From positions 62,001 to 126,000 of the forward strand of contig NZ_SMKV01000009.1 in the NCBI RefSeq assembly GCF_004348445.1: a stretch of DNA of 64,000 nt, written 5' to 3'. Position 1 is the first letter of the stretch. Every line of letters begins with the position of its first letter. A program made the translations under genes and the position numbers. This document shows, one piece after another, positions 1 through 64,000 of this stretch. Below the pieces are notes generated by a model. That model saw nothing but the letters and a program-made list of their open reading frames with translations. It was not told where the DNA came from and did no database searches. Origin of the DNA: Saccharopolyspora aridisoli (GTDB lineage: Bacteria; Actinomycetota; Actinomycetes; Mycobacteriales; Pseudonocardiaceae).

Positions 1-364
1 TCGTCGGAGCATACGACCGGTTGAGCTCGGCGGTCGAACATCATGTACGGCACCCGGAGCAGTCGCGACACCTGTGTCGGGCGGCCATCCGCGTGGCCGG
101 TGGACGAAGTACCGCTACCGTACGCGATCAGTTCGTCGATGAACCGCGACGGAGTTCGAACCCTCCGCTGTTGGACGCTCAACCCACCCCTAGAGGTTGC
201 GCTGGCAATTCTTCGCCATAACCCCTGTTCGGTGCCCCGCAGCTGTACGGATTGAGCCGATCCGGTCAAAAGCTAACACAGCACCTACAGCCATCGAAAA
301 GCGTTCGCCACACTTCCGGGGCACCGATGCGTAGTCGCTCGACATGCTCCACGACCATTCGTGA
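1..364. other. Left-edge region with no supported gene
   Basis: The short open frames here have no convincing ribosome-binding site, domain or composition, and I see no clear repeat or hairpin. The right part presumably held the promoter of the lysozyme gene whose remains start at about 378. Confidence 0.5.
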
Positions 365-377
365 ATGCGAGGCCACG

Positions 378-752
378 ATGACTGCACGCGGTCGCTCAGC
401 CTGGTCATGGTGGTTGCACCGGCGTGCTCGGTGCTCACCGCTCCGGCTCAGGCGCGTCCTGCCGTCGAGGGCAACGCGACGCTGGGATCGCAGATCCGCA
501 GCGACACCTACCACGCGCGCACCGGCCGCTACCCGGTCATCTGCACGAGGACGAACTGGTGGAACCAGTGCGTCTCCGGATCCTTCGGCACCACCAACCC
601 GCTGTGCACGGCCCGCTACGCCGACAGCCCCGGCGAACTCCCCCCCCCCGCGGCTGGCTGCTGTGGACCTTCTGGCAGCACAGCTCAGACCCCCTGGACA
701 GAACACCTCCAACGGCCCCATGGCAGGCCTCCAAGCCCTGGCCCACGGCTGA
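378..752 (+). pseudogene. Decayed secreted GH25 lysozyme (muramidase)
   Basis: The remains read in three frames. Frame 2 gives a signal peptide (SLVMVVAPACSVLTAPAQA) followed by PAVEG, the usual start of a mature GH25 domain. It then jumps to a late part of the fold: TYHARTGRYPVICTRTNWW, TNPL, ARYADSPGELPP. At a run of ten C (640-649) the reading moves to frame 1 for GWLLWTFWQHSSD, and near a run of five C (690-694) to frame 0 for NTSNGPMAGLQALAHG and a stop at 752. Intact actinomycete GH25 enzymes have over 200 residues. About 110 residues, including the DVSHY-type active-site strand, are missing between PAVEG and TYHAR. Family assignment is from recognised motif order. The two frame changes at C runs could be sequencing errors, but the internal deletion cannot. 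Confidence 0.75.
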
Positions 753-869
753 CCCGCCCCGAAGGGAACCCCGAACACGGTCGTGATCGGGGGCGGAACA
801 CGGGGAAGCCGGTCAGCGCGGCGCGGGAGGAGGTCGTCCGGTGATCGCGATTCGGGGAGGATCACTGAC

Positions 870-1853
870 ATGGGTGAACGCAGGGTCGGGTTGGTTCTGA
901 CGATCGCGCTCGCGATCCTCGTGCTGTGCGGGGTGAGCGTGGCGTTGTTGGTGTTCGACCCGCGCACCACCGGGGCGGACGCTCTGCGGACCGGTGGGCT
1001 TGCGGCTGGATCGGTGGTCGCGCTGTACGCGCTGTGGCTCAACGATCGGCGGCGGCGAGTCGAGGAGCAGCGGCAGTCCCTGGAGAGCCGCCGCGCCGAC
1101 CTGGACCGCGACCGCGTCGCCGATGAGCGATTCGCCCGCGCGGTCGAGCTGCTGGGGCACGAGACCGACCAGGTCAGGGTGGGTGCGCTGCACGCGCTGG
1201 CAGGCCTGGCGCGCAGCAATCGCGACTACACCCAGACCGTCCTCGACGTGCTCTGCTCCTACCTGCGCCGCCCCTTCCAGCACCCGCGCTACTCGTCGTC
1301 GCAGCGCTGGGAGCCGGAGGAGGCAGACGACGCCGAGCGGCAGCTGCAGGTGCGGCTGACCGCGCAGCGGCTGATCACCGAGCTGCTGCCCGGCGCGGAC
1401 GACGCCGACGAACCGGCCTTCGACCTCGATCTGACCGGGGCGACGCTGGAGTACTTCGAGCTGTCCGACCGCAAGGTCGGCACCGTCCTGCTGCGCCACG
1501 CGCACCTGTTCAGCAGCAACAACCTCAGCCGCAGCGCCTTCCACGGCAACGTCTACTTCACCGGCAGCGCCTTCGGCACCGGAAGGCTCAGCGGCAGGTT
1601 CCGCTGCGACGACGCGGTGTTCCACCGCCGCGCGTGGTTCAGCGGCGTGCACTTCGGCGGCCCGGTGCGCTGCCAGCGAAGCACGTTCCACGGGCCCGTG
1701 AAGTTCTCCGGCAGCACCTTCACCGACGAGGTGACGCTGGCCGGTTCGACGTTCGAAGGGCGGTCGGACTTCGACGGCGTCGTCTTCGAGCAGGCTCCAG
1801 ACCTGACCGGAACGACAGGAGCCCCGACCATCGCGGTCGGGGCTCCTGAGTGA
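870..1853 (+). CDS. Two-TM membrane protein with pentapeptide-like C-terminal repeats
   Basis: 327 aa. I chose ATG 870 because GGGGAGG lies 9 bases upstream and the two membrane segments (about 8-28 and 44-62) follow at once. A basic, coiled-coil-prone stretch (about 63-90) leads into a helical region with RAVELLGHE and VRVGALHALAGLAR. The last 120 residues have Phe-centred repeats (STFHGPVKF, STFTDEVTL, STFEGRSDF) typical of pentapeptide-repeat beta-helices. Such proteins are common in actinomycetes and mostly of unknown function. A 13-bp hairpin covers the last codons, so the C-terminus also encodes a terminator. Confidence 0.85.
   Translation: MGERRVGLVLTIALAILVLCGVSVALLVFDPRTTGADALRTGGLAAGSVVALYALWLNDRRRRVEEQRQSLESRRADLDRDRVADERFARAVELLGHETDQVRVGALHALAGLARSNRDYTQTVLDVLCSYLRRPFQHPRYSSSQRWEPEEADDAERQLQVRLTAQRLITELLPGADDADEPAFDLDLTGATLEYFELSDRKVGTVLLRHAHLFSSNNLSRSAFHGNVYFTGSAFGTGRLSGRFRCDDAVFHRRAWFSGVHFGGPVRCQRSTFHGPVKFSGSTFTDEVTLAGSTFEGRSDFDGVVFEQAPDLTGTTGAPTIAVGAPE
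1817..1847. terminator. Bidirectional hairpin inside the 3' end of a CDS
   Basis: A perfect 13-bp stem (1817-1829 with 1835-1847, arm AGGAGCCCCGACC) with a 5-base loop. It lies between convergent genes: the pentapeptide protein stops at 1853 and purL ends at 1869. The arms are entirely within coding sequence. Confidence 0.8.
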
Positions 1854-1868
1854 GCGGACTTCCGGTCC

Positions 1869-4178
1869 TCAGCCGAACAGCTTGGGCAGGGTTCCTTCCC
1901 AGGCCTCGCGCAGCTCCGGCAGCGGGATCTCGGTGACGTCCTGGATGTCCAGGGAGTTCGAGCCCGCGTCGGCGACGCCGACCTTGGCCCACGGCAGGCT
2001 GCGGGCGGTGCACATGTCGGTGAACCGCTGCTCCTCGGAACGCGGGACCGCGACGAGGACACGACCGGCGGACTCGGAGAACAGCTGGACGAACGGGTCC
2101 GCGTCCTCCGGCAGCACCACGCGTGCACCGCACTCGCCGACCAGCGTCGTCTCGACCAACGCCTGCGCCAGACCGCCCTCGGAGAGGTCGTGCGCCGCGG
2201 AGATCATGCCGTCGCGGGAACCCGCGAGCAGGATCTCGGCCAGCAGCTTCTCGCGGGCCAGGTCGACCTCCGGCGGCGTGCCGCCGAGGTGGTCGTGCGC
2301 CACGCGGGCCCACTCCGAACCGCCGAACTCCTCGCGCGTCTCGCCGAGCAGGATCAGCGTCTCGCCCTCCTCGCCACCGATTCCGGTGGGGATGCGGCGG
2401 GCGACGTCGTCGATCGTGCCGAGCACGCCGACGACCGGAGTCGGCAGGATCGCCTGCTGACCGGTCTGGTTGTAGAAGCTGACGTTGCCACCGGTGACCG
2501 GGATGCCCAGCTCGGCGCAGGCGTCGGCCAGGCCACGCACCGCCTGCTGGAACTGCCACATCACGCCGGGGTCCTCGGGCGAGCCGAAGTTCAGGCAGTT
2601 GGTGACGGCCGTCGGGGTGGCACCGGTCGTGGCCACGTTGCGGTACGCCTCCGCCAGCGCCAGCTGCGCACCCGTGTACGGGTCGAGCCGGGTGTAGCGG
2701 GCGTTGCAGTCGGTGGCGATCGCGATGCCGCGACCGGTCTCCTCGTCGATGCGCAGCACGCCGCCGTCGGATGGCTGGGCCAGCACGGTGTTGCCCCGAA
2801 CGTAGCGGTCGTACTGGTCGGTGACCCACGCGCGCGAGCACAGGTTCGGCGAGGCGGCCATCGTCAGGATGGTCTCCCGCAGCTCGTCCGAAGTGGACGG
2901 ACGGGCCAGGGTGTTGGCGTTGTCGGCGGCGATGAGGTCCTGCTCGCCCGGCCGCTCGACGGGACGCTGGTAGACCGGACCGTGGTGGGCCACGGTCCGC
3001 GGCGGCACGTCGACGACGAGCTCGTCCTGCCAGTGGATCTCGAGGTTCTCGCCGTCGGTGACCTCACCGATGACGTTGGCCGTGACGTCCCACTTCTGGC
3101 AGACCTTCATGAACTCGTCAACCTTGGACGGATCCACGACGGCGCACATGCGCTCCTGGGACTCGCTGGAGAGGATCTCCGCAGCGTTCATGCCGGCGGC
3201 GCGCAGCGGGACCTGGTCCAGGTCGACGCGCATGCCACCGTCACCGGCCGCCGCCAGCTCGGAGGTCGCGCAGGACAGCCCGGCGCCGCCGAGGTCCTGG
3301 ATGCCCACGACCAGGCCCGAGTGGTACAGGTCCAGGCAGCACTCGATGAGCACCTTCTCGGCGAACGGGTCGCCGACCTGCACGCTGGGCAGCTTCTTGC
3401 GGCCGCCCGCGCTCTCGTCGCCGTCGAAGGTCTCCGAGGCCAGCACGGACACGCCGCCGATGCCGTCGAGGCCGGTGCGCGCGCCGAAGAGGATGATCTT
3501 GTTGCCCTTGCCGGAGGCGTGCGCGAGGTGCAGGTCCTCGGTCTTCATCACGCCGACGCACATGGCGTTGACCAGCGGGTTTCCGGCGTAGGACTCGTCG
3601 AAGACGACCTCGCCGCCGATGTTGGGCAGACCCAGGCAGTTCCCGTAGCCGCCGACTCCGGCGACGATGCCCGGCAGGACGCGCTTGGTGTCCGGGGCAT
3701 CGGCGGGGCCGAAGCGCAGCGGGTCGGCGACGGCGACCGGGCGGGCGCCCATCGCCATGATGTCGCGGACGATGCCGCCCACCCCCGTGGCCGCGCCCTG
3801 GTAGGGCTCGACGTAGGACGGGTGGTTGTGGCTCTCCAGCTTGAAGGTGACCGCCCAGCCGTCGCCGATGTCGACCACGCCGGCGTTCTCGCCGATGCCG
3901 GCGAGCATCTTGGCGCGCATCTCGTCGGTGGTGGTCTCGCCGAAGTACTTGAGGTGGACCTTCGAGGACTTGTAGGAGCAGTGCTCGCTCCACATCACCG
4001 AGTACATCGCCAGCTCGGCCTCGGTGGGCCGGCGGCCGAGGATCTCGCGGATCCGCTGGTACTCGTCGTCCTTCAGGCCCAGCTCGCGGAACGGCTGGTC
4101 GACGTCCGGAGAGGCCTTCGCCCGGTCGACGGAGTCGATGTGGCCGGCTCCACCGGCCGTGTCGATCGTGTCGGTCAC
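1869..4178 (-). CDS. purL: Phosphoribosylformylglycinamidine synthase, large subunit
   Basis: 769 aa, the size of the small (Bacillus-type) PurL that works with separate PurS and PurQ. It converts FGAR, ATP and glutamine-derived ammonia to FGAM, step 4 of IMP synthesis, in the cytoplasm. Visible motifs are [15 protein letters not shown] near residue 60, [20 protein letters not shown] with the catalytic His region near 115, and [11 protein letters not shown] in the second half. Last gene of purSQL; its ATG overlaps the purQ stop by 4 nt (ATGA), implying translational coupling. It ends facing a strong shared hairpin. Confidence 0.98.
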
Positions 4179-4852
4179 GCTGCCACCAAAGAATCCAGAG
4201 CGGACAGGAACATGCCGAGGCCGTCGTCGGTGGGCCCGGTCAGCGGGTCGATCGCGTGCTCGGGGTGCGGCATCATGCCCGCGATCCGCCCGCGCGCGTC
4301 GGTGATGCCCGCGATGTCGCGCCGCGACCCGTTCGGGTTCTCACCGGCGTAGCGGAACAGCACGCGGCCGTCGCCTTCGAGCTGGTCGAGCACGGCCTCG
4401 TCGGCCACGTAGTTGCCCTCGCCGTGCTTGATCGGGATGAGCAGCTCGGCGCCGGCGTCGTAGCGAGTGGTCCAGGCGCTGGAGTTGTTCTCCACCTTCA
4501 GCCACTGGTCGCGGCACACGTAGTGCAGGCCCGCGTTGCGGGTCAGCACGCCGGGCAGCAGCCCGGTTTCGCACAAGATCTGGAAGCCGTTGCACACGCC
4601 GAGCACCGGCATCCCCTTGCCCGCGGCGACGATGACCTCGGTCATCACCGGCGCGAACTTGGCGATCGCGCCGCAGCGCAGGTAGTCGCCGTAGGAGAAG
4701 CCGCCGGGCACGACCACGGCGTCGACGCCCTTGAGGTCGTGGTCGGCGTGCCACAGGGCGACGGCCTCGCCACCGGCGCGGCGGACCGCGCGCGCGGCGT
4801 CGACGTCGTCGAGCGTGCCGGGGAAGGTGATGATGCCGATCTTCGCGCTCAT
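4175..4852 (-). CDS. purQ: Phosphoribosylformylglycinamidine synthase, glutaminase subunit
   Basis: 225 aa class I glutamine amidotransferase that releases ammonia from glutamine for PurL. The nucleophile is Cys87 in [12 protein letters not shown], and the His/Glu pair is in [11 protein letters not shown] near the C-terminus. The N-terminus ([12 protein letters not shown]) is typical of PurQ. It overlaps purL by 4 nt downstream and purS by 4 nt upstream, so all three subunits are coupled. Confidence 0.98.
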
Positions 4853-5088
4853 GCTTCCACCCGGCGCACGACGAAGTCCTCGATCACGGGGTTGGCCAGC
4901 AACGTTTCAGCGATGTTGGCGAGCGTGGCGTCGTCGACGTCGTCGGCGACCTCCAGCTCGAACCGCTTTCCCTGGCGGACTTCGGTGATGCCGTCGAACC
5001 CGAGACGGGGCAGCGCGTTGGCCACCGCCTGTCCCTGCGGATCGAGGATCTCCTGCTTCGGCATGACGTCGACAACGACTCGGGCCAC
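4849..5088 (-). CDS. purS: Phosphoribosylformylglycinamidine synthase subunit PurS
   Basis: 79 aa, full length for PurS, the small protein that bridges PurL and PurQ and helps channel ammonia. Typical features are the start [17 protein letters not shown], the central [15 protein letters not shown] and VEDFVV-like end (VIEDFVVRR). First gene of the operon; its stop overlaps the purQ start by 4 nt. The promoter should lie in 5089-5323, which is shared with the divergent secreted-protein gene. Confidence 0.97.
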
Positions 5089-5323
5089 GGGTGCTGCTCC
5101 CGGTTTCCGTGCAGATCCGCCGGTACCGGCGGATGGCCAGCAGTACCTGCGCAGCGTAACTGAGCTGGGCGTTCACCCCTCCGAGCAGGGGCCTGACGTG
5201 CGTCGCAGCTCACCCACCAACTGTGTGCCGCGTCACGAAATAGGTGTCGTCTGAACCTGTTCCCGAGTTGGACGTCCTCAGGGCATCAACAACATCGCTC
5301 GCCGCACTGAGGGGATTTTCACG

Positions 5324-5737
5324 ATGCGCAGCTCGAAGACCGCGCTCGCCGGAGCCGCACTCGCCGGCCTCGCGCTGACCACCGCCGCGCCCATCGCCGC
5401 CGCCGCTCCGGCCACCACCGCAACCGCACCGGCCGCCACGGTCACCGCCCAGGGCGGCGGACTGACCGTCGACCACACCGCCGTGCGCCCGGGTGAGCAG
5501 CTGACGATCCACCTCGACCACGGGCCGGAGGCGCTGAGCTGGATCTCCTCCGGTTCGTTCGTCCGCGACTCCGAGCACCCGATGGGCGCCGACGAGGGCG
5601 TCGCCCACGTGGTCCGCGACTCCGGCGGCAGCGCCGACGCGGTCGCCACCATCGGCGACGTCCCGCCCGGCCAGTACGTGGTGCACGCACGCGTGGGCGG
5701 CGGCTCGGTCCCGGGCGTCACCATCACCGTCCGGTGA
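5324..5737 (+). CDS. Small secreted protein of unknown function
   Basis: 137 aa. An Ala-rich signal peptide (basic MRSSK, hydrophobic core to about residue 28) precedes a short Ala/Thr linker and one likely beta-sandwich domain beginning LTVDHTAVRPGEQLTI. That pattern resembles small immunoglobulin-like or export-anchor folds. It has no Cys and no sortase motif. It is divergent from purS and followed 5 bases later by a 12-bp terminator, so it is probably monocistronic. I do not recognise a function. Confidence 0.85.
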   Translation: MRSSKTALAGAALAGLALTTAAPIAAAAPATTATAPAATVTAQGGGLTVDHTAVRPGEQLTIHLDHGPEALSWISSGSFVRDSEHPMGADEGVAHVVRDSGGSADAVATIGDVPPGQYVVHARVGGGSVPGVTITVR

Positions 5738-5742
5738 CTGGA

Positions 5743-5781
5743 GGCGGAGACCGGGGGCTCGGGGGTCCACCGGTCTCCGCC
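5743..5781 (+). terminator. Intrinsic terminator of the secreted-protein gene
   Basis: A perfect 12-bp stem GGCGGAGACCGG (5743-5754) with CCGGTCTCCGCC (5770-5781) around a G-rich 15-base loop, starting 5 bases after the stop codon. No U-tract, as usual in high-GC actinomycetes. Confidence 0.75.
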
Positions 5782-5848
5782 CTCGCGCGGTGGTGGCAGA
5801 GTGGGGCGCGGGTTTCGCCCGCTGCGACCGCTGCGGAGGAGGATTCGC

Positions 5849-6484
5849 GTGCACATCACCCACTTCGGACATGCGTGCGTGCTGCTGGAGACCGGGTCGG
5901 CCAAGCTGCTGCTCGACCCGGGCGCGTTCTCGACCGACTTCGAGGACCTGCGCGACCTCGACGCCGTGCTGATCACCCACCAGCACCCCGACCACCTCGA
6001 CTTCGACCGGCTACCGGCGCTGCTGGCCGCCAACCCGGACGCCCGTCTGGTCGTCGACCCGGGCAGCGCTCCCGTCGTCGCCGAGAAGGGGCTGACCGCT
6101 ACCACGGCTCGGCCCGGCGATGCCCTTGACCTGGGCGGATCTTCGATCGACATCGTCGGTGGGCAGCACGCGGTGATCCACCCGGACATCCCGAACGTCG
6201 ACAACATCGGCTACCTCGTCGACCACGGCGCCTTCTACCACCCGGGCGATGCGTTCCACGTCCCCGAGCAGCGGGTCGACGTGCTGGGCCTGCCGACCGG
6301 CGCGCCCTGGCTCAAGCTCTCCGAGGCCGTCGACTTCCTGCGCGCCGTCGCACCGCGCGCCGCCGTTCCGATCCACGAAGCGGTCCTGGCGATGCCCGCG
6401 ATGCACTACCGCAGGTTCGAAGAGCTCAGCCCCTCGGAGACCACGGTCGACGTCCTCCCCCGGGGCTCGGCGACCGAGGTCTAG
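5849..6484 (+). CDS. Metallo-beta-lactamase-fold hydrolase (UlaG-like)
   Basis: 211 aa from GTG 5849, preceded 6 bases upstream by a strong GGAGGAGG. The N-terminus HITHFGHACVLLE and the metal motif THQHPDHLDF (residues 42-51) mark the MBL fold. A later His/Asp pair is in GAFYHPGDAFHV, and a final His in VPIHEAVL. The arrangement is that of the small UlaG/YtnP-like group of metal-dependent hydrolases; the substrate is unknown. It is likely cytoplasmic, having no signal peptide. Function beyond fold is not supported. Confidence 0.9.
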   Translation: MHITHFGHACVLLETGSAKLLLDPGAFSTDFEDLRDLDAVLITHQHPDHLDFDRLPALLAANPDARLVVDPGSAPVVAEKGLTATTARPGDALDLGGSSIDIVGGQHAVIHPDIPNVDNIGYLVDHGAFYHPGDAFHVPEQRVDVLGLPTGAPWLKLSEAVDFLRAVAPRAAVPIHEAVLAMPAMHYRRFEELSPSETTVDVLPRGSATEV

Positions 6485-6520
6485 GCACCTGGCGGTTCTG
6501 ATCACAGCCGTCAGGGCCGT

Positions 6521-6550
6521 CGATCATGGACGGCTCGACCAGGACCGCCC
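6521..6550 (+). repeat. Dispersed repeat copy (pairs with 59208-59237)
   Basis: The stretch containing CATGGACGG and GGACCGCC matches 59208-59237 at roughly 25 of 29 positions by eye, and an AGCCGTC/GGGC block lies upstream in both. Both copies are intergenic, here between the MBL gene and the DUF2334 gene. Confidence 0.5.
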
Positions 6551-6552
6551 GA

Positions 6553-7296
6553 TCACCGGGCCTCGTGCGGAATTCGCGGCTCCGGGATTCGGTCCGGCTC
6601 GGAGCGGACCGTGGCGAACGACGCGTAGGTGACCGGCTCGGTGCCGTGGTGCAGCGCGAGGTCCACCGCGTCCAGGATGGCGTGGCGCACTGCCGGTTTT
6701 GCCAACGTCTGCGCCTCCAGCGCCAAGCGGACGGCACGTCCCCGGCGAGCCGCGCGACCGGCACCCAGCACCAGCGCCCGGCACCACCACGGCTCGGCGA
6801 CCTCACCCGGACCCAAGATCCGGATGCGGGAGCGCAGCACGCTGCCGGTGCCGAGGTCGCGCACCCCCATGGCGTCCGCGCACACCGCGAAACCGCGCCG
6901 CTGAGCGGCCAGGACCGTCCCCGGCGAGGCCAGCCAGCGCGGCGGGATGAACGTGTGCGTGCGCAGCCCGGCCTGCTCCAGCACCGCCGAGGCCGCCACC
7001 AGCCGCAAACCCGCTTCGTGCGCGGGGAGCCGCGCCGCGGGCGCGAGCCGCGATCGCAGACCGGGTGCGGTCCTGGCGAAGCCGTGCAGGCTCACGGTGT
7101 CCCCGCGGTCGAGCCGATCGGCCACCCAGCCGAGCAGCGGCGACTTGCTGTCGCGGGAGTCGAGGTCGGTCGGGCTCGGCGAGATCAACAGGGACAGCGG
7201 GACCTTCCGGCGGTCCAGCTCCGCGGCGAACTCCGCGCAGCTGTCCAGCGACCGGTGCTCCAGCCCCGACAACGACACCACGAGCGGCGTGCTCAC
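6553..7296 (-). CDS. DUF2334 domain protein (polysaccharide-deacetylase-like fold)
   Basis: 247 aa from GTG 7296 (VSTPLVVSLSGL); GTG 7302 is nearly as likely and neither has a clear ribosome site. The strand order LVVSLSGL, VPLSLLISP, DTVSLHGF, THTFIPPRWL, GFAVCADAMG fits the (beta/alpha) NodB-like fold of the DUF2334 family. The SLHG motif corresponds to the metal His region. A DUF2334 gene beside purC is common in this family of actinomycetes. Substrate unknown. The far longer open frame upstream is non-coding extension. Confidence 0.75.
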   Translation of the reverse strand: MSTPLVVSLSGLEHRSLDSCAEFAAELDRRKVPLSLLISPSPTDLDSRDSKSPLLGWVADRLDRGDTVSLHGFARTAPGLRSRLAPAARLPAHEAGLRLVAASAVLEQAGLRTHTFIPPRWLASPGTVLAAQRRGFAVCADAMGVRDLGTGSVLRSRIRILGPGEVAEPWWCRALVLGAGRAARRGRAVRLALEAQTLAKPAVRHAILDAVDLALHHGTEPVTYASFATVRSEPDRIPEPRIPHEAR

Positions 7297-7454
7297 AAAC
7301 ACCCATTCGGCCTGGCGCGGGTGACCGTTACCTGAAAGCCAGGTGTCCCCCCGACGCAAATCCGGCGAACCTCCACCGTGCAACCATCAAACGCACAGGC
7401 CAGGTCCACCCCGCGACACGCCGCCCAATCCCGCTACCGGGTGAAGCCGACGGG

Positions 7455-8345
7455 TCAGGAGCCCTGCAACCAGTCGGCGAAGGAGCGGCCCGTGATGCGC
7501 TCGTACGCCTCGATGTAGCGGGCCCGGGTGGCCTCGACGATGTGGTCCGGCAGCGCGGGCGGCGGGGTGTCGGAGTGGCGTTCCCAGCCGGATTCCTCCG
7601 AGGTCAGCCAGTTGCGGACGAACTGCTTGTCGAAGGACGGCTGGACCTTGCCCGCCTCGTAGCCGTCGGCGGGCCAGTAGCGCGACGAGTCCGGGGTGAG
7701 CACCTCGTCGCCCAGCACGAGCTCACCGGCGGCGTTGCGGCCGAACTCGAACTTCGTGTCCGCGAGGATCACCCCGCGCTCGCGCGCGTGCTCCGCCGCG
7801 CGGGCGTAGACGCGCAGCGTGAGGTCGCGCAGCTCGGCGGCGAGCTCGGCGCCCTCCTTCGCGGCCACGGCCTCGAAGCTCACGTTCTCGTCGTGCTCGC
7901 CGATCTCGGCCTTGGTCGCCGGCGTGAAGATCGGCTCCGGCAGCCGCGACGACTCGACGAGCCCGTCCGGCAGCGCGACGCCGCACACCGAACCGGTGCG
8001 CTCGTAGTCGGTCAGCCCGGATCCGGTCAGGTAACCGCGGGCCACGCACTCGACCTGCACCATGCTCAGCCGCTTCACCAGCAGCGCGCGGCCGCGCACC
8101 TCTGCGGGGATGCGCGGGTCGTCGTAGGCCACCAGGTGGTTGGGCAGCTCGTCGGCCAGCAGCTCGAACCAGAAGACGCTCATCGCGGTGAGCACGGCGC
8201 CCTTGTCCGGGATCGGCGTGGCCAGCACGTGGTCGTAGGCCGAGATGCGGTCCGAGGCGACCAGCAGCAGGTGTTCGTCGTCAACGGCGTGCAGCTGGCG
8301 AACCTTGCCTGCCGCGATCTGGGGGTAATCGGCGAGTGCAACCAC
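7455..8345 (-). CDS. purC: SAICAR synthetase
   Basis: 296 aa from GTG 8345, with GGGAGA upstream on the minus strand. It condenses CAIR with aspartate (step 8 of IMP synthesis). Signature blocks: [44 protein letters not shown] and LADTKFEFG, then [12 protein letters not shown]. Length fits the actinobacterial enzyme. The open frame continues over 400 codons upstream without a stop, but that extension has antisense-type composition and overlaps the tenA-like gene. 72 bases separate it from that divergent gene. Confidence 0.96.
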
Positions 8346-8417
8346 GACGCGATTGTCTCCCACCGCAGGTTGGCGGCTCGCACGTGGTGGGATTGGGGGG
8401 ATCAGGAGGAGGAGATC

Positions 8418-9065
8418 GTGACCGACAACTTCACCGACTGGCTGCGTGGTCGCAGCGAACCAGACTGGACCGAGGTCGTGGAACACCCGTTCACCGACGC
8501 GCTGTTCGACGGGTCGATGCCCGACGAGTACATGAGCTCCTACCTGGTGCAGGACTACCAGTTCGTGGACGACTTCCTGGCGCTGCTCGGAGCCGCCGTC
8601 GCCCGGGCCGACCGGTACTCCTCGCGGCTGGCGCTGGCGGGCAGCATCGCGGTGGTCACCAGCGAGGAGAACACCTACTTCCAGCGCTCCTTCGACGCGC
8701 TGGGCATCGGTGAGGCCGACCGGGTCAACCCGGAGCTCGACCCGGCGACGGTGGCGTTCCGCGAGCTGATGCGCGACACCCGCGACAACGGCGGCTACGC
8801 CGAGGTCCTGACGGTGCTCACCGTCGCCGAGTGGACATACCTGGAGTGGGCCGTGCGCGCCCCCGCGAAGCCGGACAACTTCGTCCACGCCGAGTGGATC
8901 GAGCTGCACGCCAACCCCGATTTCCAGCAGTGGGTGAGCTGGCTGCGCTCCGAGCTCGACCGCGTCGGCGCCGAGCTGGACGAACGCGAACGAGCCCGGT
9001 GCCTGCGCCTGTTCCAGCAGGCCACCAGATGCGAGATCGACTTCTTCAACGCCCACTGGGACTGA
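8418..9065 (+). CDS. TenA/thiaminase-II family protein
   Basis: 215 aa from GTG 8418, with GGAGGAGGA 6 bases upstream. The all-helical TenA fold is indicated by [26 protein letters not shown], with the conserved Tyr/Asp region, [13 protein letters not shown] and the C-terminal [13 protein letters not shown], which matches the usual E-x-x-FF-x-x-x-W end. Family members hydrolyse aminomethyl-pyrimidines in thiamine salvage. I do not see the usual active-site Cys motif, so it may be a TenA_E-type member or have another role. No TPP riboswitch fits in the 72-base gap. Divergent from purC. Confidence 0.85.
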
Positions 9066-9081
9066 GAACTGCTCCCGGGTC

Positions 9082-9155
9082 GCACGATTTTCAAACGGCA
9101 CTCGGGTCTCCGGTTTCCATTGAAGTCCGGTCCCTGATTCCCCTTGAAATCGTGC
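9082..9155. repeat. Imperfect palindromic intergenic repeat
   Basis: The outer arms GCACGATTTTCAA (9082-9094) and TTGAAATCGTGC (9144-9155) pair with one bulged base. The interior (TTGAAGTCCGGTCCCTGATT) resembles a unit of the array at 51934-52080 at about 22 of 30 positions. It lies between the convergent tenA-like gene and purB, and could act as a terminator. Confidence 0.55.
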
Positions 9156-9166
9156 AGCACCTGCGA

Positions 9167-10600
9167 TCAGAGGATGTCGCTCGGGGAGTAGGTCGCGGCC
9201 TGGGGGTACTGGGTCGCGACCTTCTCCACTGCGGCGATGACGTCGCTCACCTGCGACGACGCCGCGCCGGTGAAGGCCAGCTTGTCGGCCAGCAGGGCTT
9301 CCAGCTGTACGCGGTCGAGCGGCAGGCGCTCGTCGGCGGCGAGCCGGTCGAGGAGGTCGTTGCGCTCGGCGCCCTGCTCGCGCATGTCCAAGGCGACCGC
9401 GACGGCGTTCTCCTTGATCGCCTCGTGCGCGACCTCCCGGCCCACGCCCGCGCGAACCGCACCCATCAGCACCTTGGTGGTGGCCAGGAACGGCAGGTAG
9501 CGGTCGAGCTCGCGGGCCACGACGGCGGGGAACGCGCCGAACTCGTCGAGCACCGTCAGGAACGTCTCCAGCAGGCCGTCGAAGGCGAAGAACGCGTCCG
9601 GCAGCGCGACCCGGCGGACCACCGAGCACGACACGTCGCCCTCGTTCCACTGGTCACCGGCCAGTTCCGCGCTCATCGAGACGTACCCGCGCACGATCAC
9701 CGCGAGACCGTTGACGCGCTCGCAGGAGCGGGTGTTCATCTTGTGCGGCATGGCGCTGGAACCGACCTGGCCGGGCTTGAAGCCCTCGGTGACCAGCTCG
9801 TGCCCTGCCATCAGCCGGATCGTCTTGGCGACGCTGGAGGGCGCGGCGGCCAGCTGCGAGAGCAGGCTCAGCACCTCGAAGTCCAACGAGCGCGGGTAGA
9901 CCTGGCCGACGCTGGTGAGCGTGCTGGCGAAGCCGAGGTGACCGGCGACGCGGCGCTCCAGCTCGGTGAGCTTGTCGGTGTCGCCGCCGAGCAGGTCGAG
10001 CATGTCCTGAGCGGTGCCGACCGGGCCCTTGATGCCGCGCAGCGGGTAGCGGTCGAGGAGTTCCTCGATGCGGCGGAAGGCGACCAGCAGCTCGTCGGCG
10101 GCGGTGGCGAAGCGCTTGCCCAGCGTGGTGGCCTGCGCGGCGACGTTGTGCGAACGACCGGCCATGACCAGCTCGGCGTTCTGCCCTGCGAGCTCGGCCA
10201 GCCGGGCGAGCACGGCGACGGTGCGGTCGCGGACGTGCTCCAGGCTGCGGCGGACCTGCAGCTGCTCGACGTTCTCGGTCAGGTCCCGCGAGGTCATGCC
10301 CTTGTGGATCTGCTCGTGACCGGCGAGGGCGTTGAACTCCTCGATCCGGGCCTTCACGTCGTGCCTGGTCACGCGCTCGCGCGCGGCGATGGAGTCGAGG
10401 TCCACCTGCTCCAGCACCCGCTCGTAGTCGGCCACGGCCTGCTCGGGCACCTCGATGCCGAGGTCGGCCTGGGCGCGCAGCACGGCCAGCCAGAGGCGCC
10501 GCTCGAGAACGATCTTGTGCTGCGGCGACCACAGCTCGACCAGCTCCGGGGAGGCGTAGCGACCGGCGAGAACATTGGGGATGCTGGGCTTGTCCGTCAC
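9167..10600 (-). CDS. purB: Adenylosuccinate lyase
   Basis: 477 aa from GTG 10600. It cleaves SAICAR to AICAR and adenylosuccinate to AMP. The fumarase/aspartase-superfamily signature [15 protein letters not shown] is intact, with the His region [10 protein letters not shown] and the helix [19 protein letters not shown]. No closer alternative start. Monocistronic or following the threonine-synthase gene, whose end is 200 bases upstream. Confidence 0.97.
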
Positions 10601-10800
10601 CCGGTCAGGATAACCAGCGCGTTCTCCGAGGTCGTTTTGCGTTGCGGAGGGGCAGGGGAACCCGAGCCGCGCTGTGGACCTAGCGCGCCACTCCTGATGC
10701 GTGCCAATCCGCGGTCTGCTCTCCACAGCACGGCTCAGAACCCTGGCGGCGTGCAGGGCTCGAGTGGGCGAGGAGAAGAGCGGCTTCGCCGCCGGGCTGC

Positions 10801-12027
10801 TCAGAGGCCCGACGTCCAGGCGGGGGAGTCCGCCGGGACCACCTCCGGCGCGGCAGGCACGAAGTCCGGGTACTTCTGGCCGGCACCGGTGTTGAACAGC
10901 ACGACCCGGTCGGAGCCGGTGACCGCGCCGGTGTCGCGGAGTCGGCGGAGCGCGGCGAGCGTCGCGGCGCCTTCCGGTGCCGCGTAGATGCCCTCGGACG
11001 CGGCGAGTTCCCGGGTAGCCTCGCGCATCTCGTCCTCGCTCACCGACACCGCCGTGCCGCCGGAGTCGCGGACGGCGTCGAGGACCAGGTAGTCGCCGAC
11101 GGCGACGGGAACCCGCAGGCCGCTGGCGTCGGTCGTGGCGTCCTCCCAGCGCGGCGCGTGCCGTTCGCCCTGGTCGTGGGCGCGGACGATCGGGGCGCAG
11201 CCCTCGGCCTGCACGACGACCATGCGCGGGCGCTCCTCGCCGATCCAGCCGAGCTCGGTCATCTCGGCGAACGCCTTCCACATGCCGACCAGCCCGGTGC
11301 CGCCGCCGGTCGGGTAGATCACCACGTCCGGCAGCTCCCAGCCGCGCTGCTCGGCCAGCTCGTAGCCGAGCGTCTTCTTGCCCTCGACGCGGTAGGGCTC
11401 CTTGAGCGTGGAGACGTCGAACCAGCCGCGCGCCTCGGAGGTGGTGCGCACCAGGCGTCCGGCGTCGTCGATCAGGCCCTCGACCAGCCACGTACCGGCA
11501 CCGGAGACGACTGCTTCGACCTGGTTGATGCGCGGGCAGTCCTCGGGCATCACCACTGCGGCGGCCAGTCCGGCGCGCGCTGCGTAGGCGGCGAGCGCTC
11601 CACCGGCGTTGCCCGCCGACGGCGCGGCGACGGCCTTGGCCCCCAGCTCCCGGGCGCGCGACACGGCGGCGGACATGCCCCGCGCCTTGAAGCTGCCGGT
11701 CGGGTTCTGCCCCTCGTCCTTGATCCGCACGTCGGCGATGCCCAGCCGCTCGGACAGCCGCGGTGCGGCCAGCAGCGGCGTGAACCCCTCGCCGAGGCTC
11801 ACGATGTGCTCGGCGTCGCGGATCGGCAGCACCTCCCGGTAGCGCCACATCGAAGGTTCCCGGGACACCAGGTCCGACGGCCGTAGGCGGACCCTCGCCA
11901 GGTCGTAGCGCGGGTACAGGACCTTGCCGCACTCCTCGCACGACCGGTGCAGGACGTCGGCGTCGAAGATGCGTCCGCACGCAGTGCACTCGAGGTGGCT
12001 GAGGGTGCTTCCCGTGGAGTTCACCAT
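10801..12027 (-). CDS. Threonine synthase with N-terminal zinc ribbon
   Basis: 408 aa from ATG 12027. A four-Cys zinc ribbon opens the protein (ECTACGRIF then SCEECGKVLYPRYD), typical of the thrC2-type threonine synthases. The PLP lysine sits in DEGQNPTGSFKARG, with SAGNAGGALAAYAARAG for cofactor phosphate binding and VIYPTGGGTGLVGMWKAF. It converts O-phosphohomoserine to threonine, or acts as a related PLP beta-lyase. The housekeeping thrC is usually beside hom and thrB, which are not here, so this may be a second copy. The opposite side faces a divergent small zinc protein. Confidence 0.88.
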   Translation of the reverse strand: MVNSTGSTLSHLECTACGRIFDADVLHRSCEECGKVLYPRYDLARVRLRPSDLVSREPSMWRYREVLPIRDAEHIVSLGEGFTPLLAAPRLSERLGIADVRIKDEGQNPTGSFKARGMSAAVSRARELGAKAVAAPSAGNAGGALAAYAARAGLAAAVVMPEDCPRINQVEAVVSGAGTWLVEGLIDDAGRLVRTTSEARGWFDVSTLKEPYRVEGKKTLGYELAEQRGWELPDVVIYPTGGGTGLVGMWKAFAEMTELGWIGEERPRMVVVQAEGCAPIVRAHDQGERHAPRWEDATTDASGLRVPVAVGDYLVLDAVRDSGGTAVSVSEDEMREATRELAASEGIYAAPEGAATLAALRRLRDTGAVTGSDRVVLFNTGAGQKYPDFVPAAPEVVPADSPAWTSGL

Positions 12028-12212
12028 GAGCGGATCCTGGCCCGCCGAACCCGTCCGGTCCAGGGCGTTCACGTCGGAACATTTTCCCGTCAATCACTGG
12101 TTCGGCGAAATCATCAATTCCGCTCGATCAGGTGTGGGATTCTGGACGAATACAACGGCGCGAACTTATCGTTGGCCGACACATTCGCGGCTGTGCACAG
12201 GAACGGGAGCGG

Positions 12213-12479
12213 ATGGACATCACCAGGTTCGCCGAAGAGCGGCAGGACGTGTTCTGGATCGTGGGCGCAGGTCAGGCGGAACGCCACGCGACAACCATGC
12301 GACCAGGGGCGGTATACGCAGGGCAATGCGTAGCGGCGCTCTGCGACGTTCAGATCAAGATTCCGCAGTCAACCCCTCTGGGACGCGATCCACTGACGAA
12401 GAAAGTCACGAGGAAGTGCCCAGAATGCGAAGGAATAGTTGAGGTCGAGAACTACGCGGGAACCAGTTGGGACTTTTGA
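12213..12479 (+). CDS. Small zinc-finger-like protein
   Basis: 88 aa from ATG 12213, with GGGAGC close upstream. It resembles a family of small Pseudonocardiaceae proteins with FWIVGAGQAERHA, AALC and a C-terminal KCPECEG. The His, the lone Cys and the CxxC pair would make a metal site. Function is unknown. A longer frame starts upstream at 12132 but has no ribosome site. Divergent from the threonine synthase gene. Confidence 0.7.
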   Translation: MDITRFAEERQDVFWIVGAGQAERHATTMRPGAVYAGQCVAALCDVQIKIPQSTPLGRDPLTKKVTRKCPECEGIVEVENYAGTSWDF

Positions 12480-12534
12480 TGTGGAAGAACGTTCTCGGTT
12501 CGCCAGATGACCGAGCAGCGTTCTTGCACGCGGA

Positions 12535-13119
12535 TCAGGAGAGCTGCGTCCGCAACATCCTGCGGGCCACTCCACGCGGATCGGGATCGGACTCGATCAG
12601 CGCGTTGACCACGGCTCCGTCGACGAGCGCGACCAGCTCGGTGAGCCGCTCCGCGCCCACCTCCACGCCACTGCGGTAGAAGATCTCCGCGAGCAGCTCC
12701 TGCAGCTCGACGGCCATCTCGCGCATCAGCGGAGCCAGGTAGGGGCGGCGCGGCGAACCGACCAACCGCTCGTAGCGCAGCAGCACCGGCTCCACGCCGC
12801 CGTGGCGGGAATCCACACCCAGGAGCAGGTCCAGCAGCAGTTCGATCACCGCGTCGGTGCTGCGATGCTGCTCGGACAGATCGGCGAGGCGGGCTCGCCC
12901 GGCGGCGAGCTCCTCCCTTGCGTTGTGCTCCACCGCTGCGGTGATCAGGTCTTCCAGCGAGGAGAAGTAGTAGGTGGTCGACGCCAGCGGAAGAGCGGCG
13001 CGCTCGGCCACGGCGCGGTGCCGCACCGCGTCGAACCCGCCCTCGACGAGCAGCTGCGCCGCAGCCGCCACCAACGCCTGCCGCCGCCGCTCGCCCTTCG
13101 GTGTGCTGGCCGCTGTCAT
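12535..13119 (-). CDS. TetR-family regulator
   Basis: 194 aa from ATG 13119. The helix-turn-helix covers about residues 10-55: RRQALVAAAAQLLVEGGF, VRHRAVAERA, ASTTYYFSSLEDLI. The C-terminal ligand domain is of the TetR_C type seen in biofilm- and efflux-linked regulators. A short palindrome CCGGA-AC-TCCGG (13142-13153) just upstream of its start may be its operator. Its target is not obvious: neighbours are a small zinc protein and the anti-sigma gene. Confidence 0.9.
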   Translation of the reverse strand: MTAASTPKGERRRQALVAAAAQLLVEGGFDAVRHRAVAERAALPLASTTYYFSSLEDLITAAVEHNAREELAAGRARLADLSEQHRSTDAVIELLLDLLLGVDSRHGGVEPVLLRYERLVGSPRRPYLAPLMREMAVELQELLAEIFYRSGVEVGAERLTELVALVDGAVVNALIESDPDPRGVARRMLRTQLS

Positions 13120-13207
13120 GACCCGCGATCCTAAGCCGTGTCCGGAACTCCGGTTGATCGCCGCTGCGGAGGAGCCCCGCAGCACGGCCGACCAGCCGCT
13201 CCACCGA

Positions 13208-13864
13208 TCAGAACCGGGTGGCGAGATCCCCGGCGATGCTGCCGACCCGCGCGACGAACGGAGCCCCCGGCGAACCGGCCTCGGGCTCGCTGAGCACCAC
13301 CACGAGCTTGCCGCTGCGCGCCTTGCGCACCGACTGCTGCGCACCGTCGGGACGCTGCACGTCACCCGGGGTCGACTGACCCGCCTGCGCCGCGCCCGCC
13401 GGGCTGATCATCACCGTCACCCGCCCGGCCGCAGCACCGTCGCGCAGCGAGAACGCCGCCGCTCTCGCGCCGGTCGGGCACGTTCGCACCGACGTCGGCG
13501 TGGTGCTCCCGGCTTCGGGCAGCGTGACCTCGACCGCCTCGACCAGCGACGCGTCCGGCTCGCAGCCGGCCGAGCGCGGGGTGATCCCGCTGGACCCGAC
13601 CTGCGGGCCGGGGCCCTCCGTCAGCGGCGCCACGGGTGGCGGGCCCGCCACCGTGTCAGTCGTCGACGAGAACCAACCGGCTCCCACACCGATCCCGCCG
13701 ACCAGAACCACAGCCGCCACCACCGTCCCACCGGCGGTCGCGGTCATCCGGCGCCGGGCCGTGATCCGCCGCGACGCCGTCGAGACGTCACCTTCGTCGA
13801 ACGACGCCGGCGGAACGGCTCGCACCGAGTCACGGAAAAGCTCCTCGAGCTTGCGCTCGTCCAC
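13208..13864 (-). CDS. Membrane-anchored anti-sigma factor partner
   Basis: 218 aa. A cytoplasmic N-terminal part (MDERKLEELFRDSVRAVPP) resembles that of proteins encoded next to SigE-family sigma factors. A single membrane segment at about 43-66 (GTVVAAVVLVGGIGVGAGWF) is followed by an extracytoplasmic domain with two Cys residues (SAGCEPD and RTCPTG). It starts 12 bases after the sigma gene and is surely in its operon. Anti-sigma function is inferred from position and topology; there is no ZAS-type HxxxCxxC motif. Confidence 0.75.
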   Translation of the reverse strand: MDERKLEELFRDSVRAVPPASFDEGDVSTASRRITARRRMTATAGGTVVAAVVLVGGIGVGAGWFSSTTDTVAGPPPVAPLTEGPGPQVGSSGITPRSAGCEPDASLVEAVEVTLPEAGSTTPTSVRTCPTGARAAAFSLRDGAAAGRVTVMISPAGAAQAGQSTPGDVQRPDGAQQSVRKARSGKLVVVLSEPEAGSPGAPFVARVGSIAGDLATRF

Positions 13865-13876
13865 CCCGCACCCCCT

Positions 13877-14392
13877 TCACGCGGACCTCAGATCCCCGAG
13901 CTCGTCTCCCAGCACCTCTCGCAGCGTCGCCAACCCCCGGGCGCACTGGCTCTTCACGGTTCCCTCGCTGCATCGCATCACCGCCGCCACTCCCGCGACG
14001 TCCAGCCCCTCGAGGAACCGCAGGACCAGCACCGCGCGCTGCTTCGGCGGCACCTTGCGCAACCCGGCGATGAGGGTCTGCCTGGTGGACACCGAGTCAT
14101 CCACGTCCAGGCCGTCGACCGGACTGTCCGGCAGAGCCTCGGCGGCCCTCTCCCGTCGCCAGGGCCGCCTCGACTCGTCGATCACCGCCCGGGTCAAGGT
14201 CCGGCGCACGTACGCGTCCAGCGCGCCCTTGTCCCGGACCTTCCGCCAGTGGCGGTGCAGGGCGATGAACGCGGTCTGGGCGAGATCGTCCGCGCGGTGC
14301 CAATCGCCGCACATCATGTACGCCATCCGACGCACCGCCTCCCGCCGAGCCACGAAGTACTCCGCGAACTCCTGCTCTTCGCGCTGGTCCAC
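13877..14392 (-). CDS. SigE-family ECF RNA polymerase sigma factor
   Basis: 171 aa from GTG 14392. Sigma region 2 is MAYMMCGDWHRADDLAQTAFIALHRHW, and region 4 is VPPKQRAVLVLRFLEGLDVAGVAAVMRCSEGTVKSQCARGL. This is the small SigE-like subgroup common in actinomycetes, which directs transcription in response to an extracytoplasmic signal. It is followed by its likely membrane anti-sigma partner, so regulation should be by release from that protein. Confidence 0.92.
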   Translation of the reverse strand: MDQREEQEFAEYFVARREAVRRMAYMMCGDWHRADDLAQTAFIALHRHWRKVRDKGALDAYVRRTLTRAVIDESRRPWRRERAAEALPDSPVDGLDVDDSVSTRQTLIAGLRKVPPKQRAVLVLRFLEGLDVAGVAAVMRCSEGTVKSQCARGLATLREVLGDELGDLRSA

Positions 14393-14559
14393 GCGGAACT
14401 CTCCGCTCGTTCGTTGCCTGCACTGCTATGACGGGATCGCGTGCCCGAACCGTTGCACGCTGTTTCGAGCCGATCCACCTGTGATTGATACCGCAGCGGT
14501 GAGATCACGTCCCACAGGGCCATTGCCTGGACCCCGCGCAGGTGTGATGTGATCCGTTC

Positions 14560-15582
14560 GTGACCACTCCGGCGCCCATCGACCTCCGCTCCGACACGGT
14601 GACTCGTCCCGACGAGCAGATGCTTGCCGCGATGGCCGCCGCCGAAGTCGGCGATGACGTACTCGACCACGATCCCACCACGCGCGCGCTGGAGGAACGG
14701 GTGGCCCAGCTCCTGGGCACCGCCTCGGCGTTGTGGGTGCCCAGCGGCACGATGGGCAACCTGATCGCGCTGATGCTGCACCTCGAGCGGGGCCACCGCT
14801 TCCTCGCGCCGCGCGGTGCGCACGTGCTCAACCACGAGCTCGGTTCGGCGGCGTGGCTGGCGGGCGGGATGCCGGATCCGCTGGAGTGGGACGCCGGTCC
14901 TGGCGCGCCCACGGCCGAGGCGGTGCGCACGCACGCGAACCTCACCATGGCCTACGACGCCCTGCACACCACGTTGCTGTGCCTGGAGAACACCCACAAC
15001 GGCGCCGGTGGCGCAGTCCTCCCGCCGCACGAGCACGCCCGGCTGGCGGCCGCGGCGAAGGAGCTCGGCCTCAAGGTGCACCTCGACGGCGCCCGGCTGT
15101 GGAACGCCTCGGTCGCGCTCGGAGTGCCTCCCGCCGCGCTGACGGTGGGCGTGGACAGCGTGCAGGTGTGCCTGAGCAAGGGCCTCGGCGCGCCGGTCGG
15201 ATCGGTGCTGGCCGGAGAAGCGGAGTTCATCAAGGCCGGGCGGCGGATCCGCAAGATGCTCGGTGGCGGCGTCCGGCAGGGCGGCGTGCTGGCGGCGGCA
15301 GGGCTGGTCGCGCTGGACCGAGTCGACGCGCTGGCGGATGATCACGACAGCGCGCGGGTGCTCGCCAACGGCCTGACCGAGCAGGGCTGGCAGGTGACCG
15401 CGCCGCAGACGAACATGCTGCTCGCGGCCGTCCCGGACGTGCAGCTGACGTTGCAGCGGCTGCGCTCGGTGGGCGTGCTGGCGGTGCCCATGAACGGGCA
15501 GGTCCGGTTCGTCACGCATCGGGACGTGTCGAAGCCGGACGTGGAAGAAGCGTTGCGCCGGATCGGCGAAGCCGGGATCTAG
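14560..15582 (+). CDS. Low-specificity threonine aldolase
   Basis: 340 aa from GTG 14560. It cleaves threonine or allo-threonine to glycine and acetaldehyde using PLP. The start IDLRSDTVTRPDEQMLAAM is diagnostic, as are EVGDDVLDHDPTTRALEE, ENTHNGAGG and LHLDGAR-like VHLDGARLWNA. The PLP lysine lies in VCLSKGLGAPVGS. Fold-type I, cytoplasmic. The HAD gene follows after 20 bases and is likely co-transcribed. Confidence 0.94.
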   Translation: MTTPAPIDLRSDTVTRPDEQMLAAMAAAEVGDDVLDHDPTTRALEERVAQLLGTASALWVPSGTMGNLIALMLHLERGHRFLAPRGAHVLNHELGSAAWLAGGMPDPLEWDAGPGAPTAEAVRTHANLTMAYDALHTTLLCLENTHNGAGGAVLPPHEHARLAAAAKELGLKVHLDGARLWNASVALGVPPAALTVGVDSVQVCLSKGLGAPVGSVLAGEAEFIKAGRRIRKMLGGGVRQGGVLAAAGLVALDRVDALADDHDSARVLANGLTEQGWQVTAPQTNMLLAAVPDVQLTLQRLRSVGVLAVPMNGQVRFVTHRDVSKPDVEEALRRIGEAGI

Positions 15583-15602
15583 GGCGAGGAGCGGAGTTTC
15601 GA

Positions 15603-16199
15603 ATGCTGCGGTGGATCGTTTTCGACTACGGCGAGGTCATCAGCCGACGCACCGACACGCTGCCCGACATGGCGGCGCTGCTGGACACCGATCCCGCGGA
15701 GTTCGAGAGGGCCTACTGGGCCGAGCGCCGGGACTACGACGCGGGCCGGTCCGACGCCGACTACTGGCGCGCGGTGGCGGCACGGCTGGACCGCGAGCTG
15801 GACGACTCGCTGATCCACCGCCTGACCAGCGTCGACGTCGACGGCTGGATGTCCGCGGATCCGGATTCGCTGGCACTGCTGGAAGACCTGCACCGGCGCG
15901 AGGTCCCGTTGGCGCTGCTGTCCAACGCCTCGTCGACGTTCGCCCGCGCCGGTGAGAGCAAGCCGTGGGCGCGGTTCTTCGACCACCTGCTGTTCTCCGG
16001 CGACCTGCGCGTCGCCAAACCCGCGCCGGAGATCTGGCAGATCCTGCTCGACACCATCGGCGCCGAGCCCGCGGAGTGCTTGTTCTTCGACGACCGAGCG
16101 GAGAACATCGCCGGCGCCCGGGAAGCAGGGCTGAACGCCGAGCTCTGGCGCTCGGCCGACCACGCCCGCGACCTCCTCCGGGAGCGACTGACCGCCTGA
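15603..16199 (+). CDS. HAD-superfamily hydrolase
   Basis: 198 aa. Motif I is FDYGEV (Asp nucleophile near residue 8), motif II LLSNAS near 101, the motif III lysine is in RVAKPAPEIWQ, and motif IV is FFDDRAENIAGA. The alpha-helical cap in residues 15-85 puts it in the YihX-like group of sugar-phosphate or small phosphatases. GAGCGG lies upstream of ATG 15603. It is probably in an operon with the threonine aldolase. Substrate unknown. Confidence 0.92.
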   Translation: MLRWIVFDYGEVISRRTDTLPDMAALLDTDPAEFERAYWAERRDYDAGRSDADYWRAVAARLDRELDDSLIHRLTSVDVDGWMSADPDSLALLEDLHRREVPLALLSNASSTFARAGESKPWARFFDHLLFSGDLRVAKPAPEIWQILLDTIGAEPAECLFFDDRAENIAGAREAGLNAELWRSADHARDLLRERLTA

Positions 16200-16305
16200 G
16201 CACCGAAGGTCCTGTCCTCCACCACCTGCGCAGCTCGCACCGGCCGGGTCCGAGCGGCGTCGTGGCGAGCACGCCGCGACACCGCCTCCGACGTGCTCGA
16301 CGGGC

Positions 16306-16470
16306 CTAGGGCTTGATCTCCTTCTTGTCCTTGGCCCAGCCGAGGGCGGCGGTGGCGACGAAGAGGACCCCGCCGATCACGGCGAGCCAGAACAGGCCCT
16401 CGATCAGCACTCCGGCGGCGGAGACCACCAGCCACAGGACCAGCAGACCGCCGATCACCTTCCACAACAT
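16306..16470 (-). CDS. Small two-TM hydrophobic protein
   Basis: 54 aa from ATG 16470, preceded by GAGGTGG. Two hydrophobic segments (VIGGLLVLWLVVSAAGVL and FWLAVIGGVLFVATAALGW) end in a charged tail KDKKEIKP. This kind of small membrane protein is widespread in actinomycetes, without known function. Convergent with the HAD gene, about 100 bases away. Confidence 0.65.
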   Translation of the reverse strand: MLWKVIGGLLVLWLVVSAAGVLIEGLFWLAVIGGVLFVATAALGWAKDKKEIKP

Positions 16471-16601
16471 CACGACCACCTCTTCACCGGGGAAAGTCCC
16501 GCGGGTCCAGCCTGCCAGAGGGAACGCGGAAATCGGCAGGTCGAAGGGCCGGTTCCGGGAAAACATCAGGGTGCCCCTGAGGTCCAGCGCACCACCGGGG
16601 T

Positions 16602-17765
16602 CTACAGCCAGGCTCCCAGCCGGTGAACGGCCTCGGTGATGTCGCGGTGATCGCCCGCGAAGGAGAGGCGCAGGTAGTGGTGGCCGCGGGCCGGGTCGAA
16701 GTCGACGCCCGGGACCAGCGCCACGCCCGTGTCGTCGAGCAGGCGGCGGCAGAACGACGCCGCGTCGTCGGTGTGGTCGCTGATGTCCACCCACGCGTAG
16801 AAGGCGCCGTCGGCGGGGGCGACCTTGGTGATGCCCGCCTCCGCAAGACCGTCGAGCAGCAGCGTCCGGTTCTCCCGGTAGCGCTCGACGTGGGCCTGCA
16901 CCTCGTCGTAGGCCTCCAGGCTGAACGCCGCGACCGCCGCCTGCTGCGAGATCGCGGGAGGGCAGAGGGTGAAGTTGCCGGTGAGCGAGTCGACCGCGCG
17001 CAGCAGGCGTGGTGGCACGAGCATCCAGCCGAGCCGCCACCCGGTCATCGACCAGAACTTGGAGAAGCTGTTGACCACGATCGCCTCGGCGGAGAACTCC
17101 CGCGCGGTGTGCAGCGGTTCGCCGTAGCTGAGGCCGTGGTAGATCTCGTCGCTGATCAGCTGCACCCCGTTGGCCTCGCACCAGCCCGCGAGCCCGGCGA
17201 GCTCGTCGCGGGAGAGCACGGTGCCGGTCGGGTTGGCGGGGCTGGCGACGATCAGCCCGCGCACCGGCTCGTCGAGGCCTTCGAGCATCTCGACGGTCGG
17301 CTGGAACCGGGTGGACGCGTCGCAGGGCAGTTCCACGACCTCGCAGCCCAGCGCCGACAGGATGTTGCGGTAGGCCGGGTACCCAGGGCTGGCCAGCGCG
17401 ACCCGGTCACCGGCGTCGAAGGCGCCGAGGAAGGCCAGCAGGAACGCGCCGGAGGCACCCGTGGTCACGACGACCTCGTCCACCGGTACGGATTTGCCGT
17501 ACGCCTTCTCGCAGTGCCCGGCGATGGCTTCCCGCAGCTCCAGGACGCCCAGCTGCTCGGTGTAGCCGAGCGCGTTGCTCTCCAGCGCCCGCGCGGCGGC
17601 CTCGCGGACCGCCTTCGGCGCCGGGGTGGAGGGCTGACCCGCGGCCAGCGACACGACGTCGCCGCGCGCCCGCTGCCGGGCGGCTGCTGCCGTGAGGACC
17701 TCCATGACCTGGAACGGGGCTACGTTCGCACGTTGAGCTGCGGCCAGCGCGGCGGGCTTCACCAT
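16602..17765 (-). CDS. Class I/II PLP-dependent aminotransferase
   Basis: 387 aa from ATG 17765. Aspartate-aminotransferase fold: SLAAGQPSTPAPKAVREAAA, ALGYTEQLGVLELREAIA, VTTGASGAFLLAF for cofactor phosphate, SPANPTGTVLSRDEL and SDEIYHGLSY. The PLP lysine is in NSFSKFWSMTGWRLGW. Substrate cannot be read from sequence; it looks like the broad aromatic or branched-chain group. Confidence 0.92.
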   Translation of the reverse strand: MVKPAALAAAQRANVAPFQVMEVLTAAAARQRARGDVVSLAAGQPSTPAPKAVREAAARALESNALGYTEQLGVLELREAIAGHCEKAYGKSVPVDEVVVTTGASGAFLLAFLGAFDAGDRVALASPGYPAYRNILSALGCEVVELPCDASTRFQPTVEMLEGLDEPVRGLIVASPANPTGTVLSRDELAGLAGWCEANGVQLISDEIYHGLSYGEPLHTAREFSAEAIVVNSFSKFWSMTGWRLGWMLVPPRLLRAVDSLTGNFTLCPPAISQQAAVAAFSLEAYDEVQAHVERYRENRTLLLDGLAEAGITKVAPADGAFYAWVDISDHTDDAASFCRRLLDDTGVALVPGVDFDPARGHHYLRLSFAGDHRDITEAVHRLGAWL

Positions 17766-17880
17766 GCGAGCCAGCGTGCCAGATGTCGGTGCGGATCCCG
17801 ATGACCGGGAGCGGCAATCATCTGTAGCGGTGTTCTCGTCCGATGAGATGCGGATGAGGTGATGGCGCCCGGCACGTCCG

Positions 17881-17934
17881 GAAGGCCAGGTCGCGCTGGT
17901 CACCGGAGGTGCGGCGGGCATCGGATCGGTGATG
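17881..17934 (+). pseudogene. Possible relic of an SDR gene start
   Basis: One frame reads EGQVALVTGGAAGIGSVM, the first strand and TGxxxGxG cofactor motif of a short-chain dehydrogenase, with no usable start and no SDR-like sequence after it. An ATG at 17862 is in another frame. It lies in the 250-base gap between the aminotransferase and purD. A chance match is possible, but the motif is specific. Confidence 0.4.
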
Positions 17935-18018
17935 CCCCCGACGGAGCCGGCGGCCGCGCGTGGACCGTCAGGCGGGCGCCCCGCCGAACGGGCACCGACG
18001 TCTCGGTGCCGCCGGTCG

Positions 18019-19281
18019 TCAGTACTTCGGAACGCTGATCTCGCCATCGACCGCGCGACGGGCGATGTCGGTGCGCCAGTGCGCGCCGGGCAGGTGGACT
18101 CGTTCGACCCGCTCGTAGACCGCGTCGCGCGCAGCGCTGAGATCTGGGCCGGTGGCCACGACCGACAGGACCCGCCCGCCCGACGACACCACGGCGCCGT
18201 CCTCGCGGCGGCGCGTGCCGGAGTGCAGCACGCCCTGCAGGTCCGCCCCCTTGATGACGTCGTCGACGCGCGGACGGCCCGGGTAACCCTCGGCGGCCAG
18301 CACAACCGTCACCGCCGAGCCCTGCTCCCACTCCAGTTCCGGCTGCTCGGCGAGCTCACCGCGCGCGACGGCGTTGAACAGCTGCGCCAGCGGGGTGTGC
18401 AGCAGCGCCAGCACGGCTTGGGTCTCGGGGTCGCCGAAGCGGCAGTTGAACTCGATGACCTGCGGGCCGTTCGAGGTCAGCGCGAGACCGGCGTAGAGCA
18501 AACCGGAGAACGGGCTGCCGCGGCGGTCGAGCTCGTCGACGGTGGGCTGCACGACCGTGCGCACCACTGTGTCGACCAGGTCGTCCGGGGCCCACGGCAG
18601 CGGCGCGTAGGCACCCATGCCACCGGTGTTCGGGCCCGCGTCGCCGTCGCCGACGCGCTTGAAGTCCTGCGCGGGCAGCAGCGGGACCACCGTGGTGCCG
18701 TCGACCAGGCAGAACAGCGAGGCCTCGGGCCCGTCGAGGAAGGACTCCAGCAGCACCGGGTGGCCGCCGTCGAGCAGCTTCATGGCGTGCGCGCGGGCGG
18801 CGTCGAAGTCGCCGGTGACCAGCACGCCCTTGCCCGCGGCCAGACCGTCGTCCTTGACCACCCAGGTCGGGCCGAAACCGGCCAGCGCGGCGTCCAGCTT
18901 CGCGGGGTTGTCCACGATCTCGCTGCGCGCGGTCGGCACGCCGGCGGAGACCATGACGTCCTTGGCGAAGGCCTTGGACCCCTCGATGCGGGCCGCGGCC
19001 TTGGACGGGCCGAAGCACGGGATGCCCGCGGCCCGCACGGCGTCAGAAGCGCCTGCGACCAGCGGTGTTTCCGGTCCGAAGACGACCAGGTCGGCCTTCC
19101 AGCGGGTGGCCAGCGCGGCCACCTCGTCGGGCTTGGCGACGTCGACGGCGTAGGACTCGGCGAACGCGGCGGTACCGGCGTTGCCGGGCGCGCAGGCCAG
19201 TGCCGTCACGGACGGATCACGGGACAGCGCCAACACGATCGCATGCTCCCGGCCGCCGCCGCCGATCACGAGGATTCGCAC
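18019..19281 (-). CDS. purD: Phosphoribosylamine-glycine ligase (GARS)
   Basis: 420 aa ATP-grasp enzyme, step 2 of IMP synthesis. It has the start [15 protein letters not shown], the ATP-binding region [15 protein letters not shown], the family signature [10 protein letters not shown] and the metal site [14 protein letters not shown]. Monofunctional: there is no fused PurM or PurN domain. Transcribed alone, toward the region of the SDR relic. Confidence 0.98.
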
Positions 19282-19466
19282 GAAACGCAGCGTAGAGCGT
19301 GCGGTGGGCCACTTGGCGGCTGCCCCCGGGGAAGTGTTGCCGCCGGATGGCGCATCGCAGGTCGCGCGGCGTTCATCCGGCGGTCGGCCGCATGTCGCAC
19401 TGGTGTGTCCCTGGCGTCGGATGAGGGGGGTTGGGTGGAGCCGCCGCAGTCGGAACGAGGAGAAAC

Positions 19467-20567
19467 ATGAAGATTCGGGGACGGTTGATCGCTTTGTCCG
19501 TTGTGAGCGCTGCCGCGCTCGGGGTGATCACCTCGGTGGGGCCCGCTGCCGCCGAGCCGGCTCCGGACACCGCCCAGATCGAGGTGTTCGGCCACCGAGG
19601 CGCCTCCGGCTACCGGCCGGAGCACACGCTCGCCTCCTACGAGCTGGCCGCGCGCATGGGCGCCGACTACATCGAGCCCGACCTGGTGCCCACCAAGGAC
19701 GGCGTGCTGGTCGCCCGGCACGAGCCCGAGATCGGCGGCACCACCGACGTCGACGAGCGCCCGGAGTTCGCCTCCCGCAAGACGACCAAGGTCGTCGACG
19801 GCACCGAGATGACCGGCTGGTTCACCGAGGACTTCACCCTCGCCGAGCTCAAGACGCTGCGCGCCGAGGAGCGCATCCCGGAAATCCGCCAGCACAACAC
19901 CGTCTACGACGGCCTCTACGAGGTGCCCACCTTCCAGGAGGTGCTCGACCTGCGGGCGCGGCTGTCGGAGGAACTCGGCCGCGACATCGGCGTGGCACCG
20001 GAGACCAAGCACCCCAGCCACTTCCGCCGTCTGGGTCTGGCGCTGGAGCCCGGCGTGGTCGAGGCGCTGAACGCCAACGGCCTGAACGAGCGGGGCGCGA
20101 AAGTCGTCGTGCAGTCCTTCGAGGTCGGCAACCTCAAGGAGCTGCGCGGTGAGCTCCAGGTGCGGCTGGCGCAGCTGATCAGCAACAGCGGGGCACCGCA
20201 GGACTTCATCGAGTCCGGTGACCCGCGCACCTACGCCGACCTGGTCACACCGGAGGGGCTGGAGGAGATCTCGACCTACGCGGACGTGATCGGCCCCGAC
20301 ACCAAGGTGATCCTCCCGGTCGACGACAGCAACCACCTCACCGAGCCGACCGCGGTCGTCGCCGACGCCCACGCCGCCGGTCTGCAGGTCGTGCCCTACA
20401 CCGTCCGCGCCGAGAACACCTTCCTGCCGGAGGACTTCCAGTCCTCGCAGGACCCGGCCCAGTGGGGCGACGCCCTCGGCTTCTTCCACGCCCTGTTCGA
20501 CCAGGGCATCGACGGCGTCTTCAGCGACATGCCCGACCTCGCCATCACCGCTCGCGACCAGCGCTGA
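19467..20567 (+). CDS. Secreted glycerophosphodiester phosphodiesterase
   Basis: 366 aa from ATG 19467, with GAGGAG 6 bases upstream. The signal peptide runs to about residue 30 ([16 protein letters not shown], cleaved before EPAP). The GDPD domain starts [20 protein letters not shown], with the catalytic His pair and EPD metal site ([18 protein letters not shown]). ETKHP gives a further active-site residue. It resembles the GlpQ-type enzymes that hydrolyse glycerophosphodiesters outside the cell for glycerol-phosphate scavenging. Followed by a clear terminator. Confidence 0.95.
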
Positions 20568-20593
20568 CCAGCCCGGGTCGATCCGGGTGAGCT

Positions 20594-20627
20594 GGAACCG
20601 CCGTCCTCTTCCGGGGGCGGCGGTTCC
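20594..20627 (+). terminator. Intrinsic terminator after the phosphodiesterase gene
   Basis: A perfect 10-bp stem GGAACCGCCG (20594-20603) with CGGCGGTTCC (20618-20627) and a 14-base loop, 27 bases after the stop codon. Confidence 0.75.
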
Positions 20628-20639
20628 GTCGTCGCGGGT

Positions 20640-20993
20640 GATCGCCGCGCAGCGCACCTAGCTCGCCGGACAGCCGCGAGCGCGGCCCTGGCCTACCTGG
20701 GCGGCGCGCACTGCCAGCGCTCAGCGCTGGACCAGGTGCTCGCCCGGGTGCGGGACGTGGTCGAGCACCAGGACCTGGCGGCACCGAGCAGGTGTCGGCG
20801 CACTCCAGCCGAGCGCGCCGACACCTCGACCCGGACGTTCTCCGAACTTCGCCGCAACATCATCGCGGTGCAGCGCTCGGCGATCGCGGACGAAGGCGAC
20901 GCGGGCCACCTCGGCGACGAGGTGCTGCGCCGCGTCCTCCGCGAACTGGACCTGCGGGAAGCGGCCCTGGGAGGTTTCCGGCGGAACCGGTGA
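20640..20993 (+). pseudogene. C-terminal relic of a CPA1-type Na+/H+ antiporter
   Basis: An in-frame stretch without a proper start reads ARRTAASAALAYL, then FSELRRNIIAVQRSAIADE, then DEVLRRVLRELDLREAAL. It matches the cytoplasmic tail of actinobacterial CPA1 sodium/proton antiporters, where a RRE(M/L)xAxER block is followed by DEVLRRxxRELDLEEARL. All membrane segments are missing. The relic is convergent with purA, ending 3 bases from its stop. Identification is from memory of the family. Confidence 0.65.
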
Positions 20994-20996
20994 GGA

Positions 20997-23083
<2,087 letters not shown>

Positions 23084-23088
<5 letters not shown>

Positions 23089-23106
23089 TCACCGGGGTGT
23101 GTGGAA
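23084..23106 (+). repeat. Copy of the TGATC...GGGTGTG 3'-end motif
   Basis: GTTGATCACCGGGGTGTGTG overlaps the stop codon of the gene ending at 23088. Similar sequences occur at 25521-25540 and 29866-29886. Confidence 0.45.
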
Positions 23107-23241
23107 TTCACATATAGGTGGCACGAGCGGTGGCGACTTCACGCCATGTCACCTCCCGGCCACTCCTCGGCATTGAATCGGCCACCCACGTGGGCAATCG
23201 TCATCCCGAAGCAGGCGACCAAGCCCATTGCGGAGGAAGCC

Positions 23242-23874
23242 ATGTCACGTTCGTTGCGCGCCACCCTGACCGCCCTGCCGCTGGCCGGACTGATCAGCAT
23301 CGGGCTCGCCACCCCGGCCGCCGCCGAGCCGCCGGGCGTCCCCGACCCGACCACGGCCAAGGCCGAGCTCGCTGACCTGACCGTCGCAGCCGAAGGCTCG
23401 ATGGACGGCTACAGCCGGGAGGAGTTCCCGCACTGGATCGACGGGCCGGACAACTGCAACACCCGCGAAGCGGTGCTCAAGCGGGACGGTGACGGCGTCG
23501 AGGTCGGCTCCGACTGCTACCCGACCGCGGGCAGCTGGGCCAGCCCGTACGACGGCGAGACCTGGACCCAGCCGTCCGACCTGGACATCGACCACATCGT
23601 TCCGCTGGCCGCCGCGTGGCGCTCGGGTGCCGCCGAGTGGACCCAGGACCAGCGCCAGGCGTTCGCCAACGACCTGGAAGGCCCGCAGCTCATCGCTGTC
23701 ACCGACAACGTCAACCAGGAGAAGGGCGACCAGACCCCGGACACCTGGATGCCGCCGGCCGCCGACTACCACTGCGCCTACGCCTCCATGTGGGTCGGCA
23801 CCAAGCACAAGTACCAGCTGACCATCACCGAAGCCGAGAAGGGCGCTCTCCAGACCGCCCTGGACGGCTGCTGA
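23242..23874 (+). CDS. Secreted HNH-family nuclease (DUF1524/GmrSD C-terminal type)
   Basis: 210 aa from ATG 23242, with CGGAGGA upstream. Signal peptide to about residue 29 (LAGLISIGLATPAAA). The mature domain has DLDIDHIVPLAAAWRSGAAEW, the His-metal motif of the DUF1524 HNH group, plus NDLEGPQLIAVTDNVNQEKGD and CAYASMWVGTKHKYQL. Three or four Cys residues suggest disulfides. Family members are extracellular DNA-cutting enzymes in many actinomycetes; the role is probably nucleotide scavenging or competition. Confidence 0.9.
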   Translation: MSRSLRATLTALPLAGLISIGLATPAAAEPPGVPDPTTAKAELADLTVAAEGSMDGYSREEFPHWIDGPDNCNTREAVLKRDGDGVEVGSDCYPTAGSWASPYDGETWTQPSDLDIDHIVPLAAAWRSGAAEWTQDQRQAFANDLEGPQLIAVTDNVNQEKGDQTPDTWMPPAADYHCAYASMWVGTKHKYQLTITEAEKGALQTALDGC

Positions 23875-24007
23875 AGCGGCACAGCCGCTTCCGCCCCACC
23901 ACCTGATCAGCTGGCACCGCCGCGGGGCGGTCCTCCTGTGACGGCGCGTCGGCGCTGTGCACCTGGCCACATGAGTCGGCGCGCCCGGAGCAGGAGGGCG
24001 GCCTCAG

Positions 24008-24027
24008 GTTCCGCACCGCCACGCGAA
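24008..24027 (+). repeat. Partial copy of the GTTCCGCCACCCGC repeat
   Basis: CTCAGGTTCCG followed by CACCGCCACGC matches the longer copies at 26112-26142 and 45107-45137 but lacks a 5-base CCACC block. Intergenic, upstream of the 80-aa gene at 24066. Confidence 0.5.
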
Positions 24028-24065
24028 GCGCCCCCGCACGAACTCGGCGAGGGCATACTGCGGTC

Positions 24066-24308
24066 ATGGGCGAGTTGCGCACGACTCTGACCGCACCTCC
24101 CGGCGGGGTTCTGACCGACGAGGTGGGCGTGATCACCGGCGAGCTGGAACTGGCGACCTCCTGCGAGCAGGGCGCGGTGCGGGTGCGCATCCGCTACTCC
24201 GGCGCTGAGGAGTGGTACCGCCTCTCAGCGGCCGACTGCGAGCTGCACGACCCGCGTGACCACGAGCCGCTGCACGCCTGCCTGGCGGCCGTGCTGAACC
24301 GGCCTTAG
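24066..24308 (+). CDS. Small conserved protein of unknown function
   Basis: 80 aa from ATG 24066. Sequence is beta-strand rich (VGVITGELELATSCEQGAVRVRIRYSG) with a C-terminal helix HACLAAVLNRP and no membrane segment. The stop overlaps the stop of the convergent exporter gene by 4 bases. I do not recognise the family, though the base composition and codon positions look coding. Confidence 0.65.
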   Translation: MGELRTTLTAPPGGVLTDEVGVITGELELATSCEQGAVRVRIRYSGAEEWYRLSAADCELHDPRDHEPLHACLAAVLNRP

Positions 24309-25411
24309 CCCTCGTCCGGGTGCAACGGCGGGAGGGCCGCGACGGCTTCGGTGCGGGTCAGGCCGGACGCCTGCAGCAGGTCGACGGCGATCGAACGCAC
24401 CTGCAGGACCACGACCTGCATCGAGAAGTCGCCCTCGCCGAGCAGTTCCACTGTGGACTTCTTGGCGACCGAGCGCGCAGCGTCCCTCGCCTGCAGCGGA
24501 TCCTTGCCGCTGGCCAGCTCGTCGCGCAGCAGCACCACGGTTCCCGCGAGCTCCTCCAGCATGCCCGGTAGCGGGCGCGGAACGGGTTCTTCGTCGCGCA
24601 GCGCGGCCAGCGCCCGCCGGGCCAGCACGCGCGTGTTGCGCAGCGCGCGGTCGACGGGGGTAGCGGCGTTCTCGTAGCGCTCCAGGTCGCCGCGCCTGCG
24701 CCAGCGGATCGGCGCGAACCGGGCGATCTCGGCCCCGGCCTCCAGCGCGGCGCGGAACTCCTCGACGGACTTGTGGCTCTTGCGGGCGTCGGCCAGCACA
24801 TCAGCGGCCATCGACACGTCCCGGTGCGCGACCGCGCTCGCGACCCCGCGCAACGCGTCGGCGAGCGCTCCCAGCACCACGCGACCGTTGCGGTGCGCGA
24901 CCGCGAGGGGGTTGGCGGGCAGCAGCGCGGCGACGGCGAAGCCGACCAGCCCGCCGATCGCGGCGTCGAGCATCCGCGTCAGCCCGCCGGCCGTGGCCGG
25001 CGGCAGCAGCGTCGCGACCAGCACCGATGACGACGCTGCCTGCAGCACGATCACGCCCCCGCTGTCCAGCAGCACGGCCGTGGACATCGCCAGCGCGACG
25101 ACCAGTGCGATCTGCCACGTCCCGGTGCCGATCACCGAGATCAGCACGTCGCCGACCCCGACACCGATGCACACGCCGACGACCAGCTCCAAGGCTCGTC
25201 GCATCCGCTGCCCGAGCGAGACGCCCAGCGAGATCACCGCGGCGATGGGGGCGAAGAACGGCGCGACGTGCCCGACGATGTCGTGCGCGAGGAACCAGGC
25301 CACACCGGCGGCCAGCGCGCACTGGACGATCGGCACACCGGTTCGCAGCAACCGCCGGAACCGGCGGGTCAACTCCTCGCGCAAACGCCCCACGAACCCA
25401 TCCTCCGCCAT
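24305..25411 (-). CDS. FUSC/aromatic-acid-exporter-like membrane protein
   Basis: 368 aa. The first 170 residues have about five or six membrane segments (VPIVQCALAAGVAWFLAHDI, FFAPIAAVISLGVSLGQ, VVGVCIGVGVGDVLISVIG, ALVVALAMSTAVLL, IGGLVGFAVAALLP). A long soluble helical domain follows (about 180-368). This is the half-size arrangement of the DUF939/FUSC group related to the AaeB exporters of aromatic acids. Substrate unknown. It follows the DUF3151 gene, from which it is separated by a hairpin. Confidence 0.88.
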   Translation of the reverse strand: MAEDGFVGRLREELTRRFRRLLRTGVPIVQCALAAGVAWFLAHDIVGHVAPFFAPIAAVISLGVSLGQRMRRALELVVGVCIGVGVGDVLISVIGTGTWQIALVVALAMSTAVLLDSGGVIVLQAASSSVLVATLLPPATAGGLTRMLDAAIGGLVGFAVAALLPANPLAVAHRNGRVVLGALADALRGVASAVAHRDVSMAADVLADARKSHKSVEEFRAALEAGAEIARFAPIRWRRRGDLERYENAATPVDRALRNTRVLARRALAALRDEEPVPRPLPGMLEELAGTVVLLRDELASGKDPLQARDAARSVAKKSTVELLGEGDFSMQVVVLQVRSIAVDLLQASGLTRTEAVAALPPLHPDEG

Positions 25412-25486
25412 CGAATGCCATCTCCACCGGCAGATCCGGCCACCGCCGCAGTCACCCGACCCGGACCACCGCCGCGATCCGAAACC

Positions 25487-25528
25487 CGATCACCGCCGTG
25501 ATCCGGCCCCGGAACTCGGCGGTGATCG
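25487..25528 (-). terminator. Hairpin with GATCACCGC/GCGGTGATC arms
   Basis: A perfect 11-bp stem CGATCACCGCC (25487-25497) with GGCGGTGATCG (25518-25528), about 30 bases past the stop of the DUF3151 gene on the minus strand. The same core arms occur after the AGCS gene at 40085-40130. It is likely a terminator, and part of a dispersed family. Confidence 0.65.
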
Positions 25529-25557
25529 CGGGGGTGTGTGGTGATGACGGTTGCGGG

Positions 25558-25968
25558 TCAGGCGAGGTCGTTGGCTTCCAGGGAGGCCGGGTCGCTGTCC
25601 TCGAGGAGCTGGCGGCAGCGGTCGAACTCCTCGGTCTCGCCGATGGCTCGAGCCGCCTTGGCCAGCGCCGCGATCGAGCGGAGCACGCCGCGGTTGGGCT
25701 CGTGGCGCCACGGGACCGGGCCGAAGCCCTTCCAACCGGAGCGGCGCAGGGCGTCCAGACCGCGGTGGTACCCGGTGCGCGCGTAGGCGTAGGCGGCGAT
25801 GTTCTCGCCGCTGTTCAGGGCGTTGTCGGCGAGCGCGGCCCAAGCGGCGCTGAACGCCGGGTGCTGCGCGGCGACCTCGGCGGGGTCGGTGCCTGCGTCC
25901 AGGGCGCCCTGCGCCTCCGGGCTCTCCGGCAGCAGCGTCTCCGGCGGCTCCAACAGGTTCCTCGTCAT
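25558..25968 (-). CDS. DUF3151 family protein
   Basis: 136 aa from ATG 25968. Helical, tetratricopeptide-like sequence: AAQHPAFSAAWAALADNAL, AAYAYARTGYHRGLDALRRSGWKGFGPVPW, then RSIAALAKAARAIGETEE. This is a conserved actinobacterial family that sits next to fba (Rv0360c near Rv0363c in M. tuberculosis). Cytoplasmic. Function unknown. The 190-base gap to fba holds a copy of the 31-bp dispersed repeat. Confidence 0.88.
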   Translation of the reverse strand: MTRNLLEPPETLLPESPEAQGALDAGTDPAEVAAQHPAFSAAWAALADNALNSGENIAAYAYARTGYHRGLDALRRSGWKGFGPVPWRHEPNRGVLRSIAALAKAARAIGETEEFDRCRQLLEDSDPASLEANDLA

Positions 25969-26111
25969 GCACCCATCCTCGCACTTCGCCCAAGACGACG
26001 ACGGTCCGTCCACCCACCGGGCGGACGGACCGTCGCAGAACAACAAAGCCGACCAACGTCAGGCAAGCTGCATACACCAGACTCGGATCCCGGAGCCAGT
26101 GAGTCGCTCAG

Positions 26112-26142
26112 GTTCCGCCACCCGCACCGCCAAGCAGCACGA
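26112..26142 (+). repeat. 31-bp dispersed repeat, copy 1
   Basis: The 31 bases beginning GTTCCGCCACCCGCACCGCC match 45107-45137 at 29 of 31 positions. A shorter relative is at 24008-24027. This copy is intergenic, 17 bases from the end of fba. Confidence 0.7.
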
Positions 26143-26158
26143 GCAGCAACATCGATGA

Positions 26159-27193
<1,035 letters not shown>

Positions 27194-27401
27194 CGGTCAT
27201 CCTCCTCAGATGGAGTTCGGTCGTGAAGTGACGCGAGATCGCGCAGCATCCTAGGAACCCCAGCGCACCGTCCGCGGCGCGTCGGGGCACATACCACTCT
27301 TTCGCGCGTCACAGTGCCCCAGCGGTGTTGTTTTGAAAAGTTGGTGCAAGGATTCAGAAAACGATCCTGTGCACATACTCACACGCCGGAGCGCCTGCCG
27401 C

Positions 27402-27680
27402 CTACAGCCAAGCGCCGGTGACGACCTCCCACTGGCGGACGGTGGTCGAGGCGATCACCCCGGCCTTCGTGTACGGGTCGGCGGCCAGGACGTCCTCGAG
27501 CTCGGCCTCGTCGGCGGTCTCGTAGACGATCTGCGCGCCCTCGCCGTCGGTGTAGGGCCCGCCGGCCAGCAGCGTGCCCCGTTCGGCCAGTCCGCGCGAG
27601 TACTCCCGGTGCTCCGGGCGGACCGCCAGCCGCTTCTCCTCATCAGGCCCGTAGACCAGCTCGACAACGAACCTCGCCAT
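27402..27680 (-). CDS. YciI family protein
   Basis: 92 aa from ATG 27680, with GGGAGG 6 bases upstream. Dimeric alpha/beta ferredoxin-like fold: RFVVELVYGPDEEKRLAVRPEHREY holds the conserved His of the family, and LLAGGPYTDGEGAQIV is the second block. YciI proteins are small enzymes or stress-related proteins, with few known reactions. It is divergent from the sigma-factor gene at 27775, with 94 bases between starts. Confidence 0.88.
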   Translation of the reverse strand: MARFVVELVYGPDEEKRLAVRPEHREYSRGLAERGTLLAGGPYTDGEGAQIVYETADEAELEDVLAADPYTKAGVIASTTVRQWEVVTGAWL

Positions 27681-27774
27681 GTTCTGCCTCCCTAGCGGCG
27701 GTTTCAACGATCGCCATGGACGCTAACCCGAACCCGCCCCGCGAACCCATCCTCGCCCGGTAAGTTCTTCGATC

Positions 27775-28344
27775 ATGGGCGGTGATTCGGATGGGATCGA
27801 GCGCAGCGTCGAGAAGACCTTCGGCACGCTGCGCAAGTTGGACGGAGCCCACCGGGAGACGCAGCAACCGCTGTCCTTGGAGGACATCTACAAGCAGCAG
27901 CGGATGCGGATGGTCCGGCTGGCGATCCTGCTGGTCGACGACATCAGCAGCGCCGAGGACGTGGTCCAGGAGGCCTTCACCGGGCTCTACCGGAACTGGT
28001 CCGGGCTGCGCGACGCCAACGCCGCGATCGCCTACCTGCGCACGGCGGTCGTCAACGGGTCCCGCTCGATGCTGCGCCGCCGCAAGACCGCCCGCGAGTA
28101 CCAGCCGCCGCACCAGGCCAACGCGCGCTCGGCGGAGTCGCTGGCGATGCTCACCGCCGAGCACCAGGCGGTGGTGGACGCGCTGGGCAAGCTGCCGCGC
28201 AGGCAGCGCGAGGTGCTCGTGCTGCGCTACTACGGCAACCTGTCGGAGGCCGAGATCGCCGAGGCGACCGGCGTCTCGAAGGGCACCGTCAAGTCGACGG
28301 CGAGCCGCGCCCTGGAGGCGTTGCAGAAGCACATGGCGAGCTGA
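27775..28344 (+). CDS. SigE-family ECF sigma factor without adjacent anti-sigma gene
   Basis: 189 aa. Region 2 is MRMVRLAILLVDDISSAEDVVQEAFTGLYRNW; region 4 is LPRRQREVLVLRYYGNLSEAEIAEATGVSKGTVKSTASRAL. About 40 residues precede region 2. Many relatives are followed by a membrane anti-sigma gene, but here nagA follows after a 138-base gap, so any regulator is elsewhere. Confidence 0.9.
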   Translation: MGGDSDGIERSVEKTFGTLRKLDGAHRETQQPLSLEDIYKQQRMRMVRLAILLVDDISSAEDVVQEAFTGLYRNWSGLRDANAAIAYLRTAVVNGSRSMLRRRKTAREYQPPHQANARSAESLAMLTAEHQAVVDALGKLPRRQREVLVLRYYGNLSEAEIAEATGVSKGTVKSTASRALEALQKHMAS

Positions 28345-28482
28345 CGACGGTCTATATTCGGTGAATCAGACATTCCCCCGGTCTCACCGTCCGTGACCGC
28401 TTCGGTGGGTTCGGTTCGGCTGAGCCGTAGAACACCGGTTTTGGTGTAGACCACTGCTCGCGTTTGGCGGAGGATCGTCGTT

Positions 28483-29628
28483 GTGAACACTGCCGAACTG
28501 ATCCTCACCGGCGCGCGGGTCGTCACCCCGGGCGGAATCGCGCAACCGGGCTGGGTGCGGGTGTCCGCAGGCAAGATCGCCGCCGTCGGTGACGGCGCGG
28601 TCCCCCAGGGCCCGGCGATCGAGCTGTCCGGGCGCTGGCTGGTGCCAGGCTTCGTGGACATCCACTGCCACGGCGGTGGTGGCGGTTCGTTCACCTCACT
28701 CGAACCCGAGCAGACCGAGACCGCGGTGGCCCACCACCGCGCGCACGGCACCACAACGATGCTGGCGAGCTTGGTGTCCGCGCCGCTCCCGGAGCTGGTC
28801 AAGCAGATCGGCACGCTGGCCGAGCTGACCGCCGACGGTCTGCTGGCCGGTGTTCACCTGGAAGGACCGTTCCTCTCGCACGCCCGTTGCGGCGCGCACG
28901 CTCCGGAGGCGCTGCGCGCGCCGGAGGCCGACGACGTCCGCCAGCTGCTCGACGCTGGCCGCGGCACGGTCCGGATGGTCACCCTCGCTCCCGAGCTGCC
29001 CGGCTCGCGGGACGCGGTCCGGCAGCTGGTCGACGGCGGTGCGATCGCCGCCGTCGGGCACACCGACGCGGTCGCCGACGAGGTGCTGGAGGCCGTGGAC
29101 GCCGGAGCGACCGTGGCGACGCACCTGTTCAACGGCATGCGTCCGCTGCACCACCGCGAGCCCGGACCGGTAGGGGCGCTGCTGGACGACGAGCGGGTCA
29201 GCGTCGAGCTGATCTGCGACCTGGTGCACCTGCACCCGACCGTCGCCCGGCTGGCCGCCACCCACGCGGGAACCGACCGGACGATCCTGGTCACCGACGC
29301 CATCAGCGCCACCGGCGCCGGTGACGGCACCTACGAACTGGGCGCGCTGCCGGTGGCGGTCGTCGACGGCGAGCCCCGGCTGGCCGACGGCTCGCTGGCC
29401 GGCAGCACGCTGACCATGGACGCCGCGTTCCGCAACCTGGTGCGCAGCTGCGGGCTGTCCATACCGGCCGCGGTCGCGGCCACCTCGACGAACCCGGCGC
29501 GGCGGTTGGGGCTGGCCGACGTGGGCGAGATCCGTCCGGGAGCGGACGCGAACATGGTCGTGCTCGGTGAGGACCTGGACCTGCAGGGCGTCATGCACGG
29601 CGGCCGGTGGCTTGCGGAACCCGCGTGA
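28483..29628 (+). CDS. nagA: N-acetylglucosamine-6-phosphate deacetylase
   Basis: 381 aa from GTG 28483, with CGGAGGA 8 bases upstream. It removes acetate from GlcNAc-6-P in amino-sugar and cell-wall recycling. The amidohydrolase motifs are complete: PGFVDIHCHGGGG, HLEGPFL, VGHTDA, HLFNGMRPLHHREPG and the catalytic Asp in LVTDAISATGAGDG. No nagB or sugar permease lies beside it. Confidence 0.95.
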   Translation: MNTAELILTGARVVTPGGIAQPGWVRVSAGKIAAVGDGAVPQGPAIELSGRWLVPGFVDIHCHGGGGGSFTSLEPEQTETAVAHHRAHGTTTMLASLVSAPLPELVKQIGTLAELTADGLLAGVHLEGPFLSHARCGAHAPEALRAPEADDVRQLLDAGRGTVRMVTLAPELPGSRDAVRQLVDGGAIAAVGHTDAVADEVLEAVDAGATVATHLFNGMRPLHHREPGPVGALLDDERVSVELICDLVHLHPTVARLAATHAGTDRTILVTDAISATGAGDGTYELGALPVAVVDGEPRLADGSLAGSTLTMDAAFRNLVRSCGLSIPAAVAATSTNPARRLGLADVGEIRPGADANMVVLGEDLDLQGVMHGGRWLAEPA

Positions 29629-29684
29629 CCTGGCGCATCGCCGATCTGCGGCCGTTCGGCCGGGCGGCTGGTTGCGGTCGGGGG

Positions 29685-29870
29685 ATGGACAGCCGGGAAA
29701 CCGAGGACACGCTGTCCGCCGCGTTGCCGGCGCGAGCGAGCAGCCGTCCCACCCCGTCGCAGCGCACGCTGCGACCCGGTCCCACGGGCGTGCGGCTCCT
29801 CGTGATCGTTCTGGGACTCCTGTCCGGATTGCTCGCTGCGGATGCCACAACCCGTTACCCCAACGGGTGA
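29685..29870 (+). CDS. Possible small single-TM protein
   Basis: 61 aa from ATG 29685, with a G-rich stretch upstream. A hydrophilic, Ser/Arg-rich N-terminus precedes one hydrophobic segment (GVRLLVIVLGLLSGLLAA). There is no family match that I recognise, and the ribosome site is weak. It may be non-coding; the stop lies in a copy of the TGATC...GGGTGTG motif. Confidence 0.35.
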   Translation: MDSRETEDTLSAALPARASSRPTPSQRTLRPGPTGVRLLVIVLGLLSGLLAADATTRYPNG

Positions 29871-29886
29871 TCGGGGGTGTGCGCTG
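29866..29886 (+). repeat. Copy of the TGATC...GGGTGTG 3'-end motif
   Basis: GGTGATCGGGGGTGTGCGCT covers the stop of the small open frame ending at 29870, just as the copy at 23084 covers a stop. See also 25521-25540. Confidence 0.45.
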
Positions 29887-29949
29887 CGTTGATGTCCCTC
29901 GGCTCTCCCGAAAATCGGGCGAAGCGGCGTCACGGTACCGTTGGCAAGC

Positions 29950-30621
29950 GTGACGTCCGAATTCGCCGCCGCGGCACAACCCGCGCTCGCTCTGCTTCCG
30001 GATTGGCTGAATCCGGAGAACATCGTCTCTGGTCTCGGCCCGTTCGCGCTGATCGGCGTCTGCCTGATCATCTTCGCCGAATGCGGTCTGCTCATCGGCT
30101 TCTTCCTGCCGGGTGACTCGCTGCTGTTCGTGACCGGCATGTTCGTCGCCATCGGCGCGATCAACACGCCGATCTGGCTGGTCTGCGTGCTCCTCGCGGT
30201 GTGCGCCTTCGTCGGGAACGTGACCGGGTACTGGATCGGGCGCAAGGTCGGCCCGGCGATGTTCAACAAGCCCGACTCGAAGCTGTTCAAGCGCGAGCAC
30301 GTCGACAAGACGCACGCGTTCTTCGAGAAGTACGGGGCCCGCGCGATCATCCTGGCGCGCTTCGTGCCGATCGTCCGCACGTTCATCACAGCGGTGGCCG
30401 GCATCGGCCAGATGGACCAGAAGAAGTTCTTCAGCTACTCGGCCATCGGCGGTGTGGCCTGGACCCTGAGCATGACGCTGCTCGGGTTCTTCCTGGGCAA
30501 CATCCCGTGGATCCGGAACAACATCGAGGCCATGGCCCTCGTCATCGTCGTGATCTCGATCGTGCCGATCATCGTCGAGTACATCAAGGGACGCCGCGAG
30601 AAGGCCCGCGAAGCGGCCTGA
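29950..30621 (+). CDS. DedA-family membrane protein
   Basis: 223 aa from GTG 29950; TTG 29941 is the alternative, and neither has a good ribosome site, so a leaderless transcript is possible. DedA/SNARE-associated fold: FAECGLLIGFFLPGDSLLF, GNVTGYWIGRKVG, FFEKYGARAIILARFVPIVRTFITAVAG with the conserved Arg residues, and four or five membrane segments. Family members scramble or flip undecaprenyl-phosphate or phospholipids. It corresponds to Rv0364, near fba in M. tuberculosis. A strong 17-bp terminator follows. Confidence 0.92.
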   Translation: MTSEFAAAAQPALALLPDWLNPENIVSGLGPFALIGVCLIIFAECGLLIGFFLPGDSLLFVTGMFVAIGAINTPIWLVCVLLAVCAFVGNVTGYWIGRKVGPAMFNKPDSKLFKREHVDKTHAFFEKYGARAIILARFVPIVRTFITAVAGIGQMDQKKFFSYSAIGGVAWTLSMTLLGFFLGNIPWIRNNIEAMALVIVVISIVPIIVEYIKGRREKAREAA

Positions 30622-30631
30622 CGGAACCCTC

Positions 30632-30670
30632 GGGAGAAGAGCCGGACCGTTCGGGTCCGGCTCTTCTCCC
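30632..30670. terminator. Strong bidirectional terminator
   Basis: A perfect 17-bp stem (30632-30648 with 30654-30670; arm starts GGGAGAAGAGCC) with a 5-base loop GTTCG. It lies between convergent genes dedA and the SPOUT methylase. Confidence 0.9.
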
Positions 30671-30699
30671 GCATCAAGGGGCGGTTCTGCCCGGAGTCC

Positions 30700-31344
30700 T
30701 CACCACGCCAAGCCGAGGTCGGCGTGCTGCTGCACCCAGGTGTGCATGACGATTCCCGCGGCGACTCCGGCGTTGATCGATCGGGTGGAACCGAACTGCG
30801 CGATGGAGACCACCAGGTCGGCCTCGCGGCGGGACTCCTCGTGCAGACCGGGCCCCTCCTGACCGAACAGCAGCACGCAACGGCGCGGCAGCTCCGCGCG
30901 CTCCACCGGGATCGCGCCCGGCGTGTTGTCCACCGCCACGACCGCCAGGTCCGCTTCCCGCGCCCACTCGGTCAGCGACTCGACGTCCGGGTGGTGGTGG
31001 ACGTGCTGGTACCGGTCGGTGACCATCGCGCCGCGCCGGTTCCAGCGGCGACGACCCACGATGTGCACCGCCTCCGCCAGGAACGCGTTGGCGGTGCGCA
31101 CCACGGTGCCGATGTTGTGGTCGTGCTGGAAGTTCTCGATGGCCACGTGGAAGTCGTGCCGCCGCTGGTCCAGGTCGGCGACGATCGCCTCCCGCTTCCA
31201 GTACCGGTAGTGGTCGACGACGTTGCGCCGGTCACCGTGCTCCAGCAGCTCCGGGTCGTAGCGCTCGTCGTCCGGCCAGGAACCCTCCCACGGGCCCACG
31301 CCGACGCTGGTCCCCCACTCGGTGGGCCCGACGTCCTCGCTCAC
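30700..31344 (-). CDS. TrmH/SpoU-type RNA 2'-O-methyltransferase
   Basis: 214 aa from GTG 31344. The three SPOUT motifs are clear: IENFQHDHNIGTVVRTANAF, CVLLFGQEGPGL and FGSTRSINAGVAAGIVMHTW. It makes 2'-O-methyl groups on rRNA or tRNA from SAM with a trefoil-knot domain. Its start overlaps the pyrE stop by 4 bases (GTGA), so the two are coupled. The order pyrE-trmH near clpB matches Rv0382c-Rv0380c. Confidence 0.93.
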   Translation of the reverse strand: MSEDVGPTEWGTSVGVGPWEGSWPDDERYDPELLEHGDRRNVVDHYRYWKREAIVADLDQRRHDFHVAIENFQHDHNIGTVVRTANAFLAEAVHIVGRRRWNRRGAMVTDRYQHVHHHPDVESLTEWAREADLAVVAVDNTPGAIPVERAELPRRCVLLFGQEGPGLHEESRREADLVVSIAQFGSTRSINAGVAAGIVMHTWVQQHADLGLAW

Positions 31345-31883
31345 GCCAGTCCGAGGTCGGACAGCCCCAGCAACGTGCGGTAGGGCAGTCCCGCTTCCTC
31401 GATGGACTCGCGAGCCCCGGTGTCGCGGTCGACGACGGTCGCCACGCCGACCACCTCGGCGCCCGCTTCGCGCAGCGCCTCGACGGCGGTGAGCACGCTG
31501 CCGCCGGTGGTCGAGGTGTCCTCCACGGCCAGCACCCGCCTGCCGGTGATGTCCGGTCCCTCGATCTGGCGCTGCATGCCGTGGGCCTTCGCGGACTTGC
31601 GCACCACGAAGCTGTCCAGCCCGGGACCATCGGCGTGCATCATCGCCGCGGCGACCGGGTCGGCGCCCAGGGTGAGCCCGCCGACGGCGGTGTAGTCCCA
31701 GTCAGCGGTGATCTGCCGCAGCAGACTCCCGATCAGCGGGGCCGCCTGGTGCTGGAGGGTCGCCCGGCGCAGGTCCACGTAGTAGTCGGCCTCCTTGCCG
31801 GAGGACAACGTCACCTTGCCGTGCACCACCGCGAGCTCTTTGACCAGACGGGCCAGTTCGGAGCGCTGCTTCTCGTTCACCAC
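31341..31883 (-). CDS. pyrE: Orotate phosphoribosyltransferase
   Basis: 180 aa, starting at one of two tandem GTG codons (31883 or 31880). It makes OMP from orotate and PRPP in pyrimidine synthesis. The PRPP loop is RRVLAVEDTSTTGGSVLTAVE, with the orotate/PRPP loop VRKSAKAHGMQRQIEG and VTLSSGKEADYYVDLR near the start. Separated from the main pyr operon. Overlaps the SPOUT methylase gene. Confidence 0.95.
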   Translation of the reverse strand: MVNEKQRSELARLVKELAVVHGKVTLSSGKEADYYVDLRRATLQHQAAPLIGSLLRQITADWDYTAVGGLTLGADPVAAAMMHADGPGLDSFVVRKSAKAHGMQRQIEGPDITGRRVLAVEDTSTTGGSVLTAVEALREAGAEVVGVATVVDRDTGARESIEEAGLPYRTLLGLSDLGLA

Positions 31884-31901
31884 GAGACCCGAGGATAGTT
31901 C

Positions 31902-32675
31902 TCAGGTCCGGCCGGGAACGGTGCGGGTGACCACCATGCGCTGCAGCTTCTTCGGGATCAGCCGACCGATGGCGACCAGCGCCTTGTACTGGGCGCCCGG
32001 GATCGACACCGCCTTGCCCGCGCGGAGGTCGGCCAGCGACTCGTGCACGACCTGGTCGGCCTGCAGCCAGAAGGCGCGCGGGAGCTTGCTCATCTCCAGA
32101 CCGGCGCGCTCGTGGAACTCGGTCCGGGTGAATCCGGGGCACAGCACCATGACCCGCACCCCGGTGCCCGCCAGGGAGGTCGCCAGACCCTCGGAGAAGG
32201 CGATCACGTAGGCCTTGGTGGCGGCGTAGGTGGAGCCGGAAACGGTGAAGAACCCGGCCACGCTGCCCACGTTGATCACGTCGCCGCGCCCGCGCTCGCG
32301 CATCGTCCGCACGGCCGCGTGGGTCAGCTCCAGCACCGCCGCGACGTTGACGTCCAGCTGCTGCCGCAGCACCTCGGGCGCGAGGTCCCAAAAAGCTCCG
32401 CCGGTGCCGAACCCGGCGTTGTTGACCAGCACGTCCACCGGCCTCGTCGCGTCGCCGAGGCGCTCGGCGACCTCCGCCCGCTGCGCGGCGTCGGACAGGT
32501 CCGCCGGGAGGATCTCGACCGCCACGTTGTGCCTGGTCTTGAGCCGGTCGGCGAGCTCTTCGAGACGCTCGGTGTCGCGCGCGACCAGGACCATGTCGTG
32601 ACCCTCAGCGGCCAGCCGACGGGCGTAGGTGCGGCCGATACCCGCGGTGGCACCGGTGACGAGTGCGGTAGGCAT
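31902..32675 (-). CDS. Short-chain dehydrogenase/reductase
   Basis: 257 aa classical SDR: cofactor motif TGATAGIG (residues 7-14), NNAG near 90, catalytic Ser in VGSVAGFFTVSGS and the YAATK active-site pair. A hydrophobic C-terminal helix (LVAIGRLIPKKLQRMVV) is like that of the SDRs acting on lipids in actinomycetes. Substrate unknown. It ends 18 bases before the pyrE start, on the same strand, so it probably heads the operon SDR-pyrE-methylase. Confidence 0.92.
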   Translation of the reverse strand: MPTALVTGATAGIGRTYARRLAAEGHDMVLVARDTERLEELADRLKTRHNVAVEILPADLSDAAQRAEVAERLGDATRPVDVLVNNAGFGTGGAFWDLAPEVLRQQLDVNVAAVLELTHAAVRTMRERGRGDVINVGSVAGFFTVSGSTYAATKAYVIAFSEGLATSLAGTGVRVMVLCPGFTRTEFHERAGLEMSKLPRAFWLQADQVVHESLADLRAGKAVSIPGAQYKALVAIGRLIPKKLQRMVVTRTVPGRT

Positions 32676-32865
32676 GTGCCGAACCTACCCGCCTCGAGAT
32701 GAGGGCGGTGCTGCGGTCGTCCTGCCTCGCGCGCGGTGCGGGTGGCCGCAGGGCCCAACGGGAAAGCTCTCGGCCCTCCTGCTCCGGGCGCGCCGACTCG
32801 TGCCGCCGATGCACCACGTCCGCTTCGGCGGGAAGAACAACCTCAGAACGGATACGCCTCTTGGC

Positions 32866-33564
32866 CTACTGGATGTGCTCCGAGGGCTCTTCCACCTCGG
32901 TCCCGGCCGACGTGCCGTTGGGGTCGCTGTCGAACGGGTCGACCAGGTCGGCGAGGTCGCCGAGATCGCGCAGCAGGCGCTCCAGGCGTGCCGGGTCGAC
33001 GTCGGCGGGGTGCATCGCGGCGAGCACCCAGTCGTTCTCCAGCCAGACCACGGTGACGTCCTGGCCGATCTCCTCGGTGGCCTCGACCAGGTCGGCGGTG
33101 ACCAGCGGGCGGGCCGAGGCGACCTCGGTGACGAAGGCGTAGCGCGAGCCGACCGGGCCCAGCAGGTCCAGCCCGGAGTCCTGGGGCACCGGCACGTCCG
33201 GCAGCCACAGCTCGATGGTCGCCGGGGTCGTGCGGCGGCAGCGGACGCCCACCAGGACGGCGACGTTCTTCCCCCCGGTTTCCAGGTCCAGCACGTAGAC
33301 CTGACGACGGCCGTTCGCGGTGAACGTCGAGCCCGCCACCACGTCCATCGCGGTCGTCGCGCCGTACTGGGCGAGCACGCCGCGCTCCCACCGCGTCGGC
33401 AGGACGCGGTCCACTTCGGCGAACTGCCAACCGCGCAGCGCCGCCCAGCGACGCCGCTCCCGGTTGTTGGAGGTGCGCTGCGATCGGTCGGAGATCAGCA
33501 GCGCGACGCCGGCGACGATCGCGACGACGGCGACGAGGAACCAGAGCCACGCAGGTATGCCCAC
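32866..33564 (-). CDS. Conserved single-TM protein (Rv0383c-like)
   Basis: 232 aa from GTG 33564, chosen because the membrane segment begins at once (WLWFLVAVVAIVAGVALLI). After it come RRRWAALRGWQFAEVDRVLP, typical of an N-terminal block seen in actinobacterial exported proteins of unknown role, a beta-rich domain, and an acidic tail. The neighbour order pyrE - this gene - clpB resembles Rv0382c-Rv0383c-Rv0384c, here interrupted by a TetR/MFS pair. Function unknown. Confidence 0.8.
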   Translation of the reverse strand: MGIPAWLWFLVAVVAIVAGVALLISDRSQRTSNNRERRRWAALRGWQFAEVDRVLPTRWERGVLAQYGATTAMDVVAGSTFTANGRRQVYVLDLETGGKNVAVLVGVRCRRTTPATIELWLPDVPVPQDSGLDLLGPVGSRYAFVTEVASARPLVTADLVEATEEIGQDVTVVWLENDWVLAAMHPADVDPARLERLLRDLGDLADLVDPFDSDPNGTSAGTEVEEPSEHIQ

Positions 33565-33673
33565 ACCGGGCAGGGTAGTCCGAACATCGCGGAACTCGAA
33601 GATCACCTGGGCATCGGAATTCGAACCGCTCATTCGGCTGATCTTGACGTGCGAAAACCGCGCTCCGGGAGGC

Positions 33674-34297
33674 TCACCCGGCGCGGTCGTCGCAGAGGGC
33701 TCGCCACTCGGCAGTGTCGGGCGCGGGGCCGCGCAGGGCGGCGCCGCCGGCGCGAAGGCCCCCCAGGACCAGGCCGAGGTAGCGGGCGCGGAGTTCGGCG
33801 CGGCGCGACTCGGTGGTCGGCAGCGACGGGTTGAGGTGCTTGAACAGCAGCAGGACGTCGGTCCCGTCGACATCGGCCCGGAGCTCACCGGCCCGCTTGG
33901 CGTCGTCGACCAGCGCCTCGATCACCTCGGCGACCCGCTCCTGGAGGTCGCGGAACTCGACCGAGGAGGTGTGCCGCTCCTCCAGCTGCGGCAGCGCGGT
34001 CCCGATGCCCGAGCCCTCCCGCAGGCAGCGGTGCATGAAGCGGCTCAGCGCCCGCCAGGGATCTCCCTCCTCGGCGCGCGCGGCCTCGGCTTCATCGATG
34101 ACCAGGCGGAACGCCGCGATGCGCACCTGCTCGACGAGCTCGGACTTGCTCGGGTAGCGGCGGTAGATGCTGGCCACGCCGACCCCGGCGCGCTTGGCGA
34201 CCTCGGCCATCGGAGCGGCCATCCCGTGCTCGGCGAAGACCTCCCGGGCGGCTCGGATCACGGCGTCGTCGTGCCGAGCGGTCGTTGCTGTGGCCAT
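33674..34297 (-). CDS. TetR-family regulator of the adjacent MFS gene
   Basis: 207 aa from ATG 34297. HTH: DDAVIRAAREVFAEHGMAAPM, AEVAKRAGVGVASIYRRYPSKSEL. The C-terminal domain is of the SbtR/TetR_C type. Divergent from the MFS transporter; the 91-base gap contains a GCGGAA-N7-TTCCGC inverted repeat, the likely operator. It probably represses the transporter until a substrate binds. Confidence 0.92.
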   Translation of the reverse strand: MATATTARHDDAVIRAAREVFAEHGMAAPMAEVAKRAGVGVASIYRRYPSKSELVEQVRIAAFRLVIDEAEAARAEEGDPWRALSRFMHRCLREGSGIGTALPQLEERHTSSVEFRDLQERVAEVIEALVDDAKRAGELRADVDGTDVLLLFKHLNPSLPTTESRRAELRARYLGLVLGGLRAGGAALRGPAPDTAEWRALCDDRAG

Positions 34298-34317
34298 GGA
34301 CACAAGGCTACGCCCGC

Positions 34318-34336
34318 GCGGAATGGTTCGTTCCGC
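34318..34336. promoter_or_regulatory. Likely TetR operator
   Basis: Perfect 6-bp arms GCGGAA (34318-34323) and TTCCGC (34331-34336) about a 7-base centre, midway between divergent tetR and MFS starts. Size and place fit a TetR-dimer site. Confidence 0.65.
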
Positions 34337-34388
34337 TAAGAGGTTGTCGTTGTCCGGACCTCCCGAACTCCGACCGCAGAGGAAATCC

Positions 34389-35594
34389 ATGACCACCGAA
34401 CTGGCACGCCCCGGCCCCGCGAGCGAGCGCGGGTTGTCGCGTTCCGGCTCGTTCTGGTTCATCGGCGGGATCTACGCCCTGTTCCTGATGGCCTCCACCG
34501 CCCCGTCCCCGATGTACTCGATCTACCAGCAGCGGTGGGGGTTCACCAACACCGTCCTGACGGAGGTCTTCGCCTCCTACGCGGTGGCGATCCTGGTGGC
34601 GCTGCTGCTGTGCGGGTCGCTGTCGGACCACGTCGGACGACGCCCGGTGCTGATCGGCGCGCTGGTGGTCGAGATCGCCGCTGTGCTGGTGCTCGCGCTG
34701 GCCAGCGGCGTCGGCGGGCTGTTCGCCGGCCGCGTGCTGCAGGGGCTGGCCACGGGCGCTGCGACGAGCGCGATCAGCGGTGCGCTGCTGGACTTCCAAC
34801 GCCCCGGGTCCAGCCAGGGCTCGTTGGTCAACGGGGTCGCGGCGGCGCTGGGCATGGCGGGCGGGTCGCTGCTGTCGGGAATCCTCGTGCAGTTCGCCCC
34901 CGGACCGACGCTGACCAGCTACCTGCTGCTCGCGACCGGTTTCGCGGTGGCGATCCCGGTCGTGCTCGCGATGCCGGAAACGGTGGCGAAGAACAGCTCG
35001 TTCGGTGAGGCGCTGCGCCCGCGCAGGCCGGTCGTCCCGGCGGGCCAGAGCGCTCGGTTCGCGCTGATGTCGACCATGGTGCTGGCCTCGTGGATCGTCG
35101 GCGGGATGTTCATGTCGCTGGCCCCGTCGGTGGCCAAGGGCATGGTGCACGACCTCCCGAACCTGATCAGCGGGCTCCCCGTGGCGGTGCTGGCCGGCTT
35201 CGGCGGCCTCACTCAGCTGCTGCTGGCGCGCTGGCCCGCCGAGCGCGCGGTGCGCGCCGGAGCGGTGCTGATGATCACCGCGATGGCCGGGGTCGCTGCC
35301 GCGGTCCTGTCCCAGCACGCGTTCCTGTTCTTCGTGGCCACCGCCGTGCTCGGTGTCGGTTGGGGGCTGATGTTCATGGGCGCCTTCCGGATGCTCACCG
35401 GCTTGGCGGCCCCGCACCAGCGCGCGGGCACGGCGGCGATGATCTACGTCGTCGCCTACCTCTCGGCCACGGTCCCGGCCGTAGTGCTCGGCTACATCAG
35501 CACCATCACGGACCTGACGACGGCCACCCTGGTCTTCACCGCAGCGGCCTCCTCGTTCGCCGCGATCGCCGCCCTCTCCACGCTCCGCCGCTGA
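34389..35594 (+). CDS. MFS efflux transporter (12 TM)
   Basis: 401 aa from ATG 34389, with AGAGGAA upstream. The MFS motif A is LSDHVGRRPVL; the first segment IYALFLMASTAPSPMYSIYQ resembles the drug/proton antiporter-1 group. Twelve membrane segments are expected. It is divergent from a TetR repressor with an operator between, the usual arrangement for substrate-induced efflux. Substrate unknown. Ends at a 13-bp bidirectional terminator shared with clpB. Confidence 0.93.
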   Translation: MTTELARPGPASERGLSRSGSFWFIGGIYALFLMASTAPSPMYSIYQQRWGFTNTVLTEVFASYAVAILVALLLCGSLSDHVGRRPVLIGALVVEIAAVLVLALASGVGGLFAGRVLQGLATGAATSAISGALLDFQRPGSSQGSLVNGVAAALGMAGGSLLSGILVQFAPGPTLTSYLLLATGFAVAIPVVLAMPETVAKNSSFGEALRPRRPVVPAGQSARFALMSTMVLASWIVGGMFMSLAPSVAKGMVHDLPNLISGLPVAVLAGFGGLTQLLLARWPAERAVRAGAVLMITAMAGVAAAVLSQHAFLFFVATAVLGVGWGLMFMGAFRMLTGLAAPHQRAGTAAMIYVVAYLSATVPAVVLGYISTITDLTTATLVFTAAASSFAAIAALSTLRR

Positions 35595-35595
35595 C

Positions 35596-35640
35596 CCCGG
35601 GCGGCCTCAGAACTCCGCGCGAGGTTCGAGGCCGCCCGGG
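35596..35640. terminator. Bidirectional terminator between MFS gene and clpB
   Basis: A perfect 13-bp stem CCCGGGCGGCCTC (35596-35608) with GAGGCCGCCCGGG (35628-35640) and a 19-base loop, between convergent stops at 35594 and 35649. Confidence 0.85.
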
Positions 35641-35648
35641 GAGCGGGG

Positions 35649-38237
35649 TCACTCCGCGGGTTCGACGGCAAGGGCTTCGTTGTCGTCGGTGACGTCGATG
35701 CGGACCTTGTCGCCTTCGCGGATGTCGCCCGCGAGGAGCTTGCGGGCCAGCTGGTCGCCGATGGCCGACTGCACCAGGCGGCGCAGCGGGCGAGCGCCGT
35801 AGACCGGGTCGAAACCGTTGAGCGCCAGCCAGTCCCGCGCCGCCGGTTGCACGTCGAGGGCCAGCCGGCGCTGCGCGAGCCGCTTGGCCAGCCGGTCCAC
35901 TTGGATGTCCACGATGGACGTGAGCTCCTCGGTGTTGAGCTGGTGGAACACCACGACGTCGTCGAGCCGGTTGAGGAATTCGGGCTTGAAGTGCCCGCGC
36001 ACCACCGACATCACGGCCTCGTCTCGGTCCCGCTCGCCGAGGTTGGGATCGGCGATGGCCTGCGACCCGAGGTTGGAGGTCAGCACCAGGATCGTGTTGC
36101 GGAAGTCGACCGTGCGGCCCTGCCCGTCGGTGAGCCGCCCGTCGTCGAGGACCTGCAGCAGCACGTCGAAGACGTCGGAGTGTGCTTTCTCGACCTCGTC
36201 GAACAGCACCACCGAGTAGGGCCTGCGGCGGACCGATTCGGTGAGCTGACCGCCCTGGTCGTGGCCGACGTAGCCGGGCGGGGCACCGACCAGGCGGGAC
36301 ACCGAGTGCTTCTCGGAGTACTCGCTCATGTCGATGCGGATCATCGACCGCTCGTCGTCGAACAGGAACCCGGCGAGCGCCTTGGCCAGCTCGGTCTTGC
36401 CGACCCCGGTCGGGCCCAGGAACAGGAACGAGCCGGTCGGCCGGTCCGGGTCGGCGACACCGGCGCGGGTGCGCCGGACCGCGTCGGCGACCGCGCGCAC
36501 CGCTTCCGCCTGACCGACGACGTGGGCGCCGAGGGCGTCCTCCATCCGCAGCAGCTTGGTGGTCTCGCCCTCCATCAGGCGCCCCGCGGGGATGCCGGTC
36601 CAGGCGCTGACGACGTCCGCGACGTCGTCAGCGGTGACCTCCTCCTGCAGCATCGCCTTGCGCTCGGTCTGCGCGTGGGTGGCCGTGTCGAGTTCTTTCT
36701 CCAGCGCGGGGATTCGCCCGTAGCGGAGTTCTGCGGCCTTGCCGAGGTCGCCGTCGCGCTCGGCGCGCTCGGACTCCCCGCGCAGCTGTTCCAGCTGGGT
36801 CTTGAGGTCGCGGACCTTGTCGATGGACTCCTTCTCCTGCTGCCAGCGCGCGGTGAGCTCGGAGAGCTTCTCGCGCCGGTCGGCGAGCTCGGCGCGCAGC
36901 GCCGCGAGGCGTTCGACCGAGGCCGGGTCGGACTCCTTGGCCAGCGCCATCTCCTCGATCTCCAGCCGGCGCACGGCCCGCTCGACCTCGTCGATCTCCA
37001 CCGGACGCGAGTCGATCTCCATGCGCAGCCGGGAGGCGGCCTCGTCGACCAGGTCGATGGCCTTGTCCGGCAGGAAGCGGGCGGTGATGTAGCGGTCGGA
37101 CAGCGTCGCTGCGGCCACCAGGGCCCCGTCGGTGATCCTGACGCCGTGGTGGACCTCGTAGCGCTCCTTGAGCCCGCGCAGGATCGCCACGGCGTCCTCG
37201 GGGCTCGGTTCGCCGACCAGCACCTGCTGGAATCGGCGTTCCAGCGCGGCGTCGGTCTCGATGCGCTCGCGGTACTCGTCGAGCGTGGTCGCGCCGACCA
37301 TGCGCAGCTCGCCGCGCGCCAGCATGGGTTTGATCATGTTGCCCGCGTCCATCGAACCATCACCGGAGGCACCAGCGCCGACGATGGTGTGCAGCTCGTC
37401 GATGAAGGTGATCACCTGACCGGCTGATTCGGTGATCTCCTTCAGCACGGCCTTGAGCCGTTCCTCGAACTCGCCCCGGTACTTCGCGCCGGCCACCATC
37501 GAACCGAGGTCGAGCGAGATGACCCGCTTGCCGCGCAGCGATTCGGGCACGTCACCTGCGACGACCCGCTGCGCGAGGCCCTCGACGATGGCGGTCTTGC
37601 CGACACCGGGCTCACCGATGAGCACCGGGTTGTTCTTGGTCCGCCGGGACAGCACCTGCACGACGCGACGGATCTCGGCGTCGCGGCCGATGACCGGGTC
37701 GAGCTCGCCTGCGCGGGCGCGCTCGGTGAGGTCCTGGCCGTACTTCTCCAGCGCTTGGTAGGTGCCTTCGGGATCGGGGCTGGTCACGCGGGCCGAGCCG
37801 CGCACGTTGGCGAAGGCCTCCCGCAGGGCGTCGGGCGTGGCTCCGTGCTTGCGCAGCAGGTCGGCGACGCTGCCGCCCTCGGCTGCCAGCCCGACGAGCA
37901 GGTGCTCGGTGGAGACGTACTGATCGCCCATCTCGGTGGCCAGGTGTTGCGCGCGGGTGAGCGCCTTGACGGCTTCGCCCGACAGCTGCGGGGCGCCGAC
38001 GGTGCTGCCGGTGGCGGCGGGCAGTGAGTTCGTCAGCGAGTCGAGCTCGCGCCGCACGTCGGCGACGTCCGCCCCGACGGCGGTCAGCAGCGGTGCGGTC
38101 AGCCCGTCACCTTGCGCGAGCAGGGCCCCGAGCACGTGCGCGGGGCCCACGTCCGGGTTCCCCGCCATGGTGGCGGCCTGGACCGCGGAGGAGATGGCCT
38201 GTTGGGTCTTCGTCGTCGGGTTGAACGCGTCCATCAC
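35649..38237 (-). CDS. clpB: ClpB disaggregase
   Basis: 862 aa Hsp100 ATPase that works with DnaK/DnaJ/GrpE to resolve protein aggregates. It has the N-terminal Clp repeats (residues 1-145), Walker A1 [16 protein letters not shown], a coiled-coil middle domain (about 400-525, ending [20 protein letters not shown]), Walker A2 [17 protein letters not shown], and sensor-2 GARPLRR. Two tandem ATG codons; the start could be 38234. An HspR-type operator at 38310-38330 indicates control by HspR, encoded at 47.4-47.9 kb. Confidence 0.98.
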
Positions 38238-38309
38238 TCACCTCGTGCCGGTTCCGTGCCTGGTCGGTCCGCCTGTCGGCACCAGACTCACACTTCCAAC
38301 ATAACAAAA

Positions 38310-38330
38310 GTTGAGCGCGTTCCACTCAAG
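38310..38330 (-). promoter_or_regulatory. HspR operator (HAIR) upstream of clpB
   Basis: TTGAG-N9-CTCAA (38311-38315 and 38325-38329), the spacing of the actinobacterial HspR-associated inverted repeat. The left outer base is G instead of C, so the arms are 5 bp. It lies 73 bases upstream of the clpB start. The matching sites before dnaK support it. Confidence 0.85.
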
Positions 38331-38459
38331 TCATGATTTCACACTAGTTTTCTTTTTTCACACCGCGTGAACATGGGCCTGGCCATTCGGACCAACCTTC
38401 CGCAGATTGTTACGCACAGTGCTTGCTTTCAGCGGTTTTGCTCGCTTTGCTATTGCGCC

Positions 38460-40037
38460 ATGACCTACACCTTGGGGACACCACCGCCGGACGGCGAACT
38501 CGTCCTTGCGGCTGATGCCGGCCCACTCGCCGGCATCGAGGACACCATCAACAACGTCTTCACGCCGATCTCGGAGGCCTTCTCCGGATTCGTTTTCGGT
38601 GAGATCACCGTCTTCGGCGTGACCTTCCCGTGGATCGTCGCCTGGCTGGTGATCGCCGCGACGGTGTTCACGCTGGTCTTCGGTTTCGTGCAGATCCGGA
38701 ACTTCAAGCTCGCGGTCGACCTGGTGCGCGGCAAGTACACCAGCAAGGAAGAGCCCGGCGAGATCAACCACTTCCAAGCACTGGCCTCAGCGCTGTCGGG
38801 AACCGTCGGCCTGGGCAACATCGCCGGCGTCGGTGTCGCGGTCACCGTCGGCGGCGCGGGTGCGACGTTCTGGATGATCCTCTGCGGTCTGCTCGGCATG
38901 GCGACCAAGTTCGTCGAGTGCACCCTCGGGGTGAAGTACCGCGAGATCGACGCGGACGGCAACGTTCACGGCGGTCCGATGCACTACCTGCGCAAGGGCC
39001 TCGCCGAGCAGATCCCCAACGCCTTCGGACGCGGCCTGGGCAAGGTGCTCGCCGTGCTGTCGGCGATCATGATCCTGCTGTTCGGCATCGGCGGCGGCAA
39101 CATGTTCCAGGCCAACCAGACCTTCGCCCAGGTGCGCGACGTCACCGGTGGCGAGGAGGGCCTGCTCGGCTCCGACGGCGCCGCGCTGATCTTCGGCATC
39201 ATCCTGGCGATCATCGTCGGCTCGGTCGTGGTCGGCGGCATCAAGTCCATCGGCGCGGTGACCAGCAAGCTCGTCCCGGCGATGGCCATCGTCTACGTCC
39301 TGGCCTCGCTGACGGTCATCGGCGTCAACATCACCGCTGTGCCGGACGCGGTCGCCACGATCATCCAGGGCGCGTTCACCCCGGAGGCCGGTTTCGGCGG
39401 TCTCATCGGTGTGCTGATCGTCGGTTTCCAGCGCGCGGCGTTCTCCAACGAGGCCGGCCTGGGCTCGGCGCCGATCGCGCACTCCGCGGTCCGCACCAAG
39501 AACCCCACCACCGAGGGCCTGGTGGCGCTGCTGGAGCCCTTCATCGACACCGTCATCATCTGCACCATGACCGCGCTGACCATCGTCATCGCGCAGCCGC
39601 AGCTGTGGGTCGAGGGGCAGAAGGCGGTGCTGGCCGGCGGCGAGGAGCCGGACGGCGTCACGGTGACCTCCGAGGCGTTCGCCAGCGTCCTGCCCTGGTT
39701 CCCGTACGTGCTGACCGTGGCGGTCGTGCTCTTCGCCGTCTCGACGATCATCACCTGGGGCTACTACGGCCAGCGCGCGTGGCTGTTCCTGTTCGGCAAC
39801 ACCTCGGTGAGCCGCAACATCTACAACGTGGTGTTCTGCCTGTTCGTTGTCGTCGGTTCGGTGCTGAGCCTGAGCAGCGTCATGGACTTCACCGACGCGG
39901 TGCTGTTCCTGCTGGCCCTGTTCAACATCATCGGCCTCTACATCATGATCCCGGTGGTCAAGCGGGAGCTGGCCGACTACAAGGCCAAGATCCGCTCCGG
40001 AGAGGTTCGGAAGGTCAACTCGAAGTCCGGCGTCTGA
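38460..40037 (+). CDS. Alanine/glycine:cation symporter (AGCS family)
   Basis: 525 aa from ATG 38460; no strong ribosome site. Sodium- or proton-coupled uptake of alanine or glycine. The family signature is GTVGLGNIAGVGVAVTVGGA near residue 115, followed by FWMILCGLLGMATKFVECTL and AFSNEAGLGSAPIAHSA. About ten to eleven membrane segments; the last ends in a basic tail. Divergent from clpB, with a 222-base gap holding the HspR operator. Two hairpins follow it. Confidence 0.95.
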   Translation: MTYTLGTPPPDGELVLAADAGPLAGIEDTINNVFTPISEAFSGFVFGEITVFGVTFPWIVAWLVIAATVFTLVFGFVQIRNFKLAVDLVRGKYTSKEEPGEINHFQALASALSGTVGLGNIAGVGVAVTVGGAGATFWMILCGLLGMATKFVECTLGVKYREIDADGNVHGGPMHYLRKGLAEQIPNAFGRGLGKVLAVLSAIMILLFGIGGGNMFQANQTFAQVRDVTGGEEGLLGSDGAALIFGIILAIIVGSVVVGGIKSIGAVTSKLVPAMAIVYVLASLTVIGVNITAVPDAVATIIQGAFTPEAGFGGLIGVLIVGFQRAAFSNEAGLGSAPIAHSAVRTKNPTTEGLVALLEPFIDTVIICTMTALTIVIAQPQLWVEGQKAVLAGGEEPDGVTVTSEAFASVLPWFPYVLTVAVVLFAVSTIITWGYYGQRAWLFLFGNTSVSRNIYNVVFCLFVVVGSVLSLSSVMDFTDAVLFLLALFNIIGLYIMIPVVKRELADYKAKIRSGEVRKVNSKSGV

Positions 40038-40084
40038 ACGCAAGACCGACGCCTGCCCTGAACACCGGCGCAACTCGGGTCACG

Positions 40085-40130
40085 GATCACCGCGTTGATC
40101 GCGGTGCCCGGTCACCGATCGGCGGTGATC
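40085..40130 (+). terminator. Hairpin with GATCACCGC/GCGGTGATC arms
   Basis: A 9-bp stem (40085-40093 with 40122-40130), 47 bases after the AGCS stop. Its arms are the core of the hairpin at 25487-25528. The loop itself contains TTGATCGCGGTG, a third half-copy. Confidence 0.6.
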
Positions 40131-40143
40131 GGGGTTGAGGCAT

Positions 40144-40184
40144 GAAGAAGCCGTGCGCACCCCCGACGTGCGCACGGCTTCTTC
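40144..40184. terminator. Strong bidirectional terminator
   Basis: A 17-bp stem (40144-40160 with 40168-40184; left arm GAAGAAGCCGTGCGCAC) with a 7-base loop and a following CTTCTTCC run. It lies between the convergent AGCS and YceI genes. Confidence 0.9.
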
Positions 40185-40229
40185 TTCCTAAGGAGCGGCC
40201 GAGCCAGCCACAGCAGACCGCTCCTGGTC

Positions 40230-41096
40230 TCATTCCTGCTCGTGCACCACCTGGACGTCGATCTGCACGCGCAGGGTGGTGCCGACAGTGGCGATGCCGC
40301 TCTTGAGCGACTGGCGGAACCGCACCGCGAAGTCGTCGCGACGCAGCTGCGCGACCGCCGAGGCCGAGGCCCGGGTGCCGCCCCACTGGTCGGGGCCGAC
40401 TCCGTCGAAGCGGGTGTCCAGCATGACCGGTTTGCTCACGCCGAGCATGGTGAGCTCACCCTCCAGGTCCCACTTGTCGCCGCCGCGCGGGCGCAGCCCG
40501 GTGGAGCGGAAGGTGATCGCCGGGTACTCGGCGACGTCGAGGAAGTCCTCGGTGCGCAGGTGGTCGTCGCGCAGCTTGTTGCCGGTGTCGATGGTGTCTG
40601 CGTTGATGCGGGCTTCCACCAGCGACTTCTCGATCGGGGTGCCGATGCGCACCTCGCCGGAGAACTCGTTGAAGCGGCCGTGGATGCTGCTCAGGCCGAG
40701 GTGCTTGGCGGTGACCTGGATGGAGGAGTGCACGGGGTCGATCCGCCACAGCCCGGGGGCGGGCAGGTCGGAGCCGCCGATGCGGCGGACCTCGACGGCA
40801 CCGAGGTTGGCGGTCGCGCCCTCGTGCACCAGGGTGGTGCGAGCTACCGGCTCGTGGCCGATCGCGGTGACGATCGCGGTGTAGGCGCCCGCGGCGAGAC
40901 CGGAGGCCATCACCGAGCCCTGCGCGTCGCCTTGAGCCCGTGCGACCTGAGTGCCGCTTCCGTCGATGACGGTGAGCACCGCCTCCGGCACCGGCCAGCC
41001 GTCGCTTCCGCACACCGACGCCGTCACCGCCCCGGACCCCCGGGCGGCACCGGTCTCGCCGTTGGCGGACGCGGCCTGCGGTTGGCCGAAATCCAT
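40230..41096 (-). CDS. YceI-family protein with N-terminal prealbumin-like domain
   Basis: 288 aa. Residues about 24-105 form a carboxypeptidase-regulatory-like (prealbumin-like) beta-sandwich: WPVPEAVLTVIDGSGTQVA, GLAAGAYTAIVTAIGHEPVA. Residues about 115-288 are a YceI lipocalin-like domain: LWRIDPVHSSIQVTAKHLG, ARINADTIDTGNKLRDDHL, EDFLDVAEYPAITF, ELTMLGVSKPVML. YceI proteins bind long polyisoprenoid or amide lipids. There is no signal peptide, so it should be cytoplasmic, unlike the periplasmic E. coli protein. It follows the MFS fusion gene by 121 bases, and its N-terminal domain is related to the three repeats at that transporter's C-terminus. Confidence 0.9.
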   Translation of the reverse strand: MDFGQPQAASANGETGAARGSGAVTASVCGSDGWPVPEAVLTVIDGSGTQVARAQGDAQGSVMASGLAAGAYTAIVTAIGHEPVARTTLVHEGATANLGAVEVRRIGGSDLPAPGLWRIDPVHSSIQVTAKHLGLSSIHGRFNEFSGEVRIGTPIEKSLVEARINADTIDTGNKLRDDHLRTEDFLDVAEYPAITFRSTGLRPRGGDKWDLEGELTMLGVSKPVMLDTRFDGVGPDQWGGTRASASAVAQLRRDDFAVRFRQSLKSGIATVGTTLRVQIDVQVVHEQE

Positions 41097-41217
41097 CTGA
41101 GAACACTCCTTTGAAGCAGAGCTCGATCATGATCTTGCTCGGCGGGCGGGCCGACGTCCAGTCGATCCCGCCCGCCGCAGCACGACCGTGACCTCCGGGT
41201 GGTGCTGCTGCGACCGG

Positions 41218-43728
41218 TCAGCCTTCGGGATAGCCCAGGTCGACGTCGTGCGACGTCTCCTGGCCCGTCAGCCGCAGCGAGCCGGCCACCGGCGGATAAC
41301 CGCTGGCGATCACCGTGTACTCGCCGTCGGGCAGGTCGGTGAAGTGGTAGTTGCCGTCGATGTCGGTGGTGCCCGCGGCCACCACCGCGCCCGAATCGTC
41401 GAGCAGCGTCACCCTCGCGTCCGGTACCGGCACGCCCAGGTTGGCCGACCGGATGACGCCGCTCAGCTGCGCTCCGGTCTGGAGGGCGACGTCGAGGCTC
41501 ACCCGCTCCCCATCGGTGACCACGATCGGGTTAGCCACCGGACGGTATCCGTCCGCGGTGACGGTCAGCGCGTAGGAACCGCCGACCAGGTCGGAGAAGC
41601 CGTAGTCGCCGTCGGCGTCGGTGGCGTTGGTGGCCACGACCTCGCCGCGCACGTCGGTGAGCACCACCATCGCGCCCGCCACGCCGACACCGCCGACGTG
41701 CACCAGGCCGCTGAGCTCACCGGCGCCGAGCAGCTGCACGTCGTGCCGCACCGGTCGGTCGGCCACGACCACCATCGAGGCGGTGGGCTGGTAGCTGCCG
41801 CCGGAGGCGATCAGCACGTAGGTGCCGCCGTTGTCGACGGCGAAGTGAAACTCACCGTCGATGTCGGTGCGCGCCCGCTCCACCTGGCGCCCGTTGGCGT
41901 CGGTGAGGGTCAGCACCACACCGGACACCGGGGTGCCGATCGAGTCGTGGACGACGCCGTGCACGACCCGCTGCTGGGCGTGCTCCTGGCCGTCCACGTG
42001 GTGGCCGCCGGTCAGCGCCGCGCCGTTGGAGGCGAACGACGGGATCGACGGCTCGGTCCACGGGCTGGCCTGGGCGGAGTTGCTCTGCGCGCCGTTGTTC
42101 CGGCCCTCTTCGTGTGCGGCCACTGAAGCCGTCTCCATTTCCTCGTTGCTTTCGATCGTGGTCCGCAACGGCTTCTCGCGGATGAACAGCACCGCGAGGA
42201 AGGTGACCACGGAGACGCACGCCGAGATGAGGAAGATGTCGCCGATGGCATCCCCGTACGCCGCGCGGACGATGGTCTGGATCGGCCCGGGCAGGTTTCC
42301 CACGTCCAGCGATCCGGTTCCGCCGCCGGAGGCCGCGGCCTCAGCCGCGCCGGGGACCTTCGCCAGCCCTTCCACGATGTAGTCCTGAACGCGGGTGGCC
42401 AGCACCGCGCCTAGCACCGACACACCAGCCGAACCTCCCAAGGTGCGGAAGAAGGTGACGACGGAGGTCGTCGAGCCCATGTCCTTGGCGCTGGTGGCGT
42501 TCTGCACCGCCAGCACCAGGTTCTGCATGAGCATGCCCACTCCGGTGCCCATCAGGAAGAGGTGGACCCCCACCAGCACCAGGTTCGTTTCATGATCGAC
42601 GGTGCTCAGTAGCCCCATCGCAATGATCATCACGATCGAGCCGACCACGAGGAACGGTTTCGTCCTGCCGGTGTACCGGGAGATGACCTGACCGCTGACC
42701 GTGGACGAGATGAACAGACCGCCGACCATCGGCAGCGTCATCAGGCCCGCGGTGGTCGGGCTGAAGCTGCGCGCGATCTGGAAGTACTGCCCCAGGAACA
42801 CCGCGCCGCCGAACATCGCGGTGCCGACCGCGACGGTGCCGATGGTGGCCATCGTGACGGTGGGGTTGCGGAACATCCTCAGCGGCACGATCGGCTCGCT
42901 GTGCTTGGACTCGATGATCAGCGCGATGATCAGCGCGAGGATGCCGCCACCGACGAAGGAGCCGGTCTCAGGCGAGAGCCAGTCGAAGTCCTTGCCTGCC
43001 AGCGAGACCCAGATCAGCAGCAGCGACACGCCGCCGACCAGGAACAGCGCACCGAACCAGTCGATCTTGGCCTCGCGCTTGATCACCGGCAGCTTGAGCA
43101 CCCGGCCGAGCACGATGAAGGCGACGACGGCGATCGGCACGGTGACCCAGAAGCACCAGCGCCATCCCAGCCACGGGGTGTCCACGATGACGCCGCCGAC
43201 CAGCGGGCCGCTGACGGTCGCCACGGCGAAGGTGGCGCCGATGTAGCCGCTGTAGCGACCGCGGTCGCGCGGCGGGACCATCGCGGCGATCACGACCTGG
43301 ATCAGCGCCTGGAGTCCGCCCATTCCGATGCCCTGCAGGGCGCGGAAACCGATCAGGGTCTCCATCGACTGCGCGAAACCACCGGCCACGGAGCCGACGG
43401 TGAAGATGGTGATCGCGATCTGGTACAGCAGCTTCTTGCTGAACAGGTCGGAGAGCTTGCCCCACAGCGGGGTGGAGGCGGTGGAGGTCAGCAGCATCGC
43501 CGTGACGACCCAGGTGTACTGGCCTTGGGTGCCGTGCAGGTCGGCGATGATCCTCGGCAGCGCATTGGACACGATGGTCGAGCTGAGGATGGCGACCAGC
43601 AGCGCCAACATCAGGCCGGACATGGCCTCCAGGACCTGGCGGTGCGACATCGCCTGGTCCTGGGTCGAGTCGTGCGGCGCGCTCGGTTGAGCCGACACCT
43701 TGGGCGCCGTCTCCGTCGAGCTGGTCAT
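41218..43728 (-). CDS. DHA2-type MFS transporter fused to three prealbumin-like repeats
   Basis: 836 aa. Residues about 30-525 are a 14-TM drug/proton antiporter-2 transporter: SGLMLALLVAILSSTIVSNALP, GKLSDLFSKK (motif A), GGLQALIQVVIAAMVPPRDRG, ending AVLFIREKPLR. After a polar linker (about 526-587) come three repeats of 82-84 residues at about 588-671, 672-754 and 755-836. Each has P-x-SGVVLTLTD-like, TDxDGxYxF and GxYxLxVxAxGY-like strands, as in carboxypeptidase-regulatory or Cna-B domains. In 14-TM MFS proteins the C-terminus is cytoplasmic, so the repeats should face inward. Ordinary DHA2 proteins end near 500 residues. It overlaps the MarR gene by 4 bases (ATGA) and precedes the YceI gene. 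Cargo unknown; a lipid or hydrophobic compound is an inference from YceI. Confidence 0.93.
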   Translation of the reverse strand: MTSSTETAPKVSAQPSAPHDSTQDQAMSHRQVLEAMSGLMLALLVAILSSTIVSNALPRIIADLHGTQGQYTWVVTAMLLTSTASTPLWGKLSDLFSKKLLYQIAITIFTVGSVAGGFAQSMETLIGFRALQGIGMGGLQALIQVVIAAMVPPRDRGRYSGYIGATFAVATVSGPLVGGVIVDTPWLGWRWCFWVTVPIAVVAFIVLGRVLKLPVIKREAKIDWFGALFLVGGVSLLLIWVSLAGKDFDWLSPETGSFVGGGILALIIALIIESKHSEPIVPLRMFRNPTVTMATIGTVAVGTAMFGGAVFLGQYFQIARSFSPTTAGLMTLPMVGGLFISSTVSGQVISRYTGRTKPFLVVGSIVMIIAMGLLSTVDHETNLVLVGVHLFLMGTGVGMLMQNLVLAVQNATSAKDMGSTTSVVTFFRTLGGSAGVSVLGAVLATRVQDYIVEGLAKVPGAAEAAASGGGTGSLDVGNLPGPIQTIVRAAYGDAIGDIFLISACVSVVTFLAVLFIREKPLRTTIESNEEMETASVAAHEEGRNNGAQSNSAQASPWTEPSIPSFASNGAALTGGHHVDGQEHAQQRVVHGVVHDSIGTPVSGVVLTLTDANGRQVERARTDIDGEFHFAVDNGGTYVLIASGGSYQPTASMVVVADRPVRHDVQLLGAGELSGLVHVGGVGVAGAMVVLTDVRGEVVATNATDADGDYGFSDLVGGSYALTVTADGYRPVANPIVVTDGERVSLDVALQTGAQLSGVIRSANLGVPVPDARVTLLDDSGAVVAAGTTDIDGNYHFTDLPDGEYTVIASGYPPVAGSLRLTGQETSHDVDLGYPEG

Positions 43729-44216
43729 CGAGTTCGTCCCCCCATCCCGGAGCCTGAGTGATCTCCGCTTTCGATCGTGTGGCGGCGGATGTCCGACATC
43801 GCGTCGCCGAGCAACCGGGCCAGTTCGCGGACCTTCGCGTCCTCCCAGTCGACCAGCGCCTCACCGATCCACTCCGCCTTCTTCCGCTCGAGCTCGGTGA
43901 CGACCCGGTTGCCGAGATCGGTGGTCCGCAGCAGCGAGACCCGGCGGTCGACTGGGTCCGGTCGGCGTGTGATCAGTCCGGCCTGCTCGAGCTGGTTCAC
44001 CTGCCGGCTCACCACGGACGCATCGACGATGCGGTGGTGAGCGAGGTCGGAGACCCGGCATTCGCCGCGGTGCACCAGCTCGGTGAGCAGCCCCGCCGCG
44101 GCGTAGGGGACCTGGTCGGACAGCTGCAACCCCCGTTGCAGCGCGACCTGCTTGAGGTCCATCAAGGCGCGGAGTGGGCGGAGCAGCTCACCGCAGGTCT
44201 CTGGTGTAGGTCCCAT
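43725..44216 (-). CDS. MarR-family regulator heading the MFS/YceI operon
   Basis: 163 aa. The winged helix is LLTELVHRGECRVSDLAHHRIVDASVVSRQVNQLEQAGLITRRPDPVDRRVSLLRTT. It is the first gene of an operon with the MFS fusion (4-base overlap) and YceI. Two GTTGC-N5-GCAAC palindromes lie immediately upstream, so it very probably represses its own operon until a ligand is bound. Confidence 0.93.
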   Translation of the reverse strand: MGPTPETCGELLRPLRALMDLKQVALQRGLQLSDQVPYAAAGLLTELVHRGECRVSDLAHHRIVDASVVSRQVNQLEQAGLITRRPDPVDRRVSLLRTTDLGNRVVTELERKKAEWIGEALVDWEDAKVRELARLLGDAMSDIRRHTIESGDHSGSGMGGRTR

Positions 44217-44234
44217 CGCGAGCCCATCCTGTTA

Positions 44235-44278
44235 GTTGCTCTAGGCAACAATAGGGCCACTTGGTTGCAGCACGCAAC
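44235..44278 (-). promoter_or_regulatory. Twin MarR operators
   Basis: Two perfect palindromes GTTGC-N5-GCAAC at 44235-44249 and 44264-44278, with centres 29 bp apart (nearly three helical turns), 18 bases and more upstream of the marR start at 44216. Identical arms and even spacing are strong evidence for a cooperative site. Confidence 0.85.
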
Positions 44279-44374
44279 TGAAATGGGGGTGACTCGCACC
44301 ACCGGCCATTCAGGGCCTTCTGCGCGATGGGGCACGATTCAGCGCACGGGAGCCGAGCTGGCGGGCCCGTCAGA

Positions 44375-44839
44375 TCAGCTGGTCTGGTTCAGCTTGCCGA
44401 GCAGCCGGGCGAGGTCGGCGAGGTCCTGCGTGCTCCAGCTGGCGAACTGGCCGTGGAGGTGCTTGCGGCGCTCGGCGCGCACCCGCTCCAGGCGCTCCTG
44501 CCCCAGGTCGGAGAGCTGGATGCGGCGGGCGCGGCCGTCGTCCGGGTCGGGGGCGCGCTCCAGCAGCTCCAGATCGACGAGGGTGGCGATCTGCCGCGAG
44601 ACCGTGGACTTGTCCAGGCCGGTGCGGTCGGCCAAGTCCATGCCGCGCAGCGGTCCTTCGTTGGCCACCATCAGCAACATCGTGTAGGAGGCCGGGTCCA
44701 GGTCCGGGTGCACCAGCGCGGCGACGTGCGTGGAGAGGTTCCGCGCGTTGCGGAACATCATCACCAGCTCGCGTTCGATCTCCTCGGCCGCTTCGCGGCG
44801 CGCGGGGTCCTCAGCGATCTCGTCGTCCTGCTCGCTCAC
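44375..44839 (-). CDS. Second MarR-family regulator
   Basis: 154 aa. Winged helix: YTMLLMVANEGPLRGMDLADRTGLDKSTVSRQIATLVDLELLERAPDPDDGRARRIQLSDLG. The N-terminus has a run of acidic residues. Ends 158 bases upstream of the first marR. The gap contains the twin operators, so the two genes are probably separate units. Its own target is not evident. Confidence 0.9.
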   Translation of the reverse strand: MSEQDDEIAEDPARREAAEEIERELVMMFRNARNLSTHVAALVHPDLDPASYTMLLMVANEGPLRGMDLADRTGLDKSTVSRQIATLVDLELLERAPDPDDGRARRIQLSDLGQERLERVRAERRKHLHGQFASWSTQDLADLARLLGKLNQTS

Positions 44840-45021
44840 GTCACTCCCCGCACCTTGCGACCGTTTCGCCCCACTCTAGGGAGCACGGCCGCAACGCAGA
44901 GCACCAGCCCGGGAACTCGTCAACCGAATTCCCAACCGGACGACGACTGTCACCGACCGCCAGGCGAGCGCTGACGGCGCTTCCTCAGCGCCCCGCCTGA
45001 GCAGCCGGCACCGCGAGTTCT

Positions 45022-45105
45022 CAGACGTCGTCTGGCGGGACAGCCGTAGCCCGCTTTCGTGTCCGCTCCACACTCAGGTCCCGGACCGAGCCAGACGGCG
45101 TCTGG
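45022..45105. promoter_or_regulatory. Pair of CAGACG/CGTCTG palindromes
   Basis: CAGACG-T-CGTCTG at 45022-45034 and CCAGAC-GGC-GTCTGG at 45091-45105, centres 70 bp apart. They are in the 307-base gap upstream of the second marR gene. They may bind a regulator, perhaps that MarR. The rest of 44840-45146 holds no gene, only a copy of the 31-bp repeat. Confidence 0.45.
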
Positions 45106-45106
45106 A

Positions 45107-45137
45107 GTTCCGCCACCCGCACCGCCACGCAACACGA
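45107..45137 (+). repeat. 31-bp dispersed repeat, copy 2
   Basis: Matches 26112-26142 at 29 of 31 positions, beginning GTTCCGCCACCCGCACCGCC. It abuts the second CAGACG palindrome and lies 9 bases from the 3' end of the PNPOx-like gene. Confidence 0.7.
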
Positions 45138-45146
45138 CCAGGAGGC

Positions 45147-45926
45147 TTAGGCGGAGACCTCGTGCCAGGGACGGGGCATGCCCTTGGCGCTGAAGTAGTC
45201 GCCACCCTTGCGCTTCACGTCGTCGGTGCCCCAGGTGCGTTCCCGCAGGACGGGCATCATCCGGGGGATGTGCTTGCGGCAGTGGATGTAGGCCTCCTCG
45301 ACCTGCACCACCACCCAGCGCTCGGGCGTGCGGCCCCGGTCGAACTCCGAGGGCAGCGCGGGGTAGATGCCGCGCAGGTCCGAGTCCTCGACGATGCGGG
45401 CCTTGCCGTTGACGTGCAGGCCGATCAGGTCGGTGACGAAGTCCACCAGGAGGATGCCGACGTGCGGGTTCTCACTGATGTTGCCGAGGCTGGCCATCAC
45501 TCCGTTGCCCCGGTACTCCGGGTAGCAGACGTGCTGGTCGTCGAGGACCTCGAGGAAGCCGGGCGGGCCTGCCCGCAGGCTGGAATCGCACTCACCTCGG
45601 GCGTCGGAGGTCGCCACGAAGGCCAGCTCCATGCGCCCGATGAACTCCTTCATCTCGTCGTTGAGCCTGTCCAGGACCTGGTCGTCGTAGAAGCGGCGGG
45701 CCCGCTTCTCGGTGCCGTAGGCGCTCTGGAGCAGGTGCTCACCGGCCGATCCGGGCAGAGTCGGGGATTCCTGCCGGAACGGGTCGGCGAGCTGCGGCTC
45801 GGATAATCGGGCGGGGATCGGGACGGGGGGTGTTGTGCTGTCGGACAGCTCCAGGTCCAGCATGGCAGCGGGAGCCACGCCGGCCGGGTTGATGTGATCG
45901 GGGGTCACGGCGGACCACAGTGTCAT
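45147..45926 (-). CDS. Pyridoxamine-5'-phosphate-oxidase-like flavin/heme-fold protein
   Basis: 259 aa if started at ATG 45926; ATG 45863 is also possible, and neither has a clear ribosome site. The split-barrel core is EFIGRMELAFVATSDARGECDSSLRAGPPGF, VCYPEYRGNGVMASLGNISENPHVGILLVDF and LHVNGKARIV. The C-terminal block YIHCRKHIP and the final RKGGDYFSAKG fit a group often found beside ferredoxin-reductase or globin genes. Divergent from the flavohemoglobin; a role in NO or oxidative stress is only inferred from position. Confidence 0.82.
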   Translation of the reverse strand: MTLWSAVTPDHINPAGVAPAAMLDLELSDSTTPPVPIPARLSEPQLADPFRQESPTLPGSAGEHLLQSAYGTEKRARRFYDDQVLDRLNDEMKEFIGRMELAFVATSDARGECDSSLRAGPPGFLEVLDDQHVCYPEYRGNGVMASLGNISENPHVGILLVDFVTDLIGLHVNGKARIVEDSDLRGIYPALPSEFDRGRTPERWVVVQVEEAYIHCRKHIPRMMPVLRERTWGTDDVKRKGGDYFSAKGMPRPWHEVSA

Positions 45927-45985
45927 GTCAACCCGTCCGGTAACAGGTTGGCCACTAGCTTTCCCCCGACCGATTGATGGATTAT

Positions 45986-46019
45986 CTACGTGAAGTAGTT
46001 GCAAAGCACTCGAAAGTGC
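45986..46019. promoter_or_regulatory. Inverted repeats in the divergent PNPOx/flavohemoglobin promoter
   Basis: GCACT-CGAA-AGTGC (46006-46019) is perfect, and an ACTAC-like pair (CTAC at 45987, GTAG at 45995) lies just before it. They sit between the divergent starts at 45926 and 46146. They could be operators; no match to a known NO-sensor site is claimed. Confidence 0.35.
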
Positions 46020-46145
46020 CATCAAGGCAGACGTACGTCCGATCAGAGGTTAGGGTCGCCCCTGATGTCGGGGGACGTTTGCAGGTAGCGGTTGCGCCCA
46101 CCCCAGGTGCCTGCCGCCAACGTGGAGAAGACTGCGCCCGAAACG

Positions 46146-47318
46146 ATGACGAACGCCGTACTGAGTCCAGGTCCGCCCCCGAACCACGAGCCGTCCCACT
46201 CCGGTGTGAGCAAGATGGTTCGACTCATCCGCGAGAGCTACGCGGTGGTCGAACCGCACTCCGACGAGGTGGCGAAGTTCTTCTACGGCACCTTGTTCAG
46301 CATCGCGCCGCACACCCGCGAGCTGTTCGCCGCCAACATGGAGGTGCAGCGCAGCCGCCTGCTTCGGGCGCTCGTGCACGTCATCCAGATGGTCGACAAG
46401 CCCGACGAGCTGCTGCCGTTCCTGCAGCAGCTGGGTCGCGACCACCGCAAGTTCGGTGTCGTCACCCAGCACTACGAGGCGGTCGGCACCGCGCTGTTGG
46501 CGGCCATCAAGCGCTACGCCGGTGACAGCTGGACCGACCAGGTCGAACGCGCCTGGGCGGAGGCGTACACGGTCATGGCCTCGGCGATGACCGAAGCGGC
46601 TGCCGCCGACGACGGTCCCGCCTGGTACACCGGCCAGGTCCTGCACCACGAGCGGCTGAGCTGGGACCTCGCCGTGGTCCGCGTGCAGACCGACCACCCG
46701 GTGCCCTACCTGCCCGGCCAGTACGTCAGCGTCGAGGTCCCCCAGCGGCCCCGGATGTGGCGGTACCTGTCGCCGGCGAACGCGCCCAGCGACGACGGCG
46801 TGATGGAGTTCCACGTCCGCTCCGTCGAGGGCGGGTGGGTCAGCCGTGCGGTGGTCGGCCACGCGCAGCCCGGCGACCAGTGGCGGATCGGCTCGCCGAT
46901 GGGTCGGCTGACGGTCGACCGGGGGAACTCGCCGGACGTCCTGATGGTCGCAGGCGGCACCGGAGTCACGCCGCTGCGCGCGATCATCGACGACCTCGCC
47001 CAGTACGGCGAGAACCCGCGCGTGCAGCTCTTCTACGGCGGACGCACCCGCGACGACCTCTACGACCTGGAGAACCTCCGCCGCATCGCGATGCACAACC
47101 CGTGGCTGACGATCACGGCCGTGCTGGAGAACGACCCGAACTTCGACGGTGTCGAGCACGGCACGATCGCCGACGTCGTCTCCCGCTACGGCGCCTGGGA
47201 GGGCTGGGACGTGCTGGTCTCCGGTTCTCCGGCGATGATCCGCGCCACGGTCTCGAAGATGCTGGTCGCGGGCACCACCCTCGACCACATCCGCTACGAC
47301 CCGTTCACGTTGGACTGA
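46146..47318 (+). CDS. Flavohemoglobin (globin-FAD-NAD), type II-like
   Basis: 390 aa from ATG 46146 (GTG 46122 possible). The globin part (about 24-155) has Tyr47 (FFYGTLF, position B10), Gln68 (E7) and the proximal His100 in GRDHRKFGV. The reductase part has PYLPGQYVSVEV, the FAD region RMWRYLSPAN, and the NAD loop VAGGTGVTPLRAI. In classical NO dioxygenases the FAD motif is RxYS; here it is RYLS, and the C-terminal FGP end is absent. This agrees with the divergent type II group, of which M. tuberculosis Rv0385, next to clpB, is the known member. Reaction on NO is therefore uncertain. Confidence 0.88.
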   Translation: MTNAVLSPGPPPNHEPSHSGVSKMVRLIRESYAVVEPHSDEVAKFFYGTLFSIAPHTRELFAANMEVQRSRLLRALVHVIQMVDKPDELLPFLQQLGRDHRKFGVVTQHYEAVGTALLAAIKRYAGDSWTDQVERAWAEAYTVMASAMTEAAAADDGPAWYTGQVLHHERLSWDLAVVRVQTDHPVPYLPGQYVSVEVPQRPRMWRYLSPANAPSDDGVMEFHVRSVEGGWVSRAVVGHAQPGDQWRIGSPMGRLTVDRGNSPDVLMVAGGTGVTPLRAIIDDLAQYGENPRVQLFYGGRTRDDLYDLENLRRIAMHNPWLTITAVLENDPNFDGVEHGTIADVVSRYGAWEGWDVLVSGSPAMIRATVSKMLVAGTTLDHIRYDPFTLD

Positions 47319-47373
47319 GTCCGCTCGTCCTGCTCAGCGAAGCGAACCGGCTTCTGAACCGTGCTCGACGCCG

Positions 47374-47408
47374 AGGAGGGCGCCTCCCACCAGGGGAGAC
47401 GCCCTCCT
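47374..47408. terminator. Bidirectional terminator
   Basis: Stem AGGAGGGCG (47374-47382) with CGCCCTCCT (47400-47408), extended by CTCCC/GGGAG after one mismatch, with a 5-base loop. Between the convergent flavohemoglobin gene and hspR. Confidence 0.85.
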
Positions 47409-47422
47409 TCGCGTTCACGGGG

Positions 47423-47893
47423 TTACCGCTTGCGGTTGGGTTTCCAGACGACCAACGCGGTCTCCTGCCGCAACGGGACGAGGTCCCGGCGGTAGGAGGC
47501 GTGGATCTGGGCCGCCGCCGATTCCGCCGCCGCGTAGGCCGCCGCGACCTCCTCGGTGAGCTCGGTGACCTTGGCCTGCAGCGCGTCGACCTGGTTCTCC
47601 AGATCGATGATGCGCTTGATACCGGCCAGGTTGACGCCCTCCTCCTGGGAGAGCCGCTGCACCTCGCGCAGCAGCGCGATGTCGCGCAGCGAGTAGCGTC
47701 GGCCTCCTGCCGCGGTGCGTCCGGGCGAGACGAGTCCGAGCCGGTCGTAGCTGCGCAGCGTCTGCGCGTGCAGACCGGACAGCTGCGCCGCCACCGAGAT
47801 CACGAACATCGGGGTGTCCTCGTTTGAACCGGGCGGGAACGCGAATCCCATCTCCGGACCGAGCCCACCGGGGCCCGTCATGCGGCCGGCCAT
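47423..47893 (-). CDS. hspR: Heat-shock repressor HspR (MerR family)
   Basis: 156 aa from ATG 47893, chosen over GTG 47899 because GGGAGG then has the right 5-6 base spacing. The winged-helix DNA-binding part is VISVAAQLSGLHAQTLRSYDRLGLVSPGRT, followed by GGRRYSLRDIALLREVQRLSQEEGVNLAGI, then a coiled coil (about 100-135). It binds TTGAG/CTCAA inverted repeats and represses dnaK and clpB; DnaK acts as co-repressor in Streptomyces. Last gene of the dnaK operon, starting 2 bases after the dnaJ stop. Confidence 0.96.
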   Translation of the reverse strand: MAGRMTGPGGLGPEMGFAFPPGSNEDTPMFVISVAAQLSGLHAQTLRSYDRLGLVSPGRTAAGGRRYSLRDIALLREVQRLSQEEGVNLAGIKRIIDLENQVDALQAKVTELTEEVAAAYAAAESAAAQIHASYRRDLVPLRQETALVVWKPNRKR

Positions 47894-47895
47894 GC

Positions 47896-49089
47896 TCACC
47901 TCCCGAGCAACTCGTTCAGCTCGCTGCGCGGGTCGTGTTCGGCGGTGGCCTCGGCGTACTCGGCGAGCGCTTCGGCCGCCTTGCCGTCGAGCTTCGACGG
48001 CACCGCGACCTGCAGCGTCACCAGGAGGTCCCCGTTGCCACCGGCCTTCTTGCCCACGCCCTTGCCACGCACCCGGAAGGTCCGTCCGCTGCTGGTTCCG
48101 GCGGGAACCTTCAACGTGACCTTCCCGTCCAGGGTCGGCACCGCCAACGTAGTGCCCAGCGCGAGTTCCGGGAAGGTGACCGGGACCGAGATCGTCAGGT
48201 CATCACCGGATCGTCCGAACACCTTGTCGCCGTTGACGTGCACCACGACGAACAGATCGCCCGAGGTGGCGCCTTGTCGCCCGGGCTCGCCCTGCCCCGC
48301 CAGCCGGATCCGCTGCCCGTCGTCCACCCCTGGCGGGATGCGCACGGTCAGCGTCCGGGTGCGAGTGCTGATGCCCTCACCGCCGCAGTCCTCGCACGGG
48401 CTGTCGATGATCTGGCCGCGTCCCCGGCAGTCCGGGCACGGCTCGCTGAACGCGAACGCGCCCTGGTTGCGGGTGACCAGACCTGCGCCACCGCAGGTGG
48501 AGCAGCCGCGCGGCCGGGTTCCGGGCTTGGCCCCCGAGCCCCGGCAGGTCTGGCAGGTCGCCGGGCTCGACAGCCTCAACGGCACCGTGGCACCGCGCAC
48601 CGCTTCGTAGAAGTCGATGCGCACCTCGGTCTCGACGTCGGCCCCGCGCCGCGGCCTGCTGGCCGTGGTCGGGCCCGCGCCACCACCGGGTCGCCGGTTG
48701 CCGAACAACCCGCCGAACAGGTCGCCCAGGCCACCGGCCCCCTGCTGAGCACCGAAGAGGTCACCGAGGTCGAATCCGCCACCGGCACCGCCGGGACCGC
48801 CGAAGCCACCCGGAGCGCCGAAGCCACCGCCCGCGCCACCGAGCCCGCCGGCTCCGAAGAGCCGCCGGGCCTCGTCGTACTGCTTGCGCTTGTCGGGGTC
48901 GGACAGCACCCCGTACGCCTCGGAGACCGCCTTGAACTTGGACTCGGCCCGGGCGTTGCCGGGGTTGGCGTCGGGGTGGTTCTCCCGAGCCAGCTTCCGG
49001 TAAGCCTTCTTGATGTCCTCGGATGAAGCATCGGAGGAGACGCCCAGTTCAGCGTAGAAATCCTTGTCGAGCCATTCCCTGGCACTCAC
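47896..49089 (-). CDS. dnaJ: Chaperone DnaJ
   Basis: 397 aa from GTG 49089, with GGGAGGAGGA upstream. J-domain with HPD in [10 protein letters not shown], a Gly/Phe-rich linker ([18 protein letters not shown]), four CxxCxGxG zinc motifs ([32 protein letters not shown]) and a C-terminal substrate domain. It stimulates DnaK ATPase and delivers substrates. It resembles the DnaJ1 type encoded with dnaK and grpE in actinomycetes. Confidence 0.97.
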
Positions 49090-49114
49090 CGGACGCTCCT
49101 CCTCCCGCTCATGG

Positions 49115-49836
49115 TCACTCTTGTTCGGTGGACTCGCCGGACTGGTCGGCACCGGCCTCGGACGCGGTTTCCGCGTCGGCCTCGTAGTCGGTCACCGCGA
49201 CCATCGCCGGCCGCAGCACCCGCTCGCCGAACCGGTAACCGCGGCGCATCACGGTCGTGACCGTGGGTCCGGAGACCTCCGACGAGGTGGTGTGCTGGAC
49301 GGCCTCGTGCACCGACGGGTCGAACTCGTCGCCCTCGGCCCCGAACGCCTCCAGACCGGAGGAGTTCAGCGTGCCGATGAGCTTGTCGGCCACCGCCTTG
49401 AACGCGCCGTTGAGGTCGCCGTGCGCCTCGGCGCGCTCCAGGTCGTCGAGCACGGTCAGCAGGTCGCCGGCCACCGACGCCTTCGCGGCGGCGATCACCG
49501 ATTCGCGGTCGCGTTCCACCCGCTTGCGGTAGTTCGCGTACTCCGCGGTGACCCGCTTGAGGTCGGCGGTGAGCTCGTCGACCTGCTTCTGCAGGCCGGT
49601 GGACTCGCCGCCCTGCTCGGGCGAGGCACCGTCGACGGGCTGGTCGACCGACTCGTCGGCCTGACCCACGTTCTCGTCGAGGGTGCCGGACATGCTTTCG
49701 GCCACCTGAGCCTCGTCTCCGCTCGGAGCAGGGGTCCGGCGCTCGCCGGTCTCGGGGTCGATTCGACGCCGATCCCGGACGACCACCGGCTCCTGCTGCT
49801 CGCCTTCGTTGCGCGACATTTCGGGCCTGTCCGAAG

Positions 49837-49840
<4 letters not shown>
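49115..49840 (-). CDS. grpE: Nucleotide-exchange factor GrpE
   Basis: 241 aa from GTG 49840, overlapping the dnaK stop by 4 bases (GTGA); ATG 49819 is an alternative. The disordered acidic N-terminus precedes a long coiled coil ([31 protein letters not shown]) and the C-terminal beta-wing ([39 protein letters not shown]). It releases ADP from DnaK. Confidence 0.96.
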
Positions 49841-51705
<1,865 letters not shown>

Positions 51706-51755
51706 GGCTGGTTCCTCCAGTACTAGTCCAGTCCGCCCAAGGCCGTCTGGCGGCT

Positions 51756-51776
51756 CTTGAGCCTTTCTCGCTCAAG
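51756..51776 (-). promoter_or_regulatory. HspR operator 1 (HAIR) upstream of dnaK
   Basis: Perfect 6-bp arms CTTGAG (51756-51761) and CTCAAG (51771-51776) with 9 bases between, 51 bases upstream of the dnaK start. It fits the HspR-associated inverted repeat of Streptomyces and mycobacteria. Confidence 0.92.
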
Positions 51777-51808
51777 TTTTACCCACTACCCATGCGCACC
51801 GTCAACGG

Positions 51809-51829
51809 GTTGAGCAAGGGCCACTCAAG
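51809..51829 (-). promoter_or_regulatory. HspR operator 2 (HAIR) upstream of dnaK
   Basis: TTGAG-N9-CTCAA (51810-51814 and 51824-51828), 53 bp from the first operator centre to centre (about five helical turns). The outer base is G on the left, as at clpB. Confidence 0.9.
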
Positions 51830-51933
51830 CTTTCTGCCACTCCAACGCCTGACCAGCCCGATCAGTTCCCCGAACACCACCACCGGGTGACCCACCCGAC
51901 ACACCGAGGCACCCCGCCCCAGCGGGCGGCAAC

Positions 51934-52080
51934 CCGATTCCAGTGGGAATCAGGACGCGGACCTCCACTGGAACCAGGCCCCTGACTTCCTCCACTGGAA
52001 CCAGATCCCCAACTTCCGCTGAAGTCGGGTTCCCGATTTCCACTGGAACCAGGTCGCCCCGCACCCCGGCCGCTGGGACC
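51934..52080. repeat. Degenerate tandem array with about 27-bp units
   Basis: Units share CCACTGGAACCAG: copies start at about 51962, 51989 and 52040, with more diverged units at 51934 (CCAGTGGGAATCAG), 52016 and 52063. The units at 51962 and 51989 agree at about 23 of 27 positions. One unit resembles the repeat at 9082-9155. The array lies between the dnaK operators and the tetR gene ending at 52084. Antisense frames through it are not coding. The rest of 51706-52083 holds only the HspR sites. Confidence 0.7.
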
Positions 52081-52083
52081 AAG

Positions 52084-52677
52084 TCACGTCGGGGTGGAGG
52101 TGCCGAGGTAGTCGTGGGGGTGCATGAGGAAGCGGAGGACTGGTTCGAGGTCGTCGACCGCGGGGGGTTGGTCGGCGATGAGGGCCTGGATGAGCAGGCC
52201 GTCGATGCCCGCGATGAAGGCGCTGATGACCGGGTCGCTGCCGCTCCCGCCGTTGTTGATGTTGCCCCGGACGAGTTCGATCCAGCGGCGCGCGGCCGGG
52301 CGCAGGGCGGGTCGGCGTGCGGCGAGGAGGTAGAGCTCGTACTCGCCGATGGTGCGCTCGCGCTGCTCGATGATCATGCGGACGAGCAGCTCGGCGATGG
52401 CCCGCGGCCACTGGGTGTTGTCGGTGACCTGCTCGCGGACGGCGTTGATCTGCTCGACGAGCCCTTCGCACCCGTCGAGCAGACTGGCGACCAGCAGGTC
52501 GTCGATGCCGTTGAAGTAGTACGCGATCGACGCGGGCGGGACGCCTGCCTCGCGCGCGACGTTGCGGTGGCTGACCGCGCCGACGCCCTCGCGGGCCACG
52601 ACCCGCAGCGCCGCGTCGACGATCGCGCGACGGCGGCGTTCTCCCTTGAGCCGCCGCCCGTCGGTCACCTCTGTCAA
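52084..52677 (-). CDS. TetR-family regulator cotranscribed with an SMR pump
   Basis: 197 aa. HTH: RRRAIVDAALRVVAREGVGAV, SHRNVAREAGVPPASIAYYFNGIDDLL. The ligand domain resembles the TetR_C group of the YxaF/BetI type. Its start overlaps the SMR stop by 4 bases, so it is the second gene of the pair. A 14-bp palindrome before the SMR gene is the probable operator, giving autoregulation. Confidence 0.92.
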   Translation of the reverse strand: MTEVTDGRRLKGERRRRAIVDAALRVVAREGVGAVSHRNVAREAGVPPASIAYYFNGIDDLLVASLLDGCEGLVEQINAVREQVTDNTQWPRAIAELLVRMIIEQRERTIGEYELYLLAARRPALRPAARRWIELVRGNINNGGSGSDPVISAFIAGIDGLLIQALIADQPPAVDDLEPVLRFLMHPHDYLGTSTPT

Positions 52678-52997
52678 TGCGCGCCTCCCAGTTCCAGTGC
52701 CACCACCCCGCCGATGATGAGCGCGATGCCCGCGACCTGCACAGCGGTGATCGACTCACCGAGGAACACCGCCCCGATGACGGCGACCAGCGCGACTCCG
52801 GCTCCCGCCCAGATCGCGTAGACGACGCCGACGGGCAGCCCGAGCTTGAGCACCGCGCTCATGGCGGTGAACGCGACCGCATATCCAATCACGACCGCCA
52901 CCGACGGGACGGGCTTGCTGAATCCCTCCGACAGCTTCAGCGACACCGTGCCCACCACTTCGCTGCAGATCGCCACCACGAGCAGCAGGTACGCCAC
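52674..52997 (-). CDS. Small multidrug resistance (SMR) transporter
   Basis: 107 aa from GTG 52997, with GAGGAGG 4 bases upstream. The upstream ATG at 53018 overlaps the operator and has no ribosome site. Four membrane helices; the essential Glu is residue 13 (VAICSEVVGTVSLK, equivalent to EmrE Glu14), with YAIWAGAGVALVAVIG for helix 3. It exports cationic drugs as an antiparallel dimer. Single-gene type, like EmrE/Mmr. Confidence 0.95.
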   Translation of the reverse strand: MAYLLLVVAICSEVVGTVSLKLSEGFSKPVPSVAVVIGYAVAFTAMSAVLKLGLPVGVVYAIWAGAGVALVAVIGAVFLGESITAVQVAGIALIIGGVVALELGGAH

Positions 52998-53017
52998 GAG
53001 ACCTCCTCGAATCAACA

Positions 53018-53031
53018 TGGGCGATCGCCCA
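53018..53031 (-). promoter_or_regulatory. TetR operator overlapping the SMR leader
   Basis: The perfect 14-bp palindrome TGGGCGATCGCCCA lies just downstream of a TATAGA-like -10 element (about 53034-53039, minus strand) and 21 bases upstream of the SMR start. Position is ideal for repression. Confidence 0.75.
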
Positions 53032-53075
53032 ACTTCTATAACGTGCGCGTTCCCGGGTCGCGGGAACGAACGGGA

Positions 53076-53483
53076 TCAGTCGCGCTTGCCGGGGCCGCCG
53101 ATGGTCATGGCCACGGCGATCGCCGCCCAGATCACGAGGGGGATGGCGGGCCAGAAGAACTTCAGGTCACCGGAGGCAACCGAGGTCACACCCCAGATGG
53201 CGATCATGATGACCGCCCCGCCTGCCCAGTCCCGCCACTCCTTGGACACCTTCTCCTCGTGCTCCTCGCGCGCGACGACCTCGGCCGAGGGCTCGGGAAC
53301 CGGGAGGTCCCTGGTCAGCGGTTCCAGCTCGCCGAAGGTCGTCGCGCCGTAGGCGCTCTGCAGGCGCTCGTCGTACTCGGTGATGGTCAGCCGGCCCTCG
53401 TCGAGCGCGGTGCGCAGCCGCGCGGCGACCTCTTCCCGGTCGGCGTCGGAGGCCCGCATGCCTCCGCGGTTCGGATCCACCAT
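53076..53483 (-). CDS. DUF1707 membrane protein
   Basis: 135 aa from ATG 53483. The N-terminal DUF1707 (SHOCT-like) block is MRASDADREEVAARLRTALDEGRLTITEYDERLQSAYGATTFGEL. Two membrane segments follow (AVIMIAIWGVTSVA and WPAIPLVIWAAIAVAMTIG). Very common in actinomycetes; function unknown, probably a membrane-associated regulator. A 10-bp inverted repeat lies upstream. Confidence 0.9.
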   Translation of the reverse strand: MVDPNRGGMRASDADREEVAARLRTALDEGRLTITEYDERLQSAYGATTFGELEPLTRDLPVPEPSAEVVAREEHEEKVSKEWRDWAGGAVIMIAIWGVTSVASGDLKFFWPAIPLVIWAAIAVAMTIGGPGKRD

Positions 53484-53502
53484 GCCCCTACCCCCAGGTG
53501 CG

Positions 53503-53535
53503 GATTGATCGATGACCACGGTTACTCGATCAATC
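53503..53535. promoter_or_regulatory. Inverted repeat upstream of the DUF1707 gene
   Basis: GATTGATCGA (53503-53512) and TCGATCAATC (53526-53535), a perfect 10-bp match around 13 bases. It is 20-50 bases upstream of the start at 53483. Possibly an operator. Apart from this and the 53795 palindrome, the gap 53484-53859 has no recognisable gene. Confidence 0.5.
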
Positions 53536-53794
53536 ACGTGGCGAAAATCGCACAATCAGTCATCAGTTTGCCTTGATCGGCACCACCGCGGCGGCGAGAC
53601 CGCGACAGCTGCCCACACCTGCCCCGGGCGTTCAACAGCGGCAACTCCAGGAACACCGGCACCCCGGACGACCGCGATCTGGTCGCCACGACACCGAAAA
53701 TAGCAGAAAACTGGACGAACGCCCAAGTAGTTTTTCGACCTGGGGTCTCGCAGAATCACCGTCTGTTCCCGAATTCACGCCCCAGCCCCCGTGG

Positions 53795-53810
53795 TTACCA
53801 GCGGGTAACA
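53795..53810 (+). promoter_or_regulatory. GTTACC-N4-GGTAAC palindrome upstream of the EtfD-like gene
   Basis: Perfect 6-bp arms 50 bases upstream of the start at 53860. It has the form of a TetR-type or fatty-acid-regulator site; the binding protein is unknown. Confidence 0.55.
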
Positions 53811-53859
53811 GGGCGTACGCTCCCCAAACGGACAACCCCCGAAACAGGAGGCCGCGAGC

Positions 53860-56088
53860 ATGGGTGCTGTACAGATCACGCTTGGCGCGATCTCGGTCGC
53901 GCTCGGCGTCGTCGCGTGGAGCATGTTCGCCATGACCATCGCCCGATTCGTGCGGATCATCCGCCTCGGGCAACCCGACGGCACCCGGAACGGTCCGGCT
54001 CTGGCGCGTCTGGCCACACTGGTCAAGGAGTTCGCCGCGCACACCCGGATGAACAAGTACCGCAACGTCGGCGTGTGGCACTGGCTGGTCATGTGGGGCT
54101 TCATGCTCGGCTCCCTTGCCCTGTTCGAGGCCTACGGCGAGGTCTTCGTCCCCACCTGGGGCTGGCCGGTCCTCGACCACCTGGCGATCTACCACCTGCT
54201 GATGGAGGTCTTGGGCGTCGGCACGGTCGTCGGCATCCTGGTGCTGATGGCGATCCGCCAGGCCAACCACCCGCGCAAGGCCGGACGGGTCTCGCGCTTC
54301 CAGGGCTCCAACTTCGCCTGGGCCTACTTCATCGAGGCCGTGGTGCTGATCGAGGGCATCGGCATCCTCGGTGTTCGCGCCGCCAAGGCCGCGCTGGGCG
54401 TGCACGAGATGCCGCTGTGGGCCGAGTTCGTCTCCGGCCCGGTCGGCATGCTGCTGCCCGCCAGCGAGAACCTGGTCTCGGTGTTCGCCTTCATCAAGCT
54501 GATGAGCGCCACCGTCTGGCTGATCGTCGTCGCCCGCACCATGACCATGGGTGTGGCGTGGCACCGGTTCAGCGCGTTCTTCAACATCTACTTCAAGCGC
54601 GAGGACGACGGTGACGTCGCCCTGGGCGCGGTCAAGCCGATGATGTCGGGCGGCAAGCCGCTGGACTTCGAGGAGGCCGATCCCGACACCGACGTGTTCG
54701 GCGCCGGCAAGGTCGAGGACTTCTCGTGGAAGGGCTGGCTGGACTTCACGACCTGCACCGAGTGCGGTCGCTGCCAGTCGCAGTGCCCCGCCTGGAACAC
54801 CGGCAAGCCGCTGTCGCCGAAGCTGATGATCACCCAGCTGCGCGACCACGCCTACGCCAAGGCGCCGTACCTGCTCGCCGGTGGCAGCAAGGACATGGCC
54901 GGCGACGAGGTCGGCATCACCGGTGACGGCGCCGAGGAGAAGTTGGCCAAGATCGACGCGCTGGCGCTGGCCGAGGCCGAGCGCCCGCTGGTCGGCGGCC
55001 CGGAGGAGATGGGCGTCATCGACCCCGAGGTCCTGTGGGCCTGCACCTCCTGCGGTGCCTGCGTCGAGCAGTGCCCGGTCGACATCGAGCACGTGGACCA
55101 CATCGTCGACATGCGCCGCTACCAGGTCATGATCGAGTCGAACTTCCCGACCGAGCTGGGCGGGATGTTCAAGAACTTGGAGAACAAGGGCAACCCGTGG
55201 GGCCAGAACGCCAAGGACCGCCTCGCGTGGACCGAGGACCTGGACTTCGAGGTGCCGGTCTTCGACGGTGAGCTCGCCGCCGACGACGAGTACCTGTTCT
55301 GGGTCGGCTGCGCCGGTGCCTTCGAGGACCGCGCGAAGAAGACCACCCAGGCCGTCGCCGAGCTGCTGCACATGGCGGGCGTGAAGTACAAGGTGCTGGG
55401 CCCGGAGGAGACCTGCACCGGTGACCCGGCCCGCCGCGCTGGCAACGAGTTCATCTTCCAGATGATGGCCCAGCAGAACGTCGAGGTCCTCAACGGAGTC
55501 TTCGAGGGCCGCGAGCCTGGCAAGCGCAAGATCGTCGCGACCTGCGCGCACTGCTTCAACAGCCTCGCCAACGAGTACTCCGAGCTCGGCGGCGACTACG
55601 AGGTCGTGCACCACACCCAGCTGCTGAACAAGCTGGTCCGCGAGAAGCGACTGATCCCGGTCGCCCCGGTCGCCGAGGACGTGACCTACCACGACCCCTG
55701 CTACCTGGGACGGCACAACAAGGTCTACACGCCGCCGCGCGACCTGGTCGGTGCCGCGGGTGCGACCTTCCGCGAGATGCCGCGCCACGCGGACCGCGCC
55801 ATGTGCTGCGGCGCCGGCGGTGCCCGCATGTGGATGGAGGAGCGCACCGGCAAGCGGATCAACCAGGAGCGCGTCGACGAGGCCCTGGGCACCGCCCCCT
55901 CGAAGATCGCCACCGGTTGCCCGTTCTGCAAGGTGATGCTCTCCGACGGCGTCACGGCCCGGAAGAGCGAGAAGGTCGCGAGCGAGTCCGTCGAGGTCGT
56001 CGACGTCGCCCAGCTGCTGCTCAACGCGGTCAAGCGCGGCGACGGGCAGAAGGACGGCGCAGCCGAGGCGGAACCCGCCAGCAGCTGA
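53860..56088 (+). CDS. EtfD-like membrane (Fe-S)-binding oxidoreductase
   Basis: 742 aa from ATG 53860, with AGGAGG upstream. Six or so membrane segments in residues 1-240 are followed by two 4Fe-4S motifs (CTECGRCQSQCP near 305 and CTSCGACVEQCP near 400). Two heterodisulfide-reductase-type CCG domains come after these (CTGDPARRAGNE; CAHCFNSL; CYLGRHN; CCGAGGARMWMEE). It resembles Rv0338c of M. tuberculosis, described as EtfD, which passes electrons from acyl-CoA oxidation via electron-transfer flavoprotein to the quinone pool. No etf genes are adjacent. A GTTACC palindrome lies 50 bases upstream. Confidence 0.93.
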   Translation: MGAVQITLGAISVALGVVAWSMFAMTIARFVRIIRLGQPDGTRNGPALARLATLVKEFAAHTRMNKYRNVGVWHWLVMWGFMLGSLALFEAYGEVFVPTWGWPVLDHLAIYHLLMEVLGVGTVVGILVLMAIRQANHPRKAGRVSRFQGSNFAWAYFIEAVVLIEGIGILGVRAAKAALGVHEMPLWAEFVSGPVGMLLPASENLVSVFAFIKLMSATVWLIVVARTMTMGVAWHRFSAFFNIYFKREDDGDVALGAVKPMMSGGKPLDFEEADPDTDVFGAGKVEDFSWKGWLDFTTCTECGRCQSQCPAWNTGKPLSPKLMITQLRDHAYAKAPYLLAGGSKDMAGDEVGITGDGAEEKLAKIDALALAEAERPLVGGPEEMGVIDPEVLWACTSCGACVEQCPVDIEHVDHIVDMRRYQVMIESNFPTELGGMFKNLENKGNPWGQNAKDRLAWTEDLDFEVPVFDGELAADDEYLFWVGCAGAFEDRAKKTTQAVAELLHMAGVKYKVLGPEETCTGDPARRAGNEFIFQMMAQQNVEVLNGVFEGREPGKRKIVATCAHCFNSLANEYSELGGDYEVVHHTQLLNKLVREKRLIPVAPVAEDVTYHDPCYLGRHNKVYTPPRDLVGAAGATFREMPRHADRAMCCGAGGARMWMEERTGKRINQERVDEALGTAPSKIATGCPFCKVMLSDGVTARKSEKVASESVEVVDVAQLLLNAVKRGDGQKDGAAEAEPASS

Positions 56089-56101
56089 CGGTTCTGAGCT
56101 G

Positions 56102-56134
56102 AGAAGGGCGCTTCCCGCTGGGAGGCGCCCTTCT
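56102..56134. terminator. Bidirectional terminator
   Basis: Stem GAAGGGCGC (56103-56111) with GCGCCCTTC (56125-56133), extended inward by CCC/GGG pairs to a GCT loop, followed by TTGCTCT. Between the EtfD-like gene and the convergent DUF397 gene. Confidence 0.85.
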
Positions 56135-56139
56135 TGCTC

Positions 56140-56328
56140 TCAACGGTCGTCGAGCGACGTTAAGAACCGTCGCCAAGACTTGGGCGAGAAAGCGAGGATG
56201 CCAGCGTCCGGGCTCTTGGAGTCCCTCACCGCGATGTCCTCTTCGACGAACGCGACCTCGACACATGCAGCACCATTGCCGCCCGCGCTACGACTGCTCT
56301 TACGCCAGTTGGCTTCCGTGAGATCCAT
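56140..56328 (-). CDS. DUF397 protein
   Basis: 62 aa. Typical DUF397: ANWRKSSRSAGGNGAACVEVAF, VRDSKSPDAGILAFSPKSW. In streptomycetes these are partners of XRE/DUF5753 regulators, as in the BldB/WhiJ-type systems. The gene starts 29 bases inside the end of the upstream XRE gene, so translation is coupled. Confidence 0.94.
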   Translation of the reverse strand: MDLTEANWRKSSRSAGGNGAACVEVAFVEEDIAVRDSKSPDAGILAFSPKSWRRFLTSLDDR

Positions 56329-57151
56329 GCTCAGCCTCCGCTAGCTCTCGGATCCGCGCGAGCGAGTCCGCGCAGCTCAGCGCCGCAGCGCGCAATCGCT
56401 CGAAGGTCAGCGTAGCTCGCTGGACGCTCACGGGGTTCTCGATATGCGTCGAGCCCGAGGCGTGCTCGAGGTAGAGAACATCGGAATCGTCCGGGTCCGG
56501 ATAGCTGAGCAGCACGAAGGAACCCTCCAGGCCGAAGGAAATCCCAGAACCGGTGGGCAGCACCCGAATCGTGACCGTGTCCAACTGCGCGAGTTCTTCC
56601 AGCTGCCGAAGCTGCCGTCGCATGACACCCGCGCCGCCGATCGGCCTCCGCAGCACGGACTCCTCGATGATCGCTTCGAAAGTCATGTCGCTGAGCCGGT
56701 CCTTTCGCCGCATCCGCGCAGCCGTGACCGCCGCTATCCGCTCAGGTAAGACCGAGTCTCCACCGACGAACAGCTCTCTCGCGTATTCGTCGGTCTGGAA
56801 CATGCCCGGTACGACCCCGAGTTGCCACTCACGGACCGAATCGGCTTCTTCTTCCAAGGTGTAATAGCCACGATCACCAATGCCGTAGGCGTGCCACCAC
56901 GGCTTCGCCCTCGCCGACCTGGCCAGATCCACCAGACCCGGGTCGTAGGCGTCGTAGAGGTCCATCATCGAGCGCACCTCGTGGACGGAGGTGGCGACCT
57001 CGCCGGTCTCCTTGCGGCTGAGGGCACTTGTCGACATGTCCAGCGAAGCGGCGGCCTGCTCCTGGGTGAACCCGGCGCCCTCCCGCAACCGCCGTATCCG
57101 CCGCGCGAGCCGGCGCCGCCGGAACGTGGGGCTGGTGCGCACGAATTCCAT
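56300..57151 (-). CDS. XRE-family regulator with DUF5753 domain
   Basis: 283 aa. The N-terminal HTH is RRIRRLREGAGFTQEQAAASLDMSTSALSRKETGEV (about residues 16-52). The DUF5753 ligand-like domain starts near 95: REWQLGVVPGMFQTDEYARELF, ... FGLEGSFVLLSYPDPDDSDVLYLEH. WhiJ-like regulators of this type act with a DUF397 protein on development or secondary metabolism. The 79-base gap to the divergent small gene has several GGGAT/ATCCC palindromes. Confidence 0.93.
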   Translation of the reverse strand: MEFVRTSPTFRRRRLARRIRRLREGAGFTQEQAAASLDMSTSALSRKETGEVATSVHEVRSMMDLYDAYDPGLVDLARSARAKPWWHAYGIGDRGYYTLEEEADSVREWQLGVVPGMFQTDEYARELFVGGDSVLPERIAAVTAARMRRKDRLSDMTFEAIIEESVLRRPIGGAGVMRRQLRQLEELAQLDTVTIRVLPTGSGISFGLEGSFVLLSYPDPDDSDVLYLEHASGSTHIENPVSVQRATLTFERLRAAALSCADSLARIRELAEAEHGSHGSQLA

Positions 57152-57160
57152 GATCGCAGC

Positions 57161-57212
57161 GGGAACCCGTTACCGGGATTCCCGATTGCGGGGATCCCGA
57201 TCGGGTGATCCC
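57161..57212. promoter_or_regulatory. Cluster of GGGA/TCCC palindromes
   Basis: CGGGA-T-TCCCG (57174-57184), GGGATCCC (57191-57198) and CCCGATCGGG (57196-57205) are perfect palindromes within 40 bases, flanked by GGGAACCCG (57161) and GATCCCG. They lie between the divergent XRE gene and a small gene. They are likely operators of the XRE protein. Confidence 0.6.
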
Positions 57213-57230
57213 GCGTGGACCCTCAACGCG

Positions 57231-57440
57231 ATGACACCGAAGATCTTCGGCCTCGCCGAGAAGAACACCGACGGAACCCCCGACCCCGACAAGGTTCAGA
57301 TCTGGGGCATGGAGCTGGAAACCAGAGCGGTCCTGTTCTGGCTGGAACGGGGCAGGAGCCAGTTCGCGGTCTTCGACACGGCCGAGAACGCCAACGCCCG
57401 CTTCGGCGACCTCTTCAACCTCACCCTCTACCGCCCCTGA
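57231..57440 (+). CDS. Small conserved protein of unknown function
   Basis: 69 aa from ATG 57231. The sequence MTPKIFGLAEKN, VQIWGMELETRAVLFW and FAVFDTAENANARF looks like a compact alpha/beta protein without membrane segments. It is divergent from the XRE regulator, and the shared palindromic promoter suggests it is a target. A terminator follows after 10 bases. Confidence 0.65.
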   Translation: MTPKIFGLAEKNTDGTPDPDKVQIWGMELETRAVLFWLERGRSQFAVFDTAENANARFGDLFNLTLYRP

Positions 57441-57450
57441 CCTCCAAGAG

Positions 57451-57488
57451 CAGTTGAGGGCGCCCCCGGGTGGGGACGCCCTCGACTG
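57451..57488. terminator. Bidirectional terminator
   Basis: Stem CAGTTGAGGGCG (57451-57462) with CGCCCTCGACTG (57477-57488), including one G-U pair, extended inward by CCCC/GGGG. Between the small gene and the convergent sugar porter. Confidence 0.8.
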
Positions 57489-57506
57489 AGCCTGTGGGAG
57501 CTGGGG

Positions 57507-58913
57507 TCAGCTGCCCATCTCCTCCAGGGAGCGGCCGTTGGTCTCCTTCAGGTACTTGACCACGAAGACCACCGACAGCGCCGCGAAGGCCGCGTAGATG
57601 AAGTACGTGACCGGCAGGTTCCAGTCCCGCATGCTCGGGAAGCTCACCGTCACCAGCCAGTTCGCCACCCAGTTCGTCGCCGTGCCGACGGCCAGCGCGG
57701 CAGCGCGGATGCGCGCCGGGAACATCTCACCCAGCAGCACCCACATCACCACGCCCCAGGAGGCGGCGAAGAACAGCACGAACGCGCTCGCCGAGATCAG
57801 CGCGACGACACCCCACTGCGCGGGCAGCATGGCGTCCTCGCCGACGACCTGGGCGAAGCTGAACGCCCAGCCGGTCACGGCCAGCGAAACCGTCATGCCG
57901 ACCGAACCGATCACCAGCAGCGGCTTGCGACCGATCTTGTCGACCAGCGCGATGGCCACGAGCGTGCCGATGATGTTCACGATCGAGGTGAACAGGCTCA
58001 GCAGCAGCGAGCTCTCCTCGTTGATGCCGACCGAGTGCCACAGCGAAGACGAGTAGTAGAAGATCACGTTGATGCCGACGAACTGCTGCAACGCGGCGAT
58101 CGCCATGCCGACCCACACGATCGGCAGCACGCCGAGCTTGCCTCGCAGGTCGCTCAGCTTCGGCTTGCGCTCGCCACCCAGGGCACCCTGGATCTCGGCG
58201 ATCTTGGCGTCGGCGTCAGCCGCCTCGATCTTGTTCAGCACCTCACGCGCCCGGTCGAGCTTGCCGGCGGCGACCAGGTAGCGCGGCGACTCCGGGATCG
58301 CGGACGCCACCACGAGGTAGACCACGGCCGGGATCGCAGCCACGCCCAGCATCCACTGCCACGCCTGGATCGGCCCCAGCATCCCGGACGCGCTTCCGCC
58401 CGCGAACGCCGCCAGGGCGTAGTTGACCAGCTGGGACAAGGCGATGCCGAGCACGATCGCCAACTGCTGCAACGAGGCCAGCCGACCTCGGTACTCGGCG
58501 GGCGCGACCTCGGCGATGTAGGCCGGGGCGATCACCGAGGCGATGCCGATGGCGACACCACCGACCACGCGCCAGATCGCCAGGTCCCAGATCGCGAAGG
58601 GAACGGCCGAGCCGACGGCGCTGATGATGAACAGCACAGCTGCCAGCTGCATGACGCGGATCCGGCCGATCCGGTCGGCCAGGCCACCGGCGATACCGGC
58701 ACCGACCGCCGAGCCCAGCAGCGCCGACGACACGGTCACGCCCGTCAGGGCCGAGCCGACGCCGAAGTGCTCCTGGATCGCGTCGACACCGCCGTTGATC
58801 ACCGAGGTGTCGTAGCCGAACAAGAAGCCGCCGAGAGCCGCAGCCCCGGCGATCATCACCACGTGCCCGAGCTTGGCGGTTCCGCCCGAGGCACGCGACT
58901 GCAATGCGGACAT
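57507..58913 (-). CDS. MFS sugar porter
   Basis: 468 aa, 12 membrane segments. Sugar-porter signatures: GGFLFGYDTSVINGG, GGLADRIGRIRVM, ESPRYLVAAGKLDRAREVL after TM6, QQFVGINVIFYYSSSLW, and LVDKIGRKPLLVIGS. It ends KYLKETNGRSLEEM, as in GlcP-type proton-coupled glucose importers of actinomycetes. The exact sugar is not certain. Upstream gap 58914-59262 contains a 9-bp inverted repeat and a dispersed repeat but no gene. Confidence 0.95.
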   Translation of the reverse strand: MSALQSRASGGTAKLGHVVMIAGAAALGGFLFGYDTSVINGGVDAIQEHFGVGSALTGVTVSSALLGSAVGAGIAGGLADRIGRIRVMQLAAVLFIISAVGSAVPFAIWDLAIWRVVGGVAIGIASVIAPAYIAEVAPAEYRGRLASLQQLAIVLGIALSQLVNYALAAFAGGSASGMLGPIQAWQWMLGVAAIPAVVYLVVASAIPESPRYLVAAGKLDRAREVLNKIEAADADAKIAEIQGALGGERKPKLSDLRGKLGVLPIVWVGMAIAALQQFVGINVIFYYSSSLWHSVGINEESSLLLSLFTSIVNIIGTLVAIALVDKIGRKPLLVIGSVGMTVSLAVTGWAFSFAQVVGEDAMLPAQWGVVALISASAFVLFFAASWGVVMWVLLGEMFPARIRAAALAVGTATNWVANWLVTVSFPSMRDWNLPVTYFIYAAFAALSVVFVVKYLKETNGRSLEEMGS

Positions 58914-59023
58914 CGATTCTCCCGCTTACCCACACGCCGATCCGCCCCGTTGCGGGATCGTTCCAGAGCGTCGGGCGGAGGGATACTAAGTTCTGAACCC
59001 CGCACTTGCCTTGCTCGATTCAG

Positions 59024-59053
59024 GGTGATTTGTTTCACCACCACCAAATCACC
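59024..59053. promoter_or_regulatory. Inverted repeat upstream of the sugar porter
   Basis: GGTGATTTG (59024-59032) and CAAATCACC (59045-59053), perfect 9-bp arms around 12 bases, 111 bases or more upstream of the porter start. It is AT-richer than its surroundings and may be an operator. Confidence 0.5.
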
Positions 59054-59207
59054 AGGAAACAGGGCTTACCTGGCAAAACGTCACATCCACTGGGAACGCG
59101 AAGGGTCACCGCCTGGCTTCGCATCGCAGTGGTCCACACCGAGCCCGGCGACGGCGGCGGTTGCCAGGTGGTGCTCTCGGTCAGAGCCGTCCGGGCGGAA
59201 CCGACTT

Positions 59208-59237
59208 CGAACATGGACGGTTCGGACCGGGACCGCC
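59208..59237 (+). repeat. Dispersed repeat copy (pairs with 6521-6550)
   Basis: Contains CATGGACGG and GGGACCGCC, aligned with 6521-6550 at about 25 of 29 positions. Intergenic, 26 bases from the 3' end of dcd. Confidence 0.5.
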
Positions 59238-59262
59238 GCAGGCCGCCCCAGCCGCCCACGGC

Positions 59263-59844
59263 TCAGCGGCGGGTATCGGTGACGTTGAAGTTGAGGTACG
59301 CGCGAGAGGACGTCGGGCCGCGCTGACCCTGGTACCGCGAACCCGCTTCCTTCGACCCGTACGGGAAGTCGGCGGGGCTGGACAGCCTCAGCAGGCAGAG
59401 CTGTCCGATCTTCATGCCGGGCCACAACGTGATCGGCAGGTTCGCCACGTTCGACAGCTCCAGCGTGATGTGGCCGCTGAAACCGGGATCGATGAACCCG
59501 GCCGTGGAATGCGTCAGCAGACCCAGCCGCCCCAGCGAGGACTTGCCCTCCAACCGGCTGGCGAGGTCGTCGGGAAGCTTCACCGACTCGAACGTCGAAC
59601 CCAGCACGAACTCGCCCGGATGCAGCACGAACGGCTCGTCCTCGTGGGTCTCGACCAGCGAAGTCAGCTCGTCCTGCTGCTTCGACGGATCGATGTGGGT
59701 GTACCGGGTGTTGTCGAAGACCCGGAAGTACCGGTCCAGCCTCACGTCGATGCTCGACGGCTGGATCATCGACGCGTCGAACGGATCCAGTTCGAGACGT
59801 CCCTCGTCCAGCTCTTTACGCAGGTCCCGATCACTCAGCAGCAC
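59263..59844 (-). CDS. dcd: dCTP deaminase
   Basis: 193 aa from GTG 59844. It deaminates dCTP to dUTP for dTMP synthesis; some actinobacterial members also hydrolyse to dUMP, which cannot be decided here. Conserved: [40 protein letters not shown] and [13 protein letters not shown] with the catalytic Glu; the C-terminal lid is YQGQRGPT. Upstream the tRNA-Gly gene is divergent. Corresponds to Rv0321. Confidence 0.96.
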
Positions 59845-59948
59845 ACGACCAGGGTATCGGGAGCCGATGTCGATCTACCCCACCCACCGTGCTAATCTAC
59901 GCAGCGTCGAACGGCAGTCGACTTCCAACAGCGACCGCCGAGACGAAT

Positions 59949-60019
59949 GCGGATGTAGTTCAATGGTAGAACATCAGCTTCCCAAGCTGAGAACGCGGGT
60001 TCGATTCCCGTCATCCGCT
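59949..60019 (+). tRNA. tRNA-Gly (CCC anticodon)
   Basis: 71 bases. Acceptor GCGGATG pairs with CATCCGC (60012-60018), discriminator T 60019; CCA is not encoded. D-arm GTTCAATGGTAGAAC, anticodon stem TCAGC/GCTGA with loop TTCCCAA (anticodon CCC), T-arm GCGGGTTCGATTCCCGT. The 3' half is duplicated at 61274-61341, making it the attachment site of an integrated element. Confidence 0.97.
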
Positions 60020-60046
60020 CCAAACGCGAAGGCCCAGGTCAGGAGC
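59979..60046 (+). repeat. attL: 68-bp direct repeat in tRNA-Gly
   Basis: Runs from the anticodon loop through the 3' end of tRNA-Gly and 27 bases beyond. It is identical over 68 bases to 61274-61341; the flanking bases differ at both ends. It includes the left arm of the tRNA terminator hairpin. Confidence 0.92.
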
Positions 60047-60071
60047 TTGATTCGCTCCGCCTGGGCCTTCG
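60027..60071 (+). terminator. tRNA-Gly terminator
   Basis: Stem CGAAGGCCCAGG (60027-60038) with CCTGGGCCTTCG (60060-60071), with an inner GGAGC/GCTCC pair. The right arm belongs to the element. At attR a similar hairpin forms with a slightly different right arm (CCTGGGTCCTTC), so insertion rebuilt the terminator. Confidence 0.8.
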
Positions 60072-60111
60072 TCGCGTTGAAGGCATCTCAACAACATGCG
60101 GCACTCACGCC

Positions 60112-60369
60112 TCATGTTTTGTTGGAGTTCGGCCTCCGAAGGGTGTTGCCTTTCATCCCGGTGACAGCGAGGCGAAGGCTGTGAGCAATACGGGGCACGA
60201 AGCGCTTCGGTTCGATGCGGTCGCCCAACTCGAAGATCTGCGCAACGGACAAGACGGGGCGTTCCACAGGGGTCTTCTTGTCGACACCCCGCACCCTGCA
60301 TGGGTTCTTAGCAAGTATCTTGTCCTCGTTGACGGCATCTTCAACGGCGGCATGAAGGCACCCGCCCTG
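60112..60369 (-). pseudogene. Tyrosine recombinase (integrase) relic
   Basis: The open minus-strand frame from 60369 has no start. It reads HAAVEDAVNEDKILAKNPCR, then KKTPVERPVLSVAQIFELGD. This is the join between the core-binding and catalytic domains of actinomycete phage-type integrases (typically ...LIxxNPCRxxG...ERPVLTVAQVFALAD). After that it becomes unrelated sequence and stops at 60112; the catalytic Arg, His and Tyr boxes are gone. Lying 65 bases from attL, it was presumably the element's own integrase. Confidence 0.75.
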
Positions 60370-60471
60370 TCAAGCGAGTAGTTAACCGCTCGGGACTCAC
60401 GGCGTGGACCGGTGGGTTTCTCTGTGAGTAGTCGTCTTGCCGGGTAGGACGGCAACCACATGGACGCCTAG

Positions 60472-60915
60472 CTAGTCGCCGTAATACTCGACGCACGTGG
60501 CATTCACCCCCGGCGTGTACTGCTCTTGCACTATGCCGTAGGCACCGTTCATGTAGGCATCCCAGAGTTCGCCCCCGTCTGAGCCGGGGCGAAGCTGGGC
60601 TTGCATCGCGAGCGCCAAAGCCCCGGCCCTGTAAGCGTGGTATTCCGCCTGCCCCATGCTGCCGACCTGGTAGGTACTCCAGATCACCGTCGGGTCATAT
60701 CCCTGATCGATCAGTCTGTCCAGCGCCAGCCGTGCGGTTGCCGCGCATTGCTGCGCCGGAGACGGATATGGCTCGCTGCTGGTGGAGCCTGCGGTGGTGG
60801 AGCTTGTGGCGGAGTCCTGGTCGGAGGAAGCCAGGGCCGTGAAGATCACGGCCGCGATGAGCAGACCGACCGCATTCGCGACCCATACCCACCGGACAAT
60901 GTGCCGTTGAGCCAT
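60472..60915 (-). CDS. Membrane-anchored small protein in the element
   Basis: 147 aa from ATG 60915. An N-terminal membrane anchor (WVWVANAVGLLIAAVIFTAL) is followed by a Ser/Thr linker and a helical outer domain with two Cys (QQCAATARL and NATCVEYYGD), Tyr-rich near the middle. The frame is intact although the neighbouring integrase is broken. I do not recognise the family. Probably cargo of the element. Confidence 0.7.
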   Translation of the reverse strand: MAQRHIVRWVWVANAVGLLIAAVIFTALASSDQDSATSSTTAGSTSSEPYPSPAQQCAATARLALDRLIDQGYDPTVIWSTYQVGSMGQAEYHAYRAGALALAMQAQLRPGSDGGELWDAYMNGAYGIVQEQYTPGVNATCVEYYGD

Positions 60916-61273
60916 GACCCCGACTCCCGTGACGCCCCAACCGGATCGGTCGGGTTCTGGTCAGCAGTGAACGGCAACGGGCCGCACGCCCACACGGGCC
61001 GAAGGTCCCGCGACCGTCACCTGGTTTCGGCTAGCCACGGTTTGATCTACGCCAGCACAATAAGGCCCCAGCCGGATGACTACTGGGCTAACGGTCACGC
61101 GTCTCCAACCAGGCGATGCCAGCGTGGACCCGGCATGGAACTGAGCGAGGTAGCTGCGCTCGGCCGAGCCAACAACATCCCAACAACGTGTGCGGTCAAC
61201 AGGGGCCAACACCGGACATCACGAGCACGCTCGCATCGCAGGTCATGGCCGCTGACCTGGCTTGTCCGTCTGA

Positions 61274-61341
61274 TTCCCAAGCTGAGAACGCGGGTTCGAT
61301 TCCCGTCATCCGCTCCAAACGCGAAGGCCCAGGTCAGGAGC
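61274..61341 (+). repeat. attR: second 68-bp direct repeat
   Basis: Identical to 59979-60046. It carries only the 3' half of tRNA-Gly and cannot make a tRNA. It is followed by the presumed original chromosomal terminator half (CCTGGGTCCTTC) and then the OsmC gene. Confidence 0.92.
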
Positions 61342-61406
61342 CCAGCGCTTCCCTGGGTCCTTCTATTTCCCGCGGCTTTTCACCATCCGCTGCCTACACT
61401 CGCCGC

Positions 61407-61880
61407 ATGGCGAATGCGCATGGTTACGACGTCTCGGTCGAATGGACCGGGAACCTCGGAACCGGCACGAATGGCTACCGGGCTTTCAGCCGCGCGCACG
61501 AGGTCCTCGCGCAGGGCAAAGATCCGATCGCGGCGTCGGCTGATCCCGCGTTCCGGGGCGATCCGGCCCGCTGGAACCCGGAAGAACTGCTGGTCGCCAC
61601 GGTCGCCCAGTGCCACATGCTCTGGTTCCTGCACCTGTGCGCGAACGCCGGAGTGGTCGTCGTCGACTACTCCGACGACGCGCACGGCGTCATGACGATA
61701 GACGAGCGCGGAGGCGGCGGCCAGCTCACCGAGGTGACGCTGCGGCCCCAGGTGACCGTCGCCGAGGAATCGATGATCGACGAGGCCAACTCGCTGCACG
61801 GCAAGATCAACGAGGTTTGCTTCATCGCCCGCTCGGTCAACTTCCCCATACACCACCAGCCCCAGGCCCACGTCCTCTGA
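61407..61880 (+). CDS. OsmC-family peroxiredoxin
   Basis: 157 aa from ATG 61407. The two active Cys are in LLVATVAQCHMLWFLHLCA and KINEVCFIARSVNFP. The Arg is not in the usual Ohr position. Reduces organic hydroperoxides in the cytoplasm. It starts 65 bases after attR and belongs to the chromosome rather than the element. Confidence 0.9.
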   Translation: MANAHGYDVSVEWTGNLGTGTNGYRAFSRAHEVLAQGKDPIAASADPAFRGDPARWNPEELLVATVAQCHMLWFLHLCANAGVVVVDYSDDAHGVMTIDERGGGGQLTEVTLRPQVTVAEESMIDEANSLHGKINEVCFIARSVNFPIHHQPQAHVL

Positions 61881-61882
61881 CA

Positions 61883-62383
61883 TCAGCCGGTTTCGACGAA
61901 CACCACCTCGGGGAACTGCGATGACGGCGCGTCCAGCACCGGTCGTGGTTCGTGCTTGAGGTGATGGTCGAAGAACGCCGTGAGGTAGGTGCGGGTGACG
62001 TCGATGGCTCGGGCCGGATCCAGCGGTGGGCCCTGGCCGGTGAGCTGGTCGATGATCAACCAGATGTCGGTGAACGAGGCGTGGTCCGTGCCCCGGATCG
62101 CAAGCCATCGCTTCCAGCCGTGGATACCCGGCCACGCCTGACCCCACGTCGGATCTTGGTCGCCCTCCCAGGCTTGGGCGTTGCGCACCAGCAGCACCGG
62201 GCGGTCGAGACCGGCCACGGATTCCGGCCGGGGGATGGTGCCGTCGAGGTTGGCCGCGGCATCGATCCGCGGGTCGCGCCGTTGGAGGGTCAGCGCGCTG
62301 GCGCCGCCGATCGAATGGCCCGCCACCCCGATGCGCTCGCCGTCGACGAACGGCAGCGCGGACCGCCGTGGAACCTGGAACAA
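61883..62383 (-). pseudogene. N-terminally truncated alpha/beta hydrolase
   Basis: 166 codons remain. The nucleophile elbow GVAGHSIGGASAL, the strand GLDRPVLLVRN and the His in RGTDHASFTD agree with the C-terminal half of PAF-acetylhydrolase- or chlorophyllase-like enzymes. The first half of such proteins (about 150 residues) is missing; the only start is a TTG with no ribosome site. Upstream sequence to 62520 has another protein-like frame (VEWNGHHLVVLGYAILPRLF), suggesting a frameshift or rearrangement. Convergent with the OsmC gene, 2 bases apart. Confidence 0.65.
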
Positions 62384-62523
62384 ACCGTGCCGTCAGGCCA
62401 GTGGTCGAACAGCCTCGGCAGGATCGCGTAGCCGAGAACGACCAGGTGATGCCCGTTCCACTCCACCGCGAACCCGCTGCACGCAACCGGGTTCCGGGAA
62501 GGCCGCGCAGCTGCCGAGCACGG

Positions 62524-63027
62524 TCACCCGCCGCACTGGTCCGGAGGCGTCTCGATCAGCTCGACCAACGGCAAGGTCGTGCCGAACTCCGAGATGGGGG
62601 CGCCCAACGTCCGCTCGAAGACCGGGCGCAGCTTGGCCCAGGCGCGGGGATTCCTGGCGGCGTAGCGCCGGAGGGTCTCCGCCGCCTCGGCAGGCGTGAG
62701 CCTCCTGGCCTCCACCGGAATTCGCGTACGGGCGCCGATGGAGACGTGGGCGCGGGGGTGGGCGTCGAGGTTGCGCAGCCACTGAGTTCGCTCGCCGAAA
62801 CCAGCGGCCAGGACGTAGCCGGATTCCGTTCGGTCGACGACCTCCAGGACCACGTACCTGGGCTGTTGGGACTTCCGGCCGAGGTGTTCGAGCATGAGCA
62901 GGCGTTGCCCGAACACCCTGCCCAGACCCGCGCGGAAGATCCAGATCGGCGCCCGGACCAGCCACCTGGTGCGCAGCAGCCTCGCGGTCAGGTCCGCGAC
63001 CCGCGAGGACCGTCGGTCATCCGTCAT
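62524..63027 (-). CDS. Deazaflavin (F420)-dependent nitroreductase-family protein
   Basis: 167 aa. Split-barrel Ddn-like family: WIFRAGLGRVFGQRLLMLEHLGRKS, RYVVLEVVDRTESGYVLAAGFGERTQWLRNL with the cofactor-binding region, and HPRAHVSIGARTRIPVEARRLTPAEA. Relatives in M. tuberculosis use F420H2 to reduce quinones or nitro compounds. Probably membrane-associated through the first helix. It ends at 62524 and does not overlap its neighbours. Confidence 0.92.
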   Translation of the reverse strand: MTDDRRSSRVADLTARLLRTRWLVRAPIWIFRAGLGRVFGQRLLMLEHLGRKSQQPRYVVLEVVDRTESGYVLAAGFGERTQWLRNLDAHPRAHVSIGARTRIPVEARRLTPAEAAETLRRYAARNPRAWAKLRPVFERTLGAPISEFGTTLPLVELIETPPDQCGG

Positions 63028-63127
63028 CCGACCAGCAGAGCACAGAACCCGCCCCGTGACCCGGCAATTCGGTGGACGCGGCTGAGAAGATGTCCGAGAT
63101 CTCGAAAACTTCCTAGTGCTTGGGGGA

Positions 63128-63784
63128 ATGGTGGATCCGAGGGACGCCGACGCGAGCCGGTTCGCCGGAGAAGCGTTGTCGCAAGGACGACCGACGGGCT
63201 GGTTCGAGCCGCTCTACGCCGCGGCTTCCGATGGTGAGGCCGTGGTGCCGTGGGACTTGGAGGCACCGCACGGACTGCTGCCCGAATGGGGGCGCGACGT
63301 GGACGGTTCCAACCGGTCGGCGCTGGTGGTCGGCTGCGGGTACGGGCGGGACGCCGAATTCGTGGCCTCGCTCGGATTTCGGACCACGGCTTTCGACATC
63401 TCCGCGACCGCGATCCGCGACGCCCGCGCGCGACATGCCGGGTCCGCGGTCGAGTACGTGACCGCTGACCTGCTCGACCCGCCCGCGGAGTGGATCGGCG
63501 GGTTCGACTTCGTGTTGGAGTCGATCACCGTGCAGTCGATGCCGCTGTCGCTGCGCGCGGCGGCCACCGAACGGGTCGCGGCGATGGTCGCGCCGGGCGG
63601 CGAGCTGCTGGTGATCTCCGGGGTGCGAGCCGAAGGCACCGATGTGGACGGTCCACCGTGGCCGCTGACCCGCAGCGAGATCGAGGCTTTCGCCACCGGC
63701 GACCTGCGGGTGGAGCGGATCGAGCAGGCGCCGCTGCCGGCGAACCCGGACATGCCCTCCTGGCGGGCGCTGTTCAGGCGCTGA
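63128..63784 (+). CDS. SAM-dependent methyltransferase
   Basis: 218 aa from ATG 63128; GTG 63131 has better spacing to the GGGGG stretch. The class I motif I is ALVVGCGYGRDAEFVASLG, followed by TTAFDISATAI, VTADLLD and FVLESITVQSMP. The size and N-terminal GWFEPLYAAA resemble small-molecule thiol or thiopurine methyltransferases. Substrate unknown. Confidence 0.9.
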   Translation: MVDPRDADASRFAGEALSQGRPTGWFEPLYAAASDGEAVVPWDLEAPHGLLPEWGRDVDGSNRSALVVGCGYGRDAEFVASLGFRTTAFDISATAIRDARARHAGSAVEYVTADLLDPPAEWIGGFDFVLESITVQSMPLSLRAAATERVAAMVAPGGELLVISGVRAEGTDVDGPPWPLTRSEIEAFATGDLRVERIEQAPLPANPDMPSWRALFRR

Positions 63785-63788
63785 GCCG

Positions 63789-63822
63789 TGCTCGGCGGGC
63801 TCGAAGCCGAACCCGCCGAGCA
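63789..63822. terminator. Bidirectional terminator
   Basis: An 11-bp stem TGCTCGGCGGG (63789-63799) with CCCGCCGAGCA (63812-63822) and a 12-base loop, between convergent stops at 63784 and 63829. Confidence 0.8.
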
Positions 63823-63828
63823 GCGACC

Positions 63829-64000
63829 TCACAGATCGAAGACGACGCCGGTCTTGACCTGCAGCGTGCAGCTGTTGGAGAAGGTCTGGGTGTAGCTGAT
63901 CTCCTTGCCGCGCCACTTGCCTTCGATCTTCGCCGTGACGGGCTGGTACTGCATCGTGCAGACCTTCGAGACGTTGGCCTCCATCGCGGTGAAGTCGCCG
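63829..64000 (-). CDS. Subtilisin-inhibitor-like (SSI) secreted protein, C-terminal part
   Basis: Cut by the window edge; about 56 codons are visible. VCTMQYQPVTAKIEGKWRG and SYTQTFSNSCTLQVKTGVVF match the C-terminal half of SSI-family protease inhibitors, including the two Cys residues that form a disulfide and the TFxNxC block. The reactive-site loop lies outside or at the edge of the window. Confidence 0.75.
   Translation of the reverse strand, partial: GDFTAMEANVSKVCTMQYQPVTAKIEGKWRGKEISYTQTFSNSCTLQVKTGVVFDL

Follow-up and report, generated by a model that had tools for sequence, protein, structure and literature searches.

In Streptomyces avermitilis, SAV4189-SAV4190 (SCO4032-SCO4031 in S. 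coelicolor) has been described as a MarR repressor gene co-transcribed with the MFS efflux gene behind it, an arrangement shared by the locus analysed here. According to the accessible part of the published report, SAV4189 acts on SAV4190 as a repressor that antibiotics release, its operator consensus, TTGCCYKHRSCAA, has been footprinted, and both the induction of SAV4190, named a transmembrane efflux protein, and its effect on avermectin are described, with no transport assay among these findings (PMC6036246). The borders of the SAV4190 deletion, +104 to +2446, suggest a pump open reading frame of about 2.5 kb, as in our locus, and the main text has no occurrence of 'YceI' or 'carboxypeptidase' (PMC6036246). 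From this published description we infer that SAV4190 bears a C-terminal tail like the one described below.

The likeness extends to a hydrophobic divergent open reading frame upstream, found in five of the eight Streptomyces-like YceI-bearing loci examined; the gap between MarR and pump genes, published as 22 nt, is 11-13 nt in seven of eight loci by the starts called here (PMC6036246, accessible part). Identity with SCO4121, another MarR-controlled pump of S. coelicolor, was considered and dropped, SCO4120 being listed as a histidine kinase and the neighbours not fitting. In the literature searched, at the level of search results plus the text of PMC6036246 and PMC3924187, no tailed pump with CarboxypepD_reg was found. 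The parts described here were overlooked, and the operon to which they are added is probably one already engineered for higher avermectin yield.

Organization and putative control of the operon

The window, namely, the whole stretch of 64,000 nt from Saccharopolyspora aridisoli (NZ_SMKV01000009.1) to whose positions all coordinates refer, encodes three proteins in a row on its minus strand. First, a MarR-family repressor of 163 residues (43725..44216); second, a 14-TM MFS exporter of DHA2 type, of 836 residues, with three C-terminal CarboxypepD_reg-like domains (41218..43728); and third, a YceI-family protein of 288 residues with an N-terminal CarboxypepD_reg-like domain, hereafter CRD, and no signal-like N-terminus (40230..41096). 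The MarR gene runs 4 nt into the pump gene, an overlap that recurs in all 15 loci measured. Within the genus of the window, MarR, pump and tail are present in 22 of 22 genomes, with YceI downstream in 21 of them (in one case in two frames), and in the remaining genome the contig ends inside the pump tail. This composition, proposed at first from the window alone, was confirmed by Pfam, AlphaFold2 and the 22 genomes.

Two MarR operator-like palindromes, both on the minus strand, precede the MarR gene: TTGCGTGCTGCAA (44265..44277) and TTGCCTAGAGCAA (44236..44248), whose 5' ends lie 61 and 32 nt before the start codon, respectively. They are spaced 29 bp apart, as b1 and b2 are in most Streptomyces-like loci. 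Both have the relaxed form TTGC-N5-GCAA, and the strict published 13-bp consensus is unmatched in the window. The relaxed motif precedes the MarR gene at 15 of the 16 named loci, with a background of 28 occurrences in 603,770 bases. The strict consensus is matched in all nine YceI-bearing loci of the Streptomyces-like genus, three of which have all three sites, and in none of the seven YceI-bearing loci L089-L095, where only three have a relaxed site; among scanned pumps without YceI, a relaxed site is present in four of seven. These operator-like sites support the predicted MarR control, and the operon is very likely an antibiotic-responsive, inducible export module. MarR would bind TTGC-N5-GCAA-type sites upstream of the gene that encodes it, repressing MarR, pump and probably YceI jointly, and a toxic compound would release it, as judged from sites and gene order by analogy with SAV4189/SAV4190.

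The exporter and its C-terminal tail

The membrane core of the pump (residues 35-516; 42181..43626, minus strand) was delimited by Pfam, AlphaFold2 and loop charges. MFS_1 spans residues 39-435 (168.4 bits, Pfam cut-off 33.4), and the AlphaFold2 model, built from 17 sequences with a mean pLDDT of 67.9, has 14 membrane helices within residues 29-514. The best family matches are Tcr3 (252.5 bits), OtrB (228.3) and the EmrB subfamily TIGR00711 (226.7), the latter narrowly missing its curated cut-off of 230.2 bits; of five further tailed pumps scanned, L278 (244 bits) and L279 (258.5 bits) exceed this value and three fall short of it. Fold matches obtained with Foldseek include EmrB, EfpA and, as second-best, the Rv1410 homologue 8pnl. 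The core resembles Tcr3, OtrB, EmrB and EfpA by family and/or fold match, but the Tcr3, OtrB and EmrB family matches stop at residue 518 or before, short of the tail. A Pfam scan of the ten genes of 35649-49152 found no EmrA-like adaptor of an EmrAB-type tripartite pump. By family, the pump would be a proton-driven DHA2-type exporter.

Beyond the core, a poorly conserved linker that is predicted to be disordered (residues 517-585; 41974..42180) leads to three CarboxypepD_reg-like repeats, R1 (586-670; 41719..41973), R2 (671-753; 41470..41718) and R3 (754-836; 41221..41469), all on the minus strand. With the borders set here, they measure 85, 83 and 83 residues; the original prediction gave three repeats of 82-84 residues. 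CarboxypepD_reg (PF13620) matches the pump in three stretches (125.3 bits, cut-off 32.3), the DUF1416 model also matches residues 570-638, in the R1 region, and the repeats are 35-45% identical to one another. In the AlphaFold2 model a low-confidence linker (523-584) is followed by three beta domains (587-831) with pLDDT mostly 75-90, and identity in five orthologues is 10-42% for the linker versus 51-87% for their cores.

Since the repeats are identifiable by position in 84 of 84 cases (28 loci), the tail is one cassette. The same cassette was found on several DHA2 subfamilies and one MMPL protein: eight membrane cores with a tail were scanned, seven MFS_1 and one MMPL, all of exporter-type families. 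The MMPL case is a single 1142-aa frame from one fragmented genome (970 contigs, contamination 6); this was the only genome searched from its family and order, and no further tailed MMPL protein was found in it. When 296 genomes were drawn from the phylum, the tail turned up in 14, and each of these belongs to the class of the window.

The YceI protein and its CRD

In the YceI protein, the CRD occupies residues 23-106 (40779..41030) and the YceI domain residues 114-287 (40236..40757), both on the minus strand. The Pfam matches are CarboxypepD_reg at 24-98, barely over its cut-off (35.3 and 32.3 bits), and YceI (PF04264) at 117-282 (135.9 bits, gathering cut-off 23.7). TT1927b (1wub, 115.7 bits) and E. 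coli YceI (1y0g, 97.2 bits) have the YceI domain in common with it, but these matches are confined to residues 117-284 and 121-259, respectively, and leave the CRD unmatched. Some YceI relatives of solved structure carry the name polyisoprenoid-binding proteins. The YceI half of the structure model is poor (block pLDDT 40-81).

The CRD is 30-33% identical to R1-R3, with R1 as the nearest repeat. R1 is also nearest in 23 of 24 YceI proteins near a tailed pump versus one of 15 orphan YceI proteins, a comparison in which the 21 YceI genes beside pumps are a chosen subset, and L090, L095 and L096 are counted as near a pump, not as orphans. The YceI gene of L096 is on the strand opposite to its pump, at a distance of about 4 kb. 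The CRD may have reached YceI through ordinary domain shuffling.

Association between tailed pumps and CRD-YceI

The tail search of the class (296 genomes) yielded 77 matches in 46 genomes, or 70 in 43 after removal of seven partial matches and three genomes. The CRD-YceI set consists of the 44 listed matches that start at model position 2-5 with at least 307 bits; the next rows, with at most 216 bits and no CRD start, were left out. Both searches scored 8-9 candidates per genome, with misses possible. Among the matches listed, 29 of the 44 CRD-YceI genes have a tailed pump upstream on their strand, with 21-409 nt between match ends, and 15 are orphans. Conversely, a YceI neighbour is missing for 41 of the 70 tailed pumps, and in 12 of the 43 genomes with a tail no CRD-YceI was detected among the matches listed.

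We also classified 40 family pump loci, namely, 39 of the 58 pump-search rows above 656 bits plus one further pump; eight of the 19 rows left out are from the genus of the window. Ten loci have tail and YceI, 14 the tail alone, 16 neither, and none YceI without tail, that is, no YceI neighbour was found beside the 16 tailless pumps (one-sided Fisher p 0.002, kinship ignored). The pairing is present in more than one deep, separated pump clade, and independent pairs differing in tail on starred tree branches number only four, too few to test. At each of the 16 named loci, all located via their YceI gene, this gene has MarR and a tailed pump beside it, and the 93-row pump locus table is an uneven sample with many loci reached in the same way. 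In L089 the pump is broken by a frame change, and the row scored as YceI without tail is part of that pump. In the annotated loci, no frame contains both pump and YceI.

The link to YceI is real but one-sided. The pairing is non-random, as first proposed, given its frequency among the matches listed and its presence in more than one clade. A tail scattered at random without YceI was to count against that proposal, and tails do occur on unlike transporters without YceI, the MMPL protein among them; however, their distribution is not random, the scanned cores being exporter-type in all eight cases and the tailless pumps having no YceI. Docking or handover by YceI is nevertheless not a complete account of the tail: because of the 41 pumps without a YceI neighbour, and the 12 genomes without CRD-YceI among the matches listed, docking of CRD-YceI cannot be its only role.

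The same 41 pumps, together with the spread of the cassette over several exporter types and the orphan CRD-YceI genes among the matches listed, favour a reading that we regard as possible, if on the whole doubtful: the tail would be an exporter accessory working without YceI, in cytosolic substrate capture or sensing, in pump clustering or with another partner, and YceI merely a co-regulated lipid chaperone that uses the CRD for its own fold or dimer. This leaves unexplained why, among the matches listed, 29 CRD-YceI genes have a tailed pump directly upstream, why tailless pumps have no YceI neighbour, and why the R1-like CRD marks YceI proteins near pumps and not orphans. Quite unlikely is a common inducer with different substrates, where YceI would protect or shuttle an endogenous isoprenoid or quinone under antibiotic stress while the pump exports the drug; the response of SAV4189 to exogenous antibiotics in S. 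avermitilis, as given in the accessible part of the report (PMC6036246), and the polyisoprenoid-binding names fit it, but the domain common to pump and YceI does not. We tentatively propose instead that YceI docks on the tail, to which we give somewhat less than an even chance.

Predicted location of tail and YceI

The loops of the pump contain 23 Lys/Arg in 185 residues on the cytoplasmic side and seven in 123 on the outer side, and the tail has no Cys. In a simple hydropathy scan of 15 YceI orthologue N-termini, no signal-like stretch was found (highest 15-residue mean 1.25). The cytoplasmic position originally assigned to the repeats is borne out by prediction, with 14 helices and positive-inside loops, and so is a cytosolic YceI without signal peptide, by the hydropathy scan. 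We are highly confident in the prediction that the tail forms a cytoplasmic arm, with three beta domains on a flexible tether; the YceI protein is predicted to be cytosolic. CarboxypepD_reg, SdrD-B and pilin domains are extracellular as a rule, and the non-transporter fold matches come from surface proteins of Gram-positive bacteria, among them BcpA, SdrD and TIE, but an outside tail is highly improbable in view of the helix number, the loop charges, the lack of Cys and the neighbouring YceI without a signal-like N-terminus.

Proposed mechanism and comparison with known systems

Exporters are usually viewed as needing no helper to take up substrate from membrane or cytosol. The arm described here is conserved, almost always has three domains, is predicted to be cytoplasmic, and shares its domain with a soluble protein of lipid-binding type. 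This suggests, but does not prove, that the tail and the fourth domain on YceI constitute a delivery arm. Soluble YceI, of a barrel family, would pick up a bulky hydrophobic substrate from the cytosol or inner leaflet, contact between CRD and arm would bring the loaded YceI to the pump, and the substrate would then be handed over. In armed pumps without YceI, the arm would serve another soluble partner or the ligand itself. This reading as a whole, a flexible cytoplasmic exporter arm that in some lineages serves as the docking site of a soluble YceI carrier, has in our judgement only a little less than an even chance. With arm and CRD-YceI beside an antibiotic-responsive repressor, cytosolic delivery to an MFS pump becomes directly testable. 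Its generalization, in which a portable, position-ordered triple beta-domain cassette of actinomycetes makes exporters of two superfamilies, DHA2 and MMPL, carrier-fed, with cytosolic carriers of matching domain docking and delivering hydrophobic cargo, is unlikely.

Among known systems, E. coli YajR (3wdo), at rank 48 of the Foldseek list, is an MFS protein whose C-terminus forms a soluble domain in the cytoplasm; this is one small ferredoxin-like domain, and no YceI partner is known for it. In Rv1410c-LprG, which functions in triacylglyceride export, the gene of an MFS pump is likewise paired with that of a lipid-binding protein, but according to the accessible part of the report Rv1410 has periplasmic helix extensions, and LprG is a periplasmic lipoprotein that takes lipid from the pump (PMC10576003), whereas YceI is predicted to be cytosolic and would deliver to it. 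Unlike the exported, lipid-anchored partner of Rv1410, the YceI proteins had no signal-like stretch in any of the 15 N-termini scanned by hydropathy. Carrier feeding through the cassette would mirror, from the inside, what LprG and similar partners do outside.

A conserved operon of MarR, tailed pump and YceI-family protein

Three genes make up the operon on the minus strand of the window, encoding MarR (43725-44216), an MFS protein of 836 aa (41218-43728) and a YceI-family protein of 288 aa (40230-41096). Above curated cut-offs, Pfam assigns MFS_1 plus three CarboxypepD_reg stretches to the pump, and one CarboxypepD_reg plus YceI to the 288-aa protein, whose CarboxypepD_reg-like domain (CRD) barely passes (35.3 vs 32.3 bits). 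The repeats of the pump tail, R1 to R3, measure 85, 83 and 83 residues, with mutual identities of 35-45%, and are 30-33% identical to the CRD of the YceI protein.

MarR, pump and tail are present in 22/22 same-genus genomes, and YceI lies downstream in 21 of these, the contig of the remaining one stopping within the tail. Tailed pump and MarR adjoin YceI in 16/16 named loci, which were retrieved via the YceI protein (14 Saccharopolyspora, plus Actinopolyspora and Actinopolymorpha). Among the named loci measured, MarR and pump genes overlap by 4 nt in 15/15, while the distance between pump and YceI genes varies from -4 to 239 nt. Identities among five orthologues were 51-87% for the pump core, 46-86% for R1, 46-72% for R2, 48-84% for R3 and 10-42% for the linker; judged by sequence, the tail is a conserved arm, loosely tethered.

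Some neighbouring features were also recorded. A second MarR-family gene (44375-44839, minus strand) immediately precedes the operon's MarR, and a second upstream MarR match recurs in 18/22 same-genus loci. A PNPOx-type gene is close to the operon in the window (45150-46025, minus) and in the Streptomyces-like locus L112 (7053-7523, minus), and a globin-FAD-NAD protein of flavohaemoglobin type (46092-47315, plus) adjoins the region. The YceI genes of loci L011, L143 and L225, and the pump gene of L089, are split across two frames, through decay or assembly error.

The tail as a cassette

Sequence comparisons indicate that the tail behaves as a single cassette. First, three copies were found in 75/76 tailed pump entries scored against the window's core (two in the other) and in 20/20 further tails; three more distant MFS frames (L279, L281, L282) have two. 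Second, repeats of 28 loci match their own position in 84/84 leave-one-locus-out tests, and in the repeat tree R1 forms one side of a branch (support 94), R2 requiring 3 changes and R3 2. Third, the cores that carry it vary: among family models, the window's core is nearest to Tcr3, and for five other scanned tailed pumps the general EmrB model is best, followed by OtrB, FexB, FexA or LmrA. The same three-domain tail occurs on a 1142-aa MMPL (RND-type) protein (L277, 2024-5449, plus), in a single genome that is fragmented and whose contamination value is 6. A free-standing 318-aa frame of three CRDs, without membrane core, was seen in L283 (4107-5060, plus), near a pump with two CRDs.

For YceI proteins near a tailed pump, R1 gives the best CRD score in 23/24 cases; for orphans, which have no such pump beside them, R2 does so in 13/15 and R1 in 1. 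Some of these domains are matched by DUF1416 models too.

Pairing of tail and YceI protein

In our survey of 296 Actinomycetes genomes, the 77 tail matches in 46 genomes fell to 70 in 43 once partial ones were dropped, and the matches listed for CRD-YceI included 44 full ones in 33 genomes. The link is one-sided. Of the 44 CRD-YceI genes, 29 directly follow a same-strand tail, with match ends 21-409 nt apart, but 41 of 70 tails lack this neighbour; among the matches listed, 15 CRD-YceI genes are orphans, and 31 genomes have both parts, 12 the tail alone and 2 CRD-YceI alone. A second CRD-YceI family, ~35-41% identical to the window's and without a tailed pump beside it, is found in L097-L103, L118-L124 and the window's own genome (L104, contig C81, 6970-8058, minus).

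Forty family pump loci divide into tail plus YceI (10), tail only (14), neither (16) and YceI without tail (0), an association with Fisher p 0.002, kinship disregarded. The corresponding figures for all 93 pump entries, an uneven sample, are 45, 31, 16 and 1, the last being a fragment of a broken pump. Within these samples, YceI accompanies a pump only where the pump has a tail, and the tail also occurs without YceI. Tailless pumps include close relatives (core identity 60-69% in L023, L024, L026, L027 and L029), all except L024 with two upstream MarR matches (4/5). On a tree of 84 cores, the tail requires 6 changes and YceI adjacency 9, and the complete set falls into at least two clades distant from each other, a third being unsure owing to long branches. 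The starred branches of the tree yield no more than 4 independent pairs with a difference in the tail; therefore, this tree supports no claim of significance.

Operator-like sites and a probable relationship to SAV4189-SAV4190

Within 250 nt upstream of the window's MarR are TTGCGTGCTGCAA and TTGCCTAGAGCAA, 29 bp apart. The palindrome TTGC-N5-GCAA precedes MarR in 15/16 named loci, with a relaxed form in the 16th, against a background of 28 occurrences per 603,770 bases (40 fetched loci). A probable published relative is the SAV4189-SAV4190 operon of Streptomyces avermitilis, for which Guo et al. 2018 (PMC6036246) report a footprint of SAV4189 on its own promoter, a 13-bp consensus TTGCCYKHRSCAA derived from three sites before the operon, repression of the operon by SAV4189, its release by HygB and Thi (which we read as hygromycin B and thiostrepton), and ~56-67% more avermectin upon deletion of SAV4190, termed an efflux protein.

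At least one site fitting TTGCCYKHRSCAA occurs in 9/9 scanned YceI-bearing loci of one genus (g42), and all three sites in three; we take this genus to be Streptomyces from its resemblance to the SAV4189-SAV4190 locus. As far as that locus is described, MarR length, gene order and a ~2.5 kb pump ORF agree, as does a divergent hydrophobic ORF in 5/8 loci. Against such a relationship, relaxed sites also precede 4/7 scanned pumps without YceI, and no strict consensus site was found upstream of the window's MarR or in the YceI-bearing loci L089-L095. The two Streptomyces-like loci examined each have a gene for a sigma-70 factor upstream of the operon (L111, 12721-13875, minus; L112, 12803-14071, minus).

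Because sites, gene order and ORFs agree in the Streptomyces-like loci, and the efflux protein is described in the main text of PMC6036246 without the words 'YceI' or 'carboxypeptidase', we read the window's operon as a probable relative of SAV4189-SAV4190 plus two parts, the tail and CRD-YceI, for which no description was found in the literature searched.

Predicted topology and a possible handover

The AlphaFold2 model (17 orthologues) has 14 helices in the membrane, three beta domains and, at 523-584, a linker of low confidence; its mean pLDDT is 67.9, and tail blocks are mostly at 75-90. Lys/Arg number 23 per 185 residues in cytoplasmic-side loops vs 7 per 123 outside, the tail contains no Cys, and hydropathy revealed no signal-like stretch at 15/15 YceI N-termini. 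These results predict a cytosolic position for the tail and for the YceI protein's CRD (the fourth domain), in agreement with the cytoplasmic repeats and signal-less YceI protein originally proposed.

The present analysis establishes the genes, their order and conservation, the operator-like sites and the predicted topology; release of repression by antibiotics was demonstrated in S. avermitilis by Guo et al. (PMC6036246). Going by their families, the pump would be a proton-driven exporter and the YceI protein would hold a lipid-type ligand. We infer, speculatively, that the YceI protein may dock on the cytoplasmic arm and pass its cargo to the pump. The chief rival, close to this in weight, gives the arm an independent, general function in exporters, with YceI simply co-regulated. 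The nearest functional parallel is Rv1410-LprG (PMC10576003), which operates on the outer side, in the opposite direction to the handover proposed here.
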